Positions 1-64,000 of a stretch of DNA of 64,000 nucleotides are shown here, piece after piece. Numbering within the stretch: position 1 is the stretch's first letter; every line of letters begins with the position of its first letter. Location of the stretch: NCBI GenBank assembly GCA_027449605.1, contig DAIDLH010000030.1, positions 1-64,000 on the forward strand. Direction: 5' to 3'. Below the pieces are notes generated by a model. That model ran no database searches. It was not told where the DNA came from and saw nothing but the letters and a program-made list of their open reading frames with translations. Made by a program: the position numbers and the translations under genes. Origin of the DNA: Candidatus Muproteobacteria bacterium (GTDB lineage: Bacteria; Pseudomonadota; Gammaproteobacteria; Acidiferrobacterales; Sulfurifustaceae).

Positions 1-2487
1 GGCGCCGACGGCATCGCGGTCACGCTCTCCGATTATTCCGTGCCCGCCGTGCCCGGCGGTTTCGGCGGTTCGCTGGGCTACGCGCAACGCAGCGATGGCA
101 CCCAGCCGCCGGGTTTCAATGGCGGTTGGGTCGGTATCGCGCTCGATGAGTATGGCAACTACCAGAATCCCACCGAAGGTCGTGTCGGTGGCCCTGGGTT
201 CAGGGTGCAATCGATCGGGGTGCGCGGGCCGGGAAACGGCGCGAACGGTTATCGCTGGATGGGCGGCACGGGCAGCAGCCCGGGCGGCCTGACCATTGAT
301 AATCGTACTTCCACCACGCCGTCGCCCGGCTACATGTTTCAGGTGATCGTGGACGCCCGTAATGCAACCAGCGGTACGATCAACGTTGCCGTGAATCGGG
401 ATGCGACAACCAAAGACGGCAGTAACTACGTTTCCTTGTTCGGCCCGTTCAATGCTTACACGGAGGCGAATTACGCCCTGACCCAAGGCTGGACTACTCA
501 GATCGTGCCGGACTACTGGAAGATTTCCTTCACCGGCTCCACCGGCGGCTCGGACAACATTCATGAAATCGGCGGCCTGCGCGTCTGCGCCCAAACGGTA
601 TTGCCCCCGACCGGCGGAACGGCGAGCGGGTTTTCCGCGATCGACGAGGCCTATCCGGGGGCGCCCACCGTGCCGGCCTATCAGAATTTCCAGACCGGCG
701 ATATCTACATGAAGCTGACCGGGGTGCCGTTCAAGCTCTGGATAGCGGCGCTGACCAATACCGGTATCTCGACCGGCTATTCCGCCACCAGCAACAAATA
801 TGTGTCTGTGAAGCTGGTCGACAACAGCGACAATGCCTGCGGCACCGATGCCGCCCGCACCTGTAATGCCGCCTGCACCAACAAGGCCGCGGTGGAAACC
901 GGCGCCACCCAGATTGCCACCTTTCCCTCGGGCGGTACTACGGGAGTGGCTACGCCATCACCGACATTCACGCTCAACTCCGCGTGGAAAAATCTGATCG
1001 CGGTCATGAAGGAGTGCACCACATCCGCTTGCGCCGCCTTTACCGCCACCGCCCCGGCCTGTTCGGCGGATTCGTTTTCGGTGCGGCCGACCGGTGTCAC
1101 GGTCGCCTCCACTAATGCGACCAATAGCAGCACGAGCGGCACGCCCATCTTCAAGGCTGGCAGCGACACGTTTAACCTGACCGCGACCGTCGCTGGCGTC
1201 GCCGGCAATCCCAGCCGTTATACCGGCCTCCTTAAGACTAACAGCAAGACTAACAGCGCCGCGCTTCAAGCGCTGCACCCGCCCTCGGTGCTGGGGGTAT
1301 TGGGAGGCACTTTCCCCGCCGCCGTGTCGGGCACGCCGACGGCCACGGCCACGGGCAACAACTTCACCTACAGCGAAGTGGGCGGTTTTATTTTCAAGGG
1401 ATACAACCCAGCGAGCGATGCCACGTCGCCGCGCGGCATCTATGACGGTGTCGCCGTCGCGACCGAGTGCGCCCCGCCGGTGACGATCGCCCAGTGCGAC
1501 AGTCTCCGCGCCGCCACCTGGACCGGCATCGACAGTGTCAGCACCAAGGCCAATTGCGTATCGAGCAATTATTCGAACACCAAGGACGCCAGCGGCAAAT
1601 ATGGCTGCCTGTTCGGCCTCACCGCCGATAGCGCCGGGATTGGCCGCTTCACCCCCGCTTTCTTCAATGTCACCAGGATTCACGGCTGCCTCGGGGCCAC
1701 GTCTTTCACCTATTCCACTCAACCCTTCTCGCAAGTGACGGTCAGCGCCATGGCGGTAGGGAGCCCGGCGACGCCAACGAAGAATTATAACGGGGCGACC
1801 GGACTGGCCAAACCTGTCACACTCTCCGACGGCAATGGTTTTGCCAACGGCGCTTTCGTGAACGGGTCTTTTCCCGCCGCCAGTTTTACCGCCAACGGCG
1901 ATCAGACGAAGACCGACGTGAACTACACGTTTACTGCCAAGGAATTCTCTCCCGTGACGCTTAAATTGCGCGCCACCGATGCTGACTTGGTCAGCTCCAA
2001 TCACCCCAGTGCCACCGAAGATACCGCCGAAATCCGCAGCGGCCGCCTCCGCCTCGTCAACGCCTACGGCTCGGAGCTTGTGCCGCTGTCGGTGCCGATG
2101 CGGGTCGAGTATTACTCCGCCGACGGCTGGGTCACGAACGCCGCGGACGGCTGCACCGCGCTCAGTACCGCCGTCCTCGACCTGCAAAATGCCATCGACA
2201 ACCCCGCTCAGGGCGTGAATATGATCGTCATCAAATCGGGCACGCCGAACAAAACGTCGACCGTCACGGCGGTCACGCCGGCCGCGGGCGCGGGTTCGCT
2301 GGACTTCACGGCGCCGATGGCCGATGGCTACGCCGACGCGAGCATGAATCTGTCGGCGCGACCCTGGCTGCGTTATGACTGGGACGGGGACGGGGACATT
2401 GACAACACCGACGATCCCGTCGGACGTGCCACTTTCGGTCTCTATCGTGGCAGTCCGCGGCATATTTATCTGCGCGAGCGTTATTGA
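1..2487 (+). CDS. mshQ: MshQ-like adhesin/pilus-associated protein (DUF6701), 5' truncated
   Basis: The reading frame is open from base 1, so the start lies outside the window; 828 residues are visible. The N-terminal visible part (about residues 1-110) has a lectin-like/LamG-like look (DGIAVTLSDYS, GGFGGSLGYA, GGWVGIALDEYG), as in the concanavalin-like domain of MshQ proteins. The middle is Thr/Ser/Ala/Gly-rich with scattered Cys pairs, and the C-terminus (RSGRLRLVNAYGSELVPL, then YDWDGDGDIDN) is typical of the DUF6701/MshQ tail. It is predicted to be an exported, pilus-associated or tip protein; this is inferred from the family and from the msh genes that follow. In Vibrio mshQ is the last gene of the cluster, whereas here it precedes mshI. 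Confidence 0.75.
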   Translation, partial: GADGIAVTLSDYSVPAVPGGFGGSLGYAQRSDGTQPPGFNGGWVGIALDEYGNYQNPTEGRVGGPGFRVQSIGVRGPGNGANGYRWMGGTGSSPGGLTIDNRTSTTPSPGYMFQVIVDARNATSGTINVAVNRDATTKDGSNYVSLFGPFNAYTEANYALTQGWTTQIVPDYWKISFTGSTGGSDNIHEIGGLRVCAQTVLPPTGGTASGFSAIDEAYPGAPTVPAYQNFQTGDIYMKLTGVPFKLWIAALTNTGISTGYSATSNKYVSVKLVDNSDNACGTDAARTCNAACTNKAAVETGATQIATFPSGGTTGVATPSPTFTLNSAWKNLIAVMKECTTSACAAFTATAPACSADSFSVRPTGVTVASTNATNSSTSGTPIFKAGSDTFNLTATVAGVAGNPSRYTGLLKTNSKTNSAALQALHPPSVLGVLGGTFPAAVSGTPTATATGNNFTYSEVGGFIFKGYNPASDATSPRGIYDGVAVATECAPPVTIAQCDSLRAATWTGIDSVSTKANCVSSNYSNTKDASGKYGCLFGLTADSAGIGRFTPAFFNVTRIHGCLGATSFTYSTQPFSQVTVSAMAVGSPATPTKNYNGATGLAKPVTLSDGNGFANGAFVNGSFPAASFTANGDQTKTDVNYTFTAKEFSPVTLKLRATDADLVSSNHPSATEDTAEIRSGRLRLVNAYGSELVPLSVPMRVEYYSADGWVTNAADGCTALSTAVLDLQNAIDNPAQGVNMIVIKSGTPNKTSTVTAVTPAAGAGSLDFTAPMADGYADASMNLSARPWLRYDWDGDGDIDNTDDPVGRATFGLYRGSPRHIYLRERY

Positions 2488-2593
2488 TCTTCTCGAAAGT
2501 AATCCATGTGAGTCGCGGCAGGGTTCAGTCGCGATAGGCGAAAAACACGAGGATGTGTCTACGTTTTCGCCTGTTCCCTGCCGGGAAACCACA

Positions 2594-2622
2594 TTGACAA
2601 CAGGGGGTTAGTGGACGATTCT
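2594..2622 (+). promoter_or_regulatory. Candidate sigma-70 promoter for the msh operon
   Basis: A perfect -35 hexamer TTGACA lies at 2594-2599, followed 17 bases later by a weak -10 (GATTCT, 2617-2622), about 85 bases before the mshI start. The only long gap in this part of the msh cluster lies here, so a promoter is expected. The weak -10 limits confidence. Confidence 0.3.
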
Positions 2623-2705
2623 TAACTGAAACCTCGGAAAATCAAGGTTGGCCACATTTTTGCATAGTTAAGAGGGACTCATTCGGGATAAGGAGATTTC
2701 CCCTG

Positions 2706-3635
2706 TTGCCGTTTCTGCATAAGAAGATGCTGCCCGGACTGACCGGCGTGGGACTGCGGTCCGACGGTGTCTGCGTGGTGCGCGTCGAACGCACGACCGG
2801 GCGCGCACCGGTGTTGACGCTGGCGGATTTCCGTCCCTGGGGCGACCAGGGCCAGGAGAAGGTATTGGCGCGCGCGGCGGCCGATCACGACCTGGCGCGT
2901 TCGCGCTGCACCACCGTGCTCGACGCCAACGAATATTCGCTGCTGCTGACCGAGGCGCCGGACGTGCCGCCCGACGAGTTGCGCGCCGCCATCCGCTGGC
3001 GCATCAAGGACCTGATCGATTTCCACATCAACGACGCGACGCTCGACGTGTTCGATCTGCCGGGCGAGAAGGCCGCCGGCCGCGCGCGCTCGATGTACGC
3101 CGTGGCGGCGCGCAGCAGCGCCATCCAGAAGCGCGCCGACATGATGAGCGCCGCCGGCATCAATCTCGACGTGATCGACATTCCGGAGATGGCGCAGCGC
3201 AACCTGGCCGCGCTGTTGCCGGAAGACGCGAAGGGCGTGGTGCTACTGTCGTTCGCGCCCGGCGGCGGTCTGATCACCGTCAGCAAGCAGGCGGAGATTT
3301 ATCTCAGCCGCAACATCGACATCGGGCTCGACATGATGGCGTCGTTCCAGGACAGCAACGAATTGTTCGACCGGATCGTGCTCGAGGTGCAGCGCTCGCT
3401 CGATTACTACGACAGCCATTTCCGTCAGGCGCCGATCGGCACCATCGCCCTGGCGCCGATGCCCCACGAAGTGCCCGGACTCGAGGATTACCTCAGGGCG
3501 AATCTGAGCGCCAACGTGATCGCGATGGATTTGACGAAACTCATCGAATGCGAAGCGGAGCTCAAGCCCGAGCTTCAGTCGGCCTGCCTGACCGTGCTGG
3601 GCGCGGCGCTGCGGCAAGAGGAGCGGGCGCTGTGA
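2706..3635 (+). CDS. mshI: MSHA biogenesis protein MshI (PilM-like)
   Basis: A 309-residue protein with an actin-like PilM/GspL-type fold: GVGLRSDGVCVVRVER near the N-terminus, then the interface segment DELRAAIRWRIKDLIDF. It would sit on the cytoplasmic side and join the PilN/PilO-like partners in the type IV pilus inner-membrane platform. The start is probably TTG at 2706, with AAGGAG at about 2690-2695; the next in-frame ATG is at 2727. The stop overlaps the GTG start of the next gene. In Vibrio the PilM and PilN functions are also split between MshI-type proteins. Confidence 0.85.
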   Translation: MPFLHKKMLPGLTGVGLRSDGVCVVRVERTTGRAPVLTLADFRPWGDQGQEKVLARAAADHDLARSRCTTVLDANEYSLLLTEAPDVPPDELRAAIRWRIKDLIDFHINDATLDVFDLPGEKAAGRARSMYAVAARSSAIQKRADMMSAAGINLDVIDIPEMAQRNLAALLPEDAKGVVLLSFAPGGGLITVSKQAEIYLSRNIDIGLDMMASFQDSNELFDRIVLEVQRSLDYYDSHFRQAPIGTIALAPMPHEVPGLEDYLRANLSANVIAMDLTKLIECEAELKPELQSACLTVLGAALRQEERAL

Positions 3636-4279
3636 GCCAGCAGATCAACCTTTACCAGCCGATCTTCCGTAAGGAGGAAAAGAAATTCTCGTCGATCGCC
3701 ATGCTCCAGTCGGTGGGCCTGGTGGCGATCGGCGTCGCGGTCTTGTATGCCTTCATGTGGTGGCGGACCGATTCGTTGAGGAACGATCTCAAGGCCGCGG
3801 AGCAAAACTATGCCGCCGCCGGCAAACGCCTCGCCGACGTCACGCAAAAATTCGGCCAAGGCAAGGGCCCAGGCTCGATCGACAATGAGATCGCGCGCCT
3901 GGAAAGCGAGATCGTCGCCAAGCAGCGCATGCAGGAAATTCTCCTGAGCGGCATCTTCAGCAACACCACCGGGTTCTCCGATTATTTCGTTTCCCTCGCG
4001 CGCCAGAGCGTTCCCGGCGTGTGGCTGACGGGATTCGACATTACCGGCGCGGCGGAACAGATGTCGCTGGCCGGACGCACCACCAACCCCGAGCTGGTGC
4101 CGCGTTACATGCAAAAGCTTTCGCTCGAGAAACCGCTCTCCGGCATCGAGTTCCAGGCGTTTCAGATGAACCGGCCGGAACCCAAGCCCAAGGAGCCGGA
4201 AACGATATACGTGGAGTTCCTGGCCCGAACCTCCGTGGCCTCGAAGGATGGAGCGCAGGCGGAGCGCAAAACGCCATAG
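3632..4279 (+). CDS. PilN-like MSHA platform protein (MshI2 type)
   Basis: A 215-residue inner-membrane protein. It begins SQQINLYQPIFRKEEKKFSS, the conserved PilN-type N-terminus, followed by one membrane helix (about residues 24-45) and a coiled-coil periplasmic stretch rich in Lys, Glu and Ala. The start is GTG 3632, overlapping the mshI stop (GTGA); longer upstream frames merely run through mshI. By analogy with PilN/GspL-C it should pair with the PilO-like MshJ next door. It lies 2 bases before mshJ. Confidence 0.8.
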   Translation: MSQQINLYQPIFRKEEKKFSSIAMLQSVGLVAIGVAVLYAFMWWRTDSLRNDLKAAEQNYAAAGKRLADVTQKFGQGKGPGSIDNEIARLESEIVAKQRMQEILLSGIFSNTTGFSDYFVSLARQSVPGVWLTGFDITGAAEQMSLAGRTTNPELVPRYMQKLSLEKPLSGIEFQAFQMNRPEPKPKEPETIYVEFLARTSVASKDGAQAERKTP

Positions 4280-4281
4280 CC

Positions 4282-4947
4282 ATGACGATCGACGACCTGA
4301 AAAGCCGGTTCCAGGGATACGCCACCCGCATCGACGCGATGTCGATACGCGAGCGCGCCCTGATATTCATCACGCTGCTGGTGGCGTTGTACATGCTGGC
4401 GGTGAACGTCCTGTTCGGTCCCGTGAACGCGGCCAAGGACCGCTTGCAGCAGCAGCTCAGCCAGAAGCGTCAGGAAACGCAGGCGCTGGAAGCCCAGATA
4501 CAGGCGTTGCTGGCCGCCGGAGACGACACCGCCAAGCGCAATAAAGTCGCCGCGTTGCAGGAAAATCTGAAAACCATGGACGCGGCGCTGGTCCGCGTCA
4601 CGGCCGGCCTGGTGCCGCCCAGGGAAATGGCGCGGCTCATCGAGCAGATGCTGCTCAAGAACCGCGGCCTGCAAGTGATGAAAGTGGAAAGCCTCCCGGC
4701 CACGCCCTTGCTGGAAGCCAGCACGGTCTCCGGCGTCGTCTCCGGCACCATGGTTTACAAGCACGGCATGCAAATCGAACTCAAGGGCGGGTACCTGGAT
4801 ATCCTGCGCTACCTCAAGACCCTGGAGGGACTGCCGTGGAAGGTCTTTTGGGGGAAGGTGTCGCTGAAGACGGACAAGTACCCCGATTCGCAGGTCAGTC
4901 TGTTGATCTACACCCTCAGCACGCGTGAAGCCTGGATCGGACTGTGA
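4282..4947 (+). CDS. mshJ: MSHA biogenesis protein MshJ (PilO/GspM-like)
   Basis: A 221-residue protein with a short cytoplasmic N-terminus, one membrane segment (about residues 24-44, ALIFITLLVALYMLAVNVLF), a coiled coil of Gln/Glu/Ala repeats (about 50-110), and a ferredoxin-like C-terminal domain ending in GLPWKVFWGKVSLKTDKYPDS. This is the PilO/GspM arrangement, which links the platform to the secretin. It starts 2 bases after the PilN-like stop and ends overlapping the mshK GTG start. Confidence 0.85.
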   Translation: MTIDDLKSRFQGYATRIDAMSIRERALIFITLLVALYMLAVNVLFGPVNAAKDRLQQQLSQKRQETQALEAQIQALLAAGDDTAKRNKVAALQENLKTMDAALVRVTAGLVPPREMARLIEQMLLKNRGLQVMKVESLPATPLLEASTVSGVVSGTMVYKHGMQIELKGGYLDILRYLKTLEGLPWKVFWGKVSLKTDKYPDSQVSLLIYTLSTREAWIGL

Positions 4948-5375
4948 CTGGCATGAAACTTGATACCGTAAACAAGAGGCGCAGCATTTACCGCGCGGTT
5001 CTGCGGGCGATTGCGATGCTGGGTTTGCCGGGCGCGGTTTCAGGCGTGTCGGCGGACGAGTTCGCCGGCCTGGCGGATCCGACGCGACCGGCCTACAGCG
5101 CGGACGCCCCCGTGGGCACGGCGCCGGCCAGGCCGACGGGCCCGGAGCTTCAGTCGACCTTCATCTCGACGAGCCAACGGCGCGCCGTGATCGGCGGGAA
5201 GACTTACACGATGGGCGATAAATTCGGCGGCGCGGTGATAACGGATATTCAGCCGTATGAAGTGACGATGAAAAAAGCAGACCGTGAAACGCGTTTGCGT
5301 CTGTTGCCGAAACTGGCGAAAGAAACGTACCTGGTCAAGGTGCCGGCGAACAGCCGAGAAGGTGGGAAAAAATGA
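4944..5375 (+). CDS. mshK: MSHA biogenesis protein MshK (PilP/GspC-like)
   Basis: A small periplasmic protein of 143 residues with a basic, hydrophobic N-terminal signal segment ending near VSADEF, then LADPTRP and a C-terminal homology-region-like fold (LQSTFISTSQRRAVIGGKTYTMGD, written here in part). This is the MshK/PilP pattern, and it would bridge the platform and the MshL secretin. GTG 4944 overlaps the mshJ stop; ATG 4953 is an alternative. The gene overlaps mshL by 4 bases (ATGA). Confidence 0.8.
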   Translation: MTGMKLDTVNKRRSIYRAVLRAIAMLGLPGAVSGVSADEFAGLADPTRPAYSADAPVGTAPARPTGPELQSTFISTSQRRAVIGGKTYTMGDKFGGAVITDIQPYEVTMKKADRETRLRLLPKLAKETYLVKVPANSREGGKK

Positions 5376-7111
5376 GACGCATGGAAATTTTTGCAACGAC
5401 TTCGAGGGCCCTGGCCGCGCTGATGTTCGTCGCGCAGCTGGCCGGCTGCCAAACGGTTTCACCGGGCTGGCGGGATTCGGTGAGCGCGAGCGTGGATGAC
5501 GGCCTGTCGCAGGCGCGCGTCGGCAAGGACGGCAAGTCGGTGCCGGCGGAAGTGAATCGCGCATTGATGCCGCCGATCGAAATCAATCTCCCGCAGGGCG
5601 GCGCGGTTCCGCTCGAACCGCGCTTCGATCTCACCGTGCACAACGCGCCGGCGCGCCAGGTGTTCATGGGCCTGGTCGAGGGCACGCCGTACAGCATGAT
5701 TCTGCCTCCGGATGTGCATGGGACGGTGTCGCTGAACCTGAAGGAAGTCACGGTGCCGGAGGCGCTTAACGCCATCCGCGACGTTTACGGTTACGAGTAC
5801 CGTCGCGACGGCAACCGCTTCTTCATCCTCGGCAACGACATGCAGACGCGCATGTTCCCGGTGAACTATCTCAATCTTTCGCGCAAGGGCATGTCCGACA
5901 CGCGCGTGGCCGCCAGCGGCCTGAACACCACCAGCAGCGCGAGTTCCACGGGAGGAGCCGTCGCGTCGTCCTCGACCTCGATCAGCGGCGTGCAGATCCA
6001 GACACAGACGCAGGCGGATTTCTGGAAGGACTTGACCGCCGCGTTGACGGCGATCATCGGCGCCGACGGCGGAAGAAAGGTGATCGTCAACGCCGATGCC
6101 GGCCTCGTGCTGGTGCGCGCCATGCCGGACGAGTTGCGGCTGGTGGCGGATTACCTGGGGGCGACCCAGACGAGCATGAACCGCCAGGTGATACTCGAGG
6201 CCAAGATACTCGAGGTCCAGCTCAAGGACGGTTTCCAGAGCGGCATCAACTGGGCCGGCATCGCCGAGTCCAACGGCCGGAGCTATACGATAGGCCAGGT
6301 CGGCGGCGGCACGTCGCTCGGCAAAACCGGTGTGAGCGAAATCGCCGGCAATACCGGAAATATTAATCAAGGAGGAAACAGTCTGTTTGGTGCTGTGGCA
6401 GGAACTAATACAGTGGTCGGTGCCACACCTTCGGTTCCCGGTACCAACGTCTCCGCCTTCGGCGGCGTGTTCACGCTGGCGGTCAAGTCGAATAACTTCG
6501 CGGCGTTCTTCGAGCTGCTCAAGACGCAGGGCGACCTGAACGTGCTCTCCAGCCCGCGCGTCTCGACCATGAACAACCAGAAGGCGGTGATCAAGGTCGG
6601 CACCGACGAGTTCTTCGTGACCAAGCAGGACACAACCGCGGCCGCGACTCTGACTACTCAGCCGACCGTGACGACGCAACTCTCGCCGTTTTTCTCGGGC
6701 ATCGCGCTGGATGTGACGCCGCAGATCGACGACGCCGGCAACATCACTCTGCATATCCATCCGTCGGTGAGCGACGTGACGGAGAAGAAAATCTCGATCG
6801 GCACGATTCAGCCCATCTCGACCGCCTCCAGCAGCGTTCAGGAATCGGACAACATCGTGCGCGCCACCAGCGGGCAGATCATCGTGATCGGCGGCCTGAT
6901 GAAGGAGGCCAGCACCGACGATAACGCTTCGGTGCCGATCCTGGGAGACATTCCGCTGATCGGCAACCTGTTCAAGCACAAGAAGGTGACGCGCATCAAG
7001 CGCGAGCTGGTGATCCTGCTCAAGCCGACCAACATCAACGGCGGTCAGGACTGGAGCGACGCGGCCGGCGAATCGCAGGAGCGCATCCGCAAAATCCGCG
7101 TCGGCTCCTGA
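5372..7111 (+). CDS. mshL: MSHA secretin MshL
   Basis: An outer-membrane secretin of 579 residues. A lipoprotein signal with lipobox LAGC (Cys26) is followed by a secretin N0/STN-like domain (FDLTVHNAPARQVFMGLVEG), N1-type domains, a Ser/Thr-rich linker (about 185-205), and the secretin C domain (about 330-560). The C domain carries FELLKTQGDLNVLSSPRV and the pore-end motif VPILGDIPLIGNLF. Multimers should form the gate through which the pilus leaves the cell. Translational overlap with mshK and the nearby mshM point to one operon. Confidence 0.92.
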   Translation: MRRMEIFATTSRALAALMFVAQLAGCQTVSPGWRDSVSASVDDGLSQARVGKDGKSVPAEVNRALMPPIEINLPQGGAVPLEPRFDLTVHNAPARQVFMGLVEGTPYSMILPPDVHGTVSLNLKEVTVPEALNAIRDVYGYEYRRDGNRFFILGNDMQTRMFPVNYLNLSRKGMSDTRVAASGLNTTSSASSTGGAVASSSTSISGVQIQTQTQADFWKDLTAALTAIIGADGGRKVIVNADAGLVLVRAMPDELRLVADYLGATQTSMNRQVILEAKILEVQLKDGFQSGINWAGIAESNGRSYTIGQVGGGTSLGKTGVSEIAGNTGNINQGGNSLFGAVAGTNTVVGATPSVPGTNVSAFGGVFTLAVKSNNFAAFFELLKTQGDLNVLSSPRVSTMNNQKAVIKVGTDEFFVTKQDTTAAATLTTQPTVTTQLSPFFSGIALDVTPQIDDAGNITLHIHPSVSDVTEKKISIGTIQPISTASSSVQESDNIVRATSGQIIVIGGLMKEASTDDNASVPILGDIPLIGNLFKHKKVTRIKRELVILLKPTNINGGQDWSDAAGESQERIRKIRVGS

Positions 7112-7143
7112 AACATGACATCCACGGGAAGCAGGTGACAGAA

Positions 7144-8088
7144 ATGTACGGAACGCATTTCGGACTGCAGGAACTGCCGTTCACCATCACGCCGGACACG
7201 AGCTTTTTCTTCGCGCATTCCTCGCACCAGGAGGCGCTGAACACGCTGTTGGTGGCGGCGCGCAGCGGCGAGGGCTTCATGAAGGTGACCGGCGAAGTCG
7301 GCACCGGCAAGACTCTGCTGTGCCGCAAGTTCATGGGCTCGCTGGATCACCGCGAGTTCGTCACCGCCTACATTCCCAACCCTTACCTGCAGCCGATGAC
7401 GCTGCTGTTCGCCGTGGCCGACGAGATCGGCATCAAGTATCCGCAGCACATCAACCAGCATCAGCTGCTCAAGCTGCTGAACCGCTATCTCATCGACGCT
7501 TATGCCGAAGGCAAGCGCGTGCTGGTGTGTCTGGACGAGTCACAGGCGATTCCGCTCGAAACGCTGGAGAGCCTGCGGCTGCTGAGCAACCTCGAGACGG
7601 AGCGGCGCAAGCTGCTGCAGGTGGTGCTGTTCGGCCAGCCGGAACTCAACGCGCGCCTCGACAATCCGGCGATCCGCCAACTCAAGCAGCGCGTGAGTTT
7701 TGCCTGCCAACTGTCGCCGCTTTCGCTGAGCGAGGTCGAGTTCTATATTTCGCACCGGCTGGCGGTGGCGGGTTACCGCGGGCCGCGGCTGTTCGCGCAC
7801 AAGGTGGTCAAGCAGATTTATCGCGCGAGCCGGGGCATACCGCGGCTGGTCAATATCCTCGCGCACAAATCGCTCATGGCCGCTTTCGGCGAGGGCGCGC
7901 GCACCGTCGCCGAGCGGCACGTGCGCATGGCGGTGGCTGACACCGAGTCCACGCAAGGCGTGCGCGGTGTGAAGGCTAAATTGCTCAGATACCTGACGGC
8001 GCTGGCGCCGCTGGCGGTTATCGGCAGCATGACCCTCGTCAGCCTCGCGCGGTACGGCGGCGCATGGATCGCAGGCGGTTCCGTGTGA
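7144..8088 (+). CDS. mshM: MSHA biogenesis ATPase MshM (ExeA/GspA-like AAA)
   Basis: A 314-residue AAA ATPase of the ExeA family. Walker A is GEVGTGKT (about residues 50-57), Walker B is RVLVCLDE, and FGQPEL is the sensor region; a single hydrophobic segment lies near the C-terminus (LTALAPLAVIGSMTLVSLA). Family members use ATP to help assemble the secretin through the peptidoglycan. The chosen start (MYGTHFGL) matches the family N-terminus; GTG 7135 is an in-frame alternative 9 bases upstream. The stop overlaps the mshN GTG start. Confidence 0.88.
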   Translation: MYGTHFGLQELPFTITPDTSFFFAHSSHQEALNTLLVAARSGEGFMKVTGEVGTGKTLLCRKFMGSLDHREFVTAYIPNPYLQPMTLLFAVADEIGIKYPQHINQHQLLKLLNRYLIDAYAEGKRVLVCLDESQAIPLETLESLRLLSNLETERRKLLQVVLFGQPELNARLDNPAIRQLKQRVSFACQLSPLSLSEVEFYISHRLAVAGYRGPRLFAHKVVKQIYRASRGIPRLVNILAHKSLMAAFGEGARTVAERHVRMAVADTESTQGVRGVKAKLLRYLTALAPLAVIGSMTLVSLARYGGAWIAGGSV

Positions 8089-9500
8089 GCCTGATCAACA
8101 AAATGCTCCAGGATCTGGAGTCGCGCAAGAACGCCCCAGCCGACGCCGCGAGCAAAAAATCCGTTTACGAGGATCTCAAGCCGGTCAAGGCTTCGGCCTT
8201 CCGCGCGTCGTCGGGCAATCGGCTGGGCTTGATGGCGCTGGCGCTGGCGCTCGTCGGCGGCGGCGCGTACGCCTGGATGCAATGGGGCGAGCAATGGCTG
8301 CCGGGCGCACCGGCGGCAGTTAAAGCCCGTCCGGTCGTGGCGCACAAGGCGCCGCCCAGGCCCGCGCCGACGCCGGTTGCCGTCACTCCGGCTCCGGCGA
8401 TAAAGGAAACACCCGTTGTCCAGGCAGCGGTGACCACGACGGAAAAATCCATGGAGACGCCGGCGGCCAATGCGCCAACGACAAACGCTGCCGAGGCTCC
8501 CAATGCCGCGCCGGCGCCGGTCGAAACGAAACCGGCTCCCGCTTCCGGGCCGAAAGCCGCGCCCGTCGCCGGGAACGGTTACTGGACGGTGGCGCAAGGC
8601 GAAACACTTTACAGCATTTCCACCAAAAGCGGCGTCGATCTCCGGGATCTGTCGAAGTGGAATCGTCTTGGAAGCCGCCATGTCATCCATCCCGGTCAGC
8701 GTCTGCGTCTGACTCCGCCGGATTCATCCGGCGCGAAGTCCGCTGTATCGTCGGAGGCGGACAACGATAAGAAGCAAGCGACCAAAAAAGCCGGGATCGC
8801 CGTCGCCTCCGCAAAAAAACCGGCCGCGAACAAAGTCGTTTCAGAAGCCGCGACGGCATCGTCGGGTTCCGGGGAAAGTTCCACGGGCAACGGCGTCATG
8901 GATAAAAAACTCAAACCGCTCAGTCCGGAAGAGCGGGCCGAGAGCGAATACCGTCAGGCGGCGAGTCTGTTGCAGAAGGGACGCGCGGCCGAGGCCGAGA
9001 AACGTCTCAGGGCCGCGCTCAATATCAGTCCGGAACACGCCGCGTCGCGCGAGCTGCTTGCCGGGCTGGCGCTGCAGAACGGTCGCTGGCACGAGGCGCA
9101 ACAGATTCTGGAGCAGGGCATCGAGAAGGCGCCGGCGCATTATCCGTTCGCGCTGTTGCTGGCCCGGATCCAGGTCGAACACGGCACGGATCAGAAGGCG
9201 CTCGCCGTCATGGAAGGCAGCCGGCGGGCCGGCGCCGGCAGCGCGGATTACATGGCGTTCCTCGCCGAACTCTACCGCCGCGCCGGCAACCACGCCGAGG
9301 CGATCAAGGCGTACACCGAAGCCATCAAGCTCAATCCGCGGGAAGGCCGTTCGTGGGTCGGCATGGGCATCTCGCTCGAATCCGCGCAGGACTGGAAAAC
9401 CGCCGCGGAAGCCTATCAGCGCGCCATCGAAACCGGGTCGCTGGACGACGGCCTGCTGAATTATGCCCGCCAGCGACTGACTGCGGTCAAGAACAAGTAA
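8085..9500 (+). CDS. mshN: MSHA biogenesis protein MshN with LysM and TPR regions
   Basis: A 471-residue protein. GTG 8085 gives the hallmark start SLINKMLQDLESRK and overlaps the mshM stop. Visible parts are a cytoplasmic N-terminus, a membrane helix (about residues 44-61), a long Pro/Ala/Thr linker, a LysM domain (about 164-212: WTVAQGETLYSISTKSG, WNRLGSRHVIHPGQRL), a second low-complexity linker, and TPR repeats (about 285-470). TPRs are typical of MshN; the LysM module suggests peptidoglycan binding, as in FimV-like or PilQ-helper proteins. It ends this msh block: mshE and mshG are not downstream. Confidence 0.85.
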   Translation: MSLINKMLQDLESRKNAPADAASKKSVYEDLKPVKASAFRASSGNRLGLMALALALVGGGAYAWMQWGEQWLPGAPAAVKARPVVAHKAPPRPAPTPVAVTPAPAIKETPVVQAAVTTTEKSMETPAANAPTTNAAEAPNAAPAPVETKPAPASGPKAAPVAGNGYWTVAQGETLYSISTKSGVDLRDLSKWNRLGSRHVIHPGQRLRLTPPDSSGAKSAVSSEADNDKKQATKKAGIAVASAKKPAANKVVSEAATASSGSGESSTGNGVMDKKLKPLSPEERAESEYRQAASLLQKGRAAEAEKRLRAALNISPEHAASRELLAGLALQNGRWHEAQQILEQGIEKAPAHYPFALLLARIQVEHGTDQKALAVMEGSRRAGAGSADYMAFLAELYRRAGNHAEAIKAYTEAIKLNPREGRSWVGMGISLESAQDWKTAAEAYQRAIETGSLDDGLLNYARQRLTAVKNK

Positions 9501-9553
9501 TACCGCGCCAGCGGTTGACGGAAGTCCGGTTCGCTGCGCCCGCTTTCAATCGT

Positions 9554-10249
9554 TCAGGCGCGCGCCACCACCCACACCCTTATCTCCACGGCCCCGCTTC
9601 GGCGCAGGCTGTCCGCGAGCGCGTCGGCCGTGTGTCCGCTGGTCAGCACGTCGTCCACGATCGCCACGCGCCGGCCGGCGAACGCCGGTCCGGCCGTGAA
9701 TGCGCCGCGGACGTTTCCGCGTCGCCGGTCCCGGGGTAGCTCCGTCTGCGGCGCCGTCGCGCGGATGCGCCGCGCGTCTTTCCAGTTGAGCGGCAGTCCC
9801 AGCGCGCGCGCCACGAAGCGGGCGATTTCAAGCGACTGGTTGTAACCGCGTTCGCGCAGACGCGAGGAGTGCAGCGGCACCGGCACGATCGTGTCCGGCA
9901 GCGGATCGTCCAGCGTCTGGAGATGAGCCGCGAGATGCTCTCCAAGCAGCCGCGAGAGATCGAGGCGACCGTGGTATTTGAGGTTCTGGATCAGCCTGTC
10001 CACCGGCGCGGCGTAACGAAATGCCGCGCGCGTGAAGGCGAAGGCCGGAGGGTCTTTCTGGCACTCGCCGCAAGGCGCGTCGTCAGCCTCCCTCACGGCG
10101 CCATGCGCCGCGCAGCGGGGACAGGCTGCTTCCACGCGCGGCAGCGATCGTTCGCATTCCGGACAGAGGTTTTTACCTGCCGGAGCGCGGGCCGCGCACA
10201 GCAGACAGCTTGTCGGGCAAAATCCCGGTTGCCATTTCCATATGCTCAT
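9554..10249 (-). CDS. comF: ComF family phosphoribosyltransferase-like protein
   Basis: A 231-residue ComF protein. The N-terminus has a zinc-ribbon set of Cys pairs (CLLC, CPEC, CPRC, CGEC). The C-terminal type I phosphoribosyltransferase fold carries VPVPLHSSRLRERGYNQ and the PRPP loop VAIVDDVLTSGHT (about residues 195-207). Family members are needed for DNA uptake in natural transformation. It points away from bioF, a common gammaproteobacterial arrangement. Its start codon lies inside the left half of the putative BirA operator. Confidence 0.9.
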   Translation of the reverse strand: MSIWKWQPGFCPTSCLLCAARAPAGKNLCPECERSLPRVEAACPRCAAHGAVREADDAPCGECQKDPPAFAFTRAAFRYAAPVDRLIQNLKYHGRLDLSRLLGEHLAAHLQTLDDPLPDTIVPVPLHSSRLRERGYNQSLEIARFVARALGLPLNWKDARRIRATAPQTELPRDRRRGNVRGAFTAGPAFAGRRVAIVDDVLTSGHTADALADSLRRSGAVEIRVWVVARA

Positions 10250-10301
10250 GTAAACCTATTCCATAATATAATGTTGACTGATGCCGGCGAGCGTCTAAAC
10301 T
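10248..10301 (+). promoter_or_regulatory. Putative BirA operator (bioO-like) and promoter for bioFHCD
   Basis: ATGTAAACC (10248-10256), a 15-base spacer and TGTTGACTG (10272-10280) resemble the BirA site TTGTAAACC-N15/16-GGTTTACAA (8/9 and about 5/9 matches). A perfect TATAAT (10267-10272) sits in the spacer, and TTGACT (10274-10279) followed 16 bases later by TAAACT (10296-10301) is a second candidate promoter. Occupancy by biotinyl-5'-AMP-BirA would block both. The motif match is seen directly; repression is inferred from known bio operators. Confidence 0.5.
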
Positions 10302-10472
10302 GCCGCTACTCGAACAAGTTGCGCGAACGCAGCGAGCAGGGCCGGCGCTGATACGGTAAGACGAGCGAGTGTAACGAGCAAGGTCACGGTAAATACTCAA
10401 GACGAGTCGGTCCTGTCCACGCCCACATCTGAACCGCATGTTTCGTCACCGGTCCCGGCACCGCGTTTTTTC

Positions 10473-11624
10473 ATGAAGATACCCGAACAGGAACTGGCGC
10501 GGCGCCGCGCGCAACATTTGTACCGAGAACGCTTCGTGGTCGATTCGGCGCCAGGCGCAGAAGTCCGTGTCGATGGAGAAACGCTGCTGTCGTTTTGCAG
10601 CAATGACTATCTGGGCCTGGCGAATCACCCGGACGTCGTGGCCGCGTTCCGCGCCGGCGCCGAGCGCTACGGCGTGGGCGCCGGCGCGTCGCATCTGGTC
10701 AGTGGCCACGGCCGTGCGCACCATGCCCTGGAAGAGGAGCTGGCCGATTTCGTCGGCGCCGAGCGCGCGCTGCTGTTTTCCACCGGCTACATGGCGAATC
10801 TCGGCGTGGCCAGCGCGCTCATGGAGCGGCACGATGTCATTTTCGAGGACCGCCTCAATCATGTCTCGCTGATCGACGCCGCACGCCTGACCCGGGCCAA
10901 GGTCAGTCGCTATCCCCATGCCGATGCCGCGCGGCTCGCGGAAATGCTCGCGTCGGTCCAAAAACCGGGCCTGATCATGACCGACGCGGTTTTCAGCATG
11001 GACGGGGACATGGCCCCGCTGGCGGAGCTGGTCCGCCTGGCCGCGAAACACGGCATGCGGCTGCTGGCCGACGACGCCCACGGTATCGGCGTGCTGGGAA
11101 AAAACGGGCGCGGATCGTTCGAGCACCTGGGAATGACGCCGGCCCCGCCGACGATACTCATGGCCACCCTGGGCAAGGCGTTCGGGGTTTTCGGCGCCTT
11201 CGTGGCGGGCGAGGCGGCGCTGATCGAGACGCTGATCCAGCGGGCGCGTACTTATATATATACCACCGCCCTGCCCCCGGCCGTGGCCGAGGCCACCCGC
11301 GCCAGCCTGCGGATCGTGCGTGCCGAGGGTTGGCGGCGCGAGCACCTGCGCGCGCTGGTGATGAGGTTCCGCGCCGGAGCGGAGAAACTCGGTCTGGTCC
11401 TGATGGATTCGGCGACGCCGATTCAGCCGGTGATATTCGGCGCGTCGGAAAAAGCCTTGGAGGCCAGCCGCTGCCTGCGCGAGCACGGCATCCTGGTCCC
11501 CGCGATCCGCCCGCCCACGGTGCCGGAAGGTTCGGCGCGCCTGCGCGTCACTTTTTCCGCGGCGCATCAGGAGGCGCAGGTGGACCGGCTGCTCGCGGCG
11601 CTGGCTACGGTGAAAACGGCATGA
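10473..11624 (+). CDS. bioF: 8-amino-7-oxononanoate synthase BioF
   Basis: A PLP enzyme that condenses pimeloyl-ACP and L-alanine, the first step of biotin ring assembly. It has 383 residues, close to E. coli BioF. Motifs: FCSNDYLGLANHP near residue 45, the PLP-binding segment LADDAHGIGVLG (about 202-213), and the Schiff-base lysine in TLGKAFG (about K235). No good ribosome site precedes ATG 10473, and the frame stays open upstream without a usable start, so this ATG is the best choice. bioF overlaps bioH (ATGA). bioB, which usually leads this operon, is not here. Confidence 0.93.
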   Translation: MKIPEQELARRRAQHLYRERFVVDSAPGAEVRVDGETLLSFCSNDYLGLANHPDVVAAFRAGAERYGVGAGASHLVSGHGRAHHALEEELADFVGAERALLFSTGYMANLGVASALMERHDVIFEDRLNHVSLIDAARLTRAKVSRYPHADAARLAEMLASVQKPGLIMTDAVFSMDGDMAPLAELVRLAAKHGMRLLADDAHGIGVLGKNGRGSFEHLGMTPAPPTILMATLGKAFGVFGAFVAGEAALIETLIQRARTYIYTTALPPAVAEATRASLRIVRAEGWRREHLRALVMRFRAGAEKLGLVLMDSATPIQPVIFGASEKALEASRCLREHGILVPAIRPPTVPEGSARLRVTFSAAHQEAQVDRLLAALATVKTA

Positions 11625-12388
11625 CTCTATATTATGAGCAGCACGGTCGCGGCCCCGACGTGGTGCTGGTGCACGGGTGGGGGCTGCACGGCGGCATCTG
11701 GAGCGACGTCGCGCGCAAGCTGTCGGCGCATTACCGGGTGACGGTGCCCGATCTGCCCGGCCACGGACGTTCGCGCGATTTTCAGCCGCAGGAATTCACG
11801 CCGGAAGGTCTGGCCGGGGAAGTGCAACGCCTGCTTCCCGGCCCGGCGGTCTGGGTCGGCTGGTCGATGGGAGGATTCGTCGCCCTGGCCGCGGCGCAAC
11901 GCGCTCCGCAAACGGTGACCAAGCTGGTGCTGGTCGGCGCCACGCCGAAATACGTCCAGTCGCCGGACTGGCCGCACGCCATGTCGCGCACGGTGCTGGA
12001 GCAGTTCGCGCGCAGTCTCGAGCAGGATTATGTCGCCACGCTCGAGCGTTTCCTGAGCCTGCAAATGGCCGCCGGCGAGGACCGCGGCGTGCTGCGCCGC
12101 CTGCGTGACGAGATGTTCCGCCACGGCCATCCGCCTGCCGAAGCGTTGCACGCAGGATTACAACTGCTCAGGCAGGAGGATCGTCGCGCCGCGCTTCCCG
12201 GCATCGCGGCGCCGACACTGGTCGTGCACGGCGAACGCGACCGCATCACGCCGGTCGGTGCGGCGCGGTTCCTCGTCGCGCAAATGCCGCAAGCGCAGCT
12301 GGAGCTGGTGCCCGCGGCCGGGCATGCGCCGTTCCTGTCACACGACGCATATTTTCTCGCCAAGTTGAAGAGCTTCCTGCATGACTGA
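11621..12388 (+). CDS. bioH: Pimeloyl-ACP methyl ester carboxylesterase BioH
   Basis: An alpha/beta-hydrolase of 255 residues that removes the methyl group from pimeloyl-ACP methyl ester. The nucleophile elbow GWSMGG puts the catalytic Ser at 82, the same position as in E. coli BioH. The acid lies in HGERDRITP and the His in AAGHAPFLSH near residue 235; the oxyanion-side motif LVHGWGLHGG is also present. ATG 11621 overlaps the bioF stop, and the gene overlaps bioC by 8 bases, which supports translational coupling. Confidence 0.93.
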   Translation: MTLYYEQHGRGPDVVLVHGWGLHGGIWSDVARKLSAHYRVTVPDLPGHGRSRDFQPQEFTPEGLAGEVQRLLPGPAVWVGWSMGGFVALAAAQRAPQTVTKLVLVGATPKYVQSPDWPHAMSRTVLEQFARSLEQDYVATLERFLSLQMAAGEDRGVLRRLRDEMFRHGHPPAEALHAGLQLLRQEDRRAALPGIAAPTLVVHGERDRITPVGAARFLVAQMPQAQLELVPAAGHAPFLSHDAYFLAKLKSFLHD

Positions 12389-13253
12389 GCTGCAGCTCGA
12401 CAAGCGCCGCATACGCGAGTCGTTCGGGCACGCCGCGGATACTTACGACGCGGGGGCGGTGTTGCAGCGCGAAATCGCCGATCGTCTGCTGGCGCGGCTG
12501 GAAGTGGTGCGGCTCGAACCGCAGCGGATTCTCGACATCGGTTGCGGAACGGGCTACGACGTCAGGGAGCTCGCGCGGCGTTATCCGCGCGCAAGTGTGC
12601 TGGGTCTCGACATCGTCGAAATCATGGCGCGTCGCGCGCGCGGCAAATCCGGCTGGTGGCGCCGGCTGACCGGCCGTTGCGCGTTTGCCTGCGGCGACGC
12701 CGAACGACTGCCGTTCGCGCCGACTTCCGTCGACATGATCGTCTCCAATCTTGCCTTGCAATGGTGCGACCCACGGACAGTGTTCGCCGAGGCGCGGCGC
12801 GTGCTGCGTCCCGGCGGCCTGCTGATGTTCACCACTTTCGGACCGGACACGCTGCGCGAACTGCGCGAGGCCTGGCGCGCGGCCGACGACGCGCCGCACG
12901 TGCACGACTTCATCGACATGCACGATCTCGGCGACATGCTGCTGCACGCGGGGTTTGCCGATCCGGTCATGGACATGGAGCCGTTCACGCTGACCTACGA
13001 CAGCGTGCGCGACGTGATGCGCGACATCAAGCAGCTCGGCGCCCATAACGTGGCGCGCAACCGCGCCCGCGGCCTGACCGGCAAGGCGCGATTTGCGCGC
13101 GCGCGCGACGCCTACGAGGCGCTGGCGCGCGACGGAAAAATTCCCGCGACCTACGAGGCGGTGTATGGCCACGCCTGGGCGCCGGAAACCGAGCCGGCGC
13201 GCGAGGGCGTGGCGGTGGTGCCGGTCGCCCGCATCCGGCGGAGAATGTCGTGA
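12381..13253 (+). CDS. bioC: Malonyl-ACP O-methyltransferase BioC
   Basis: A SAM-dependent methyltransferase of 290 residues that masks malonyl-ACP as its methyl ester so that pimelate can be built by fatty acid synthesis. SAM motif I is ILDIGCGTGYD (about residues 49-59); later motifs are GDAERLPFAP, NLALQWC and LRPGGLLMFTTFGPDTL. It overlaps bioH upstream and bioD downstream (GTGA), so BioC and BioH, which act at the two ends of the same masking cycle, are co-expressed. Confidence 0.93.
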   Translation: MTELQLDKRRIRESFGHAADTYDAGAVLQREIADRLLARLEVVRLEPQRILDIGCGTGYDVRELARRYPRASVLGLDIVEIMARRARGKSGWWRRLTGRCAFACGDAERLPFAPTSVDMIVSNLALQWCDPRTVFAEARRVLRPGGLLMFTTFGPDTLRELREAWRAADDAPHVHDFIDMHDLGDMLLHAGFADPVMDMEPFTLTYDSVRDVMRDIKQLGAHNVARNRARGLTGKARFARARDAYEALARDGKIPATYEAVYGHAWAPETEPAREGVAVVPVARIRRRMS

Positions 13254-13948
13254 GCGGCGGCTGGTTCATCACCGGCACGGACACCGGCGTCGGCAAGACC
13301 CGGGTTTCACGTTTGCTGCTCGAAGCGCTGGCGCGCGAGGGAAAACGCGCCGTGGGCATGAAGCCGGTGGCGAGCGGTTGTCGCGTCACCGCCGCCGGAA
13401 CGCGCAACGAGGACGCGGAAACGCTGCTCGCGGCGAGCGGCGCCGTCGTCGATTACGCCGACGTCAATCCCTATGCATTCATTCCGGCGATTGCGCCACA
13501 TCTCGCCGCGCGTGAAGCTGGCGTCGACATCCGGCTGGAAAAAATTCTCGAAAGTTTCCAGCGTCTGCGGCGGGCGGCGCCGTGGATCGTGGTCGAAGGC
13601 GTGGGCGGATGGAAGGCGCCGCTCGGCGAACGTGTGACGACGGCGGATGTCGCGCTGGCTCTGCGTCTGCCGGTGATTCTCGTCGTCGGTCTGCGCCTCG
13701 GTTGTCTCAATCACGCGCTGCTGACGGCGGCGGCCGTCGAGCGCGACGGCGCGACACTCACCGGATGGATCGCGAACCGGATCGATCCGCGCATGACGCA
13801 CGTGGAAGAGAACATCGCTGCGTTGACGGAAAGAATCGGTGCGCCGTTGCTGGCGCAGTTCCCGTACCGGGATGCCGACGATCGCGCGACGCCGGCGCCG
13901 GCGTTCGATCGTGAAACGATAATGCATCTCACTTCGAAGCTTGACTGA
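13250..13948 (+). CDS. bioD: Dethiobiotin synthetase BioD
   Basis: A 232-residue ATP-dependent enzyme that closes the ureido ring to give dethiobiotin. The P-loop GTDTGVGKT is at residues 9-17; KPVASG, the acidic VVEGVGGWKAPL stretch and GWIANRID (adenine side) follow. GTG 13250 overlaps the bioC stop. It is the last gene of the operon; bioA and bioB are not in the window. Confidence 0.93.
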   Translation: MSGGWFITGTDTGVGKTRVSRLLLEALAREGKRAVGMKPVASGCRVTAAGTRNEDAETLLAASGAVVDYADVNPYAFIPAIAPHLAAREAGVDIRLEKILESFQRLRRAAPWIVVEGVGGWKAPLGERVTTADVALALRLPVILVVGLRLGCLNHALLTAAAVERDGATLTGWIANRIDPRMTHVEENIAALTERIGAPLLAQFPYRDADDRATPAPAFDRETIMHLTSKLD

Positions 13949-14013
13949 ACCGTTCGGCTGATCGCGACCGCGCGCAATTGCCTGAAAAATACCTGTTTTT
14001 TGCATGATTCGCG

Positions 14014-14042
14014 TATTGCGGCGATTTGGCGCATGTGATAAT
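14014..14042 (+). promoter_or_regulatory. Candidate extended -10 promoter upstream of the cox operon
   Basis: TGTGATAAT (extended -10; GATAAT at 14037-14042) has a poor -35 (TATTGC, 14014-14019) at 17-base spacing. It lies just upstream of the FNR-type palindrome, so the palindrome would cover the early transcribed region. Assigned by motif only. Confidence 0.35.
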
Positions 14043-14060
14043 TTGCGCGCGCCAAAATTG

Positions 14061-14091
14061 GCTTGATCCAGATCAATGATCTGGATCAAGC
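14061..14091. promoter_or_regulatory. 31-bp perfect palindrome made of two FNR/Anr-type boxes
   Basis: TTGATCCAGATCAA (14063-14076) matches the FNR/Anr/Dnr consensus TTGAT-N4-ATCAA exactly. ATGATCTGGATCAA (14076-14089) is a second copy with one mismatch that shares one base with the first. The whole of 14061-14091 is a perfect inverted repeat around A14076. It lies upstream of DUF2244-coxBA. Placement downstream of the best -10 favours repression at low oxygen, but activation of a lower promoter is not excluded. Confidence 0.6.
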
Positions 14092-14128
14092 GGTGAAACC
14101 CGGATTATTTGCGGCGGGCGTAGTAAGG

Positions 14129-14632
14129 ATGGATGCGCGCTATACGCCTGAACAAGATGCCGGCGAAGGCCTGAGTCTTCTCATACGCCCGAACCGATCA
14201 CTTTCCCTCCGTGGGATGGCGATGCTGTTCGTGGGACTGACCGTCTTCGCCCTTGTCGTCAGCGTGGGTTTCTGGCTGGCGGGAGCGTGGCTGGTGTTCC
14301 CGTTCGCCGGCCTGGAACTCGCGGTGGTGGGCGCGGTGCTGTACCGGCTGGTGCGTCACCGCGACGATCATGAGCGGGTCACGGTCGACCGGGATCATGT
14401 CGCGATCGTCCGGCGCCGCGGCGGCCGTGAGCGGTGCGACCGGTTTCAGCGCTACTGGGCGAAAGTCAGCCTGGAGCGGAGGTGGGGGTGGTATCCCTCG
14501 CGGTTGCTGGTGGGTTCGCACGGACGTTGGGTGGAAATCGGCGCCAATGTCAACGAAGAAGAACGCGAATTGTTGGCGGCGCGGTTGCGCGAAATCCTGG
14601 GCCGGCCGGCCGGGAACGAACGAGCGGTTTGA
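14129..14632 (+). CDS. DUF2244 family membrane protein
   Basis: A 167-residue protein with the DUF2244 opening (LSLLIRPNRSLSLRGM), two membrane helices (about residues 33-76) and a basic cytoplasmic C-terminus with YWAKVSLERRWGWYPSRLL and WVEIGANVNEEER. The function is unknown, but family members are often encoded beside cytochrome oxidase genes, as here. ATG 14129 was chosen because the longer frame starting at TTG 14063 would translate the regulatory palindrome; GTG 14093 is another option. It lies 33 bases before coxB. Confidence 0.75.
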   Translation: MDARYTPEQDAGEGLSLLIRPNRSLSLRGMAMLFVGLTVFALVVSVGFWLAGAWLVFPFAGLELAVVGAVLYRLVRHRDDHERVTVDRDHVAIVRRRGGRERCDRFQRYWAKVSLERRWGWYPSRLLVGSHGRWVEIGANVNEEERELLAARLREILGRPAGNERAV

Positions 14633-14665
14633 AAGATTTCGATATTTAAGCTACGGGAGATTGGC

Positions 14666-15820
14666 ATGTTCATAAAACTTATAAGGCGGTTTCCAGGCAT
14701 CGTGTCCCGCCTGATCCTGGGTCTGGGTCTGTGGTTGTCGGCCCCGGCGGTGTTCGCGGACTACGCGCTGAATTTCCAGAAACCCGTTACCCCCGTCGCG
14801 CACCGGATCCTCGAGCTGCACAACATGATCCTGCTGATCTGCGTGATCATATTCGTGCTCGTGTTCGGCGTGATGTTTTATTCGATCTTCGCGCACCGCA
14901 AAAGCCGCGGTTACAAGCCGGCCAAGTTTCACGACAACGCCACCCTCGAGGTCGTCTGGACCGTCATCCCGTTCCTGATCCTGGTGAGCATGGCCATCCC
15001 GTCCACCGCGACGCTGCTTGAAATGGACGACACCAGCAAGTCCGACCTGACCATCAAGATCACCGGCTATCAGTGGAAATGGAAGTACGATTATCCCGAT
15101 CAGGACGTGAGCTTCTTCAGCACCCTGGCGACGCCGCGCGACCAGATCGAAAACAAGGCCGCCAAGGAGCAGCACTACCTGCTGGAAGTGGACAACCCGA
15201 TCGTGATCCCGGTCGGCAAGAAGGTTCGTTTTCTGGTGACCGCCAACGACGTCATACATTCCTGGTGGGTGCCGCAGCTGGGCGTGAAGAAGGACGCCAT
15301 TCCCGGTTTTATCAATGAATTCTGGACCCGCGCCGACGAAGCCGGCACCTTCCGCGGACAATGCGCGGAACTGTGCGGCAAGGACCATGGGTTCATGCCG
15401 ATCGTCGTCAACGCCGTGAATCCGGAAGACTTCACCAAGTGGGTCGCGATGCAGAAGGACAAGGCCGCCGCCGAGTCCGCGAGCGGCGCCAAGACCTGGA
15501 GCAAGGACGAACTGCTCGAGAAGGGCAAGAAGGCCTATGCCGGCACCTGCGCCGCCTGTCACGGCGTCGAAGGCAAGGGCATCCCGGGCGTGTTCCCGGC
15601 GCTCGATGGCAGCCAGATCGCCACCGGTCCGGTGGATGAGCACATCAAGACGGTGCTGCACGGCCGCGCCACCGGCAAGTTCGGCGCCCAGATGCCGGCG
15701 TTCGCGGCGCAATTGAGCGACGCCGACGCGGCGGCCATCATCACCTTCGAGCGCAACGCCCTCGGCAACAAGACCGGCGACGTCGTGCAGCCGTCCCAGG
15801 TCAAGTCCCTGCGCAAGTAA
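14666..15820 (+). CDS. coxB: Cytochrome c oxidase subunit II with fused cytochrome c (caa3 type)
   Basis: A 384-residue protein with a signal peptide (to about AVFA), two membrane helices, and the periplasmic CuA domain (YQWKWKYDYPD, then CAELCGKDHGFM with Cys233 and Cys237). A C-terminal cytochrome c domain follows, with CAACH (Cys295, Cys298, His299) and a Met ligand probably in QMPAF. It accepts electrons from soluble cytochrome c and passes them to subunit I. A good ribosome site (GGGAG) precedes ATG 14666. It heads the coxB-coxA-ctaG-coxC series. Confidence 0.95.
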   Translation: MFIKLIRRFPGIVSRLILGLGLWLSAPAVFADYALNFQKPVTPVAHRILELHNMILLICVIIFVLVFGVMFYSIFAHRKSRGYKPAKFHDNATLEVVWTVIPFLILVSMAIPSTATLLEMDDTSKSDLTIKITGYQWKWKYDYPDQDVSFFSTLATPRDQIENKAAKEQHYLLEVDNPIVIPVGKKVRFLVTANDVIHSWWVPQLGVKKDAIPGFINEFWTRADEAGTFRGQCAELCGKDHGFMPIVVNAVNPEDFTKWVAMQKDKAAAESASGAKTWSKDELLEKGKKAYAGTCAACHGVEGKGIPGVFPALDGSQIATGPVDEHIKTVLHGRATGKFGAQMPAFAAQLSDADAAAIITFERNALGNKTGDVVQPSQVKSLRK

Positions 15821-15849
15821 CGAATCGGATTCCGACAGGAGATACAAAA

Positions 15850-17409
15850 ATGTCAGCTGATCATCACGCAGAACATCCCACCGGCATTTCCCGCTGGTTG
15901 TTCACCACCAACCACAAGGACATCGGCACCCTGTACCTGGTGTTCTCCTTCATCATGGCCATCGTCGGCGGCGTCATGTCGCTGGTGATCCGCTCCGAGC
16001 TGTGGCAGCCGGGCCTGCAGCTGGTGGAGCCGAACTTCTTCAACCAGATGACCACCGTGCACGCGCTGGTCATGATCTTCGGTTTCGCCATGCCGGCGTT
16101 CGTGGGCCTGGCCAACTGGATGATCCCGATGATGATCGGCGCGCCGGACATGGCGCTGCCGCGCATGAACAACTGGTCGTTCTGGATACTGCCGTTCGCG
16201 GCGACGCTGCTGATCCTGTCGCTGTTCATGCCGGGCGGCGGTCCCGCCGGCGGCTGGACGATCTACCCGCCGCTGTCGGTGCAGGGCGGCATCGGCGTCG
16301 ACTTCACGCTGCTGGCGATTCACATGCTCGGCATCTCCTCGATTCTCGGTTCGATCAACATCATCGCCACGGTGCTGAACATGCGCGCGCCGGGCATGAC
16401 GCTGATGAAGATGCCGATGTTCGCCTGGACCTGGCTCATCACCGCGTTCCTGCTGATCGCCGCGATGCCGGTGCTGGCCGGCGCGGTGACCATGCTGATC
16501 ACCGACCGCCACTTCGGCACGCACTTCTTCGACGCCGCCGGCGGCGGCGACCCGGTGCTGTTCCAGCACGTGTTCTGGTTCTTCGGCCACCCCGAGGTGT
16601 ACATCCTGGTGCTGCCGGCGTTCGGCGTGTTCTCGCAGATCATCCCGACGTTCTCGCGCAAGCCGCTGTTCGGCTACGCCTCGATGGTCTACGCCACGGC
16701 CTCGATCGCGTTCCTGTCGTTCATCGTCTGGGCGCATCACATGTACACGGTCGGCATGCCCATGGCCGGCGAGCTGTTCTTCATGTACTCGACGATGCTG
16801 ATCGCGGTGCCGACCGGCGTGAAGATCTTCAACTGGGTGTCGACGATGTGGCGCGGTTCGATGACCTTCGAGACGCCGATGCTGTGGGCGCTCGGCGGCG
16901 TGTTCACTTTCGCCGTCGGCGGTTTCTCCGGGCTGATGCTGGCGATCACGCCGGCCGATTTCCAGTACCAGGACACCTACTTCGTCGTGGCCCACTTCCA
17001 CTACGTGATCTTCGGCGCCACGATCTACGGCCTGTTCGCCGCGATCTATTACTGGCTGCCGAAGTGGACCGGGCATCTGTACAACGAAACTCTCGGCAAG
17101 TGGCACTTCTGGCTGACCACGATCGGTTTCAACCTGACGTTCTTCCCGCAGCATTTCCTCGGACTGGCCGGCATGCCGCGGCGCATCCCCGACTACGCGC
17201 TGCAGTTCACCGAGTTCAACCGGTGGTCCACGATTGGCGCGTTCTTCACGATCATTTCGCAGCTGATTTTCTTTTACATCGCGATCCGGGCCATGAAGGG
17301 CGGCGCCAAGGCGACCGACCAGGTCTGGGAGGGCGCGGACGGTCTGGAGTGGACGCTGTCCTCGCCGCCGCCGTACCACAGCTTCGCCGTGGCGCCCAAG
17401 GTCAAGTAA
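15850..17409 (+). CDS. coxA: Cytochrome c oxidase subunit I
   Basis: The heme-copper catalytic subunit, 519 residues with about 12 membrane helices. Key segments are TTVHALVMIFGF (low-spin heme His), WFFGHPEVYILVLP (CuB His and cross-linked Tyr), WAHHMYTVGM (CuB His pair) and VAHFHYVIFG (heme ligands). A clear AGGAGAT ribosome site precedes ATG 15850. It reduces oxygen to water and pumps protons. Whether it carries heme A or heme O is open, because the ctaA gene is missing from this operon. Confidence 0.96.
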   Translation: MSADHHAEHPTGISRWLFTTNHKDIGTLYLVFSFIMAIVGGVMSLVIRSELWQPGLQLVEPNFFNQMTTVHALVMIFGFAMPAFVGLANWMIPMMIGAPDMALPRMNNWSFWILPFAATLLILSLFMPGGGPAGGWTIYPPLSVQGGIGVDFTLLAIHMLGISSILGSINIIATVLNMRAPGMTLMKMPMFAWTWLITAFLLIAAMPVLAGAVTMLITDRHFGTHFFDAAGGGDPVLFQHVFWFFGHPEVYILVLPAFGVFSQIIPTFSRKPLFGYASMVYATASIAFLSFIVWAHHMYTVGMPMAGELFFMYSTMLIAVPTGVKIFNWVSTMWRGSMTFETPMLWALGGVFTFAVGGFSGLMLAITPADFQYQDTYFVVAHFHYVIFGATIYGLFAAIYYWLPKWTGHLYNETLGKWHFWLTTIGFNLTFFPQHFLGLAGMPRRIPDYALQFTEFNRWSTIGAFFTIISQLIFFYIAIRAMKGGAKATDQVWEGADGLEWTLSSPPPYHSFAVAPKVK

Positions 17410-17427
17410 GGCGCCTCCGCGACCACG

Positions 17428-18078
17428 ATGGCCGACGCGATGCACGACGGAAAGAGGCAGCAGGATGTCCGCACGGCGGCCAACCGCCGGCTGGCGCTGA
17501 AACTCGCCGCGGTGACGCTGGCGATGTTCGGTTTCGGCTATGCGCTGTCGCCGATGTACGACGCGATGTGCAAGGCCCTGGGGATCAATGGCAAGACCGG
17601 CCGCACCGACGCGCAGACCGTGGCCGCGCAGCCGGTCGACGTGACCCGCACGGTCACGGTCGAGTTCACCGGACTTGCCATCTCGGGGTTGCCGTGGGAG
17701 TTCAAGCCGCTGGTGAAAAAACTGGAACTGCACCCGGGCGAGACTCGCGAAGTGAAATACCTGGTCCGCAACCTGGCCAAAGAGGAGATCACCGGCCAGG
17801 CCATCCCCAGCGTGACGCCCGGCGAAACGGCGCCGCACTTCAAGAAGATCGAATGCTTCTGTTTCACGCGCCAGACCCTGAAGCCGGGCGAGACGCGCGA
17901 AATGCCGGTGCGTTTCGTCGTCGACGCGGGGCTGGACAAGGGCGTGCAGACCATCACCCTGTCGTATTCGTTCTTCAATATCGACAAGCTGTCGGCGCAG
18001 AAGTACGGCGGCACCTCGCTGGCGCAGGCCGGCGAACACGCCGATCACGACCACGTTCATCCGGCACCCGGCGGTTAG
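17428..18078 (+). CDS. ctaG: Cytochrome c oxidase assembly protein CtaG/Cox11
   Basis: A 216-residue copper chaperone that delivers copper to the CuB site of subunit I. It has one N-terminal membrane helix (about residues 23-43, VTLAMFGFGYALSPMYDAMC), a periplasmic Ig-like domain, and the copper-binding CFCF motif in KKIECFCFTRQTL. The C-terminus is His/Asp-rich (HADHDHVHPAPGG). It lies 18 bases after coxA in the usual position. Confidence 0.93.
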   Translation: MADAMHDGKRQQDVRTAANRRLALKLAAVTLAMFGFGYALSPMYDAMCKALGINGKTGRTDAQTVAAQPVDVTRTVTVEFTGLAISGLPWEFKPLVKKLELHPGETREVKYLVRNLAKEEITGQAIPSVTPGETAPHFKKIECFCFTRQTLKPGETREMPVRFVVDAGLDKGVQTITLSYSFFNIDKLSAQKYGGTSLAQAGEHADHDHVHPAPGG

Positions 18079-18122
18079 GAAAAAATGAACTCCACTCTAT
18101 TTTCCGCAACCCTCACCCTCAC

Positions 18123-18150
18123 TCCCTCTCCCGCTATCGCGGGAGAGGGA
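18123..18150. repeat. GC-rich inverted repeat (TCCCTCTCCCGC arms)
   Basis: A 12-bp perfect inverted repeat (TCCCTCTCCCGC / GCGGGAGAGGGA) with a TATC loop, preceded by CCCTCACCCTCAC. It lies between ctaG and coxC. This is a familiar dispersed intergenic motif of proteobacteria. As RNA it forms a hairpin without a U tract, so it may trim or stabilise the operon mRNA rather than terminate it. Confidence 0.6.
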
Positions 18151-18202
18151 GGCGAGCCGAAGCGCGCTACGCGCGCACCCATTTCACTTTGAGGATATAA
18201 GC

Positions 18203-19078
18203 ATGTCCACTGCCAATTCCCACTACTACCTGCCCAATCCCAGCCCCTGGCCGATCATCACTTCGGCCGGATTATTTGCGCTGGCGCTGGGGTTCATCCT
18301 GCTGATGAACAACGTCTCGGCGGGTCCCTGGTTCATGCTCGCCGGCACCGCGATCATCGTATACATGATGATCCGCTGGTTCGGCCAGGTGATCGGCGAG
18401 AGCGAAAGCGGCACCTACAACGCCCAGGTGGATCGTTCGTTCCGCTGGGGCATGGCCTGGTTCATCTTCTCCGAGGTCATGTTCTTCGCCGCCTTCTTCG
18501 GCGCGCTGTTCTACGTGCGCCAGTTCTCGGCGCAGTGGATCGGCGCCGACGATCTGCTCTGGCCCGGTTACGATGGAACCTGGCCGACCGCCGGACCGAA
18601 GGGCCTGATTCCGGTTCCCGCGGGCACGATCCCGGGCGCGAACCAGTTCTCGCCGATGGGCGCCTGGGGCATTCCCGCGATCAACACCCTGATCCTGCTG
18701 TCCTCGGGCGCGACCGTGACCTGGGCTCACTGGGGCCTGCTCAAGGACAACCGCGCGCAGCTCATCACCGGCCTGTTCCTGACCGTCGCCCTGGGCATGA
18801 CCTTCATCGCGTTGCAGGCGTTCGAATACGTCCATGCCTACACCGAGCTCGGCCTGACGCTCAAGACCGGCGTGTACGGCGCCACCTTCTTCATGCTCAC
18901 CGGCTTCCACGGCTTCCACGTGACCATGGGCACGATCATGCTGATGGTGATTCTCGGACGCGCGATCGCGGGCCACTTCCGCGCCGATCATCACTTCGGT
19001 TTCGAGGCCGTGGCCTGGTACTGGCACTTCGTGGACGTGGTCTGGCTCGGCCTGTTCATCTTCGTGTACTGGCTCTGA
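18203..19078 (+). CDS. coxC: Cytochrome c oxidase subunit III
   Basis: A 291-residue, seven-helix membrane subunit. Visible hallmarks are YYLPNPSPWP at the N-terminus, WFIFSEVMFFAAFFGALFY, TGFHGFHVTMG and the ending AVAWYWHFVDVVWLGLF. It stabilises subunit I and helps proton uptake. A GAGGATATAAGC leader gives a fair ribosome site for ATG 18203. A strong hairpin terminator follows about 20 bases after the stop, closing the structural cox operon. Confidence 0.96.
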   Translation: MSTANSHYYLPNPSPWPIITSAGLFALALGFILLMNNVSAGPWFMLAGTAIIVYMMIRWFGQVIGESESGTYNAQVDRSFRWGMAWFIFSEVMFFAAFFGALFYVRQFSAQWIGADDLLWPGYDGTWPTAGPKGLIPVPAGTIPGANQFSPMGAWGIPAINTLILLSSGATVTWAHWGLLKDNRAQLITGLFLTVALGMTFIALQAFEYVHAYTELGLTLKTGVYGATFFMLTGFHGFHVTMGTIMLMVILGRAIAGHFRADHHFGFEAVAWYWHFVDVVWLGLFIFVYWL

Positions 19079-19099
19079 TACGCCGTCACGCGCCGTAAC

Positions 19100-19133
19100 A
19101 AAAAAGGCGCTGCCATCCGGCAGCGCCTTTTTT
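19100..19133. terminator. Bidirectional rho-independent terminator after coxC
   Basis: A nine-base GC-rich stem (GGCGCTGCC / GGCAGCGCC) with an ATCC loop, preceded by A6 and followed by T6, so it can stop transcription from both sides: coxC on the plus strand and the DUF2909 gene on the minus strand. Confidence 0.9.
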
Positions 19134-19178
19134 CATGGAACAGGACCGAAAAATCCTGCAAGCCCCGTCGAGTCGATT

Positions 19179-19394
19179 TCAGCGGAGCAGGTGCAGTCCC
19201 CCGGGCGGGATGAAGCCGAAATGAAATCCGGCCATCAGCAGCACGAACAGCGTGAGCGACAGCCCGATGCGCCAGGTCAGCGCCTGCGCCGTGCGTTTCC
19301 CGCGCCCCTTGTCCTTGAACAGAAACACCAGCGCCGAAAACAGGCTGGCCAGGATGAGCAACAGCATGACGATAACCGTGATCTTGATGAACAT
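19179..19394 (-). CDS. DUF2909 family small twin-helix membrane protein
   Basis: A 71-residue protein with two membrane helices (FIKITVIVMLLLILASLFSA and WRIGLSLTLFVLLMAGFHFG) joined by a basic loop (KDKGRGKRT). It matches DUF2909, a small protein commonly encoded opposite coxC and SURF1 in gammaproteobacteria and of unknown role. Start ATG 19394 begins MFIKITV; a longer frame to 19445 adds a non-hydrophobic leader and crosses the putative shared promoter. Confidence 0.75.
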   Translation of the reverse strand: MFIKITVIVMLLLILASLFSALVFLFKDKGRGKRTAQALTWRIGLSLTLFVLLMAGFHFGFIPPGGLHLLR

Positions 19395-19422
19395 CGGGAA
19401 TTCCGGGGGAAATGACCGAGGC

Positions 19423-19436
19423 TGCATTATAATGCA
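19423..19436. promoter_or_regulatory. Palindromic -10-like element between DUF2909 and SURF1 genes
   Basis: TGCATTATAATGCA is a perfect 14-bp palindrome that contains TATAAT (19428-19433) on the plus strand and an overlapping ATTATA complement on the other. It sits between two divergent genes (starts at 19394 and 19473), so it could serve as a shared -10 or an operator. No convincing -35 was seen on either side. Confidence 0.35.
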
Positions 19437-19472
19437 TGCCGTCATGAATTTCCCCGGCGATCCGGTTCACGC

Positions 19473-20222
19473 ATGAGTCATCCGCGGCAATTCAGGCCGG
19501 GATGGGCCCCGAGTCTGGCGGTGGCGGTGCTGTTGCCGCTGTTTCTGTACATGGCCTGGTGGCAGTTGCAGCGCGCCGAGGAGAAGCGCGAACTGCAGGC
19601 GGAATACGACGCGCGCGCCGTCGGCCCGACCGTCAAGGTCGAGACGCGCTTGCAGCGGCCCGAGGAACTGCGGTTCTACCGGGTCGTCGCCAAGGGCTAT
19701 TACGAAACGTCGTACCAGGTGCTCATCGACAACCGCGTGCACCAGGGACAGGTCGGTTACGAGGTGGTCACGCCGTTGCGACTGCCGGACAGCGACGTGC
19801 GGCTGCTGGTGAATCGCGGCTGGGTGCCGCTGGGCGAGGACCGCAGTCATCCGCCGGCGATCGATCCGCCGCGGGGCTTGCAGGAAATCGCCGGCATCGC
19901 CACGGTGCCGGCGGAAAAGCCGTTCACGCTGGGCAAACCGGAGCCGCTCGATCGCGGCTGGCAACTGGTGTGGCAGCACCTGGACATGGCGCGTTACCGC
20001 GCGGCGGCGCCGTTCCCGGTGCAGCCGGTGGTGGTGCTGCTCGATCCGGAAAGTCCCGCCGGCGGTTTTGCGCGCGACTGGAGCCGGCTCGACGCCGGCA
20101 TCGCGGTACACCAGGGTTACGCCTTTCAGTGGTTCATGATGGCCGGCGCGCTCGTCGCGGTTTATATTTTCACGGGTCTGCGCCGGCGGCGCGCGGACGA
20201 TCAGGAGGAACGCAAGTCATGA
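19473..20222 (+). CDS. SURF1 family cytochrome oxidase assembly protein
   Basis: A 249-residue protein with membrane helices near each end (about residues 14-29, and FQWFMMAGALVAVYIF near 220) and a periplasmic domain with WWQLQRAEEKRELQ, GWVPLG and HQGYAFQWF typical of SURF1/Shy1. Family members help insert heme into subunit I. It overlaps the next gene by 4 bases (ATGA). The position between DUF2909 and the SCO-like gene is conserved in gammaproteobacteria. Confidence 0.9.
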   Translation: MSHPRQFRPGWAPSLAVAVLLPLFLYMAWWQLQRAEEKRELQAEYDARAVGPTVKVETRLQRPEELRFYRVVAKGYYETSYQVLIDNRVHQGQVGYEVVTPLRLPDSDVRLLVNRGWVPLGEDRSHPPAIDPPRGLQEIAGIATVPAEKPFTLGKPEPLDRGWQLVWQHLDMARYRAAAPFPVQPVVVLLDPESPAGGFARDWSRLDAGIAVHQGYAFQWFMMAGALVAVYIFTGLRRRRADDQEERKS

Positions 20223-20830
20223 AGGAACCGGTCAATCCGTCGCGTTCGCGCCGCCGCGTGCTGCTGCTCGCGGCGGTGTTCGCGCTGCCCGTGATCGTCT
20301 CTTACGCGCTGTATCTCGGCGGCTGGCGTCCGGCCTCGACCGGCAATCATGGCGAGCTGGTGCAGCCGGCGCGACCGCTCGCCGACGCCGCGGTGGTCCT
20401 GCTCGACGGCAAGCCGATGCGCTTCAGCGAGCTGCGCGGCAAGTGGACGCTGGTGACGTTCAGCTCCGCGGAATGCCTGAAGCCCTGCGAGCGCAATCTG
20501 ACCCACATGCGCCAGGTGATCGCCGCGCAGGGCAAGGACGCCGAACGGGTGCAGAGCGTGCTGGTGATCACCGACGGCAAGGCGCTCGACTGGCTGCGCT
20601 ACGCGGTCAAGGACTATCCCGGCATGCGCGTCGTCACCGGGCCGGCGGATTCGGTCGCCGCGCTGGCGCGCGAGTTCACGCTGCCCGCCGGCAGTCCGCT
20701 CGACAACCTGAACCGCGTGTACCTCGTGGACCCGCTCGGCAACCTGATGCTGAGCTACCCGGCCGACGCCGACCCGAGCGGCATGCGCAAGGACCTGGCG
20801 CGGCTGCTGCGGGTGTCGCAGATCGGCTGA
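20219..20830 (+). CDS. SCO/SenC-like thioredoxin-fold assembly protein
   Basis: A 203-residue protein with one N-terminal membrane anchor (about residues 14-34) and a thioredoxin-like domain: GKWTLVTFSSAECLKPCERNL carries a CxxxC pair, and VYLVDPLGNLMLSYP is the SCO-type C-terminal strand. It resembles the SCO-like protein between SURF1 and CtaA in Pseudomonas-type operons. Start ATG 20219 overlaps the SURF1 stop; the longer frame beginning at 19502 runs out of frame through SURF1. The role in copper delivery to CuA is inferred. Confidence 0.82.
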   Translation: MKEPVNPSRSRRRVLLLAAVFALPVIVSYALYLGGWRPASTGNHGELVQPARPLADAAVVLLDGKPMRFSELRGKWTLVTFSSAECLKPCERNLTHMRQVIAAQGKDAERVQSVLVITDGKALDWLRYAVKDYPGMRVVTGPADSVAALAREFTLPAGSPLDNLNRVYLVDPLGNLMLSYPADADPSGMRKDLARLLRVSQIG

Positions 20831-20944
20831 GCGCGGCCCCGCCGGCGCGGCCATTTTCTGAGAAAACCCCTTGATTCAAGCCATGAACTGACTTGATCTT
20901 ATACATACCATGTTTGGCAACGATTGCGTAGAATACCGCGCCCA

Positions 20945-21895
20945 ATGGAGCCTGTAAGCAAAACGCATCCACCCGTCGTCGAGGCGAACCCACGCCGGTT
21001 CGCGAGCCTGGCCCGGGAATATTACGAGCTGACCAAGCCGCGCGTGGTGTCACTCATCATTTTCACCGCCGTGGTCGGCATGTTCCTGTCCACGCCGGGC
21101 GCGCTGCCGCTGTCGGCCTTGTTGCTCGGCACGCTCGGCATCGCTCTCGCTTACGCTTCGGCGGCGGCGATCAACCAGATTCTCGACCAGCATTTCGACC
21201 GGGGCATGCTGCGCACCAGCCGCCGGCCGCTGCCCAAGGGCATGCTCACGACGCGCGAGGCGCTGCTGTTCGCGCTCGTCATCGGCGTGGCCTCGATGGT
21301 GATCCTCGCGCTGTGGGTCAACATGCTCACCGCGGTGCTCACGTTCATTTCGCTCATCGGTTATTCGATCGTCTACACCGTGTATCTCAAGCATGCCACG
21401 CCGCAGAACATCGTCATCGGCGGCGCCGCCGGCGCCGCGCCGCCGGTGCTCGGCTGGACTGCGATCACCGGCCAGGTCGCGCCGGACGCGTTGCTGCTGT
21501 TCCTGATCATCTTCCTGTGGACGCCGCCGCATTTCTGGTCGCTGGCGCTGTACCGCGAAAAGGAATACGCCAAGGTCGGCATCCCGATGCTGCCGGTCAC
21601 CCACGGGCGCGAATTCACCCAGCTGCAGATCCTGCTGTACACGCTGCTACTGGTGGCGGTGACGATCATGCCGTTCGCCACGCACATGAGCGGCTGGCTG
21701 TACTTCATCGGCGCGATCGTGCTGAACGCGGGGTTCCTGTATTACGCCGTGCGGCTGTACCGCCATTACAGCGACGAGCTGGCGCGCAAGACCTTCCGCT
21801 ACTCGATCAATTACCTGGCGGTGCTGTTCGCGCTGCTGCTGGTCGATCATTACCGCGTCTATATCCGCGAGGCGCTGCAATCCGCGTTGTATTGA
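20945..21895 (+). CDS. ctaB: Protoheme IX farnesyltransferase (heme O synthase)
   Basis: A polytopic UbiA-family prenyltransferase of 316 residues that adds a farnesyl chain to heme B. The N-terminal YYELTKPRVVSLIIFTAVVG leads to the Asp-rich site NQILDQHFDRGMLRTSRRPLP; the second site LWTPPHFWSLALYREKEYAKVGIPMLP is also intact. ATG 20945 begins MEPVSKTH; an upstream TTG adds eight residues. The expected heme A synthase gene does not lie between this gene and the SCO-like gene (only 114 bases separate them). Confidence 0.94.
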   Translation: MEPVSKTHPPVVEANPRRFASLAREYYELTKPRVVSLIIFTAVVGMFLSTPGALPLSALLLGTLGIALAYASAAAINQILDQHFDRGMLRTSRRPLPKGMLTTREALLFALVIGVASMVILALWVNMLTAVLTFISLIGYSIVYTVYLKHATPQNIVIGGAAGAAPPVLGWTAITGQVAPDALLLFLIIFLWTPPHFWSLALYREKEYAKVGIPMLPVTHGREFTQLQILLYTLLLVAVTIMPFATHMSGWLYFIGAIVLNAGFLYYAVRLYRHYSDELARKTFRYSINYLAVLFALLLVDHYRVYIREALQSALY

Positions 21896-21903
21896 AGATT
21901 AAA

Positions 21904-22062
21904 ATGTAGGGTGGGTTGAGCGAAGCGACAAAATCGCCGGGAGCGATTTTGGACGGCCGAAGGCCGGCCCGAAGGGCGGAGTCCAGGGATGGACTCCGCA
22001 AACCCGCCGAACGATATGATTTTGTTGGGTCTGCCGCTGACGCGGCTTGACCCAACCTACAT
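21904..22062. repeat. Intergenic inverted repeat, GTAGGGTGGG family (copy 1)
   Basis: The element begins ATGTAGGGTGGGTTGAGC and ends CTTGACCCAACCTACAT, with a GC-rich interior of smaller stems (AAATCGC/GCGATTTT, GGCCGAAGGCC). Related ends recur at 22691, 47246 and 49027. Such elements are common between proteobacterial genes. The right end creates the ATG at 22061, which is why that codon was not taken as the start of the next gene. Confidence 0.7.
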
Positions 22063-22075
22063 GAAAAGCAACCTC

Positions 22076-22663
22076 ATGCACAAATCCCGTTATTTCCGCA
22101 TCGTTGGTTTCTTCCTCGCGCTGCTGCTCGCAGCTTGCTCGCCGGCACCGACATTCAAATCCACCGACATCAGCGGCGTGGATTGGGGCAGCGGGGATTT
22201 CGAGCTGACCGCGCATACCGGCCAGCGCATGAAAGCCGCGGATTTCCGGAGCAAGGTGGTTATCATGTTCTTCGGTTTCACCCACTGTCCGGACGTCTGC
22301 CCGCCGACCATGGCCAAGCTCGCCGTGCTCATGCAGCGGCTCGGCGACGAGGCGAAGCGCGTGCAGGTGCTGTTCGTCACCGTCGATCCGAAAAACGACA
22401 CGGTCAAGCAGCTCGCGGGCTTTGTTCCGCAGTTCAATCCTTCCTTCATCGGCCTGACCGGCAGCGACAAGGAAATCGCCGCGGTCGCGGCCGAATACAA
22501 GGTTGCCTACGGCCAGAACCCCAAGAACCCCGCGCTGGTGGATCATTCCACCGGGATACTTATTAAGGATGCCAAGGGCAAATTACGACTGCTGGTGAAG
22601 AATGACATGCCGGTGGATGATTTGGAGCATGATGTCCGGCTGTTGTTGAAAGAGAAGAATTAA
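22076..22663 (+). CDS. SCO family copper chaperone, lipoprotein
   Basis: A 195-residue SCO1/SenC protein. The N-terminal signal ends in a lipobox (LLLAACSPAP). The thioredoxin-like domain has the copper-binding THCPDVCPP (CxxxC) and the distal His in ALVDHSTGILI; VTVDPKNDT is also family-typical. It would deliver copper to CuA of CoxB. ATG 22076 (MHKSRYF) is preferred because ATG 22061 is part of a repeat end; no strong ribosome site is visible for either. Confidence 0.88.
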   Translation: MHKSRYFRIVGFFLALLLAACSPAPTFKSTDISGVDWGSGDFELTAHTGQRMKAADFRSKVVIMFFGFTHCPDVCPPTMAKLAVLMQRLGDEAKRVQVLFVTVDPKNDTVKQLAGFVPQFNPSFIGLTGSDKEIAAVAAEYKVAYGQNPKNPALVDHSTGILIKDAKGKLRLLVKNDMPVDDLEHDVRLLLKEKN

Positions 22664-22690
22664 ATTCTGTCGCCATCGTTATCTAACTAT

Positions 22691-22729
22691 ATGTAGGGCG
22701 GGTTAGGAGGTTTTTGCCGTAACCCGCCG
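22691..22729. repeat. Short GTAGGGCGGGTTA...TAACCCGCC inverted repeat (copy 2)
   Basis: ATGTAGGGCGGGTTA and TAACCCGCC are inverted arms about 20 bases apart. It is a shortened relative of the copies at 21904, 47246 and 49027, directly upstream of a strong hairpin. Confidence 0.6.
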
Positions 22730-22733
22730 AATG

Positions 22734-22768
22734 AAATCAAAAGCCGCCTATCAGGCGGCTTTTGATTT
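22734..22768. terminator. Strong hairpin terminator after the ctaB/SCO genes
   Basis: A 15-bp perfect stem (AAATCAAAAGCCGCC / GGCGGCTTTTGATTT) with a TATCA loop. A and T runs on both sides of the GC core make it a plausible terminator in either direction. Confidence 0.75.
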
Positions 22769-22789
22769 TGTCGAGCGGGCTTCGCCCGC

Positions 22790-23240
22790 GCTCAACCGCA
22801 TAATTGCGGGTGGCTCCGCCCCTGCAACCTGGGTGACTTCTCTTTGCTCGTGCAAAGAGAAGTCACCAAGAGAAAGCACGCCCTGGTCGCTTCGCCGCCC
22901 ATACATCGGGCGGTTCCCTGTGCTCCTCGCCCGATCAGGCGCTCGCCTAACTCGCCGGGCGCTAAGAAACGCGCCTCGGGCTCGATCAGGAGTCTCGCGA
23001 CTTCCCCTGATCGCGCTGCGGTGCTCGGCTCGCGACACGGGGCTCAAGCAAACCACCTCAAATCAGTATGCGGAGGTGTTTTCAAAAGCCCGTATGGCGC
23101 GCTGCCCCTCGCCGCCGAGCGCCAGGAGCCCGAAGGGCGGCGTGAGCGCGAGGCGAGAGAGGGGTGGGAGTTGTCGCGCCATCCGGGGCGGATTTCTTTT
23201 GGTGACTTTTCTTTGTCCGTGCAAAGAAAAGTCACCTGCC
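22790..23240. repeat. Repeat element bounded by two GTGACTT..CTTTG hairpins
   Basis: Two near-identical hairpins mark the element: 22832-22867 (GGTGACTTCTCTTTG / CAAAGAGAAGTCACC) and 23201-23236 (GGTGACTTTTCTTTG / CAAAGAAAAGTCACC). The interior is rich in short inverted arms (CGGGCGG, CTGATCGCG, GGCGGCG). The open frames across it have skewed, unfamiliar composition and overlap each other, so I read this as a non-coding dispersed repeat of the kind often mis-annotated as small hypothetical genes. Confidence 0.6.
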
Positions 23241-23334
23241 GTGGGTCAGCCACCCACAAGTATGCGTCGCCGAAGGCGACACGACAAACATCCGTCTTGT
23301 GTCCTCTGGCCGGATTTCCTACCATGTCCGAACC

Positions 23335-23862
23335 ATGCTGACCATCGCCGACGCCGCGCCGGATTTCAACCTGCCCGGAGTCTATCAGGGCAAGACCAGG
23401 AATTATTCCCTGCGCGAGGCGCGCGGCCATTGGCTGGTGCTGTTTTTCTATCCCGCGGATTTCACCTTCGTCTGCCCCACCGAGGTCACGGGCTTCAGCA
23501 AGCTGGCCGGTGACTTCAGCAGGGAACGGGCGATGATTTACGGCGTCAGCGTCGACCCCGTCGAAAGCCACCGCTCCTGGGCCGAGGAACTGGGCGGCAT
23601 CGCCTATCCGCTGCTGAGCGACACGGACAAGACCGTGAGCCGCGCCTATCAGGTCCTGCATCCCAGGGAAGGCGTCGCGATCCGCGCGACTTACGTCATC
23701 GATCCCGCGGGCATCATCCAGTACAGCGCCGCCAGCAACATGAACGTCGGCCGCAGCGTCGAGGAGTCGTTGCGCGTGCTGCGCGCGCTGTGCACCGGCA
23801 AGCTGTGCCCGGCCGACTGGAAGCCCGGCGAGCCCACCGGCGGGCCAGAGCACAAGTACTGA
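23335..23862 (+). CDS. Peroxiredoxin (AhpC/TSA family, 2-Cys type)
   Basis: A 175-residue thiol peroxidase. The peroxidatic Cys lies in FYPADFTFVCPTE (about C47), and a C-terminal LCTGKLCPADW supplies the probable resolving Cys. The Arg/Thr environment (RATYVIDPAG) is as in AhpC/Prx1 proteins. ATG 23335 (MLTIADAAPDFNLPG) starts the conserved fold; the upstream extension comes from repeat DNA. It lies 2 bases before the VIT1-like gene, so the two are co-transcribed. Confidence 0.9.
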   Translation: MLTIADAAPDFNLPGVYQGKTRNYSLREARGHWLVLFFYPADFTFVCPTEVTGFSKLAGDFSRERAMIYGVSVDPVESHRSWAEELGGIAYPLLSDTDKTVSRAYQVLHPREGVAIRATYVIDPAGIIQYSAASNMNVGRSVEESLRVLRALCTGKLCPADWKPGEPTGGPEHKY

Positions 23863-23864
23863 TC

Positions 23865-24590
23865 ATGGCGCATCCGGTCGAGGAGAAGCGCAAGAAAATC
23901 GAAACACGCAGCCGCGTCCGCGAGTTTGTCTTCGGCGTTCAGGACGGGTTGATCAGCACCGTGGGCCTGCTCGCCGGCATGCAGGCGGCCGGGTCGAGCC
24001 GCTTCGTGATCCTCATGGCCGGCACCGCCGCGGTCTGTTCCGGCGCGTTCTCGATGTCGGCCGGGGCCTATCTTTCATCCAAGGCCGAGAAGGAAATCTT
24101 CGATCACGAGCTGGAGAAGGAAGCCAGGTTCGTCGATAGCGAACCATATCTGGCGCAGGAAGGTCTGCTCGAGGCTTTGCACCGCGAGGGGCTGACGCGC
24201 GAAGCCGGTTACCGCATCGTCAAGCTGATGCATGAACAGAAATCGGTGTTCGTGGCGACGTTCCAGGAAAAGGTGCTCGGGCTCGGCAGCGCCGACGTCA
24301 ACAACCCGGTCAAGGGCGCGCTGGTCATGGCGTTTTCCTTCGTCCTCGGCGGCGTGCTGCCGCTCGCGCCATTCGCGTTCATGCCGTTGGCGTGGGCGCT
24401 GGTGGCCGCCGTGTTGTTGACCGGCGCGGCGCTGTTCGGCGTGGGCATGTTCAAGGGCCGGCTCGCCGGCCAGCCGCTGGGGCGCTCGGGGCTGGAATTT
24501 CTTGCCATCGCGTTGATCGCCACCGGCCTGGGTTACGCCGTGGGTTTCATCCTTGAACGCTTTGCCGGAACGCCGCTGCCGGTCGGCTGA
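23865..24590 (+). CDS. VIT1/CCC1 family iron/manganese transporter
   Basis: A 241-residue membrane protein. The N-terminal REFVFGVQDGLISTVGLLAGM is the VIT1 signature, followed by SMSAGAYLSSKAEKEIF. A cytoplasmic helical metal-binding segment rich in Glu (HELEKEARF, EPYLAQEGLLEALHREG) comes next, then three more helices. Family members move Fe2+ or Mn2+ out of the cytosol. Pairing with a peroxiredoxin suggests joint defence against peroxide and free iron; this is an inference from context. Confidence 0.85.
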   Translation: MAHPVEEKRKKIETRSRVREFVFGVQDGLISTVGLLAGMQAAGSSRFVILMAGTAAVCSGAFSMSAGAYLSSKAEKEIFDHELEKEARFVDSEPYLAQEGLLEALHREGLTREAGYRIVKLMHEQKSVFVATFQEKVLGLGSADVNNPVKGALVMAFSFVLGGVLPLAPFAFMPLAWALVAAVLLTGAALFGVGMFKGRLAGQPLGRSGLEFLAIALIATGLGYAVGFILERFAGTPLPVG

Positions 24591-24594
24591 CGGT

Positions 24595-25014
24595 TCAGTT
24601 TCGCGCGAGTCCTGGCGAGATCAGACGGTCGACGATCAGGCCGTGAAAACAATCGTTGTCCGACCGGAATTCCCAGCCGAGGTGCGCGCGGCACCGGGCG
24701 CACCAGGCGATGCGCCAGGCATATCCCCGGAACCAGGTGTATTCCAGGGTTGCCGCGCCGTCAGCGGTACAGCTGGCTTCCCGGAAACAACCAATGTGAT
24801 AAGCGATGCCGTGGGGATTGGTGCAGCGGTGCTCATGCCCGCCACCGACCGCGATGCGCTGATTCAGGTGCGTGACCGGATGCCGGCAGGTCGAGCAGTA
24901 CAGGCGTTCGTCTTTTTCAACTTTGGCGTCGGTAAGCGGACGGGTTTTCGCCCGAGGCTTTTCTTCCTCGTGTGGATCGAAGAAAAGCAGGGCGGGGACG
25001 AGCGCGGAAGTCAT
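24595..25014 (-). CDS. CULT-domain protein (bacterial cereblon-like)
   Basis: A 139-residue protein. Zinc ligands are YCSTC (C40, C43) and CARC (C105, C108). The aromatic pocket motif TWFRGYAWRIAWC..HLGWEF places W94, W100, W114 and F116 with the same spacing (6, 14, 2) as W380, W386, W400 and F402 of human cereblon, and the first pair of these flank the same GYAW sequence. This is the CULT fold known from cereblon and from single-domain bacterial homologs that bind cyclic imides or uridine. It starts 11 bases after the FIST gene and should share its mRNA. The natural ligand is unknown. Confidence 0.8.
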   Translation of the reverse strand: MTSALVPALLFFDPHEEEKPRAKTRPLTDAKVEKDERLYCSTCRHPVTHLNQRIAVGGGHEHRCTNPHGIAYHIGCFREASCTADGAATLEYTWFRGYAWRIAWCARCRAHLGWEFRSDNDCFHGLIVDRLISPGLARN

Positions 25015-25025
25015 GACCGGCCTCG

Positions 25026-26141
25026 TCAGGAAAACAGGGTCAGTACCCCGGTGAAGCCGTACAGCCGGTTGTGCGATATCTCGCCGTTCGCAAAAAATCC
25101 CACCAGCGGAATTTCGCCCAGCTCCTGGCGGATGGTTTTCAGCTCCACGGAATCCTCGCCGAACATGTGCGCGCCGCGACCGAGGCAGGAATAATACACG
25201 CCGCCCTTCGGCGGCCGGCCGAGCCGCTGCCGGATTTCGTGCAGCATGCGCACCAGGTCCTCGTAGGCGGTGCGAACGTCGCGTTTGCAGAACATGATCG
25301 TGTCGCCGGCGTTCAGGTAGGCGCCGACCGCGAGCAGCTTCTGGTCCGGATCGATGCCGACCAGGTTGCGCACGATGTAATCCCCGGTGTCCGAACCCCT
25401 GATGGGAAAGCCGGCGAAGATGTAACCCGCGGCGCGCGCCGGATCGCGCGCGAGGATGTCGCCCACTTCCTCGTTGAAGACGTCCAGCGCCGGGCGGCCG
25501 TCGATGCTGACCGCGATGTTGTCGCGGCATTCGGTGATCTCGTGTTTCCGGCCGAGCGGCGTGCACCCCTGCGTCAGCGCGGTGGCGACCGTGACCCGCT
25601 CCGAGAACAGCACGCCGGAAACGCCGCCCTCGGTCAGGCCGCCGGCGATCTGGAAGTTCGCGCCGCGCGACGACGTCAGTCCGCCCACGAGAAAACCGTC
25701 GTGGATCGCCTCGGCGAGTTCGGCGATGAAGCCGGGCGTCCTCGGGTTGCGCGGGTCGCCGTGCACGACGGCGAAGTGCGCATTCGCCTGTTCGCACCAG
25801 CGGCGGCTGTCGGCGAACTCGGCGATGTCGGATTTGATCGCGGGAAAGATGTGGAACGAGTCGGGCGGGAAATCGGCGATCATCACGCTGATGGCGGGCT
25901 GGTCGTTGTACTCTTGCGACGTAGCGCAGACCGCCACGCCCACGCTTCCCACCCAGTGCTGGATGTCGGTCTGGTCCTTGAAAAATCCGAGGATTTGCGG
26001 CAGCAAGCCGGCGAGATGATCGGTGACGTAGAGAAAACCGAGATTCGCTTCCGCCGGGATGCTGCCGAGCTGGGCCAGGCACAGGTTTGCCGCCTGTTGC
26101 CAGTCCGGAGCGGTTCCGTGCGCGATGCGAAACATGTCCAT
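25026..26141 (-). CDS. FIST domain signal-sensing protein (FIST_N/FIST_C)
   Basis: A 371-residue protein with an N-terminal FIST domain (NLGFLYVTDHLAGLLPQIL, WVGSVGVAVCATSQEY, then GFLVGGLTSSRG) and a C-terminal FIST_C domain (GGVYYSCLGRGAHMFGE, PLVGFFANGEISHNRLYGFTG). FIST domains are proposed small-molecule sensors, possibly for amino acids or derivatives. No output domain is attached. ATG 26141 follows AAGGGA at good spacing; longer frames begin in the promoter zone. It is followed by the CULT gene. Confidence 0.88.
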   Translation of the reverse strand: MDMFRIAHGTAPDWQQAANLCLAQLGSIPAEANLGFLYVTDHLAGLLPQILGFFKDQTDIQHWVGSVGVAVCATSQEYNDQPAISVMIADFPPDSFHIFPAIKSDIAEFADSRRWCEQANAHFAVVHGDPRNPRTPGFIAELAEAIHDGFLVGGLTSSRGANFQIAGGLTEGGVSGVLFSERVTVATALTQGCTPLGRKHEITECRDNIAVSIDGRPALDVFNEEVGDILARDPARAAGYIFAGFPIRGSDTGDYIVRNLVGIDPDQKLLAVGAYLNAGDTIMFCKRDVRTAYEDLVRMLHEIRQRLGRPPKGGVYYSCLGRGAHMFGEDSVELKTIRQELGEIPLVGFFANGEISHNRLYGFTGVLTLFS

Positions 26142-26254
26142 CTCGATTCCCTTGATGCGCTTGTGGGCTTGGGCCACGCGGAAGCGATACTATAGACAAT
26201 CGGCGCGGCCGGGAAACCCGGGTCGCCCAAGTCATGATATAAAAAGGTGAATTT

Positions 26255-27319
26255 ATGTCTCCAGTCGCGCCCAAACGTTCGCGCAAGGCCGGTCTCCCGC
26301 CCGGCACCCCGGTGCATCTGGGCGAGCGCAAGAGCGAAACCACGCGCCTGACCATGCTGCATTACAGCGAGCAGCGCGCCGTCGAGCAGGAATTCAAGAC
26401 CGTGCCGGAGTGCCTGGCGCTGCGCGACACGCCGGGCATCAGCTGGATCAACATCACCGGCCTGCACGACGTGGAGCTGCTGGCGCAGTTCAGCAGCGCT
26501 TTCGGTCTGCATCCGCTGGTGCTCGAGGACATCCCCAACACCGACCAGCGCCCCAAGCTCGAGGATTACGGCGAATACCTGTACATCGTGATCAAGCGGC
26601 TGGGCGACCACACGCCGGCGAACGAAATCACGACGGAGCAGATCAGCCTGATCCTCGGTCGCAACCTGGTGATCTCGTTTCAGGAAAGCGACAGCGGAAT
26701 TTTCAACGACATCCGCGAACGCATACTCAACAACCGCGGCCGCCTGCGCCGGCTCGGCGCCGATTATCTTGTTTATGCGCTGATGGACACGGTGGTGGAC
26801 AACTATTTCGCCATTTTCGAAAAGCTCGGCGAGCGGATCGAAGCCCTGCAGGAGATCATCATCACCCGTCCGACGCCGGCTTCGTTGCGGACGCTGCACG
26901 CGCTCAAGCGCGAGCTGCTGTTCCTGCGCAAATCGGTTTGGCCGCTGCGCGAGGTGGTGAGCGGCCTGCAGCGCGGCGACTCGACGCTGGTGCACAAGGA
27001 CACCTGGTTCTTTTTTCGCGACGTGTACGACCACACCATCCACGTCATCGACACCATCGAGACCTACCGCGACATGCTCGCGAGCATGATGGACATCTAT
27101 CTATCGAGCCTGAGCATCCGGCTGAACGAGGTCATGAAGGTGCTGACCGTCATCGCCACGATCTTCATGCCGCTGACGTTCATCGCCGGCTTGTACGGCA
27201 TGAATTTCCACTACATGCCCGAACTGGGCTGGCGCTGGGGTTACCCGCTGGTGTTGCTGCTGATGGCGGCAGTGGCCGGGGGGATGCTGGTGTTCTTCCG
27301 CCGCAAGAAGTGGTTCTAA
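26255..27319 (+). CDS. corA: CorA-type magnesium/cobalt transporter
   Basis: A 354-residue channel protein with a large cytoplasmic N-terminal domain (HPLVLEDIPNTDQRPKLEDY, then a long stalk helix) and two C-terminal membrane helices. The signature YGMNF lies after the first helix and the basic tail RRKKWF ends the protein. It forms pentamers for Mg2+ uptake. It is transcribed away from the FIST gene, with about 110 bases between the two starts. Confidence 0.93.
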   Translation: MSPVAPKRSRKAGLPPGTPVHLGERKSETTRLTMLHYSEQRAVEQEFKTVPECLALRDTPGISWINITGLHDVELLAQFSSAFGLHPLVLEDIPNTDQRPKLEDYGEYLYIVIKRLGDHTPANEITTEQISLILGRNLVISFQESDSGIFNDIRERILNNRGRLRRLGADYLVYALMDTVVDNYFAIFEKLGERIEALQEIIITRPTPASLRTLHALKRELLFLRKSVWPLREVVSGLQRGDSTLVHKDTWFFFRDVYDHTIHVIDTIETYRDMLASMMDIYLSSLSIRLNEVMKVLTVIATIFMPLTFIAGLYGMNFHYMPELGWRWGYPLVLLLMAAVAGGMLVFFRRKKWF

Positions 27320-27323
27320 GATT

Positions 27324-28805
27324 CTAGCGCCGGCCGCCGAGGAGGGAGCCCAGCACGCCGCGGATGATTTGCCGGCCGATCTGGCTGCCGATGCTGCGCG
27401 CGGCGCTTTTGACCATGGCCTCGGCGGCGCCCTCGCGGTGACCGCCGCGCGGGCCGGTTCCGCCAAGCAGCGCGTCGAGCAGCCCGCCGCCGCTTCCGGC
27501 GGACTGCGCCGTCGCCGGCGGCGCGGATGCGGCGGTGCGGTTCTTCAGGATTTCGTAAGCCGATTCGCGGTCCACGGATTTTTCATAATGACCCTTGAGC
27601 AGCGAGCCCTCGATCAGTTTGGCGCGCTCGGCATCGGTGATCGGACCGATGCGGCTCGCGGGCGGGAGAATCAGCGCGCGCTCGACCGGCGTGGGGCTGC
27701 CTTTTTCGTCCAGCATCGACACCAGCGCCTCGCCCACGCCGAGCTCGGTGATGACCTCGGCCACCTTGAGCTTGGGATTGGCGCGGAAGGTTTCGGCCGC
27801 GGCCTTCACCGCCTTCTGGTCGCGCGGCGTGAAGGCGCGCAGCGCGTGCTGCACGCGGTTGCCGAGCTGTCCCAGCACGTTGTCGGGAATGTCGAGCGGC
27901 GACTGGCTGACGAAGTACACGCCCACGCCCTTGGAGCGGATCAGGCGCACGACCTGTTCGATTTTTTCGAGCAGCGCCGCAGGCGCGTCGTTGAACAGCA
28001 GGTGCGCCTCGTCGAAGAAAAATACGAGCTTGGGTTTGTCGCGGTCGCCGACTTCGGGAAGTCTTTCGAACAGCTCGGCCAGCATCCACAACAGGAACGT
28101 GGCGTACAGCTTGGGCGACTGCATGAGCTTGTCGGCGGCGAGGATGTTGATCATGCCGCGGCCGCCGTCGGCGGTCTGCATCAGGTCGTCGAGATTGAGC
28201 GCCGGTTCGCCGAAGAACTTGTCGGCTCCCTGCTGTTCGAGTTCAAGCAGCGCGCGCTGGATCGCGCCGACCGAGGCGGCCGAGACGTTGCCGTAATCGG
28301 TGGTGTACTGTTTCGCGTTGTCGCCGACGTGCTGCACCATGGCGCGCAGGTCCTTGAGGTCGAGCAGCAGCCAGCCGTTGTCGTCGGCGATCTTGAAGAT
28401 CAGCGCCAGCACGCCCTCCTGGGTGTCGTTGAGATTGAGGATGCGGGCGAGCAGCAGCGGTCCCATCTCGGAGACGGTGGCGCGCACCGGATGACCCTGC
28501 GTGCCGAAGACATCCCAGCAAGTGACCGGAAAACCGCAGAAGGCGAAATCCTTGAGGCCGAGCGTTTTGACGCGTTCGCTCAGTCTGGGTGAATCCGTTC
28601 CCGGCTGGCTGACGCCGGTCAGATCGCCCTTGACGTCGGCCATGAACACCGGCACGCCGATGGCGCTGAAGCGCTCGGCCATGACCTGCAGCGTGACGGT
28701 CTTGCCGGTGCCGGTGGCGCCGGCGATGAGGCCGTGGCGGTTGGCCATCTTGGGCAGGAGATAGAGCGGCTGTTTGGCTTTGGCGATGAGCAGCGGTTCG
28801 GTCAT
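27324..28805 (-). CDS. HerA-like ATPase (DUF853 / YjgR family)
   Basis: A 493-residue P-loop ATPase. Walker A GATGTGKT is at about residues 29-36, Walker [14 protein letters not shown] at about 260, and a conserved [32 protein letters not shown] segment follows (quoted here only to locate it by its first residues). The C-terminus is Gly/Arg-rich. E. coli YjgR belongs to this family; its function is not settled, though the fold is that of DNA-translocating HerA/FtsK proteins. It converges on corA with 4 bases between the stops. Confidence 0.85.
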
Positions 28806-28830
28806 CCGGACACCATATATGTTTTACAAC

Positions 28831-28917
28831 TCACCGCAAAGGCGCAAAGAGCGCAAAGATTTTGCCGCAAGAAGGAATTATGCCTTTCTCTGCGTTCTTC
28901 GCGTCTTTGCGGCGAAT
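28831..28917. repeat. CGCAAAGACGCAAAG-type inverted repeat (copy 1)
   Basis: CACCGCAAAGGCGCAAAG and its inverse CTTCGCGTCTTTGCGGCG are about 40 bases apart. The same family recurs at 33886 and 34881. It fills the gap between the HerA-like and aminotransferase genes. Confidence 0.6.
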
Positions 28918-28930
28918 AGTCTGGAGTTTG

Positions 28931-30112
28931 TTAATTCAAGACCGCGGCATTTTGCGCGGCGTTCATCGCGACCCCGGTCCGGATCGGGGCGTCCATGTCG
29001 GCCAGCACCGCCTCGAGCGCTTCGAGGCAATACATGACGTTTTTCATGTTGGCGCCGTAACCCATGAGGCCGATGCGGACGATCTTGCCGGCGAGCGCCC
29101 CGAGCCCCGCGCCGATCTCGAGGTTGTAGTCATTGAGCAAGCGGCTGCGCAGCACCGCCTCGTCCACGCCGTCCGGAACCAGGATCGCGTTCAGCTGCGG
29201 CAAGCGCGCGGATTCCTTGACCAGGAAGGACAGGCCCATGGCCTCGAGGCCCGAGCGCAGGGCCAGGTGGTGATGCCAGTGCCGCGCCCAGGAATGCTCC
29301 AGGCCTTCTTCCTGCAGCATGGCCAGCGCCTCGTGCAGTCCGTAGAGCGGATTGATCGGCGCGGTGTGGTGGTAGGCGCGCTTGCCCGAGCCCCAGTAGC
29401 CCATCACCAGGTTGAGATCGAGGAACCAGCTCTGCACCCGGGTCTTGCGCTGTTTGATTTTGTCCACCGCGCGGTCGTTCAGGGTGATCGGCGACAGTCC
29501 CGGCGTGCATGACAGGCATTTCTGCGAGCCGGAGAAAACCGCGTCGAGTCCCCATTCGTCGACTTTCAACGGCGAGCCGCCGAGCGAGGTCACGGTATCG
29601 ACGATGGTCAGGCAGTCGTGATGGCGCGCGATTTCGGCGAGCTTGTGCGCGTCCGACTGCACGCCGGTGGAGGTTTCGGCGTGCACGAACGCGACGATGC
29701 CGGCGTCGCGGTGGGTTTTGAGCGCGTCGTCGAGCTTGTTCGGGTCCACCGGTTCGCCCCAGGCGTCGTTCACCACGATCGGCACGCCGCCGGCGCGTTC
29801 GACGTTTTCCTTCATGCGTCCGCCGAACACGCCGTTGCTGCACACCACGACTTTCTCGCCCGGTTCGACCAGGTTGACGAAACAGGTTTCCATGCCGGCC
29901 GAGCCGGGCGCGGACACGGGAATGGTCAGCGCGTTGCCGGTCTGGAAGGCGTATTGCAGCAGCGACTTTATTTCCTCCATCATCGTCACGAACGCCGGAT
30001 CGAGATGCCCGATGGTCGGACGCGCCATCGCCGTGAGCACGCGCGGATGCACGTCCGAGGGGCCCGGCCCCATCAAGGTGCGGACCGGGGGATTGAAGGA
30101 GGTAAAACTCAT
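28931..30112 (-). CDS. Alanine/serine--glyoxylate aminotransferase family protein
   Basis: A class V PLP aminotransferase of 393 residues. PTIGHLDPAF near residue 33 is the substrate-side motif, VDTVTSLGG is the PLP-binding strand, and SGSQKCLS carries the Schiff-base lysine (K198). The tail IVRIGLMGYGANMKNV is typical of the SGAT/AGXT group. It would turn glyoxylate into glycine using serine or alanine, giving hydroxypyruvate or pyruvate. Proximity to gcl, hyi and the reductase supports a role in glyoxylate use. The exact amino donor is not predictable. Confidence 0.87.
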   Translation of the reverse strand: MSFTSFNPPVRTLMGPGPSDVHPRVLTAMARPTIGHLDPAFVTMMEEIKSLLQYAFQTGNALTIPVSAPGSAGMETCFVNLVEPGEKVVVCSNGVFGGRMKENVERAGGVPIVVNDAWGEPVDPNKLDDALKTHRDAGIVAFVHAETSTGVQSDAHKLAEIARHHDCLTIVDTVTSLGGSPLKVDEWGLDAVFSGSQKCLSCTPGLSPITLNDRAVDKIKQRKTRVQSWFLDLNLVMGYWGSGKRAYHHTAPINPLYGLHEALAMLQEEGLEHSWARHWHHHLALRSGLEAMGLSFLVKESARLPQLNAILVPDGVDEAVLRSRLLNDYNLEIGAGLGALAGKIVRIGLMGYGANMKNVMYCLEALEAVLADMDAPIRTGVAMNAAQNAAVLN

Positions 30113-30242
30113 GTTCGGTCTCTATTTTTTTAGCCGGTAGCGCAGGGTACGCCGTTTGGAAATAACCCCGCTCGCCGCGTTCGCGCGGCTTGCCGCATTA
30201 TAAGGTGGGAACGCTCTCCGGCAAATGCCGGCCACCGTGTCC

Positions 30243-31010
30243 TCAGGCGGATTTGGCCAGATAACCCAGGCGCGCGGAAATATCGACGCCGGCTTTCTTG
30301 ATCAGCGGAATCCAACTGTCGCGGCGCCGGTCGCGCGGGGCCGAGATCGAGAGTCCCGCGGCCATGGCGCCGTGACGATCGCGGATCGGCACGCCGATGC
30401 AGGAAACGCCCTGTTCGGCCTCTTCGTTGTCCAGCGCGTATCCCAGTTTCTGGGCGATCTCGGACTGGCCCCAGAGTTTCGTGACCTGGGTGAGCGTGTT
30501 GGGCGTGTAACGCGGCAGCCCGGTGCGGCGTGCGTATTCGCGACAGGCCTTCTCGCCGGCCTCGGCGAGAAACAGCTTGCCCACGGCGGTGACGTGCAGC
30601 GGCGCGCGGCTGCCGATGACCTGCTCCACGCGCATCATGCGGTTGGGAATCGCGCGTTCCACGTACACGACTTCATCGCCTTCGCGCACCGTGAGATTCA
30701 CCGATTCGCCCACCTGCGAGCGCAGCCACTCCATGATCGGCTTGGCCTCGCGCAGCAGGTCGACCTTGCCGTGCACGCGGCTGCCGAAATGCAGCAGCTT
30801 CACGCCCAGGGTGTACTGGCCGTTGGGCGTGCGCTCGACGAGACCGTGACCGGTGAGCGCCTTGAGGATGCGGAACGCCGTGGACGGGTGCAGATGCGTC
30901 TCGGCCGAGAGAAACTTGAGGCTCGAAGGTTCCGGGCGCGCGGCGATGGCTTCGAGCAGCGTCGTCACGCGGTCGATGACCTGGATGGAGGAAACGGCGG
31001 TTTTGAGCAT
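30243..31010 (-). CDS. IclR family regulator of glyoxylate genes
   Basis: A 255-residue repressor with an N-terminal winged helix-turn-helix (SLKFLSAETHLHPSTAFRILKALTGHGLVER) and a C-terminal GAF-like effector domain with NRMMRVEQVIGSRAPLH and GVSCIGVPIRDRHG; motifs are cited in part. It is divergent from gcl with 166 bases between the starts, as with AllR-type regulators that bind glyoxylate. Control of gcl-hyi-glxR is inferred from position. Confidence 0.85.
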   Translation of the reverse strand: MLKTAVSSIQVIDRVTTLLEAIAARPEPSSLKFLSAETHLHPSTAFRILKALTGHGLVERTPNGQYTLGVKLLHFGSRVHGKVDLLREAKPIMEWLRSQVGESVNLTVREGDEVVYVERAIPNRMMRVEQVIGSRAPLHVTAVGKLFLAEAGEKACREYARRTGLPRYTPNTLTQVTKLWGQSEIAQKLGYALDNEEAEQGVSCIGVPIRDRHGAMAAGLSISAPRDRRRDSWIPLIKKAGVDISARLGYLAKSA

Positions 31011-31011
31011 A

Positions 31012-31045
31012 TTTCGTATAATGAAAACGATTATGTATTGTGAAA
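31012..31045. promoter_or_regulatory. Putative IclR-type operator between the regulator and gcl
   Basis: TTTCGTATAATGAAA (31012-31026) is a near-perfect TTTC-N7-GAAA palindrome with TATAAT embedded. A partial relative, GTATTGTGAAAC, follows about 20 bases later. TTTC/GAAA dyads of this size are usual for IclR-family sites. It abuts the regulator's start codon, which suggests autoregulation. Confidence 0.4.
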
Positions 31046-31176
31046 CATCCTAGCCTGCGCTAGCCTGCATGGCAAGAGGGGCTCGAACTGTCATCGGGCG
31101 CCGGTAGAACCGGTTCCTTTCGGAGGATCGTCCGGAAGGGCCGCTGTTTTGCATTGCAAATAACGAGGAACAAGCC

Positions 31177-32940
31177 ATGGCAAAAATGACCGCAACCGAA
31201 GCGGCGATCCGCGTGATGGAAAGCGAAGGCGTCGAGCTGGCGTTCGGCGTTCCGGGCGCGGCGATCCTGCCGCTGTATCAGGCGATGAACGGGAGCAAGA
31301 TCAAGCACGTGCTGGTTCGCCACGAAGAAGGCGGGACCCATTCGGCGGAAGGCTACACGCGCGCCGCGAGCGGTCGCATCGGCGTCTGCATCGGCACCTC
31401 CGGCCCGGCCGGCACCAACATGATCACCGGCCTGTATTCGGCCATGGCCGACAGCGTTCCGATTCTGTGCATCACCGGCCAGGCGCCGCGCGCCAAGCTG
31501 CACAAGGAGGATTTCCAGGCGGTCGACATCGCCGCGATCGCCAAGCCGGTGACCAAATGGGCGATCACCGTCATGGAAGGCGCGCAGGTGCCGCGCGCAT
31601 TCCGCTATGCGTTTCATCTGATGCGTTCCGGCCGTCCCGGCCCGGTGCTGATCGACCTGCCGCTGGACGTGCAGAAGGAAATCATCGAATACGATCCCGA
31701 CTCCGATTTTCCGATGGACGTGTTCAAACCGCGTCCGCACCGCAAGCAGATCGAAAAGGCGCTCGACATGATGATGGCGGCGCAGCGGCCGCTGATTTTT
31801 TCCGGCGGCGGCGTGATCAGCGCCGATGCCTCCGACCTGCTGGTGGAACTGGCCGAACTGACCCAGACGCCGGTGATCCCCACGCTCATGGGCTGGGGCA
31901 GCATCCCCGACGATCATCCGTTGAACGCCGGCATGATGGGCCTGCAGACCCAGCACCGCTACGGCAACGCCACGTTCCTGCGCAGCGACTTCGTGCTCGG
32001 CATCGGCAACCGCTGGGCCAACCGCCAGACCGGCAGCGTCGACGTCTTCACCAAGGGGCGCAAGTTCGTTCACGTCGACATCGATCCGATGCAGATCGGG
32101 CGTGTGTTCTGCCCCGATCTCGGCATTGTCGGCGACGCCAGATACGCGATCGAGGAATTCGTCGCCGCGGCGCGGGCGCGCAAGCAGGCGGGCAAGATCG
32201 TCAGCCGCAAGCAATGGATCGACGAGGTCCAGGAACGCAAGTTCACCATGCAGCGGCGCACCGATTTCGACAACGTGCCGATCAAACCGCAGCGCGTGTT
32301 CCAGGAAATCAACAACGTATTCGGCGACGACGCCCGTTTCGTCACCGCCATCGGCCTGTACCAGATCGCCTCCGGCCAGTTCCAGAAGATCAACAAGCCG
32401 CGGAACTACATCGTCTGCGGACAGGCCGGGCCGCTCGGCTGGGAAATCTCGGCCTGCATCGGCGCCAAACTGGCGAATCCGGAACAGGAAGTCGTCGGCG
32501 TGGTCGGCGATTATTCGTTTCAGTTCCTGATCGAAGAGCTGGCGGTCGCCGCCCAGCACAAGGTGCCGTTCGTGATGGTGCTGATCAACAATGCCTATCT
32601 CGGGTTGATCCGCCAGGCCGAAGTCGCCTACAAGATGGATTATGAAGTGCAATTGAGCTTCAACAACATCAATTGCCCCGAGATCGGCGATTACGGCGTC
32701 GATCACGTCAAGGCCGTCGAGGCCCTGGGCTGCCTCGCCGTGCGCGTGTTCGATCCGAAGCAGATGGCCGATGCCTTTCGCGCGGCGCGCCGCGTGAGCG
32801 CGGAGCGGCAGGTACCGGTCGTGGTCGAAGTGATCACCGAGCGCGTGACCAATATTTCCATGGGTCCGGAGATCGACAAGATCAGCGAGTTCGAGGAGAT
32901 TTACGACCGCAAGCCGGAAAAGAAAACCGAAGCGGCCTGA
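31177..32940 (+). CDS. gcl: Glyoxylate carboligase (tartronate-semialdehyde synthase)
   Basis: A ThDP- and FAD-dependent enzyme of 587 residues that joins two glyoxylates to give tartronate semialdehyde and CO2. [19 protein letters not shown] near the N-terminus has Val in place of the usual ThDP-activating Glu, a Gcl trait. [20 protein letters not shown] is Gcl-specific, and [27 protein letters not shown] is the ThDP/Mg site. A GAGGAA ribosome site precedes ATG 31177. It is the first gene of the gcl-hyi-glxR run. Confidence 0.95.
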
Positions 32941-32964
32941 AAACTCCACTTGTGTAAGAATTAT

Positions 32965-33046
32965 GGAACCACAGATGAACACGGATTAACACGGATAAAA
33001 ACCCTTTTTCCCCGATCTGTGTTCATCTGTGTTTATCTGTGGTTTC
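32965..33046. repeat. CACAGATGAACACGGATTAACACGGAT inverted repeat (given by type)
   Basis: The left arm has ACCACAGATGAACACGG and the right arm GTTCATCTGTGTTTATC, with a short A/T/C loop. Internal ACACGGAT units are tandemly repeated. It is a widespread intergenic repeat type. It separates gcl and hyi and could act as an mRNA hairpin. Confidence 0.65.
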
Positions 33047-33081
33047 AAAAAATTATTTTGAAATAGTTTTAAGGAACGACG

Positions 33082-33863
33082 ATGCCCAAGTTCGCCGCCA
33101 ACCTGACCATGTTGTTCAACGAGGTCGATTTCCTGGACCGGTTCGACGCCGCCGCAAGGCCGGCTTCCGCGGGGTCGAATACCTGTTTCCCTACGCCTAC
33201 GACAAGAACCAGCTGGCGGACAAGCTCAAGACGCTCAAGCTGACCCAGGTGCTGCACAACCTGCCCGCGGGTGACTGGGCCGGCGGTGAGCGCGGCATCG
33301 GCTGTCTGCCTGCGCGCGTCGGTGAATTTCAGGACGGCGTGGGCAAGGCCATCGAATACGCGCAAGCACTCGGGTGCCAGCAGATCAATTGCCTCGCCGG
33401 GATCGCGCCCAAGGATGCCGCGCCGGATGCGTTGCGCAAGACTTTCGTCGAGAACCTGCGCTTCGCCGCCGGCAAGCTCAAGGCCGCCGGCATCAGGCTC
33501 CTGATCGAGCCGATCAACACCTTCGACATTCCGGGTTTTTATCTCTCGCGCACCGCGCAGGCGCTGGAGATCATGAACGACGTGGGGTCGGACAACCTGT
33601 TCCTGCAATACGATGTGTACCACATGCAGCGCATGGAGGGCGAGCTGGCCGCGAGCCTCAAAAACAATCTGGCGCGCATCCGCCACATCCAGATCGCCGA
33701 CAACCCGGGGCGCAACGAGCCCGGCACCGGCGAGATCAATTACTCATTCCTGTTCAGGCATATCGACCAGATCGGTTACGACGGCTGGATCGGCTGCGAA
33801 TACAAGCCGGCCACCACCACGGTCGCCGGCCTCGGTTGGGTCGCGCCCTATCTGTCGCATTAA
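33082..33863 (+). pseudogene. hyi: Hydroxypyruvate isomerase, frameshifted
   Basis: ATG 33082 encodes the expected Hyi N-terminus (MPKFAANLTMLFNEVDFLD..FDAAA), then the frame is lost near 33155. The rest (KAGFRGVEYLFPYAYDKN onward, to 33863) continues in another frame and matches Hyi along its length (HNLPAGDWAGGERGI, LLIEPINTFDIPGF, YHMQRMEGEL, EPGTGEINY). One extra base at GCCGCCGC-AAGGCC would restore a normal 260-residue protein. The enzyme interconverts hydroxypyruvate and tartronate semialdehyde. It is either truly broken or affected by a sequence error. Confidence 0.85.
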
Positions 33864-33885
33864 AAAAACTCTTTATTATGATCAT

Positions 33886-33974
33886 CTGCCGCAAAGACGC
33901 GAAGAACGCAAAGAAAAACTCAGAAGAATAGAACCCGAGCAATCTTTGCGCTCTTTGCGCCCTTTGCGGCAAAC
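33886..33974. repeat. CGCAAAGACGC-type inverted repeat (copy 2)
   Basis: CTGCCGCAAAGACGCGAAG on the left and GCGCCCTTTGCGGCAAAC on the right are inverted arms around an A-rich middle. It fills the hyi-reductase gap. Confidence 0.6.
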
Positions 33975-33996
33975 AATATTATTCAGGAGAACAACC

Positions 33997-34875
33997 ATGA
34001 AAATCGGATTTATCGGTCTCGGCATCATGGGTCGCCCGATGGCCCAGAACCTGATGAAGGGCGGCCACACCCTCTATCTTTTCAGCCGCTCTGGCGTTCC
34101 CCAGGATCTGATCGGCGACAAGGGCATCGCCTGCAAGACCGCCAAAGAAGTTGCCCAGAACGCCGAGGTGATCATCAGCATGGTGCCGGACACGCCGCAT
34201 GTCGAAGCGGCGATCTTCGGCAAGGACGGCGTGGCCGAAGGTTTGTCGGCGGGCAAGATCGTGGTGGACATGAGCTCGATCTCGCCGATCGAGACCAAGA
34301 AGTTCGCGGAGCGCGTCAACAAGCTCGGTTGTGAGTACATCGACGCGCCGGTGTCGGGCGGCGAAGTGGGCGCGAAGAACGCCACGCTCACCATCATGTG
34401 CGGCGGCAACCAGCCGGCCTTCGACAAGGTCAAGCCGTTGTTCGAGCTGATGGGCAAGAACATCACCCTCGTGGGCGGGAACGGCGACGGCCAGACCTGC
34501 AAGGTGGCGAACCAGATCATCGTGGCGCTGACCATCGAGGCGGTGGGCGAGGCGCTGCTGTTCGCCTCCAAGGCCGGCGCCGACCCGGCCAAGGTGCGCC
34601 AGGCGCTGATGGGCGGATTCGCCTCGTCGAAAATCCTGGAAGTGCACGGCGAACGCATGATCAAGCGCAGCTTCAATCCCGGCTTCCGCATCGAGCTGCA
34701 CCAGAAGGACCTGAATCTGGCGCTGTCGGGCGCGCGGGCGCTGCACATCAGTCTGCCGAACACGGCCACCTGCCAGGAGCTGTTCAATGCCTGTGCCGCC
34801 AACGGCGGCAGCGCCTGGGACCACTCGGCCATGGTGCGCGCGCTGGAAATGCTGGCCAAGCACGAAATTAAATAA
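33997..34875 (+). CDS. glxR: Tartronate semialdehyde reductase (2-hydroxy-3-oxopropionate reductase)
   Basis: A 292-residue beta-hydroxyacid dehydrogenase that reduces tartronate semialdehyde to glycerate. The Rossmann start KIGFIGLGIMGRPMAQNL binds NAD(P); VDMSSISPIETKKFA and YIDAPVSGGEVGAKNATL (substrate site) follow, and the catalytic Lys region is GQTCKVANQIIV. ATG 33997 has a CAGGAG ribosome site. Position after gcl and hyi completes the glycerate pathway. garR is an equally valid name for this activity. Confidence 0.92.
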   Translation: MKIGFIGLGIMGRPMAQNLMKGGHTLYLFSRSGVPQDLIGDKGIACKTAKEVAQNAEVIISMVPDTPHVEAAIFGKDGVAEGLSAGKIVVDMSSISPIETKKFAERVNKLGCEYIDAPVSGGEVGAKNATLTIMCGGNQPAFDKVKPLFELMGKNITLVGGNGDGQTCKVANQIIVALTIEAVGEALLFASKAGADPAKVRQALMGGFASSKILEVHGERMIKRSFNPGFRIELHQKDLNLALSGARALHISLPNTATCQELFNACAANGGSAWDHSAMVRALEMLAKHEIK

Positions 34876-34880
34876 TATTT

Positions 34881-35018
34881 TTTGCCGCAAAGACGCAAAG
34901 ATACTTGTTTTGTTGCGGCCCGGGGTGCAACGAAATTCGTTGCACCCGTTCGGCGGCGCGAATGTCCACTGGACATTCGCGAGAACCCCGCCTCACCCTT
35001 CGCGTCTCTGCGGCAGAT
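34881..35018. repeat. CGCAAAGACGC inverted repeat with nested hairpins (copy 3)
   Basis: Outer arms TTGCCGCAAAGACGC and GCGTCTCTGCGGCA enclose two extra hairpins: GGGTGCAACGAA/TTCGTTGCACCC (about 34923-34948) and CGAATGTCCA/TGGACATTCG (about 34959-34980). These inner stems are absent from the other two copies. Confidence 0.6.
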
Positions 35019-35031
35019 TATCATATAAATC

Positions 35032-36264
35032 ATGCAAACCGCTCTGGCCGATTTCATCCGCCAAACGCCGCAGGGCATCGAAGCCGATGCCGTGCTGCGC
35101 AGCTGCGTGCACTGCGGCATGTGCAACGCCACCTGCCCGACCTATCAGCTGCTGGGCGACGAGCTCGACGGACCGCGCGGGCGCATTTATCTCATCAAAC
35201 AGATGCTCGAAGGCGCGGACGTCACGCGCCATACGCTGACGCATCTCGACCGCTGCCTCACCTGCCGCAACTGCGAGACCACCTGTCCCTCGGGTGTGCA
35301 GTATCACAAGCTGCTGGATATCGGCCGCGATCTTGCGGAGCAGAGAGTCAACCGGAGCCGGTTCGACCGGCTGACGCGCTGGATATTGCGCGCCATCATT
35401 CCCTACCCGGCGCGGTTCACGCCGCTGTTGCGCCTGGGGCAGCTGCTCCGTCCGCTGTTGCCGTCGTTCCTGAAACGTTCCGTGCCGCCGCGCCGGACCG
35501 CGGCGCCGTGGCCGGCCACGGTGCATGCGCGCAAGATGCTTGTGCTCGAAGGCTGCGCGCAGCCGGCGATTTCGCCGAACATCAACGCCGCCGCGGCACG
35601 CGTCCTCGACCGGCTCGGCATCCGCCTGGTCGCGGCGTCCGGCGCCGGCTGTTGCGGCGCGGCGAGCCATCACACCTCGGGCGTGGAACAGGGCCTCGAT
35701 TTCGCGCGCCGCAACATCGACGCCTGGTGGCCGCATGTCGAGTCCGGCGCCGAAGCCATCGTCATGACCGCGAGCGGTTGTGGCGTGCACGTGAAGGAGT
35801 ATGGCCGGCTGCTGAGGAACGACCGCGCTTATGCCGCCAAGGCCAGAAGAATTTCGGAGCTTACGAAAGACATCAGTGAAATTCTGTCGCGCGAGGATTT
35901 GTCGAAACTGTCTTCAGGCGCAAAACCGGAACTGAAAGTCGCATTCCATTCCCCCTGTTCGCTGCAGCACGGACAGAAGCTGGGCGGCGTGGTGGAGAAA
36001 ATTCTGCGCGCCGCCGGTTTCGCGCTGGTGGCGGTGCCGGATGCGCACCTCTGCTGCGGTTCGGCGGGAACCTATTCGATTCTGCAACATGATCTGTCAC
36101 AGCGCTTGCTCAGGAACAAGCTGGCGGCGCTCGAATCCGGCCGGCCCGATGTCATCGCCACGGCCAACATCGGCTGTCTGGCGCATCTGCAAAGCGGAAC
36201 CGCGGTGCCGGTGCGACATTGGATCGAGATAGTGGATGACCGTGTTTCGGCGGGCGGGACATAG
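35032..36264 (+). CDS. glcF: Glycolate oxidase iron-sulfur subunit GlcF
   Basis: A 410-residue protein. Two 4Fe-4S motifs near the N-terminus are CVHCGMCNATCP and CLTCRNCETTCP; the C-terminal two-thirds has the paired CCG-type heterodisulfide-reductase motifs (GAGCCGAASHH, HLCCGSAGTY). With GlcD and GlcE it passes electrons from glycolate to the membrane. The partner genes glcE and glcD lie about 14 kb away on the other strand, so the complex is encoded in two places. Confidence 0.92.
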   Translation: MQTALADFIRQTPQGIEADAVLRSCVHCGMCNATCPTYQLLGDELDGPRGRIYLIKQMLEGADVTRHTLTHLDRCLTCRNCETTCPSGVQYHKLLDIGRDLAEQRVNRSRFDRLTRWILRAIIPYPARFTPLLRLGQLLRPLLPSFLKRSVPPRRTAAPWPATVHARKMLVLEGCAQPAISPNINAAAARVLDRLGIRLVAASGAGCCGAASHHTSGVEQGLDFARRNIDAWWPHVESGAEAIVMTASGCGVHVKEYGRLLRNDRAYAAKARRISELTKDISEILSREDLSKLSSGAKPELKVAFHSPCSLQHGQKLGGVVEKILRAAGFALVAVPDAHLCCGSAGTYSILQHDLSQRLLRNKLAALESGRPDVIATANIGCLAHLQSGTAVPVRHWIEIVDDRVSAGGT

Positions 36265-36398
36265 CCGCGTCTTCCGGGCCTGAACCGGCCGCCTCCGCGC
36301 CCGGCTTGCTTGCAAACCGCGCCGTGCGGCCGCATTTAAACTATATAAAAGAAGGGCGGCAATGCCCCAATGATTCGATGATTTATCAAGGAATGAGC

Positions 36399-36590
36399 AT
36401 GAAACTGTTTCTGGACAATCTGTTTTTTCTCGGCGCAATGGTCAGTCTGGCCGGTCTGGCGTGGGGCGCGTGGCTGGTGTTGCGCGAGTCCCTGGCCGGT
36501 GTTGTTTTCCCGGTTCACAGGAAATCCGGGTTGGCCGCGGCGTTCGTGACGAGCCTCGCACACCCCTTCCGTCGCGTCGCGCGCATCTGA
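36399..36590 (+). CDS. Small hypothetical membrane protein
   Basis: A 63-residue frame: MKLFLDNLFFLGAMVSLAG continues into a hydrophobic helix (about residues 7-30) and ends in a basic stretch HPFRRVARI. ATG 36399 is 6 bases from AAGGA; ATG 36393 is too close to that site. I recognise no family. Coding is plausible from the ribosome site and helix, but not proven. Confidence 0.45.
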   Translation: MKLFLDNLFFLGAMVSLAGLAWGAWLVLRESLAGVVFPVHRKSGLAAAFVTSLAHPFRRVARI

Positions 36591-36980
36591 CCTGACGAAT
36601 CGTCAGTCGCTGGTTTTCTTCCCGTCGTTGATCGCGGCGCCCGGTGACGTGCCCATGCCGGGCGAGGCGATTTGATCGGTTGTTTTTCCCGCCCCGGCCT
36701 TGGCGGAATTTTTCATTTTCACCAGGTAAAAATACGTTTCATTTTTGCCCGGATTGTTCTTGAGTCGCGCCACGTCTCCCGTTACATTGAGTGACGGAAT
36801 CCTGGACAGACAACAACGATCGTTCCCCCGCGTCACTCGGCAGCGGAGGAGTCCGGAAGAACCGGGATCCGGTTGCGTAGCGGTCGTCGGCGGATATTTT
36901 TGAGTGACCGCGCGAGATGGCGGCGCCGCCGGCGAAATAACGACAGATAGAATCTTCGTGAACAAGGACTAGGAGGCATC
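36591..36980. other. Gap of about 390 bases before tctC, no supported gene
   Basis: A 120-codon frame exists on the minus strand (36603-36965), but its composition (repeated Pro/Thr/Lys, no recognised motif, no clear ribosome site) does not look coding. The right end should hold the tctCBA promoter; I could not choose a convincing one. AGGAGG at 36971-36976 is the tctC ribosome site. Confidence 0.4.
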
Positions 36981-37985
36981 ATGCAACGCACTACTGTCAG
37001 AGCAGTTGTCGTCGCCACGGCCATGCTGGGATTGTCGGTTCCGGCGGCGGTCATGGCGGATTGGGAACCCACCAAGCCGGTCGAATTCGTCATCCCCGCC
37101 GGCACCGGCGGCGGCGCCGACCAGATGGCGCGCTTCGTTCAGGGGCTGGTCGCGAAACATAACCTGATGAAGCAGCCGATGGTGGTGGTGAACAAGTCGG
37201 GCGGCGCGGGCGGCGAGGGTTTCCTGTACGTCAAGGAAAGCAAGGGCGATCCGCACAAGATCATCATCACCCTGAGCAACCTGTTCACCACTCCGCTGGC
37301 GACGGGCATTCCGTTCAACTGGAAGGATCTCACGCCGGTCTAGATGCTCGCGCTCGACGAGTTCGTGCTGTGGGTCAACGCCGATTCGCCGTACAAGACC
37401 GCCAAGGAGTACTTGGCGGCGGTGAAGGCCGGCAATGACGGCCAGTTCAAGATGGCCGGCACCGGCTCCAAGCAGGAAGACCAGATCATCACGGTCGCGC
37501 TCGACAAATTCACCGGCAAGAAATTCACCTACGTTCCGTTCAAGGGCGGCGGCGACGTCGCGGTGCAGCTCGTCGGCGGTCACGTGGATTCCACCGTGAA
37601 CAATCCGATCGAGGCGGTGGCCCACTGGCGCGCCGGCAAGCTGCGTCCGCTGTGCGTGTTCGACGACAAGCGCATGCCGTACAAGCAAAAGGTCACCGAC
37701 ACCATGTCGTGGCACGACATCCCGACCTGCAAGGAAGCCGGCGTGAACGTCGACTACCTGATGCTGCGCGGCATCTTCATGCCCGGCGGCGTCAGCGCGG
37801 ACCAGGTCAACTTCTACGTCAACCTGTTCAAGAAGCTGCGCGCGCTGCCGGAATGGACTGAGTTCATGGAGAAGGGCTCGTTCAACCAGAGCTTCATGAC
37901 CGGCAAGGAATACGCCGATTGGGTGCAGAAGGCCGAGGAAACGCACAAGGTATTGATGAAGGACGCCGGGTTCCTGGCCAAGTAA
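36981..37985 (+). pseudogene. tctC: TctC-type solute-binding protein interrupted by an in-frame TAG
   Basis: A single frame runs 36981-37985 with one stop, TAG at 37341-37343. Before it come a signal peptide (to VMA) and WEPTKPVEFVIPAGTGGGADQMAR. After it the fold continues without loss (MLALDEFVLWVNADSPYKTAKEY, YVPFKGGGDVAVQLVGGHVDS, to FLAK). Length and order fit the tripartite tricarboxylate transporter periplasmic receptor. AGGAGG precedes the start. One base change would repair it, so it is a recent nonsense mutation, an amber readthrough case, or a sequence error. Confidence 0.85.
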
Positions 37986-38064
37986 CGGGGCCGGGCGGGG
38001 ACCGCGATCCGGTTTCCGCCCTGTTTTTCCCGACCGGTCATGACGGCCGGTCGAGGGGGAGCGG

Positions 38065-38580
38065 ATGCACGATAGCGAGCACGCGGACGAAGCCAGTCGG
38101 CGCGGCGTCTCCACCAAGGCGGTGGAGATGGTCGTGGCCGCGATCATCTTCGGACTCGGCCTGGTGGTGGTCTTCGACAGCCGGCGCGTCGGCGCCGGCT
38201 GGGCCGACGACGGTCCGCAGGCGGGTTATTTCCCTTTTTATATAGGTCTGATTCTCTGCGCCGCCAGCGCGTGGACGCTGCTGCGCGCGGCGTTTTCCGA
38301 TCACGCCGCCGGCGGGGTGTTCGTCAGCCGCAGGAAACTGCGGCTGGTGATGTCGGTGTTCGTTCCGTCGCTGATATACGTCATCGCCATCTACTTCATC
38401 GGCATCTACGTGTCGTCCGCCGTCTTCATCGGCGCGTTCATGTACTGGCACGGCCGGTTCCCGTGGATCAAGATCATCCCGGTCAGCCTGCTGGTGCCGG
38501 TGTCCATGTTCCTGCTGTTCGAGGTGTGGTTTCTGGTGCCCCTGCCCAAGGGCCCGCTGGAGGCGCTGATCGGTTATTGA
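38065..38580 (+). CDS. tctB: TctB-type small membrane subunit
   Basis: A 171-residue protein with four predicted helices (about residues 20-40, 56-74, 92-115 and 130-160). The segment ADDGPQAGYFPFYIGLILCAASAW is typical of TctB. It is the small permease subunit of the tripartite tricarboxylate transporter, between tctC and tctA in the standard order. The helices and the PFYIG motif support the assignment; the substrate cannot be read from sequence. Confidence 0.85.
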   Translation: MHDSEHADEASRRGVSTKAVEMVVAAIIFGLGLVVVFDSRRVGAGWADDGPQAGYFPFYIGLILCAASAWTLLRAAFSDHAAGGVFVSRRKLRLVMSVFVPSLIYVIAIYFIGIYVSSAVFIGAFMYWHGRFPWIKIIPVSLLVPVSMFLLFEVWFLVPLPKGPLEALIGY

Positions 38581-38695
38581 CGACGCGGCCCGGTTTGCCG
38601 CGACGCTGAATTCGTCTTGAAATGTTTCACGAAACACCGAGAACTCGCGGAGACATGCATCCGCCGTCCGTCGCGAGGGGAGGGGAGGCCGAGAC

Positions 38696-40222
38696 GTGGA
38701 AGAATTCAACAGCCTGATGCAGGGCTTCAGCGTCGCGCTCACGTATCACAATCTGCTGTTCATGCTGGTCGGCATCCTGCTCGGCGTGCTCATCGGCGTG
38801 CTGCCCGGTCTCGGCGGCGCCAACGGCGTGGCGATCCTGCTGCCGCTCACGTTCACCATGCCGCCGACCAGCGCCATCATCATGCTGTCGTGCATCTATT
38901 GGGGCGCGCTGTTCGGCGGCGCGATCACTTCCATCCTGTTCAATATTCCGGGCGAGCCGTGGTCGGTGGCGACCACCTTCGACGGCCATCCGATGGCCAA
39001 GAACGGCCGCGCCGGCGAGGCGCTGACCGCGGCGTTCACGTCGTCCTTCGTCGGCGCCCTGTTCGCGGTCATCATGATCACGTTCCTGGCGCCGCTGGTG
39101 GCGAAATTCTCGTTGAAGTTCGGACCGCCGGAATTTTTCGCGGTGCAACTGCTCACGTTTTGCAGTTTCGTCGGTCTCGGCAAGGGCCATCCGGCCAAGA
39201 CCATTTCCGCCATGATGCTCGGTTTCGCGCTGGCCGCGGTCGGGCTCGACACCGTGACCGGCACGCTGCGCATGACCTTCGGCACCAGCGAGCTGCTGCG
39301 CGGTTTCGACTTCCTGATCGCCGTCATCGGCCTGTTCGGCATCGGCGAGATCCTGCTGACCATGGAAGAAGGGCTGGCGTTCAAGGGCGTGCACGCGCGC
39401 ATCAACCCGCGCGTGGTGCTTCAGACCTGGGCGCAGTTGCCGAAATACTGGCTCACGGCGTTGCGCGCCACCCTGATCGGCTGCTGGATGGGCATCACCC
39501 CCGGCGGCGCGACGCCGGCGTCGTTCATGAGTTACGGCATCGCCAAGCGCTTTTCCAGGACCGGCGAGAAATTCGGCACCGGCGAGATCGAGGGCGTGGT
39601 CGCGCCGGAAACTGCGGCGCACGCCGCCGGCACCAGCGCGCTGCTGCCGATGCTGACGCTCGGCATTCCCGGTTCGCCGACCTCGGCGGTGCTGCTTGGC
39701 GGCCTGCTGATCTGGGGACTCCAGCCCGGGCCGCTGTTGTTCGTGGAGCAGAAGGAGTTCGTGTGGGGCCTGATCGCGAGCATGTACATCGGCAACATCG
39801 CCGGCCTGCTGATCGTGCTGACCACGGTGCCGTGGTGGGCGGCGATCCTGCGCGTGCCGTTCTCCATCATCGCCCCGGTGATCGTGGTGATTTGCGCCAT
39901 CGGCGCCTACACGGTGCATAATGCGATGCTGGACGTGATGCTGATGCTGGTGTTCGGCGTCGTCGGTTACGTGTTCAAAAAGCTGGATTACCCGCTGGCG
40001 CCGATGGTGCTGGCGCTGGTGCTGGGCGACATGGCGGAAAGCTCGTTCCGCCAGTCGATGCTGCTGTCGCGCGGCGACGTTTCGATCTTCTGGTCGAATG
40101 GCCTGGTCGGCGGCATCTGCGGCCTGGCGCTGCTGATGCTGTTCTGGCCGGTGATTTCGAAGCTGCTCGCGCGGCTGCGCCGCGGCAACAACGAGCTGGA
40201 CGAAGCCCGTCCGGTGGAATAA
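38696..40222 (+). CDS. tctA: TctA-type large permease subunit
   Basis: A 508-residue polytopic protein. GVLPGLGGANGVAILLPLTF and TPGGATPASFMSYGIAKRFS (here GITPGGATPASF) are the two inverted-repeat TctA motifs; NIPGEPWSVATTFDGHPMAKNG and HAAGTSALLPMLTLGIPGSPTSAVLLGG are also diagnostic and are cited in part. GTG 38696 follows GGGGAGG. It forms the sodium- or proton-coupled channel of the transporter. The neighbourhood suggests a C2-C3 carboxylate substrate, but this is only an inference. Confidence 0.93.
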   Translation: MEEFNSLMQGFSVALTYHNLLFMLVGILLGVLIGVLPGLGGANGVAILLPLTFTMPPTSAIIMLSCIYWGALFGGAITSILFNIPGEPWSVATTFDGHPMAKNGRAGEALTAAFTSSFVGALFAVIMITFLAPLVAKFSLKFGPPEFFAVQLLTFCSFVGLGKGHPAKTISAMMLGFALAAVGLDTVTGTLRMTFGTSELLRGFDFLIAVIGLFGIGEILLTMEEGLAFKGVHARINPRVVLQTWAQLPKYWLTALRATLIGCWMGITPGGATPASFMSYGIAKRFSRTGEKFGTGEIEGVVAPETAAHAAGTSALLPMLTLGIPGSPTSAVLLGGLLIWGLQPGPLLFVEQKEFVWGLIASMYIGNIAGLLIVLTTVPWWAAILRVPFSIIAPVIVVICAIGAYTVHNAMLDVMLMLVFGVVGYVFKKLDYPLAPMVLALVLGDMAESSFRQSMLLSRGDVSIFWSNGLVGGICGLALLMLFWPVISKLLARLRRGNNELDEARPVE

Positions 40223-40237
40223 GGAGGAAAGACCGTC

Positions 40238-41071
40238 ATGCCGGTGATCGCCATGAATCAGGAGATGGGTTCGCAGGGAAAATACGTCGCCGAGAAGCTG
40301 GCCGAGGAGCTGGGACTGGAGATCGTGCGTCACGAGATCATGGATCACGTGGCCGAGAAGATGCACCTGCGCAAGAGCATGCTGCAACGTTTCCTCGAGG
40401 GCAAGGCCGGCATGATCGAGCGTTGGGGCACCGACGAAGCCAGCCTGGCGCTGTTCAAGGTCGAGGAGATACTGGCGCTGGCGGCCAAGGGCAACGTGAT
40501 CATCCGCGGCTGGGGCGCCACGCACGTGTTGCGCCCGATCCCGCACATCCCCTGCGTGCGCGTCGGCGCGCCGTTCCGGACGCGCGTGAAATGGCTCATG
40601 ACCTGCCTTGGCACCGACGACGAGGACATGGTCGCCGAGGAGATCCGTCACAGCGACGCGGCGCACCGCGCCAACATGCAGCACCAGTTCGGCGTGACCT
40701 GGGGCGAGCCGATGCAGTACGACCTCACGCTCAACACCGAACGCCTGACGGTGGCGAGCTGCGTCGAGCAGATCAAGCAGCTGCTGAAGCGGCCGGAGTT
40801 CGAGGAGACGCCGGCGTCGCGCGCCAAGCTGGCGAACCTGACGCTCGAATATCACGTGCGCGCGGCGCTGCGCGCCAATCCCCGGACCGCCGACGTGAAG
40901 ATATCGATCAGCGCCGAGAGCGGCAAGCTGACGCTCGAAGGCATCGCCGTCGACGCCGAGGAGCGCCACGCCATCGCCGAGAAGGTTGCCGCCGTGCCCG
41001 GCGTGAAGAGCACGGACAACAAGCTGCGGATCATGAAGTATCCCCAGATTTTTCCGGCGTCCAAGACCTAG
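40238..41071 (+). CDS. Cytidylate kinase-like protein with C-terminal BON domain
   Basis: A 277-residue protein. Residues 1-190 look like the cytidylate kinase-like family (IAMNQEMGSQGKYVAEKLAEELGLEIV, GNVIIRGWGATHVLRPIPHIPCVRV), with GSQGKYVAEKL at the P-loop position rather than a classic GxxGxGKS/T. Residues 200-270 match a BON domain (VRAALRANPRTADVKISIS, LTLEGIAVDAEERHAIAEKVAAVPGV). AAGGAGG precedes ATG 40238, 15 bases after tctA, so it is part of the transporter operon. The role is unknown; the mix of a nucleotide-kinase-like fold with a BON domain suggests regulation rather than CMP metabolism. Confidence 0.8.
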   Translation: MPVIAMNQEMGSQGKYVAEKLAEELGLEIVRHEIMDHVAEKMHLRKSMLQRFLEGKAGMIERWGTDEASLALFKVEEILALAAKGNVIIRGWGATHVLRPIPHIPCVRVGAPFRTRVKWLMTCLGTDDEDMVAEEIRHSDAAHRANMQHQFGVTWGEPMQYDLTLNTERLTVASCVEQIKQLLKRPEFEETPASRAKLANLTLEYHVRAALRANPRTADVKISISAESGKLTLEGIAVDAEERHAIAEKVAAVPGVKSTDNKLRIMKYPQIFPASKT

Positions 41072-41236
41072 CAGGTTGCTGAAAAAGTCCGTTCATGCTT
41101 CGACAAGCTCAGCACGAACGGACTGTGACAACAACAACTCAAAAACTTGGCCGTTCGCCCTGAGCCTGTCGAAGCCTGTCCTGAGCGGAGTCGAAGGGGG
41201 TGAACGGCCGGAAGAGAAGCGTTTTTCAGCAACCTG
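41072..41236. repeat. Element with CAGGTTGCTGAAAAA inverted ends
   Basis: Perfect 15-bp terminal inverted repeats (CAGGTTGCTGAAAAA / TTTTTCAGCAACCTG) enclose about 135 bases containing TTCGACAAGCTCAGCACGAACGG-type units (by type) in opposite orientations. It has the form of a small non-autonomous mobile element. Part of the inner unit recurs at 51640. Confidence 0.65.
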
Positions 41237-41281
41237 TCAGGAACGTCTTGATTTTTCCTCTCGTTTCGCAAGAATCGGCCA

Positions 41282-41626
41282 ATGGCCCGACTGACGAAAG
41301 CATTGAACGCCTGGGGAACTCCCGATTTCGATAGCGTCCTCAAGAAGGAAATCGAACAACTGGGCGCCGGGCATCTTCCCTTGCAGCAGGGTTTGTCGAC
41401 CGGCAGCTACGCCCTGGACAACAAACTGCAGGCGATGGTCATCAGCGTTTCCGAGGACGCCGGATTCATACACGCCAAGGCAGGAATTTTCTATGCGGGA
41501 ATTCTCACCGGCTGCGCCTGCGCCGACGATCCCACGCCGGTCAACGAGGAAAGCGAGTACTGCGTGGTGCAACTCGACATCAATAAATCGACGGCCGAGA
41601 CGACGATCGTCCTTCTGGCGGAATGA
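41282..41626 (+). CDS. Hypothetical protein, 114 residues
   Basis: A soluble, acidic protein: LTKALNAWGTPDFDSVLKKEIEQLG, then a beta-rich C-terminal half with AGFIHAKAGIFYAGILTGCACADDP and EYCVVQLDINKSTAETTIVLL. Two or three Cys (CAC, then EYC) could bind metal. I do not recognise the family. The codon pattern resembles the neighbours. The ribosome site is weak. It lies between two repeat elements. Confidence 0.6.
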   Translation: MARLTKALNAWGTPDFDSVLKKEIEQLGAGHLPLQQGLSTGSYALDNKLQAMVISVSEDAGFIHAKAGIFYAGILTGCACADDPTPVNEESEYCVVQLDINKSTAETTIVLLAE

Positions 41627-41684
41627 TACCAATCCCGGTCGGTCCGAACCGACCGATGCCGGCCGCCGGATTCCCGCGTTGCGG

Positions 41685-41852
41685 CTAGAGCCTATCTCAA
41701 AATTAAATTCCCTCCCCCTTGATGGGGGAGGGGCAGGGTGGGGGTGAGAAATGTCGCCGGAAAATTCAGCGCTGTGTTCCGTTTGATTTTTGCCCCTCCC
41801 CCTAACCCCCTCCCGCGAGGGGAGGGGGAAATGATTTTGAGATAGGTTCTAG
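41685..41852. mobile_element. MITE-like element with 19-bp inverted ends and CTAG flanks
   Basis: Left end CTAGAGCCTATCTCAAAAT and right end ATTTTGAGATAGGTTCTAG are inverted copies with one mismatch. The four terminal bases CTAG at both ends fit a YTAR target duplication as made by IS5-group transposases. The interior contains two GC-rich stems (CCCCCTTGATGGGGG and CCCTCCCGCGAGGGGAGGG). It encodes nothing. A lone half-end, AGAACCTATCTCAAAA, occurs at 42659-42674. Confidence 0.6.
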
Positions 41853-42046
41853 CCAAAATGCATTGACGCCGGCCAAAATCGTCAGACAGGCTCAGGTCTT
41901 TTCGCGGCGTTTGTATTTTTGCCATGGTTAATAAAGAATTGAACCCGCCGTAAAAAACAGAAAGACGGAAAAGCAATAAAAGAGATGCGCCTTCTTTCGA
42001 TCCTCCGGGCGCATGCATAACAACCTCTAAACCTCAGGAGACCACA

Positions 42047-42619
42047 ATGCCAGCACTGACCCGAGTTGTGAGCGGCGTGATCACGATCGCCGCGGCGTTT
42101 GCATGGACCGTGAATGTCCACGCGGCCGGCGCGAAGAAAGCGCCCACCGACAAGCAGTTGATCAAAAGCGCCATGTCCGCGGCGCCGGCCAAGGTGGCCA
42201 AGGGCGCCGCCATCGTCGTCATGGAGGCGGACGGCAAGATGCGCACGCTGCGCGAAGGAACGAACGGCTTCACCTGCATGCCGGACAATCCGGCGACCCC
42301 CGGTCCCGATCCCATGTGCATGGACAAGAACGCCATGGAGTGGGCCCACGCGTGGATCGGGCACAAGCCGCCGGCCGCCGGCAAGATCGGTTTCATGTAC
42401 ATGCTCTCGGGCGGAACCGACGCCAGCAATACCGACCCGTACGCGACCAAGCCTGACGCCAAGAATCACTGGATCAAAACCGGACCGCACGTCATGGTCG
42501 TCGGCGCCGATCCGAGCTTCTACGATCAATATCCTAAGAGCCCGGACCCCGACACGAAAGTTCCCTACGTGATGTGGGCCGGCACGCCGTACCAGCACCT
42601 GATGGCGCCGGTGAAGTAA
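42047..42619 (+). CDS. Secreted hypothetical protein, 190 residues
   Basis: An N-terminal signal peptide (VVSGVITIAAAFAWTVNVHAAG) precedes a soluble domain with IVVMEADGKMRTLREGTNGFTCMPDNP, PDPMCMDKNAMEWAHAWIGHKPP, and a late KTGPHVMVVGADPSFYDQYP (cited by segment). Two Cys, several Met and His residues could bind metal or form a disulfide. Similar uncharacterised secreted proteins occur widely in proteobacteria. A CTCAGGAGACCACA ribosome site supports ATG 42047. The function is unknown. Confidence 0.75.
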   Translation: MPALTRVVSGVITIAAAFAWTVNVHAAGAKKAPTDKQLIKSAMSAAPAKVAKGAAIVVMEADGKMRTLREGTNGFTCMPDNPATPGPDPMCMDKNAMEWAHAWIGHKPPAAGKIGFMYMLSGGTDASNTDPYATKPDAKNHWIKTGPHVMVVGADPSFYDQYPKSPDPDTKVPYVMWAGTPYQHLMAPVK

Positions 42620-42658
42620 GCGAAGAAAGCATACGAAAACGGGCGGGGCTGGTTTTCC

Positions 42659-42674
42659 AGAACCTATCTCAAAA
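42659..42674. repeat. Solo end of the 41685 MITE-like element
   Basis: AGAACCTATCTCAAAA matches 15 of 16 bases at the left end and all 16 at the inverse of the right end of the element at 41685-41852. No partner end was found nearby. Confidence 0.5.
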
Positions 42675-42862
42675 ACCGTAGGGCACGCCCTGCGCACCAA
42701 TCCACAGCCTGAACGGAGCCACTGGTGCGTGGACGCTTCCTACGATAGATGGAAGCCGTCAATGCCGACAATGACGTGCAAAACGTGTATGCGGGACTGG
42801 CGGGATGAGCCGGGATATCATCTGAAAACCCTGAAATTATTCCGGTTGCGTACTGGTAATTG

Positions 42863-43075
42863 TCAGGCAAGCATCAGACGGTGGCCCCGCGGCGCGGGAA
42901 TGGGTTTGCCAAGTTCTCGTGCCGTATCGAGCCACAACTGAATGGCATCGTTGACGTTTTTCAGCGCTGACTCCTGCGTATCGCCATGCGCCGTGCAGCC
43001 GGGCAGCTCGGGGACCTCGGCGATGAAGGTATTATCTTCGTTGCTCCAGTAGAGAATGATTTCGTATTTCTGCAT
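42863..43075 (-). CDS. hicB: HicB-family antitoxin
   Basis: A 70-residue protein starting MQKYEIILYWSNEDNTFIAEVPELPGC, the HicB partial RNase H-like fold (EVPELPGCTAHGDT). The short C-terminus has no clear DNA-binding domain, as in the short HicB class (DUF1902-like/UPF0150). It overlaps the HicA-like gene by one base, and the toxin gene comes first. It should neutralise the mRNA interferase HicA. Confidence 0.85.
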   Translation of the reverse strand: MQKYEIILYWSNEDNTFIAEVPELPGCTAHGDTQESALKNVNDAIQLWLDTARELGKPIPAPRGHRLMLA

Positions 43076-43329
43076 CAGTCGTTGCCTCCGAGCTTGTATC
43101 GGGTGATTACCGCTCTTGCTTGCCGGACTTGATACGCCTTGGCCTTGTTCCCGTCGCGTTGCAGGTTGAGCAACTCTTCCACGCCTTGTCTGTGGAAGAT
43201 ATGGTGACTTCCACGCGTTCGTTCTTCAAAGCCCAAATGCCGCAATAGCTGGCACAGGTCGTTAAAGGCAATATTGTGGTCGGAAGCACCATTCAATACT
43301 TGAGATAAAAGTTTATCTTGTTTCCCCAT
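43075..43329 (-). CDS. hicA: HicA-like mRNA interferase toxin
   Basis: An 84-residue protein. The dsRNA-binding-like HicA core is visible: DLCQLLRHLGFEERTRGSHHIFHRQG, with the catalytic His in GSHHIF and the C-terminal helix AYQVRQARAVI. It is somewhat longer at the N-terminus than the minimal HicA. It is coupled to hicB and lies amid repeats and a gene remnant, typical of a mobile toxin-antitoxin cassette. Confidence 0.85.
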   Translation of the reverse strand: MGKQDKLLSQVLNGASDHNIAFNDLCQLLRHLGFEERTRGSHHIFHRQGVEELLNLQRDGNKAKAYQVRQARAVITRYKLGGND

Positions 43330-43405
43330 CCCGTGGTTTTCCTCAATTTAACCCTGAAAAAACAGGCAGCTAAGGCTAATCCAGGCATTGATAGCTGGCA
43401 ACCCT

Positions 43406-43530
43406 TCATCTCGGCAGCAGCCTTGCGAAAAACTCCTTGCGATAACCGGTTTCGGGAATCGCCGGATGCAAAAGGTGGTCCGGCCCCTGATGGCCTTCTT
43501 CGATGATTTGCAATGGGTGAAGGCGATCAT
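43406..43530 (-). pseudogene. Probable C-terminal remnant of an RlmI-type rRNA methyltransferase
   Basis: On the minus strand, about 40 codons read HPLQIIEEGHQGPDHLLHPA then IPETGYRKEFFARLL and stop at 43406. This resembles the end of class I SAM-dependent 23S rRNA methyltransferases (GADHP..PAIPE..YLK). An in-frame stop (TGA) lies directly upstream, and no N-terminal or SAM-binding part is present. It is read as a broken gene end left by a rearrangement near hicAB. The match is from memory of the family and is short. Confidence 0.45.
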
Positions 43531-43559
43531 TAACTCATGGCGCATCGCCGCCGCGTTGC

Positions 43560-44570
43560 TCAACCGATTTTTTCGATTTTTAATTTTCCTTTTTCCTCTC
43601 CCAGGGTTTTCGCCAGCAGTTTGACGCAAGCGTAAACCGTGTCGATGTGCGGCGTCGGGGTCTGGGTGAGCCGGCCAAGTTCGATCACCGCGCCGACCAG
43701 GGCGTCGATCTCGATGGCGCGGCCGATCTCGATGTCCTGCAACATGGAGGTCTTGTGCTTGCCGACCTTCTCGGCGCCGGCAATGCGCTTCTCCAGCGTT
43801 ACGCGGAACTCGACGCCGAGCTTGTGGGCGATGGTCTGCGCCTCGGTCATCATGTCGGCGGCGAGTTGACGAGTGAGCGGGAACTGGCAGATGTCCACCA
43901 GCGTGGAGTGGGTGAGGGCGCTGATCGGATTGAAGCTGAGATTGCCCCAGAGCTTGAGCCAGATCTCCGAGCGTATGTCCTTCAGTACCGGCGACTTGAA
44001 GCCGGCCTTGACGAACGTGGCCGTGATGTTTTTCACGCGTTCGGTTTCGGCGCCATCGAGCTCGCCCACCGGGAAGCGGTTGCCCTCGATCAGCTTGACC
44101 ACGCCCGGGGAAACGATTTCGGCCGCGGGATAGACCACGCAGCCGAGGATGCGCTCGACCTCGATGCTGGCCATGAGATGACCCTGCGGGTCCACGGTCT
44201 CGACCCGCCTCCCTTCGAATTCGCCGCCGTGTTTCTGAAAATACCACCACGGAATGCCGTTCTGGGTCGTGACCACCACGGTATTATCATGAAACAGGGC
44301 CGGAATTTCCTTCGCGATCGGTTCGACCTGGTGCGCCTTGAGCGCCAGGATCACCACGTCCTGCTTGCCGGCCTCGCTGAGCTTGCTGGTCGCCTTGACG
44401 TTCTTCGCCACGTGCTCGGAGCCGTCCTCCTCGATCAGCTTCAGCCCGTTTTTTTGCATGGCCTCGAGATGCGCGCCGCGCGCGATCAGCGTGACTTCCT
44501 CGCCCGCGAGCGCGAGCTTCGCGCCCATCAGGCCGCCGATGGCGCCGGCGCCGACGATGCAGATTTTCAT
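43560..44570 (-). CDS. 2-dehydropantoate 2-reductase (PanE/ApbA) family protein
   Basis: A 336-residue NAD(P)-dependent reductase. The Rossmann motif KICIVGAGAIGGLMGAKLA starts the protein; VVTTQNGIPWWYFQKHGG holds the conserved Asn; SEIWLKLWGNLSFNPISALT has the catalytic Lys region. The WWYFQKHGG insertion is typical of the larger ketopantoate-reductase-like paralogs. The true substrate may be another 2-oxo acid, since no pantothenate genes lie nearby and a hydrolase of keto-acid pathways is adjacent. Confidence 0.85.
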   Translation of the reverse strand: MKICIVGAGAIGGLMGAKLALAGEEVTLIARGAHLEAMQKNGLKLIEEDGSEHVAKNVKATSKLSEAGKQDVVILALKAHQVEPIAKEIPALFHDNTVVVTTQNGIPWWYFQKHGGEFEGRRVETVDPQGHLMASIEVERILGCVVYPAAEIVSPGVVKLIEGNRFPVGELDGAETERVKNITATFVKAGFKSPVLKDIRSEIWLKLWGNLSFNPISALTHSTLVDICQFPLTRQLAADMMTEAQTIAHKLGVEFRVTLEKRIAGAEKVGKHKTSMLQDIEIGRAIEIDALVGAVIELGRLTQTPTPHIDTVYACVKLLAKTLGEEKGKLKIEKIG

Positions 44571-44620
44571 GGATCAACCCTCCGGATTTAATTACAACCC
44601 ACAGCAAAAAAGAAAAATTA

Positions 44621-44717
44621 GACAGGATTCACAGGATTAACAAGATTAAAACCATTTCCGTGATCGCTTTTGTTTCTGTTCAGAATTTATATCCTGTAAA
44701 TCCTGTTAATCCTGTCC
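44621..44717. repeat. ACAGGATTCACAGGATTAAC-type inverted repeat
   Basis: The left arm GACAGGATTCACAGGATTAA and right arm TCCTGTTAATCCTGTC are inverted, about 60 bases apart, with a further ATCCTGTAAATCCTG unit. It is a widespread intergenic repeat type, distinct from the other families in this window. Confidence 0.65.
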
Positions 44718-44724
44718 ATTCTTT

Positions 44725-45492
44725 TTAGCTCTTATATTCATTGGACAGCATGCCGATGCCGTCGATGACGATCTCGACCTTGCTGCCCGGTTTCATCGAG
44801 CCGACGCCCACGGACGTGCCGCAGGAGATGACATCGCCCGGATACAGCGTCATGTCGCGCGAGAGCAGGCTCACGATCTGCGCCGGCTTGAAAATCATGT
44901 CGCTCACCGGGTAATTCTGGCGCTCCTTGCCGTCGAGCAGGGTTTTCACGCTGAGCGTGAGCGGGTCCAGGCCGGTGGCGATGACCGGGCCGAACACGCC
45001 GAAGCTGTCGAAGCCCTTGGCGCGCGTCCACTGGGCGAAGGTCGGGTCCTTTTGGATGATTTCGGCGGCGGTGACGTCGTTGGAGCAGGTGTAACCGAAA
45101 ATATATTGCGCGGCGTCCGCCTCGGAAACGTTCGAGGCGCGCTTGCCGATCACGACCCCGAGCTCGCCCTCATACACGACTTTCCCGGCATAGGACGCCG
45201 GCACGCGAATGGTCTGGCCGCCGGCGAGAAACGAATTCGGCGCCTTGAGCAGGTACAGCGGTTCGGGCGGCGCGGTCAGATTCAATTTGGCCGCGAGCGC
45301 GTGGAAATTGTTCCACAGCGCGATCATCTTGGTCGGGACGCAGGGCGTGAGCAACGTGACCTCGGCGAGCGGCACGGTAGTGTTCGTCGCGCGCGGCCCG
45401 GCGAACATGTCGCCCTCGTGGACCTGGATCACGCCGTCGCGCAGCGTTCCGAAACCGGTCTGGCCGGCGCGCTCGAAGCGTATCCAGTGCAT
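44725..45492 (-). CDS. Fumarylacetoacetate hydrolase family protein
   Basis: A 255-residue protein. Metal and active-site motifs typical of the FAH C-terminal fold are present: VVYEGELGVVIGK (two Glu ligands), GYTCSNDVTAAEIIQKD, and DVISCGTSVGVG near the end. It may act as a hydratase, isomerase, decarboxylase or acylpyruvase of an aromatic or keto-acid pathway; specificity cannot be read. It is divergent from ggt, with 163 bases between the starts, and downstream of it lies the PanE-like gene on the same strand. Confidence 0.87.
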   Translation of the reverse strand: MHWIRFERAGQTGFGTLRDGVIQVHEGDMFAGPRATNTTVPLAEVTLLTPCVPTKMIALWNNFHALAAKLNLTAPPEPLYLLKAPNSFLAGGQTIRVPASYAGKVVYEGELGVVIGKRASNVSEADAAQYIFGYTCSNDVTAAEIIQKDPTFAQWTRAKGFDSFGVFGPVIATGLDPLTLSVKTLLDGKERQNYPVSDMIFKPAQIVSLLSRDMTLYPGDVISCGTSVGVGSMKPGSKVEIVIDGIGMLSNEYKS

Positions 45493-45655
45493 AAAGCCTC
45501 CTCCGCCGTGTTATCGTGGTGATCCGCTTCGCCGCGGATCGTGAAACGTATGCTACCTTCTGGCATCGCGTGTCGCCAGTCGCATCTCGTTTGCACGAGA
45601 TGAAATTTTCGTCGCGGCGGCGCCAACGTAAAAACGGATTTCACTGGACGAAAAC

Positions 45656-47242
45656 ATGCGCGACAACCAGTATCCCGGACGTTCGGTGGTGATGAGCACG
45701 CGCGGCATGATCGCCGCCAGCCAGCCGATGGCGACGCAGGCGGGCCTCGCGGTGTTGCAGGCCGGTGGCAACGCCATGGACGCCGCCATCGCGGCCAGCG
45801 CCGTGCTGTGCGTCACCGAGCCGCAGGCGACCGGCATCGGCGGCGATTGTTTCCTGCTGTATCACGAGGCCAAAACCGGCAAGCTGCACGGGTTGAACGG
45901 CAGCGGCCGCGCGCCGGCGCGCGCCACGCCGGAGGAATTCGAGCGGCGCGGGCTGATGCAGGTGCCCGAGTTCGGCATCCTGTCGGTGATCGTGCCCGGC
46001 GCCGTGGACGCGTGGCAGACGGCCCTCGAACGTTTCGGCACGCGCAGCCTCGAAGAGCTTCTGCAACCGGCAATCGCCTTCGCCGAGGACGGTTACGCGG
46101 TAACGCCGGTGGTGGCCAATGCGTGGCGGAACAACGCCGCCGTGCTGGCGCCGCATCACGGGAGCCGGCGTGATTTTCTGGTCGACGGCCGCGCGCCCGT
46201 GGCCGGCACGGTGCATCGCCAGCCGCGGCTCGCTGAGTCGTTGCGAAAAATCGCGCAGGACGGTCGCGACGCTTTTTACCGTGGCTCCATCGCTGAAGCC
46301 ATCGTGCGTTTCAGTCGGGAGCACGACGGATTGTTCGAAATGGAGGATTTTTACGAATACCGCTCGGAGTGGGTCGAGCCGATATGTACCGATTACCGCG
46401 GCGTGCGGGTGTACGAAATACCGCCGAACGGGCAGGGCATCACGGCGTTGATGACGCTCAATATACTGGAGCAGGCGGACCTGCGCGGTATGAAGCGCCT
46501 GAGCACCGATCACCTGCATCTCGTGATCGAGGCCTTCAAGCTGGCCTGGGCCGAGCGTGATGAATACGTGGCCGATCCGGCGTTCAACCGGCTTCCCATG
46601 GAAGAAATGCTGTCGAAAGAGTTTGCCGCCAGGCAATACGCGCGCATCGATCCAAAGCAGGCCGCGCGTTATCCCATTAAACCGGCGGCACGCGCGCACC
46701 GCGACACGGTGTATCTCAGCGTGGTGGACCGCGACCGCAACGCCGTGTCCTTCATCAACAGCCTGTATTATCCCTTCGGCAGCGGCGTGGTCGCGGGCGA
46801 CACCGGCATCCTGCTGCAGAACCGCGGCGCCGGCTTCGTGCTGGAACCCGGGCACTTCAACTGCATCGCCCCGCGTAAGCGCCCGCTGCACACCATTATT
46901 CCGGCGATGGCCTATCGCGGCGACGATATTTTGAGCTTCGGCGTGATGGGCGGGGAGTATCAGCCCATGGGGCATGTCTACGTGCTGACCAACTGGCTCG
47001 ATTTCGGCATGGATTTGCAGGAGGCGATCGACGCGCCGCGCTTCATGCCGGGCGGCGGCGTGGTGGCGCTGGAACGGCCGATTCCGCAGGATCTGCTCAC
47101 GGCGCTGCAACAGCGTGGCCACGTGGTGGGGCGCACCGAGCTGTCGCTCGGCGGCGCGCAGGCGATACTTATTGATGCAAAGAATGGAGTACTTGCCGCC
47201 GGCTCCGATCCGCGCAAGGATGGCTGCGCGCTGGGGTATTAA
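45656..47242 (+). CDS. ggt: Gamma-glutamyltransferase
   Basis: An N-terminal nucleophile hydrolase of 528 residues. The large-subunit start MIAASQPMATQAGLAVLQAGGNAMDAAIA has the usual signature. The probable autoprocessing Thr lies in HRDTVYLSVVD (about residue 356), followed by NAVSFINSLYYPFGSGV and GVMGGEYQPMGHVYV; motifs are cited in part. No signal peptide is obvious at the chosen start, so it may be cytoplasmic or its start may be misplaced. It cleaves gamma-glutamyl compounds such as glutathione. The weak ribosome site leaves the start uncertain. Confidence 0.88.
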   Translation: MRDNQYPGRSVVMSTRGMIAASQPMATQAGLAVLQAGGNAMDAAIAASAVLCVTEPQATGIGGDCFLLYHEAKTGKLHGLNGSGRAPARATPEEFERRGLMQVPEFGILSVIVPGAVDAWQTALERFGTRSLEELLQPAIAFAEDGYAVTPVVANAWRNNAAVLAPHHGSRRDFLVDGRAPVAGTVHRQPRLAESLRKIAQDGRDAFYRGSIAEAIVRFSREHDGLFEMEDFYEYRSEWVEPICTDYRGVRVYEIPPNGQGITALMTLNILEQADLRGMKRLSTDHLHLVIEAFKLAWAERDEYVADPAFNRLPMEEMLSKEFAARQYARIDPKQAARYPIKPAARAHRDTVYLSVVDRDRNAVSFINSLYYPFGSGVVAGDTGILLQNRGAGFVLEPGHFNCIAPRKRPLHTIIPAMAYRGDDILSFGVMGGEYQPMGHVYVLTNWLDFGMDLQEAIDAPRFMPGGGVVALERPIPQDLLTALQQRGHVVGRTELSLGGAQAILIDAKNGVLAAGSDPRKDGCALGY

Positions 47243-47245
47243 AAA

Positions 47246-47317
47246 ATGTAGGGTGGGCATTGCCCACCATTGAATGCTGATCGAAGTAATGTGCGGTGGG
47301 CGATGCCCACCCTACAA
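47246..47317. repeat. GTAGGGTGGGCATTGCCCACC inverted repeat (copy 3, by type)
   Basis: TGTAGGGTGGGCATTGCC and GGCGATGCCCACCCTACA are inverted ends around a 25-base spacer, and each end is itself a small hairpin (GGGCATTGCCC, GGGCGATGCCC). It lies between the converging ggt and acyl-CoA synthetase genes and may act as a two-way terminator or insertion relic. Confidence 0.7.
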
Positions 47318-47335
47318 ATATATTTCTTTTCCTTT

Positions 47336-48865
47336 TTAGGCTAACCCGAGCTTCTGCGCCAGCCCGATGCGCTGCAGCTTGCCGGTCGCGCCCTTGGGGA
47401 TTTCTTCCAGAATTAAAATCTTGCGCGGTACTTTGAAATCGGCCAGCCGTTTGGCAGCGAACTCGCGGATTTCCTTTTCGTCGGCGCTCTTGCCCTCGCG
47501 CAGCACCACCGCTGCGGCCACGTCTTCGCCGAGCTTGGCGTGCGGCATGGCGAAGGTCACGACCTGCTGCACGGCGGGGTGGTCCATTAATACTTCGTCC
47601 ACTTCGCGCGGCGATATTTTTTCACCGCCGCGGTTGATGATCTCCTTCAGCCGGCCGGTGATCGAGAGGTAGCCCTCGGCGTCCAGCACGCCCTGGTCCC
47701 CGGTGCGGAACCAGCCGTGGGTGAAGCCTTCGGCATTGGCCTTGGGATTGTTTTCGTAGCCCTGGGTCACGTTCGGGCCGCGGATCACCACCTCGCCGGT
47801 CTGGTTCGGCCCCAGCAGTTTGCCGTCCTCGCCCATGATTCCCACTTCCGGCCCGGCGGCGATGCCGACGGTGCCGGGCTTGTGCGGGCGCGGCGGCAGC
47901 GGGTTGCTGGTCATCTGGTGCGAGGCCTCGGTCATGCCGTAGGACTCGAGCACCGGCGCGTTGAACACCTGTTCCAGCTCCGCCAGCACCTGCGGCGGCA
48001 GCGACGACGAGGACGAACGGATGAAGCGCAGCGGATGACGCGCGATGATCTCGCGGTTGTTCGCGGCGCGCGCCAGGATCGCCTGGTGCATGGTCGGCAC
48101 CGCCGTGTACCAGGTCGGTCTGGCCTCGTCCATCCAGGCGAAGAACTTGAGCGCATTGAAGCCGGGCGAGCAGTACACGCTGCCGCCGGCGCAGAGCGTG
48201 GACAGCACCGAGCCGATCAGGCCGTGGATGTGGAACAGCGGCATGATGCTCAAGCCCCGGTCGGCCGGCGTGAGTTTCAGGATATCGCGGATGTGACCGG
48301 CCGAGGCGCACACGTTGCGCTGCGACAGCGGCACGATCTTGGGGCGCGAGGTGGTGCCGGAAGTGTGCAGCACCAGCGCCACGTCGTCCGGTCCGGCAAA
48401 ACCGCCGGCGGCGGGCGCGGCGTTCTTGCCGCCGGCGACCGGGACCAGTTCGAACACGCCGGCCGGGTCGCCGGCGGCGCGCACGATTTCGATCACGGGG
48501 ATTTTCAGTTTGGCGGCGACACCGAGCGCGGGCGAGGCGCTGCCGCGCTCCACGACCAGTGCCTTGGCCTTGAGGTCGGAGAGATAGAACTCGAACTCGT
48601 CGGCGCGGTAGGCCGGATTGAGCGGCGCCGAGGTCGTGCCGGCGGCGATGGTCACGAAGGCGCTGGCCATCTCGGTACCGTTCGGCAGCACGATGGCGAC
48701 GCGGTCGTTGCGCCCGATTCCGAGCCGATTGAGCGTCGCCACGGTGCGTTGCACATGGTCGCGCAGTCCGCCGTAGTTGAGCGACGGGCAACCGCTGCCG
48801 ACAAAGGCAATGGCATCGGCGGGCTTGTCCGCCAGCAGTTCACGGATCGTGGAAAAGACGGTCAT
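47336..48865 (-). CDS. AAE3/Pcs60-like acyl-CoA synthetase, candidate oxalyl-CoA synthetase
   Basis: A 509-residue adenylate-forming enzyme. The ATP loop is LHTSGTTSRPKIVPLSQRN; MPLFHIHGLIGSVLSTL, PTWYTAVPTMHQAILAR, YGMTEASHQMTSNPLP and GRLKEIINRGGEKISP follow. These stretches closely resemble plant AAE3 and yeast Pcs60, which activate oxalate to oxalyl-CoA. ATG 48865 follows AGGGA; a longer frame to 48904 adds a leader without support. Proximity to glyoxylate and glycolate genes favours a small dicarboxylate substrate, but other short acids are possible. Confidence 0.85.
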   Translation of the reverse strand: MTVFSTIRELLADKPADAIAFVGSGCPSLNYGGLRDHVQRTVATLNRLGIGRNDRVAIVLPNGTEMASAFVTIAAGTTSAPLNPAYRADEFEFYLSDLKAKALVVERGSASPALGVAAKLKIPVIEIVRAAGDPAGVFELVPVAGGKNAAPAAGGFAGPDDVALVLHTSGTTSRPKIVPLSQRNVCASAGHIRDILKLTPADRGLSIMPLFHIHGLIGSVLSTLCAGGSVYCSPGFNALKFFAWMDEARPTWYTAVPTMHQAILARAANNREIIARHPLRFIRSSSSSLPPQVLAELEQVFNAPVLESYGMTEASHQMTSNPLPPRPHKPGTVGIAAGPEVGIMGEDGKLLGPNQTGEVVIRGPNVTQGYENNPKANAEGFTHGWFRTGDQGVLDAEGYLSITGRLKEIINRGGEKISPREVDEVLMDHPAVQQVVTFAMPHAKLGEDVAAAVVLREGKSADEKEIREFAAKRLADFKVPRKILILEEIPKGATGKLQRIGLAQKLGLA

Positions 48866-49026
48866 GGATATTCCCTGCGCTCCGAACGAAACGGTGATGA
48901 ACATGGCCGATCTGGATGGGCCGTCATGTTATCAGCCTTTCACAGGCTGTAAATCCGTTTTTCATGATGCGCAACAACGAACCGGAAAGGTGGTTCGATT
49001 TTTATGCCCGGCGGCAAGAATGCAGG

Positions 49027-49112
49027 ATGTAGGTTGGGGTGAGGCGCGTAGCGCCGAACCCCAACATCGTTCGTCTGTTTGTTGGGGTTCGCTTCGCTTA
49101 CCCCAACCTACG
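49027..49112. repeat. GTAGGTTGGGGTGAGG...CCCCAACCTAC inverted repeat (copy 4)
   Basis: ATGTAGGTTGGGGTGAGGCG and CGCTTACCCCAACCTACG form the outer arms, and GGCGCGTAGCGCC and a central AACCCCAAC/GTTGGGGTT pair form inner stems. It ends at the stop of mscL. Confidence 0.7.
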
Positions 49113-49535
49113 TTACTTCTTGCGCAGCAGATCGCGAATCTCGGTCAACAACTCCTGATCTTTGGTCGGCGCAGGCGGGGCGACGGCCTCGGCCTTCTTC
49201 GCTTTCATGACGAAGCCGAGGAATTTGACGATGAACAGATACAGCGCCAGCGCCACGATCAGGAAGTTGACCACCTCGCCGAGGAACAGCCCGTAAGGGA
49301 TGTCCTTGCCGTTGATCACCAGCTTCCAGCCGAGATAACCCTGCTCGCCCGGGAGCATCACGCCGATCGTGGGCATGATGAGGTGTTTCACGAGCGAGTC
49401 GACGATCTTGCCGAAGGCGGCGCCGATGATGACGCCGACGGCGAGATCGATGACGTTGCCCTTGAGGGCGAAGTTCTTGAACTCTTCGAGCAGCGCCATC
49501 GGTTTTCCGGGGATGTGCATCGGGGGGATAGCCAT
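49113..49535 (-). CDS. mscL: Large-conductance mechanosensitive channel MscL
   Basis: A 140-residue protein with the core FALKGNVIDLAVGVIIGAAFGKIVDSLV (first helix, cited in part), NFLIVALALYLFIV (second helix) and a C-terminal helical bundle (TKDQELLTEIRDLL). It opens under membrane tension to release osmolytes. ATG 49535 follows a strong AAGGAGGT; it gives about 13 extra residues (AIPPMHIPGKP) before the usual MscL start, and the internal Met in PMALLEEF is an alternative. Confidence 0.93.
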   Translation of the reverse strand: MAIPPMHIPGKPMALLEEFKNFALKGNVIDLAVGVIIGAAFGKIVDSLVKHLIMPTIGVMLPGEQGYLGWKLVINGKDIPYGLFLGEVVNFLIVALALYLFIVKFLGFVMKAKKAEAVAPPAPTKDQELLTEIRDLLRKK

Positions 49536-49968
49536 GTGACCTCCTTTCAAGTTTGTTGCTGTTGGTTTTTCGGGATTGAGCGGCTACGGATATTTCCCGC
49601 CAGCATCGCCGGGATCGACGATCCGGTCAAATCATATCCTGGGAATTCCGCGATTTGTCGAGTCACGGCAGATCGTCCGCGATACCGCGGCCGGCTGGAG
49701 CCTCCGGCGATTCTGCACCGATACGTCCGCGCAGGTCATGGACCCGGCACGGTTGTTCTTGAACGAAGGCGGAGGCGAGGAGTATTTCCCGGTCCTGGTG
49801 AGGTCACGAAGCTGCCGGGTCAATAACGGAATTATTTAATGATTTTTGATTATTGAAACGGCAAAATAGCTTCGATCAAGGAAGGAGGCGGAAATGAAGC
49901 TGCGGAACTGTTCAAGCGGGTTTATGCCGCCTCAATAATCCAGCGTCTTGTTGACCCGGAGATATTCC
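49536..49968. other. Gap of about 430 bases, one possible micro-ORF
   Basis: Frames at 49576-49839 (plus) and 49632-49823 (minus) show no recognised motif and lack convincing starts. The right part is AT-richer (around 49830-49880), which may hold the promoter of the cytochrome gene. The only notable element is the micro-ORF at 49894. Confidence 0.4.
49894..49938 (+). CDS. Possible 14-codon leader peptide or micro-ORF
   Basis: A perfect AAGGAGG (49882-49888) stands 5 bases before ATG 49894, and the frame reads MKLRNCSSGFMPPQ then TAA. The ribosome site is stronger than that of most genes around it. It ends 30 bases before the cytochrome gene start. It might be a regulatory leader, a small protein, or chance; no family is recognisable at this length. 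Confidence 0.3.
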   Translation: MKLRNCSSGFMPPQ

Positions 49969-50466
49969 ATGCGTCTTTTCAGTTATAGCGCGGTGCTTGT
50001 TTTGTCATTCTCGGCAGCCACCTTTGCCCAGGAGCCGACGCCCATGGGCGGCGGCAACATGGGCAAGCCCATGGCGGGCAGGCCGATGTCGTACAAGGTG
50101 GAAGACAAACGCCAGGCCATCTCGTTGACCGAGGCGGAGCGGGCGGTCGTGACCGCGGAAATGCGCCAGATGCTGGCGAGCGTTCAGGGTGTGACCGACG
50201 CGCTCGCGCGCGGCGACGCGCAGGCCGTCGTGGACGCCGCCTCCAAAAGCGGCATGGCGATGATGCAGGAAGTGCCCGCGCCGATTCGCATGAAGTTTCC
50301 CGCGCCGTTCACGCAGCTGGGCATGGCCTCGCACCGGGTCTTCGACCGGATCGCGCAGGAAACCAGGACCGTCACCGACCCCGGCCCGACCCTCAAACTG
50401 CTTTCCGAAGCCATGCAGAGTTGCGTCGCCTGCCACGCCAGCTACCGTTTCGCTCCGCCGAGATGA
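49969..50466 (+). CDS. Secreted c-type cytochrome, cytochrome c'-like
   Basis: A 165-residue protein with a signal peptide (LFSYSAVLVLSFSAATFAQ), a Gly/Met/Pro linker, then a mostly helical domain with a single C-terminal heme motif CVACH (SCVACHASYRFAPP). The heme motif at the very C-terminus of a four-helix-like domain is the cytochrome c' pattern, though the protein is short of some class landmarks. ATG 49969 follows CCGGAG. It would be periplasmic; the role (electron carrier, NO or stress response) is not determined. Confidence 0.75.
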   Translation: MRLFSYSAVLVLSFSAATFAQEPTPMGGGNMGKPMAGRPMSYKVEDKRQAISLTEAERAVVTAEMRQMLASVQGVTDALARGDAQAVVDAASKSGMAMMQEVPAPIRMKFPAPFTQLGMASHRVFDRIAQETRTVTDPGPTLKLLSEAMQSCVACHASYRFAPPR

Positions 50467-50548
50467 AGACTCATTTATAGAACGACTGCCCGGCCAACCT
50501 GAAGTCACCAGTTGTGGTTTCCGCTGTTCCTTTATTGATTGCGGAATC

Positions 50549-51619
50549 TCAGATCATGCCAACCGTCCCGCGATTCATGAGCCCGTCAGGATCGAACGCC
50601 CGCTTCAGATTCCGGTGCAATGTCGCGAGCACGGCGGGCAGGGGGTGGGATGTTGCGCCGTTCTTTGTTGCGTGACGGAACAAGGCGGCGTATCCGCCGG
50701 TTTTCTCCGCGTGTTCATGCACGGTAACGGCGGGCGCATCGCTCTTGAGCCAGCGTTGCGCGCCGCCCCAGTCGATGAACCATTTTCCCGGAAGTTCGAT
50801 CGGCGGCGCGGCCGGCGGCTCGGACAGACGCCACAGCGGCACGGCGTCCTGAAAGAACCCGTGCTGGTGTTCGCGCAGCTCGCGCCAGAATTCGGCGCCA
50901 TTTTCGACCAGCTCGCCGCCGAGTTTGGCCCGCGCCGCGCGCACGCCCGGTTCCGTACCCGAAAGACGCATATATAAGATGTCGCCGACGTGACCGGCGG
51001 CCGAGAGCGGCAGCGGTTGCGCCGCCCAGGCGTTCATGGCGGTAATGGCCTTGTCGGCCGGCAGTTCGAAGGACAGCGTGATCTCTTTCGCCGGGATCGG
51101 CAGTACTTTCAACGACACTTCGAGCAGCACGCCGAGCGTGCCGAACGCGCCCACCATCAGGCGCGAGACGTCGTAGCCGGCGACGTTTTTCATCACTTCG
51201 CCGCCGAATTTCAGGATCTCGCCCTTGCCGTTGATGATCTTCGTGCCGAGAACGAAGTCGCGCGCGGAACCGGCGTAGGGGCGGCGCGGGCCGGAGAAGC
51301 CGCAGGCGACGGCGCCGCCCAGCGTGGCGGTGGGGCCGAAGTACGGCGGCTCGAAACCGAGCATCTGTTCTTTTTCGGCCAATGCCGCTTCGACCTCGGC
51401 GAGCGGCGTGCCGGCGCGCGCGGTCACGACCAGTTCGGTCGGCTCGTAGGAAACGATGCCGCGATGCCCGGTGACGTCGAGCGGCTCGCCCTCGGGCTGT
51501 CCGGTGTAAAAACGTTTGCTGCCGCCGCCGGTGATGGCGAGTCGAGCGTGTTCTTGCGTCGCCGCTTTGACGGCGTCGGCCAGTTGTTGAGAAATGTCGT
51601 TGCCCTGTTTCACCTGCAT
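50549..51619 (-). CDS. glcE: Glycolate oxidase FAD-binding subunit GlcE
   Basis: A 356-residue FAD_binding_4 protein. RLAITGGGSKRFYTG and TATLGGAVACGFSGPRRPYAGSARDFVLG form the FAD pocket, with EVMKNVAGYDVSRLMVGAFGTLGV later (cited by segment). The C-terminus LHRNLKRAFDPDGLMNRG is typical of GlcE. ATG 51619 (MQVKQGND) is used; the longer frame to 51679 would translate a repeat. It lies downstream of glcD on the same strand, with a repeat between. Confidence 0.92.
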   Translation of the reverse strand: MQVKQGNDISQQLADAVKAATQEHARLAITGGGSKRFYTGQPEGEPLDVTGHRGIVSYEPTELVVTARAGTPLAEVEAALAEKEQMLGFEPPYFGPTATLGGAVACGFSGPRRPYAGSARDFVLGTKIINGKGEILKFGGEVMKNVAGYDVSRLMVGAFGTLGVLLEVSLKVLPIPAKEITLSFELPADKAITAMNAWAAQPLPLSAAGHVGDILYMRLSGTEPGVRAARAKLGGELVENGAEFWRELREHQHGFFQDAVPLWRLSEPPAAPPIELPGKWFIDWGGAQRWLKSDAPAVTVHEHAEKTGGYAALFRHATKNGATSHPLPAVLATLHRNLKRAFDPDGLMNRGTVGMI

Positions 51620-51639
51620 CACTCTCTTTTTGGAGCGCC

Positions 51640-51711
51640 GTTCGTGGTTCGACAAGCTCACCACGAACGGCTTCTGCAAACCGTTCGCCCTGAGCTTGTC
51701 GAAGGGCGAAC
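51640..51711. repeat. TTCGACAAGCTC inverted repeat
   Basis: GTTCGTGGTTCGACAAGCTC and GAGCTTGTCGAAGGGCGAAC are inverted arms, with an inner CCACGAACGG/CCGTTCG pair. Related to the interior of the element at 41072. It separates glcD from glcE. Confidence 0.65.
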
Positions 51712-51734
51712 TTGATTTTAGTTAGGCGCGCTTC

Positions 51735-53222
51735 TCAAAACCTTTCGAGTTCGGGAAACTTCAGTTTCCCGCCGTGCACGTGCATGCGCCCGAACTCGGC
51801 GCAGCGCGCCGGTTTGGGCACGGCCTTGCCCGGATTGAGCAGGCCGTCGGGATCGAACGCGGCCTTGAGCGCGTGGAACTGCGCGAGCTCCTGTTTCGTG
51901 AATTGCACGCACATCTGGTTGATCTTCTCCACGCCGACGCCGTGTTCGCCGGTGATGGTGCCGCCCACGGCCACGCACAGCTCCAGTATCTTGCCGCCCA
52001 GTTCCTCGGCGTTTTTCAGTTCGCCGGGCTTGTTGGCGTCGTAGAGAATCAGCGGGTGCAGGTTGCCGTCGCCGGCGTGAAACACGTTCGCCACCGGCAG
52101 GCCGTGCTCGCGCGACAGCGCGCTGATTCGCGCCAGCACTTTCGCGAGATGCTTGCGCGGAATGGTGCCGTCCATGCAGTAATAATCCGGCGCGAGGCGT
52201 CCGACGGCGGGGAACGCGGCCTTGCGTCCGGCCCACATGCGCAGGCGTTCGGCCTCGTCCTTGGCGGTGCGCACGCCGGTCGCGCCCTGGCGCGTCAGCA
52301 GCTCGCGCACCTGCGCAATGCCCGCGGCCACCTCTTCCTGCGTACCGTCGAGCTCGCACAACAGGATCGCCACCGCGTCGACCGGATAACCGGCCTTGGC
52401 GTATTCTTCCGCGGCGCGGATCGCGAGGTTGTCCATCATTTCGAGCCCCGCGGGCACGAAGCCGCCGGCGATGATGGCGGCGACCGCGGCGCCGGCCTTC
52501 GCGATATCGTCGAAGGCCGCGAGCACCACCTGCGCGCGCTCCGGCTTCGGCAACAGTTTCACGGTGATTTCGACGATCACGCCGAGCATGCCTTCCGAGC
52601 CGGTCATGAGCGCGAGCAGGTCGTAGCCGGGCGCGTCGAGCGTCTTGCCGCCGAGCGTCACGAGTTCGCCGTCCATGGTGAAGAACTTGAGACCCAGGAC
52701 GTTGTGCACCGTGAGGCCGTATTTCAGGCAGTGCACGCCGCCGGAGTTCTCGGCGACGTTGCCGCCGATGGAGCAGGCCAGTTGCGACGAGGGATCGGGC
52801 GCGTAGTAAAAGCCGTAGGGCGCGGCGGCGTCAGTGATCGCCAGGTTGCGCACGCCGGGTTCGACCGTGGCGGTGCGATTGGCCGGATCGACCTCAAGAA
52901 TGCGCGTGAACTTCGCGAGCGACAGCAGCACGCCGTCCTCGAGCGGCAGCGCGCCGCCGGACAGTCCGGTGCCGGCGCCGCGCGCCACCACCGAAATATG
53001 TTCCCGGCGGCACAGTTTCAGAATGCGACCCACCTGTTCGACCGTCTCCGGCAGCGCCACGATCCAGGGCAGCTTGCGATAGGCCGACAGGCCGTCGCAC
53101 TCGTACGGGCGCAGATCTTCCGCGTCCGTCAGCACCGACTCGCGCGGCAGGAACTCACGCAGCCGTCGCGCCAGCGATTGACGCGCGGTTTCCGGGGGAA
53201 TGGAAGGGCGGGCAGCGCTCAT
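51735..53222 (-). CDS. glcD: Glycolate oxidase catalytic subunit GlcD
   Basis: A 495-residue FAD-linked oxidase. FAD motifs are VVARGAGTGLSGGALPLEDGVLLS and SIGGNVAENSGGVHCLKYGLTVHNVLG; the C-terminal domain has the substrate/metal region VFHAGDGNLHPLILYD and GEHGVGVEKINQM (motifs cited in part). It oxidises glycolate (or D-lactate) to glyoxylate. With glcE it forms a minus-strand pair, and glcF is separate at 35032. Confidence 0.94.
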   Translation of the reverse strand: MSAARPSIPPETARQSLARRLREFLPRESVLTDAEDLRPYECDGLSAYRKLPWIVALPETVEQVGRILKLCRREHISVVARGAGTGLSGGALPLEDGVLLSLAKFTRILEVDPANRTATVEPGVRNLAITDAAAPYGFYYAPDPSSQLACSIGGNVAENSGGVHCLKYGLTVHNVLGLKFFTMDGELVTLGGKTLDAPGYDLLALMTGSEGMLGVIVEITVKLLPKPERAQVVLAAFDDIAKAGAAVAAIIAGGFVPAGLEMMDNLAIRAAEEYAKAGYPVDAVAILLCELDGTQEEVAAGIAQVRELLTRQGATGVRTAKDEAERLRMWAGRKAAFPAVGRLAPDYYCMDGTIPRKHLAKVLARISALSREHGLPVANVFHAGDGNLHPLILYDANKPGELKNAEELGGKILELCVAVGGTITGEHGVGVEKINQMCVQFTKQELAQFHALKAAFDPDGLLNPGKAVPKPARCAEFGRMHVHGGKLKFPELERF

Positions 53223-53281
53223 GAAGGCAAGGGTAATCCCTGGCCTCCGGGGCGTAAAGCCGGGCGCGCCGCGCCCGAAGG

Positions 53282-53803
53282 CTAGGGGCAGTTATCCATC
53301 GTGTCCGCACTGCTCAGCTTGATGAAGACCCCGAGCGACATGAGCAGCATTCCGGCGCTGGCGATGATGGCCACGGGGTAGTAAAGGAAGCCGGCCAGGT
53401 CCTGCTGGCTGTACTTGATCACCATGATCAGCGATTCGAGCACCAGCGCCACGAACACGATGCTGGCAAAACGCGTGACGCCGCGACGGATGCGGCGGAT
53501 GGCGTCGGCCGGCTTGCCGCTTTTGTCGTACTCCTGGTGCACCACCTGCGCCAGTTCGTACACGGCGAGCGCCACCACGCCCATGTGCAGCCCCTTGACC
53601 AGCCCGCCGGTGAGGTCGCCGTCGCTGAGGATCGGCTTGATGAACTCGACGATCGCCGAGGAGGCGTACAGCAACGCGAAGGACAGGAAAAACAGCGCGA
53701 ACAACGGCACCAGCACGCGCGGCACCGACTGTATCACCGCCACCAGGCCGGCGGTTTTTTCTTCCGTGTTCGTGTCGTGATTTTTGATGCTTTCATCATT
53801 CAT
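53282..53803 (-). CDS. Hypothetical inner-membrane protein, 173 residues
   Basis: Four predicted helices: VLVPLFALFFLSFALLYASS, GLHMGVVALAVYELAQVV, FASIVFVALVLESLIMVI and PVAIIASAGMLLMSLGVF. A cytoplasmic loop with EYDKSGKPADAIRRIRRGVTR lies between helices 2 and 3. Start MNDESIKN follows GGAGCAAACG. Similar unnamed membrane proteins occur in proteobacteria; I recognise no function. It stands alone between glcD and gluQ. Confidence 0.7.
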   Translation of the reverse strand: MNDESIKNHDTNTEEKTAGLVAVIQSVPRVLVPLFALFFLSFALLYASSAIVEFIKPILSDGDLTGGLVKGLHMGVVALAVYELAQVVHQEYDKSGKPADAIRRIRRGVTRFASIVFVALVLESLIMVIKYSQQDLAGFLYYPVAIIASAGMLLMSLGVFIKLSSADTMDNCP

Positions 53804-53961
53804 CGTTTGCTCCTTTCATTTCGTCAACGGGATGCTGAATTTTTCACGGGCATGCAACAACTATTGTCCCGATCAATTTGCTATGATTTCCGATCGGCGG
53901 ACAGAAGTCCGTATTTGTTTCACGGTCATCAAGCGGCAACGTGTAATTTGAATTTGACGCA

Positions 53962-54885
53962 ATGAAACTTCCAACACCGTATCGAGGCCGCTTCGCGCCG
54001 TCGCCCACCGGACCGCTGCACTTTGGTTCGATGGTCGCGGCCGTCGGAAGTTTCCTCCAGGCGAAAAGCCGCGGCGGCGAATGGCTGGTGCGTATGGAGG
54101 ATCTCGACCCGCAGCGCGAAACGCCGGGCGCGGCCGATGACATCCTGCGCACGCTCGAAGCCTTCGGCTTGCATTGGGACGGCGCGGTGCTGTATCAGAG
54201 CCGCCGCCACGGCGTGTACGAAGCGGCGCTGAAAATGCTCGAACGGCTTGACGCGATCTATCCCTGCGCGTGCAGCCGGCGCGAGATCGCCGATTCGAGC
54301 GTGAAAGGCGTGGACGGCCCGGTTTATCCCGGCACCTGTCGCGCCGGTATCGTCGAAGACCGCGCACCGCGCGCCTGGCGCGTGAAAGTGGACGGGCGGA
54401 GGATCGAATTTAACGACGCCATTCAGGGCCGCACGCTACGCGACCTGGCGGCGGATTTCGGCGACTTCGTCGTGCGGCGCGCCGACGGATTCTTCGCCTA
54501 TCAGCTCGCGGTGGTGGTGGACGACGCCGAGCAGCGTATTACCGAGGTCGTGCGCGGAGCCGATCTGATCGAATCGACGCCGCGGCAGATGCATCTGCAA
54601 AGACTTCTTGGTCTGTCGACGCCGGATTATCTGCATCTCCCGGTGGCGCTCAATGCGCGCAACGAGAAGCTCAGCAAACAGACCTTGGCGTTGCCGGTCG
54701 ATGTCGCTCATCCGCAGCAGGTGCTCGTGCGCGTCCTGCAATTCCTCGGCCAGGAACCACTGGCGGAATTATCCGAAGCCAATCTCGACGATTTCTGGCG
54801 CTGGGCCGTGAAGAATTGGCGTGTGGATCGCGTCCCGCGCGCGCCGGGGGTGGTAGTGGAAATACCTGGAGTCGGCCAGGCGTGA
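53962..54885 (+). CDS. gluQ: Glutamyl-Q tRNA(Asp) synthetase
   Basis: A 307-residue paralog of glutamyl-tRNA synthetase lacking the anticodon-binding domain. GRFAPSPTGPLHFGSMVAA holds the HIGH-type motif, YPCACSRREIA and later Cys form the zinc site, and KLSKQTLA is the KMSKS equivalent. It attaches glutamate to the queuosine base of tRNA(Asp). The C-terminus is short, as expected. No dksA is adjacent in this window. Confidence 0.93.
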   Translation: MKLPTPYRGRFAPSPTGPLHFGSMVAAVGSFLQAKSRGGEWLVRMEDLDPQRETPGAADDILRTLEAFGLHWDGAVLYQSRRHGVYEAALKMLERLDAIYPCACSRREIADSSVKGVDGPVYPGTCRAGIVEDRAPRAWRVKVDGRRIEFNDAIQGRTLRDLAADFGDFVVRRADGFFAYQLAVVVDDAEQRITEVVRGADLIESTPRQMHLQRLLGLSTPDYLHLPVALNARNEKLSKQTLALPVDVAHPQQVLVRVLQFLGQEPLAELSEANLDDFWRWAVKNWRVDRVPRAPGVVVEIPGVGQA

Positions 54886-55040
54886 ATGTGCGCTTCGATC
54901 TGTTTTGTTGACAAACCCCGAACCCGGACGCGATGCGAAGGTCTGAGCAACGGGTCAACGCACGGAGTTCAGTGTTTTTCAACGAAATTGGCCGATAGCG
55001 GACAATCAGAATTCAATCAGATATGAAAAGCCGGCGCGGC

Positions 55041-55616
55041 TCACTCGGTCTTGAGCGCTTCCACCTGGATGCGCAGCGTCGTTTTCATGTTGAATCCGTA
55101 TTGCTGACCGGAGTTGATGCCGAAGTCGGCGCGATTGAGGGTGCCGAAGGCGTCCGCGCCGCAGACTTCGCGCTTGAACATCGGGTGCGGCATGCATTTG
55201 AAAGCCTTGATCTTGAGCGCGACCGGTTTGGTCACGCCGTGTAGCGTCAGCTTGCCGGTGACGGTGGTCGGCGCGCCGTTGACGAAACCGCCCAGGGCGC
55301 CCTGGTAGCGGGCTTCCGGGAATTTGGCGGCGTCGAAAAGCTCGGGGCCGACGGCGTGCTCGTTCAGCTTGTCGTGGCCGAACTCGATGCTGGCCACGTC
55401 GACGACGACATCGACCGTGCCTTTGCCCGCGGCCTTGTCCAGCGTGACAGCGCCGCTGGTCTTGCGGAACAGCCCGCGCCATGTCGACAGGCCGCCGAAG
55501 TGATCGGCCTCGAAGCTCGGATGCGTGTGGTCCGGGTCGATTTTGTAGGTGGCCGGCGCGGCATAAGCGGCGGCGGAAGCCGTGAGCAGCAGGGCAGGGA
55601 TCAGTCGATATTTCAT
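55041..55616 (-). CDS. YceI family periplasmic protein (1)
   Basis: A 191-residue protein with a signal peptide ([17 protein letters not shown]) and the YceI lipocalin-like barrel: [40 protein letters not shown] and [14 protein letters not shown], with a NRADFGIN ending. Family members bind long isoprenoids such as polyprenyl or quinone-like chains. It is the last of a three-gene minus-strand run with another YceI gene and a cytochrome b561. Confidence 0.9.
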
Positions 55617-55643
55617 GTTGTTCTCCTCGTTGGGTGTGTGGAA

Positions 55644-56198
55644 TCAGTTGTTGGTTGCGGTGACCGCGTGGACTTTGATGACGACCTCGTCGGCGACCAC
55701 GTCGGTCGCTTCCCATTCGCCGGCGCCGACCTTGAAATCGGTCCGGTGAATGCGGACCGTGCCATCATATGCTCGGGCTTTGCCGCCGTCCTTCACCGTC
55801 ACCGGGAAACGGACCTCGCGGGAGATGCCTTTGATGACGATCTTACCCGCCGCCTCGATCTGCGTCGGCGACAGGATTTTCAGGGAAGTGCTGCGGAACG
55901 TAGCGGTCGGAAAGCGCGCAGCGTCGAGCCATGCGGGTTTCAGTATCTCCCGGTTGTATTCGGCGTTGCCGACGTCGAAGCTCGCGACGTCGATGGTGAA
56001 TTGCGCGCTCGCGCGCGCCGGGCGGGCGGGATCGAAGTCGATCGACGCATGAAATTTCGTGAAGGCCGCGTCCACCTGCACGCCCATCTGGGTCACCGTG
56101 ATCGTGACAGTGCTGGGGGGAATCTGTACGGGCTGCGCGCTGCCGACGGGCAGGATCGCGGCGGCCAGCAGCGCGATGGGCAGGATCATGGATTTCAT
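55644..56198 (-). CDS. YceI family periplasmic protein (2)
   Basis: A 184-residue paralog with a signal peptide (MILPIALLAAAILPVGSAQ) and the YceI fold in a more divergent form: VDAAFTKFHASIDFDPARP, FPTATFRSTSLKIL, IKGISREVRFPVTVKDGG and IHRTDFKVGAGEW. ATG 56198 follows AAGGGA at good spacing. It lies between the cytochrome b561 gene (19 bases upstream) and YceI (1), so all three should be co-transcribed. Confidence 0.88.
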   Translation of the reverse strand: MKSMILPIALLAAAILPVGSAQPVQIPPSTVTITVTQMGVQVDAAFTKFHASIDFDPARPARASAQFTIDVASFDVGNAEYNREILKPAWLDAARFPTATFRSTSLKILSPTQIEAAGKIVIKGISREVRFPVTVKDGGKARAYDGTVRIHRTDFKVGAGEWEATDVVADEVVIKVHAVTATNN

Positions 56199-56217
56199 CG
56201 CCAAATCCCTTGAATGG

Positions 56218-56769
56218 TCAGGAGCGACGCTTCAAGACGGGCAGCATGCTCGTCAACACTGTATCGCGATAATGGACGTGGTGCACCAACGCCGCCGCGG
56301 CGTGCAGCAACACGCCGGTGGCCATGGCATAGGACAGCCACGCATGGGTTAGTCGCAGCGGTTCGATCAGCGTCGGAGTTTTGCCGAACAGCACCGGCAA
56401 CTCGAAGCGGCCGAAATAGACGACCGGAAAACCCGCCGCCAGCGAATGCAGGTAGCCGGAGACCGGGACCGCCAGCGTCGTGAAGTACAACGCGTAGTGC
56501 ATCCACAATGCCGCGCGCCGTTGCAGCGGCGACACTGTCGCCGGCAATTCCGGCGGCGGCGACAGCCAGCGCCAGCCGAGGCGCGCCACGCTCAGCGCGA
56601 ACAGGGTCACGCCCAGCCATTTGTGCCAGCTGAAATACCTGAGCTTGGTCGGCGTGATGCCTTCCATGCCGGTCATCACCCAGCCGAGGCCGAATGCATA
56701 GGCGATGCCCAGGGCCAGCAGCCAATGCAGCCATTTGTACGTGGCGTTGTAGCGTTCCGGGGGCGTCAT
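56218..56769 (-). CDS. Cytochrome b561 family membrane protein
   Basis: A 183-residue diheme membrane protein. Four helices carry the His ligands: YKWLHWLLALGIAYAFGLG, SWHKWLGVTLFALSVARL, ALWMHYALYFTTLAVPVSGY and THAWLSYAMATGVLLHAAAALVHH. ATG 56769 (MTPPERYNATYKW) follows AGGA with good spacing; TTG 56784 is the longer option. The pairing with YceI genes matches E. coli yceJ-yceI and suggests quinone-linked electron transfer in or near the periplasm. Confidence 0.9.
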   Translation of the reverse strand: MTPPERYNATYKWLHWLLALGIAYAFGLGWVMTGMEGITPTKLRYFSWHKWLGVTLFALSVARLGWRWLSPPPELPATVSPLQRRAALWMHYALYFTTLAVPVSGYLHSLAAGFPVVYFGRFELPVLFGKTPTLIEPLRLTHAWLSYAMATGVLLHAAAALVHHVHYRDTVLTSMLPVLKRRS

Positions 56770-57112
56770 CTTCAGTCCTGTCAACGCAGGCGCGACATCG
56801 TGTCGCCGCCGCTTGGTCCGCCATTATGCTTCGCATCCGAACGGCAAAACACCCACCCCGCGAGGCGCGGAAATTCCGCATGGTCGGCGCCGAAAACGCG
56901 GCCAGAGACAATACCGCCAATATTCAAAACAGTTGTTCTCCGGCCCCGGTCGTCCGCCGGTTTGTCTGCCTTATCGCGGAGGGGAATCCTCCTCTTGATC
57001 GCGCGCCGTCCGCGGCGTTACCGTATACCGCCATAGACGGATCGGGACGGAAAGAAGTTGCAGTGCGCCGGGTCCGGGCGCAAACCGAAACGGAATCCGG
57101 GAGAGGATCGTC
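56770..57112. other. Gap of about 340 bases between divergent genes, nothing assigned
   Basis: Should hold the promoters of the cytochrome b561 run (minus) and the beta-hydroxylase gene (plus). Short frames here lack motifs. GAGAGGATCGTC just before 57113 is the ribosome site of the plus-strand gene. Confidence 0.4.
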
Positions 57113-57891
57113 ATGGATTACCATCCTTTCAAGGCTGCGGTAAATCGTTATCTGTCGAAAAGCGTGGGCGAGACGAAGCGTCCGGTGTTTTTCGATATCG
57201 ACGCTACCTGCCCGCGCTCAACGACATCACCCGCCACTACGCCACCATCCGCAGCGAGTTTGAGCGCGTGTGGCATCTCGATCCGGCGATGCCGGCTTAC
57301 CATGAAGTGGATCCAGGCGAGCGCGCCATTTCCGCAACGGTCGATCCCGACAAGAAGTGGAACGTCTTCATGCTGTACGTGTTCGGCTACAAGCTGGAGC
57401 GGAATCGTTCGCTGTGCCCCGAAACCTGCCGGATTCTCGAGCGGGTCCCGAACCTGATCCAGGCCTTCTTCTCCATCCTCGAACCGGGCAAGTCGGTTCC
57501 CCTGCATGAAGGCCCTTACATGGGATATCTGCGTTACCACCTGGGATTGTCCATCCCCAGGGAAAATCCGCCGAAACTGATCGTCAACTCGCATGAGTAC
57601 GTCTGGAAACCGGGGGAGGCCGTGTTGTTCGACGATTCCTGGCCGCATCAGGTGATCAACCACAGCAATGAAATCCGGGCGGTGCTGATCGTCGACGTGC
57701 TCCGACGGCTGCCGTTGCTGCCCGCGGTCGTCAATAAACTGGTCACCCGCTGCGTCTTCCGTCCTCTCTACGGGAAAGCGGTGGCGCGCCGGGCCGATGG
57801 AGTTTTGCGCAACGACGAAACCAAGCCGGCCGGCGGGGCGGACAAACCGTCGGCGCGCGCATCGAACCCGCCAAATACTTTTCTCCATTAA
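57113..57891 (+). pseudogene. Aspartyl/asparaginyl beta-hydroxylase family protein, frameshifted
   Basis: ATG 57113 gives MDYHPFKAAVNRYLSKSVGE and VFFDIDATCP, then the frame breaks near 57214. The rest (ALNDITRHYATIRSEFERVW onward) is in another frame and contains the dioxygenase core: SVPLHEGPYMGYLRYHLGL (iron His and Glu/Gly side), EAVLFDDSWPHQVINHS (second His and Arg side). Adding one base at CCCG-GCGCTC restores a continuous protein of about 259 residues. The family includes LpxO-type lipid A hydroxylases. The lesion may be real or a sequence error. Confidence 0.8.
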
Positions 57892-58182
57892 CAGCTTGCT
57901 CTCAGCAGTACGAAGCTGAACGTAAAGCACTCCTCGAGTCCGAGACAAAATAAACAAGTAACAACAGGACTTGGACGACAGATGTAATGTTTTAGCCGCC
58001 GCCAAAACACCCGGCATTTTGCGGTGTCAGAGCCTCGGGCGAGGCAAAATGGCACGTCTTTTGCTCTATTTCTGGATTATAGGGACGACCGGACATACTC
58101 ACGGCGCAGGACGCGACAGTGTCCGTGCGCCTTTTTTTGCTTGTTCACAAGGCAGGAACAGGCAACTCGTCTGGAGTGACTC

Positions 58183-59127
58183 ATGGGTAAAGACAACGTG
58201 GAAATAACCGATCGTGTAGACGCTTGCGTGACGCCGGCCGGCGCATCCGGTCGGCCGGCGATGCCCTGTCTCGTGCATGTCTCGGACACGCTTGCCGATA
58301 CGGCCTACCGGCTTTCCAGCGACAAGGAATGCACGATCGGGCGCGCGCCGGAAAACGACGTGTGTATCCGGGATCAAATCGTCAGTCAGCGCCACGCCCG
58401 TGTCGTCATGGGCCCCGCGGGCGAGGCTTTCGTCGAGGATCTGCGCAGCACCAACGGCACATACGTTAACGGCAAGAAGGTGGCGCGGCAGGTGCTTCGG
58501 GACGGTGACAAAATTCACATCGGTCCGCGCCACGTGCTGGAATTCTGCTACCGGGTCAACGCCGCGCCGGGTGGCGGTGGCGATGCGGATGCAAACCGGG
58601 ACGCCCTGACCGGCGTTTATGCCAGGAAATATCTGCTCATGCGGATCGATGAGGATTTTGCCCATGCCAGGAGACAGCGCGAAAACCTGGCGCTGCTGCT
58701 GTTCGATGTCGACAGTTTCGACGAGATCAGGCAAATGCACGGGTCGGCCGCGGGGGACATGGTGCTGCGCGAGGTGGCGAAGGTCGTCAGCGCCGTGCTG
58801 CGCCGGGAAGATATTTTCGCCCGCTACGACGATCACACTTTTGCCGTGCTCCTGCGCAATCAGGAGGAGGCGGCGGTCGTGGCGCTGGCGCAGCGTATCG
58901 GCCGGGCCGTGAAATACCACGCCTTCAGCAAGGAAGGAAAAAAAGTCCGCGTGACCGTCAGTCTCGGCATCGGCAGCCTCACGAGGAACATGAAAAACGC
59001 GATGGACTTGATCGGCGATGTTCAGGATTTCCTGGGCAAGGCCAGGCGCGCGGGACGCGACACCATCAACGGCAGCCAGAGCATACGCGCCATTTTCCGG
59101 CAGATGGCAAACAGACACGTGGCTTGA
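58183..59127 (+). CDS. FHA-GGDEF protein with degenerate GGDEF site
   Basis: A 314-residue protein. The N-terminal FHA domain (about residues 28-125) has CTIGRAPENDVCI, SQRHARV and LRSTNGTYVNG, which bind phosphothreonine. The GGDEF domain (about 140-300) keeps NRDALTGVYARKYL and LLLFDVDSFDEI, but the signature expected at ARY(GGDEF)AVLL reads ARYDDHTFAVLL (D216 to F220), so cyclase activity is unlikely. ATG 58183 follows GGAG. It may act as a c-di-GMP or GTP receptor or a scaffold. Confidence 0.9.
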   Translation: MGKDNVEITDRVDACVTPAGASGRPAMPCLVHVSDTLADTAYRLSSDKECTIGRAPENDVCIRDQIVSQRHARVVMGPAGEAFVEDLRSTNGTYVNGKKVARQVLRDGDKIHIGPRHVLEFCYRVNAAPGGGGDADANRDALTGVYARKYLLMRIDEDFAHARRQRENLALLLFDVDSFDEIRQMHGSAAGDMVLREVAKVVSAVLRREDIFARYDDHTFAVLLRNQEEAAVVALAQRIGRAVKYHAFSKEGKKVRVTVSLGIGSLTRNMKNAMDLIGDVQDFLGKARRAGRDTINGSQSIRAIFRQMANRHVA

Positions 59128-59142
59128 GGCAAGACACAGTAA

Positions 59143-59190
59143 AAGGGGCGGCTGGATTTATTTTTAATCCCGCCGCCCCTTTTTTTTACG
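59143..59190 (+). terminator. Rho-independent terminator after the FHA-GGDEF gene
   Basis: AAAAGGGGCGGC and GCCGCCCCTTTT are inverted arms with a 19-base loop that itself contains GGATT/AATCC, followed by a T run to 59188. Confidence 0.85.
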
Positions 59191-59271
59191 CATTCCTTGC
59201 GTAACCGGTTGAAGCATAAACATCCTTTTCCGTGCTGGCCAACGGGTAATCCGCATGGTACATCAGTGAGC

Positions 59272-59871
59272 ATGGAATTCTGGTTCGAATTCGCCAGCAC
59301 CTACTCTTATCCCGCCGCATGGCGCATCGAGGCGCTCGCCCAATCGCAATGCGTGCCGATTATCTGGAAGCCGTTTCTGCTGGGTCCGGTGTTTCGCTCG
59401 CAAGGCTGGACTGATTCCCCGTTCAATCTGTTTCCAGCGAAAGGACGCTACATGTGGCGCGACCTGGAGCGAATCTGCGCCGAACTTTCGATCCCGTTCC
59501 GTCGCCCCACGCAGTTCCCGCGCAACGGCTTGCTTGCGGCGCGTATCGCCTGCTGGTTCGAGGGAAAGCCCTGGGTGCCGGAGTTTGTCCGCGCCGTGTA
59601 CCGGGCGAATTTCGTCGAGGACCTCGATATTTCGGATGCTAAGCTGCTGGCGAGCTATCTCGACAGCCTGGGCCAGCCCGGCGGCGAGCTGATCCAGCAA
59701 GCGCAGTCACCCGAGAGCAAAGACAAGCTTCGTGCCCAGACCGAGCGCGCCGTGGCGCTCGGAATTTTTGGGGCGCCGACGTTTGTGGTCGGCCCGGAGC
59801 TGTTCTGGGGAAATGACCGGCTGGAGGCGGCTTTATCTTGGTACAGGTCGCATCAACAAACGGGACCTTGA
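59272..59871 (+). CDS. DsbA-family 2-hydroxychromene-2-carboxylate isomerase-like protein
   Basis: A 199-residue thioredoxin-fold protein of the HCCA isomerase/kappa-GST-like group: EFWFEFASTYSYPAAWRIE at the N-terminus (Ser in place of a CxxC), WKPFLLGPVFRSQGW, and the C-terminal GIFGAPTFVVGPELFWGNDRLE. It probably uses glutathione as cofactor. ATG 59272 is used; a GTG two codons upstream is possible. No naphthalene-pathway genes are near, so the physiological substrate is unknown. Confidence 0.87.
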   Translation: MEFWFEFASTYSYPAAWRIEALAQSQCVPIIWKPFLLGPVFRSQGWTDSPFNLFPAKGRYMWRDLERICAELSIPFRRPTQFPRNGLLAARIACWFEGKPWVPEFVRAVYRANFVEDLDISDAKLLASYLDSLGQPGGELIQQAQSPESKDKLRAQTERAVALGIFGAPTFVVGPELFWGNDRLEAALSWYRSHQQTGP

Positions 59872-59914
59872 CCGCGGTTCTTGGCATTCAGGTATTTTGA
59901 CGTGGAAGGCACGG

Positions 59915-60544
59915 CTATGGACTCTTGCCAGCAGCTTTGGCCCATGCAGCGCGGCGCCTCGTGACTTCAGGCCAGTAATCATCGGCGCTCAGGCTATAGG
60001 AAGCCATGTCCACGCCTACGGCATATTTCGACACTCGGATGGCCGCGCCGGCACGTTTCCAATAAAAAATCGTATTTGTGAACTTGGCCCCCGCTCTGGT
60101 GCGGATCTCTTCGGTGTCTTTCCCTGTTGGCGGACCATATTTGATTGTGAGGGCGGCAATCAAGTCGTCGAAGGCCATGGAGTCGAGTGACGCATATCCA
60201 TACATCAGCCGGTCGGCGATGAAGTGGAAATCGATGGCCCTGATGCGATGGCCGGCGACCTCAGAAAGCGCAGTGGGTGGAGCGCGATCGTCAATAGCTT
60301 TCTCGCAAAATAGATCTGCTTCCGTCTGTTTGCGCTGCCAGAACTTTTTTAGCTTTTCATTAAGGGGCCTCGTGGCCTCCTGCTTCGGATCGCTGCAAAT
60401 AAGTTCCGGGTACCTTGTCCTTAGCTCTTTCTCTGTTGAACCGATCTTTAATCCTTTGAACTCAAGCGAATCATCGGCGTAAGTGCTGGATGCCGTGAAC
60501 AGCAGCAGAACCAAAACAGCCGGTAACAGGTGGTCTTTAGGCAT
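59915..60544 (-). CDS. Secreted hypothetical protein, 209 residues
   Basis: A signal peptide (LLPAVLVLLLFTASSTYAD) precedes a soluble domain: LEFKGLKIGSTEKELRTRYP, HRIRAIDFHFIADRLMYGYASL, FDDLIAALTIKYGPPTGKD and FYWKRAGAAIRVSKYAVGVD. The GLKIGSTEKEL..YP and KYG.P pattern resembles small outer-envelope or periplasmic proteins with repeat BamE-like elements, but I cannot name a family. ATG 60544 is preferred over GTG 60574. Base composition is a little lower in GC than the upstream region. Confidence 0.65.
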   Translation of the reverse strand: MPKDHLLPAVLVLLLFTASSTYADDSLEFKGLKIGSTEKELRTRYPELICSDPKQEATRPLNEKLKKFWQRKQTEADLFCEKAIDDRAPPTALSEVAGHRIRAIDFHFIADRLMYGYASLDSMAFDDLIAALTIKYGPPTGKDTEEIRTRAGAKFTNTIFYWKRAGAAIRVSKYAVGVDMASYSLSADDYWPEVTRRRAAWAKAAGKSP

Positions 60545-60595
60545 ATTCGAAAAATACGTAAATAAAATAGACACCCAAGTATATTCTATGAATGA

Positions 60596-60716
60596 AGCAG
60601 CAGTAAAAAGGGACGGAGCGAACCTCCCCCGATTTCACAGACGCCTCGATAGGGGAGAATTGTGAAATCAGAGGCCGTCGTGGTTTTCTGTCCCAATTCG
60701 GTATCGACAGACAAGT
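60596..60716. repeat. Possible degenerate mobile-element remnant
   Basis: AAAAAGGGACGGAGCGAACC at 60605 resembles the AAAAGGGGACGG motif common at REP/RAYT-type loci, and GATTTCACA (60632-60640) pairs with TGTGAAATC (60662-60670). There is no open frame of note. It marks the left side of the HigBA/TcmP islet. Confidence 0.3.
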
Positions 60717-60722
60717 AAAGCT

Positions 60723-60761
60723 GTAACCCATAAGGTTGCATACTGTTACCGCATAGGTTAC
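60723..60761. promoter_or_regulatory. Twin GTAACC-N5-GGTTRC operators upstream of higBA
   Basis: GTAACCCATAAGGTTGC (60723-60739) and GTTACCGCATAGGTTAC (60745-60761) are two similar palindromes with centres 22 bases apart, about two helix turns. GCATACTG between them could contain the -10. They end 12 bases before the toxin start and are the expected target of the HigA antitoxin. Confidence 0.55.
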
Positions 60762-60773
60762 GCTTGTGGGCAG

Positions 60774-61055
60774 ATGATCAAGAGCTTCCGGCACAAGGGC
60801 CTGGCGGACCTGTTCCACACCGGCAACGCCCGCAAGGTCCAGGCCAAGCATGGGAAGCGCCTGCGACTGATTTTGACCATGCTAAATGCTGCCGTTCACG
60901 CCCGCCACATGGACGCCCCGGGTTTGCGATTGCATCCTCTCAGGGGCAAGCCGGAAGACCGCTGGGCGGTGGACGTGGATGAAAACTACCGCGTGATCTT
61001 CCGTTTCGAGGAAGGTCACGCCTGCGAGGTGGTGGACTATGGCGACTATCACTGA
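60774..61055 (+). CDS. higB: HigB-type (RelE/ParE fold) toxin
   Basis: A 93-residue protein: MIKSFRHKGLADLFHTGNA, a helical middle with KHGKRLRLILTMLNAA, and the RelE-fold end LKG-like region PLRGKPEDRWAVDVDENYRVIFRFEEG. This is the HigB/YoeB-like mRNA interferase pattern (killer protein, plasmid maintenance system family). The toxin gene comes first and overlaps higA by 17 bases, the classic higBA order. Confidence 0.92.
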   Translation: MIKSFRHKGLADLFHTGNARKVQAKHGKRLRLILTMLNAAVHARHMDAPGLRLHPLRGKPEDRWAVDVDENYRVIFRFEEGHACEVVDYGDYH

Positions 61056-61353
61056 AAAGACCTCCCGTATGCATAACCCGGCACACCCGGGCGAAATCCT
61101 GCGGGAAATGTACCTGAAGCCCCTGGGTATTACCGTCACCCAGGCCGCCAAAGCGCTGGATGTCAGCCGCAAGCATGTCTCGGCGATCGTGAACGGCCGC
61201 TCTCCCGTCACGTCGGACATGGCGCTGCGCCTGGCCTCGGCCTTCGCCACCGAGCCCGAACTGTGGGTAAACATGCAGGCGCAGTACGACTTGTGGACGG
61301 TGCGCCGGCAGGCGCGGCCGAAGGTGAAGGTGCTGGTGAAGAAAGCGGCTTGA
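61039..61353 (+). CDS. higA: HigA-type antitoxin (XRE family)
   Basis: A 104-residue protein. HNPAHPGEILREMYLKPLGIT is the HigA/VapI opening, and VTQAAKALDVSRKHVSAIVNGRSPVTSDMALRLASAF the helix-turn-helix (cited in part), followed by PELWVNMQAQYDLW and a basic tail. It should bind HigB and repress the operon through the twin operators upstream. ATG 61039 lies inside the higB 3' end. Confidence 0.93.
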   Translation: MATITEKTSRMHNPAHPGEILREMYLKPLGITVTQAAKALDVSRKHVSAIVNGRSPVTSDMALRLASAFATEPELWVNMQAQYDLWTVRRQARPKVKVLVKKAA

Positions 61354-61492
61354 GAGATAGACCAAGACCGCGTCGTAGGTGACGAGGTCAAGTTCATATA
61401 AGTAATTGTGCTTGGTCCCTTTAATGCTCATGGAATAATTGAGCCTAGTCTCTAAATTCTCATGCTGGACTAACAAGAAGGCACAGAGAGAT

Positions 61493-62662
61493 ATGGAAAT
61501 TGACGAAGCGTACAAAGGGCGGGAGCACTCGCTGATCAAACATGAATTGTTGAAGGGCTATCTTGAAGTTTTGTTGAGTATTGTGGGTATAAGTGGGGTG
61601 AAAAAATTCACTTACGTGGATTGTTTTGCCGGACCGTGGGGTGATGAGACAGGTTCGCTTGCTGGAACATCTATTGCTATTTCGCTGGAGATTCTGTCGA
61701 AGGTCCGACAGACCTTGGAAGCAAAGCATGGAGTACACGGGCTTGAGTTTCGGGCAATCTATATCGAGACGGCGAAGAGACGATACCAACGACTTTCAGA
61801 ATATCTGGACAAAAATTCTCCGAAGGGAATCAGTTGCCACGCATTGAATGGCGATTATATGGCGCTTCAGGATGATATATTGAAATTGTGTGGGAATGAG
61901 AGCTTTGCTTTCTTTTTTGTGGACCCGATGGGATGGGTAGACGTAGGTGTTCCAAGACTTGCCAAGTTATTACGCAGGCCAAAGTCAGAGTTTCTAATCA
62001 CATTTATGTATGACTTTTTGAATCGCGCCATTGGTATGGCTGACTACCGTGAGCAGATTTCACAGATGCTGGGTAAGCTTGGAGAAAGGGACTATGAACA
62101 ATTGGACCGTTTGTCCACGCAGGACAGGGCGGATTGGGTCGTTCGTAAGTACCGTGAACAACTGAAAGTCATGATGGGGCCCGATGGCAGGTATCCGGCG
62201 CGAGCGTTCCATGCTGATGTGCTTCATAAGGCCAAGGAACGTGTGCATTACCATATGGTCTATCTGACACGACATCACAAAGGCATTGTGAAATTTGCCG
62301 AGGCCTCAGAAAAGGTCGATTCGCTACAAAAGATTGTGAGGACTCAGACGAAGCTTGATTCGAGCAAGCAAAGAAACCTGTTTTCGGCCGAACAGTGGGT
62401 TGAGCATGAGAACGGCGTTGCGACAAACTTGGACGATGTGAAGGCCTATTGGCTTAGGCAATTAACCGACCAACCGGTACGATATGACGAAACGCGGTTA
62501 GCAAATATGCTTGAAGAAACTGGCTGGTTGACCCGCGACTTTCAGGATGCATTTCGGGAATTACAGGCTGCGAAGAAGGTCGAAAATCTCGATGGAAGTA
62601 CACGACGAACTAAGCACCCGATACATTTCGATGATGGTGAACGACTCAGGAGGTGTGCATGA
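61493..62662 (+). CDS. tcmP: Three-Cys-motif partner protein TcmP
   Basis: A 389-residue protein. Conserved TcmP segments: EHSLIKHELLKGYLEVLL near the N-terminus, FTYVDCFAGPWGDETGSLAGTSI, EFRAIYIETAKRRYQRL, and FAFFFVDPMGWVDVGVPRLAKLL; the DxFAGPG- and VDPxG-type motifs recall SAM- or nucleotide-binding Rossmann enzymes. ATG 61493 has AGAGAG upstream. It overlaps the next gene (ATGA). The DNA is more AT-rich than its surroundings, which suggests acquisition. TcmP is named for its fixed link with proteins like the one encoded next; its activity is unknown. Confidence 0.85.
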   Translation: MEIDEAYKGREHSLIKHELLKGYLEVLLSIVGISGVKKFTYVDCFAGPWGDETGSLAGTSIAISLEILSKVRQTLEAKHGVHGLEFRAIYIETAKRRYQRLSEYLDKNSPKGISCHALNGDYMALQDDILKLCGNESFAFFFVDPMGWVDVGVPRLAKLLRRPKSEFLITFMYDFLNRAIGMADYREQISQMLGKLGERDYEQLDRLSTQDRADWVVRKYREQLKVMMGPDGRYPARAFHADVLHKAKERVHYHMVYLTRHHKGIVKFAEASEKVDSLQKIVRTQTKLDSSKQRNLFSAEQWVEHENGVATNLDDVKAYWLRQLTDQPVRYDETRLANMLEETGWLTRDFQDAFRELQAAKKVENLDGSTRRTKHPIHFDDGERLRRCA

Positions 62663-63405
62663 GCACAGTGTCTCGCATTGAATGGACCGAACAGACCTGG
62701 AATCCCACTACGGGCTGCACGAAGATTTCCCCGGGTTGCAAGCACTGTTACGCTGAAACCATGGCACGACGCTTGAAAGCCATGGGTGTGAAGGGCTACG
62801 AGAACGGCTTCAAACTGAACATCCTTGCAAAGCGATTGGCTGAGCCACTAAAGCGTCACAAGCCAACTACGTACTTTGTCAACTCTATGAGTGATCTGTT
62901 TCACAACGAAATTCCATTCGAGTTTCTTGATCAAGTATTTGATGTTATTCGGAACACACCACAGCATACCTATCAAATACTAACCAAACGCGCGGCGCGA
63001 ATGCGGAAATACTTCGTTCCGGGAGAACGATTTGTTCCAGGAAACGTATGGCTGGGGGTGTCGGTCGAGAATAGGAAATACGGCCTACCTCGCATTGATG
63101 AACTGCGAGAGATTGAAGCCAGTATTAGATTTCTCTCCGTAGAGCCGCTGCTTGAGGATTTAGGTCGGATCGATCTCACCGGTATTCACTGGGTAATTGT
63201 TGGTGGTGAGTCAGGGCCGAAGGCGCGACCCATGAAACCCGAGTGGGTCGCGGATATAAAGGAGCAATGCGAAGAAATGGGTGTGGCGTTCTTCTTCAAG
63301 CAATGGGGTGGTTGGGGTGCAGATGGCATGAAGCGGCATAAGAAAGAGAATGGACGCCTTTTTGATGGGAAGACGTGGGATCAGATGCCAATTTTGATTG
63401 TATGA
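62659..63405 (+). CDS. Gp37/Gp68 family (DUF5131) three-Cys protein
   Basis: A 248-residue protein of the phage Gp37Gp68 family. IEWTEQTWNPTTGCTKISPG then CKHCYAETMARR gives C20-x6-C27-x2-C30, a radical-SAM-like cysteine set. WLGVSVENRKYGLPRID, RFLSVEPLLEDLG, WVIVGGESGPKARPMKPEWV and FFFKQWGGW are the other family blocks. AGGAGG (62648-62653) fits ATG 62659, which overlaps the tcmP stop. The two form a compact cassette of unknown function seen on phages and mobile DNA. Confidence 0.9.
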   Translation: MSTVSRIEWTEQTWNPTTGCTKISPGCKHCYAETMARRLKAMGVKGYENGFKLNILAKRLAEPLKRHKPTTYFVNSMSDLFHNEIPFEFLDQVFDVIRNTPQHTYQILTKRAARMRKYFVPGERFVPGNVWLGVSVENRKYGLPRIDELREIEASIRFLSVEPLLEDLGRIDLTGIHWVIVGGESGPKARPMKPEWVADIKEQCEEMGVAFFFKQWGGWGADGMKRHKKENGRLFDGKTWDQMPILIV

Positions 63406-63617
63406 ATATTTAAAATTGGGCACAAATGTATGTCAGCTCAGGCCTCCGTGAGACTCTTTTTGATGGGTAACATTTAATTGAACAATTGGTGTCGGGTCAT
63501 AGTTTTTGCCATACATCGTTTTAGTTGACACCAAATCCGACCGGTAGAAATTGCCTCACTTTCCCGGTAGACTGCGCCTACTGCTTTGATACGGCGCTCC
63601 GGCGCCACCTCAGTTCC

Positions 63618-64000
63618 CATGCAAACCGCGCGCGATGTTTTTTCCTACCGCAAGTATTGGGCAAAGCGTCTCACGCCCGCGCCGTTCCTGCCCATGTCGC
63701 GCGCGGAGATGGACGAGCTTGGCTGGGATTCCTGCGACATCATATTAGTTACCGGCGACGCCTACATGGACCTGCCGAGTTTCGGCATGGCCATCATCGG
63801 GCGCGTGCTCGAGGCGCAGGGTTTCCGCGTCGGCATCATCGCTCAGCCCGACTGGAAGAGCGCCGAGGCCTTCAAGGCCCTGGGCCGGCCGAATCTGTTC
63901 TTCGGCATCAGCGCCGGCAACATGGATTCGATGGTTAACCGCTACACCGCCGACCGCAAGATCCGTTCGGACGACGCCTATACTCCCGGCGGCGCGGCGG
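63618..64000 (+). CDS. ygiQ: YgiQ-type radical SAM protein, 3' truncated by the window
   Basis: ATG 63618 opens a frame that runs off the window end (127 codons seen). The text [60 protein letters not shown] and [22 protein letters not shown] (cited by segment) is the N-terminal domain of YgiQ-family radical SAM enzymes. The Cys motif lies further on, outside the window. Function of the family is not established. GC content returns to the level of the main chromosome here. Confidence 0.9.

Follow-up and report, generated by a model that had tools for sequence, protein, structure and literature searches.

A FIST–CULT gene pair encoding stand-alone bacterial relatives of the cereblon and FBXO22 receptor domains

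A gene for a FIST-domain protein and a gene for a CULT-domain protein form a genuine co-directional two-gene unit in the 64,000-nucleotide stretch of DNA from a groundwater-type bacterium analysed here (the window), and this unit is kept in 13 genomes of two families. Each product is the free-standing counterpart of a substrate-receptor domain from a human E3 ligase, cereblon for CULT and FBXO22 for FIST, a correspondence that is new; no publication naming both domains was found with the names searched. The pairing is lineage-specific, vertically inherited and dispensable in either half. It is tentatively read here as a lineage-specific operon of two separate co-expressed stress or damage readers.

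The locus and its surroundings

A sequence-only reading of this DNA had given the coordinates, lengths and strands of both genes correctly (Table 1). It was equally right that the CULT gene starts 11 bases after the FIST gene in the same direction and that neither product carries an attached output domain, since 11 nt containing a GAGG motif separate the genes and no additional Pfam domain scores above the cut-off in either protein. The spacing is operon-like and co-transcription is probable, with some uncertainty because a weak terminator-like hairpin overlaps the 3′ end of the FIST gene. SCO1 lies near the unit together with cytochrome oxidase assembly genes, as does a gene that we take, from a name read off its sequence, to encode heme O synthase. 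Searches for Rfam families and tRNA genes in this DNA gave no matches. Frames of 588 and 524 aa, considered as FIST–CULT fusions, were rejected as out-of-frame readings across the FIST gene.

Elsewhere in the window, a near-perfect palindrome, GGTGACTTTTCTTTGTCCGTGCAAAGAAAAGTCACC, occupies positions 23201–23236 between SCO1 and a peroxiredoxin gene and is probably a REP-like intergenic repeat. Outside the window, the source genome holds further distant FIST matches, two on contig C32 (G000:C32:991-2181) and one on contig C16 (G000:C16:7784-8143).

Table 1. Features of the FIST–CULT locus, in window positions
Feature	Position	Strand	Remark
Convergent VIT1-family gene, its end 4 bases short of the CULT stop	23790..24590	+	true start probably inside the ORF
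CULT gene (P0001), 139 aa; bacterial cereblon-type protein of one domain, with zinc site, Trp cage and N-terminal LLFFDP-type extension	24595..25014	-	
CULT W94 codon, first cage tryptophan (human W380); W100, W114 and F116 downstream	24733..24735	-	computed from gene start
Gap from FIST stop to CULT start, 11 nt, with GAGG Shine-Dalgarno-like motif ahead of the CULT ATG	25015..25025	-	
FIST gene (P0002), 371 aa, FIST_N + FIST_C, without output domain	25026..26141	-	
FIST E354 codon, aligned with FBXO22 Glu362	25080..25082	-	computed from gene start
FIST C319 codon, aligned with FBXO22 Cys326	25185..25187	-	computed from gene start
Sigma-70-like promoter match 5′ of FIST, in and beside the divergent FIST/CorA intergenic region	26234..26263	-	consensus match only
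CorA-type transporter gene, divergent neighbour	26255..27319	+	

Pocket and fold of the CULT protein, and the Cys-Glu pair of the FIST protein

The closest characterized relative of the CULT protein in the comparison is MsCI4 (MGR_0879 of Magnetospirillum gryphiswaldense, PDB 4V2Y), with which it shares the single-domain build, the zinc pairs, the tri-tryptophan cage and about 35–37% identity. Matches to PDB sequences (phmmer) lie far beyond chance for MsCI4 (E 1.6e-19) and reach E about 3e-9 for human cereblon. The sequence-only reading had described two CxxC zinc pairs and a cage at human spacing, and both are indeed present: the pairs are C40/C43 and C105/C108, and the cage residues W94, W100, W114 and F116 follow the 6-14-2 spacing of human cereblon and MsCI4. 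In the sequence alignment, N66 and H68 correspond to the NPHG motif of cereblon and E91 to Glu76 of MsCI4, whose human counterpart is Glu377. The thalidomide-binding domain of human cereblon resembles the window protein in its cage residues and their spacing, the NPHG motif, the Glu before the cage and the zinc pairs; it differs in its setting, as the window side has no LON domain, DDB1 or ubiquitin system. The cage residues also align with those of MsCI4, W79/W85/W99/Y101, which are stated to correspond to cereblon W380/W386/W400/F402 (PMC8900816). The last position distinguishes the two bacterial proteins, Tyr101 in MsCI4 standing against Phe116 in the window protein, as in human F402. Unlike MsCI4, the window protein also has an N-terminal LLFFDP-type extension and a FIST neighbour.

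These features are shared across the family. All 64 intact CULT proteins have W94, W100, W114 and N66, at least 63 keep each zinc cysteine, and position 116 is Phe in 50 and Tyr in 14. The structure prediction that the earlier reading had called for agrees at the level of the fold: an AlphaFold2 model built on 61 CULT sequences (pLDDT 88.3, with 97–98 over the core and about 60 over the first 20 residues) has the beta-tent fold of MsCI4 and cereblon, and its top PDB match in Foldseek is ligand-bound MsCI4 (E 4e-10, rmsd 1.3–1.4 Å). Because both sequence and fold match MsCI4, the predicted cereblon-type drug pocket of the window protein is complete. Uridine and thalidomide are bound by MsCI4 (PMC4449219), and C-terminal cyclic imides are recognised by cereblon (PMC11974815).

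The FIST protein scores 87.6 bits for FIST_N (PF08495) and 93.1 bits for FIST_C (PF10442), against curated Pfam cut-offs of 23.2 and 28.5 bits. Its AlphaFold2 model, built on 41 FIST sequences (pLDDT 92.5), has the three-repeat fold of the FIST domain of human FBXO22 (PDB 8UA3, 8S7D), four chains of which head the PDB matches in Foldseek (E 6e-12 to 3e-10) at a global TM-score of about 0.5. The window protein has no F-box, and its sequence resembles that of FBXO22 over only about 50 residues towards the C-terminus. Within that stretch C319 and E354 align with Cys326 and Glu362 of FBXO22 (HMMER, E 0.0027 with a single sequence and 1e-4 with a profile). Both residues are invariant in 51 FIST proteins, paralogues included, and are found in 22 of 22 members of another set of mostly further divergent sequences. 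Degraders engage FBXO22 through its aldehyde-reactive Cys326, to which Glu362 is adjacent; the E362A variant abolishes degrader-dependent ubiquitination (PMC13316043). The invariance of the Cys-Glu pair suggests that the site of the FBXO22 degrader cysteine has long been functional in the FIST family.

After FBXO22, the FIST model matches cyclic amide hydrolases and barbiturase, at E 5e-4 and weaker; the likeness to the Toblerone fold of cyanuric acid hydrolase and barbiturase is weak (TM about 0.36). Cyanuric acid hydrolase works through Ser-Lys catalytic dyads (PMC3758960), a chemistry that is absent from FIST since no lysine is conserved among the 41 sequences, and a role as cyclic amide hydrolase was rejected on both grounds.

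A further possibility is that the FIST protein binds heme and reports NO or the heme state, with CULT as a passenger. This would fit the nearby cytochrome oxidase assembly genes, SCO1 and the presumed heme O synthase gene, so named from its sequence. Heme/NO sensors occur among stand-alone FIST proteins (PMC12570481, PMC8846402), and those of the NosP type have the same solo FIST_N and FIST_C build; NosP, however, is often encoded with a histidine kinase and a response regulator, both missing from the unit, where the neighbours are CULT, CorA and VIT1 instead. The protein also matched no NCBIfam family at E ≤ 1, and H127 (40 of 41 sequences) is the sole near-invariant histidine of the family, so that a NosP-like function appears very improbable.

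Distribution and retention of the pair

CULT is present in 23 of 60 relatives, 29 of 369 genomes of the class and 21 of 398 genomes of the phylum, three survey sets that overlap; in a second class, 20 of 48 genomes carry it. The survey lies within Pseudomonadota; CULT has also been reported from deltaproteobacteria and a spirochete (PMC4287342). A contig search with a single CULT sequence matched one close relative, and no CULT relatives were found in plasmids, phages or viral contigs.

Among 68 CULT loci read with up to 7 kb of flank, 14 have FIST next to CULT. These loci come from 13 genomes, and only two families of the source's order are represented: nine genomes of the source's own family (f1) and four of four in a second family (f7), with gaps of 2–54 nt across the 13. 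The fourteenth locus (L133, G038:C28) is a second, decayed copy in an f7 genome that also has an intact one (L142); its CULT (6991–7221) contains a stop and its FIST survives in pieces (7431–7812). FIST lies beside CULT at none of 45 loci outside the order, drawn from 26 families and in several cases on short contigs, and the second class has no such case. Among the loci surveyed in Pseudomonadota, FIST–CULT adjacency is confined to f1 and f7, and it is not a general bacterial module. The sequence-only reading had seen in the coupling a pointer to the natural role of bacterial CULT; its proposed neighbour survey upheld the pair, in 13 genomes of two families, and did not support the wider claim, as the genes are adjacent at none of the 45 loci outside the order. 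FIST linkage is therefore unusable as a general clue to CULT function.

FIST proteins of the window type form a stand-alone family that usually occurs without CULT; about 79 of the 369 class genomes have a member scoring above 300 bits. Ten Gammaproteobacteria outside the order have both genes, on separate contigs or, in the one case of a shared contig (G339), some 720 kb apart. Among class genomes beyond the order, the two genes co-occur slightly more often than expected (10 of 26 against 5.5, p 0.03, uncorrected for relatedness). Across the order CULT and FIST are associated (13/8/3/33, p 3e-5), an association driven by shared ancestry.

Within f1 (20 genomes), the slot is flanked by CorA/HerA-type genes on one side and by cytochrome oxidase assembly genes on the other. 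It contains both genes in nine genomes, intact CULT alone in six (G009, G011, G012, G016, G018, G019), FIST alone in three (G006, G010, G014) and neither gene intact in two (no match in G008, a broken CULT in G017). Most single-gene slots are visible inside contigs and so are not simply assembly gaps. As either gene can occupy the slot alone, neither needs the other; the two are unassociated within f1 (Fisher p = 1.0), and neither a general nor an obligate coupling is supported. The f1 and f7 FISTs form one clade (95% SH-aLRT) that includes those of the FIST-only genomes, while the CULT tree is poorly resolved and does not contradict a single origin. Proteins of f7 share 40–46% (CULT) and 57–60% (FIST) identity with those of the window, and the genes upstream of the pair differ between f1 and f7.

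These data bear on whether the two proteins work together. FIST and CULT, as a complex or in successive steps, could jointly detect a single class of cyclic amide or damage product; the retention of the pair in all of f7 and in nine f1 genomes despite differing upstream genes points that way, as do the order-wide association, though ancestry drives it, and the weakly raised co-occurrence beyond the order. Against it weigh the missing association within f1, with its six CULT-only and three FIST-only slots, and the absence of adjacency in the 45 outside loci and the ten other class genomes. Such a shared small-molecule pathway is possible in the f1/f7 lineage, neither general nor obligate, and on balance improbable. 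Somewhat less improbable, though still unlikely, is that the two are unrelated small cytosolic proteins under a shared promoter, with no common function, FIST having landed beside CULT in the f1/f7 ancestor. The family of this FIST is spread across Gammaproteobacteria, where it has other neighbours, for example phosphoribulokinase-family and aldo/keto reductase genes, either gene is freely lost, and in a third family (f2) CULT sits in the same slot, from rpoH to cytochrome oxidase genes, without FIST. Mere accident is harder to reconcile with the short co-directional gaps and with a pair conserved despite such strong divergence of both proteins.

Other CULT neighbours are lineage-specific, and no universal partner gene was found among the loci read. 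CULT directly follows rpoH in f2 (a neighbour in two genomes), and it neighbours TauE/SafE at six loci in five families, a rhodanese-like gene at four loci in three families and BatD at four loci in one genus. A TauE/SafE-type permease or rhodanese-like gene directly adjoins CULT at L082, L083, L092, L099, L102 and L105 and at L113, L114, L123 and L126. These two neighbours make a sulfur theme possible; together with BatD they point to no single pathway. At sister loci of the unit (L128, L129, L130, L148, L219), GGDEF, SpoIIE/HATPase-like and RsbR/STAS genes lie upstream of CorA-FIST-CULT and resemble a partner-switching stress module; the window's own unit (L149) has no such genes upstream. 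In other Gammaproteobacteria (L206, L207, L209, L218; L215, L211), FIST follows a phosphoribulokinase-family gene and/or precedes an aldo/keto reductase gene, the latter being of interest given the aldehyde-reactive cysteine of FBXO22.

Two proposed readers from one probable operon

In order of probability, separate co-expressed readers come first, followed by accidental neighbours, coupled function and a NosP-like sensor. According to the favoured explanation, which falls somewhat short of an even chance, one short transcript would yield two cytosolic binding proteins. CULT would be a zinc-pinned reader whose tryptophan cage most likely accommodates a ring of the cyclic imide or uracil type, for example a cyclised protein C-terminus (aspartimide or glutarimide) or a free ring compound. 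FIST would be a stand-alone sensor-type protein in which Cys319 and Glu354 probably sense or trap a reactive carbonyl or a comparable electrophile. Acting as separate readers of stress or damage, the two would not have to form a complex. Their arrangement would have arisen once, before f1 and f7 split, and have since been passed down vertically, one or the other gene being lost repeatedly. We infer these ligands and the stress role from the human and Magnetospirillum relatives.

A more specific proposal is quite speculative and has little probability: a ubiquitin-free bacterial damage-recognition unit in which CULT would read cyclised protein ends and FIST would capture a carbonyl or electrophile through the universal Cys-Glu pair, ancestral functions that eukaryotes would later have built into cereblon and FBXO22 as E3 receptors.

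The operon supplies stand-alone bacterial forms of the ligand-binding domains of two E3 receptors used in targeted protein degradation. With a Phe at the cage base, as in human cereblon, the window CULT protein could serve as a soaking model, where MsCI4 needs the Y101F substitution to match. The operon also bears on what bacterial CULT proteins, and FIST proteins outside NosP, bind and do in the cell.
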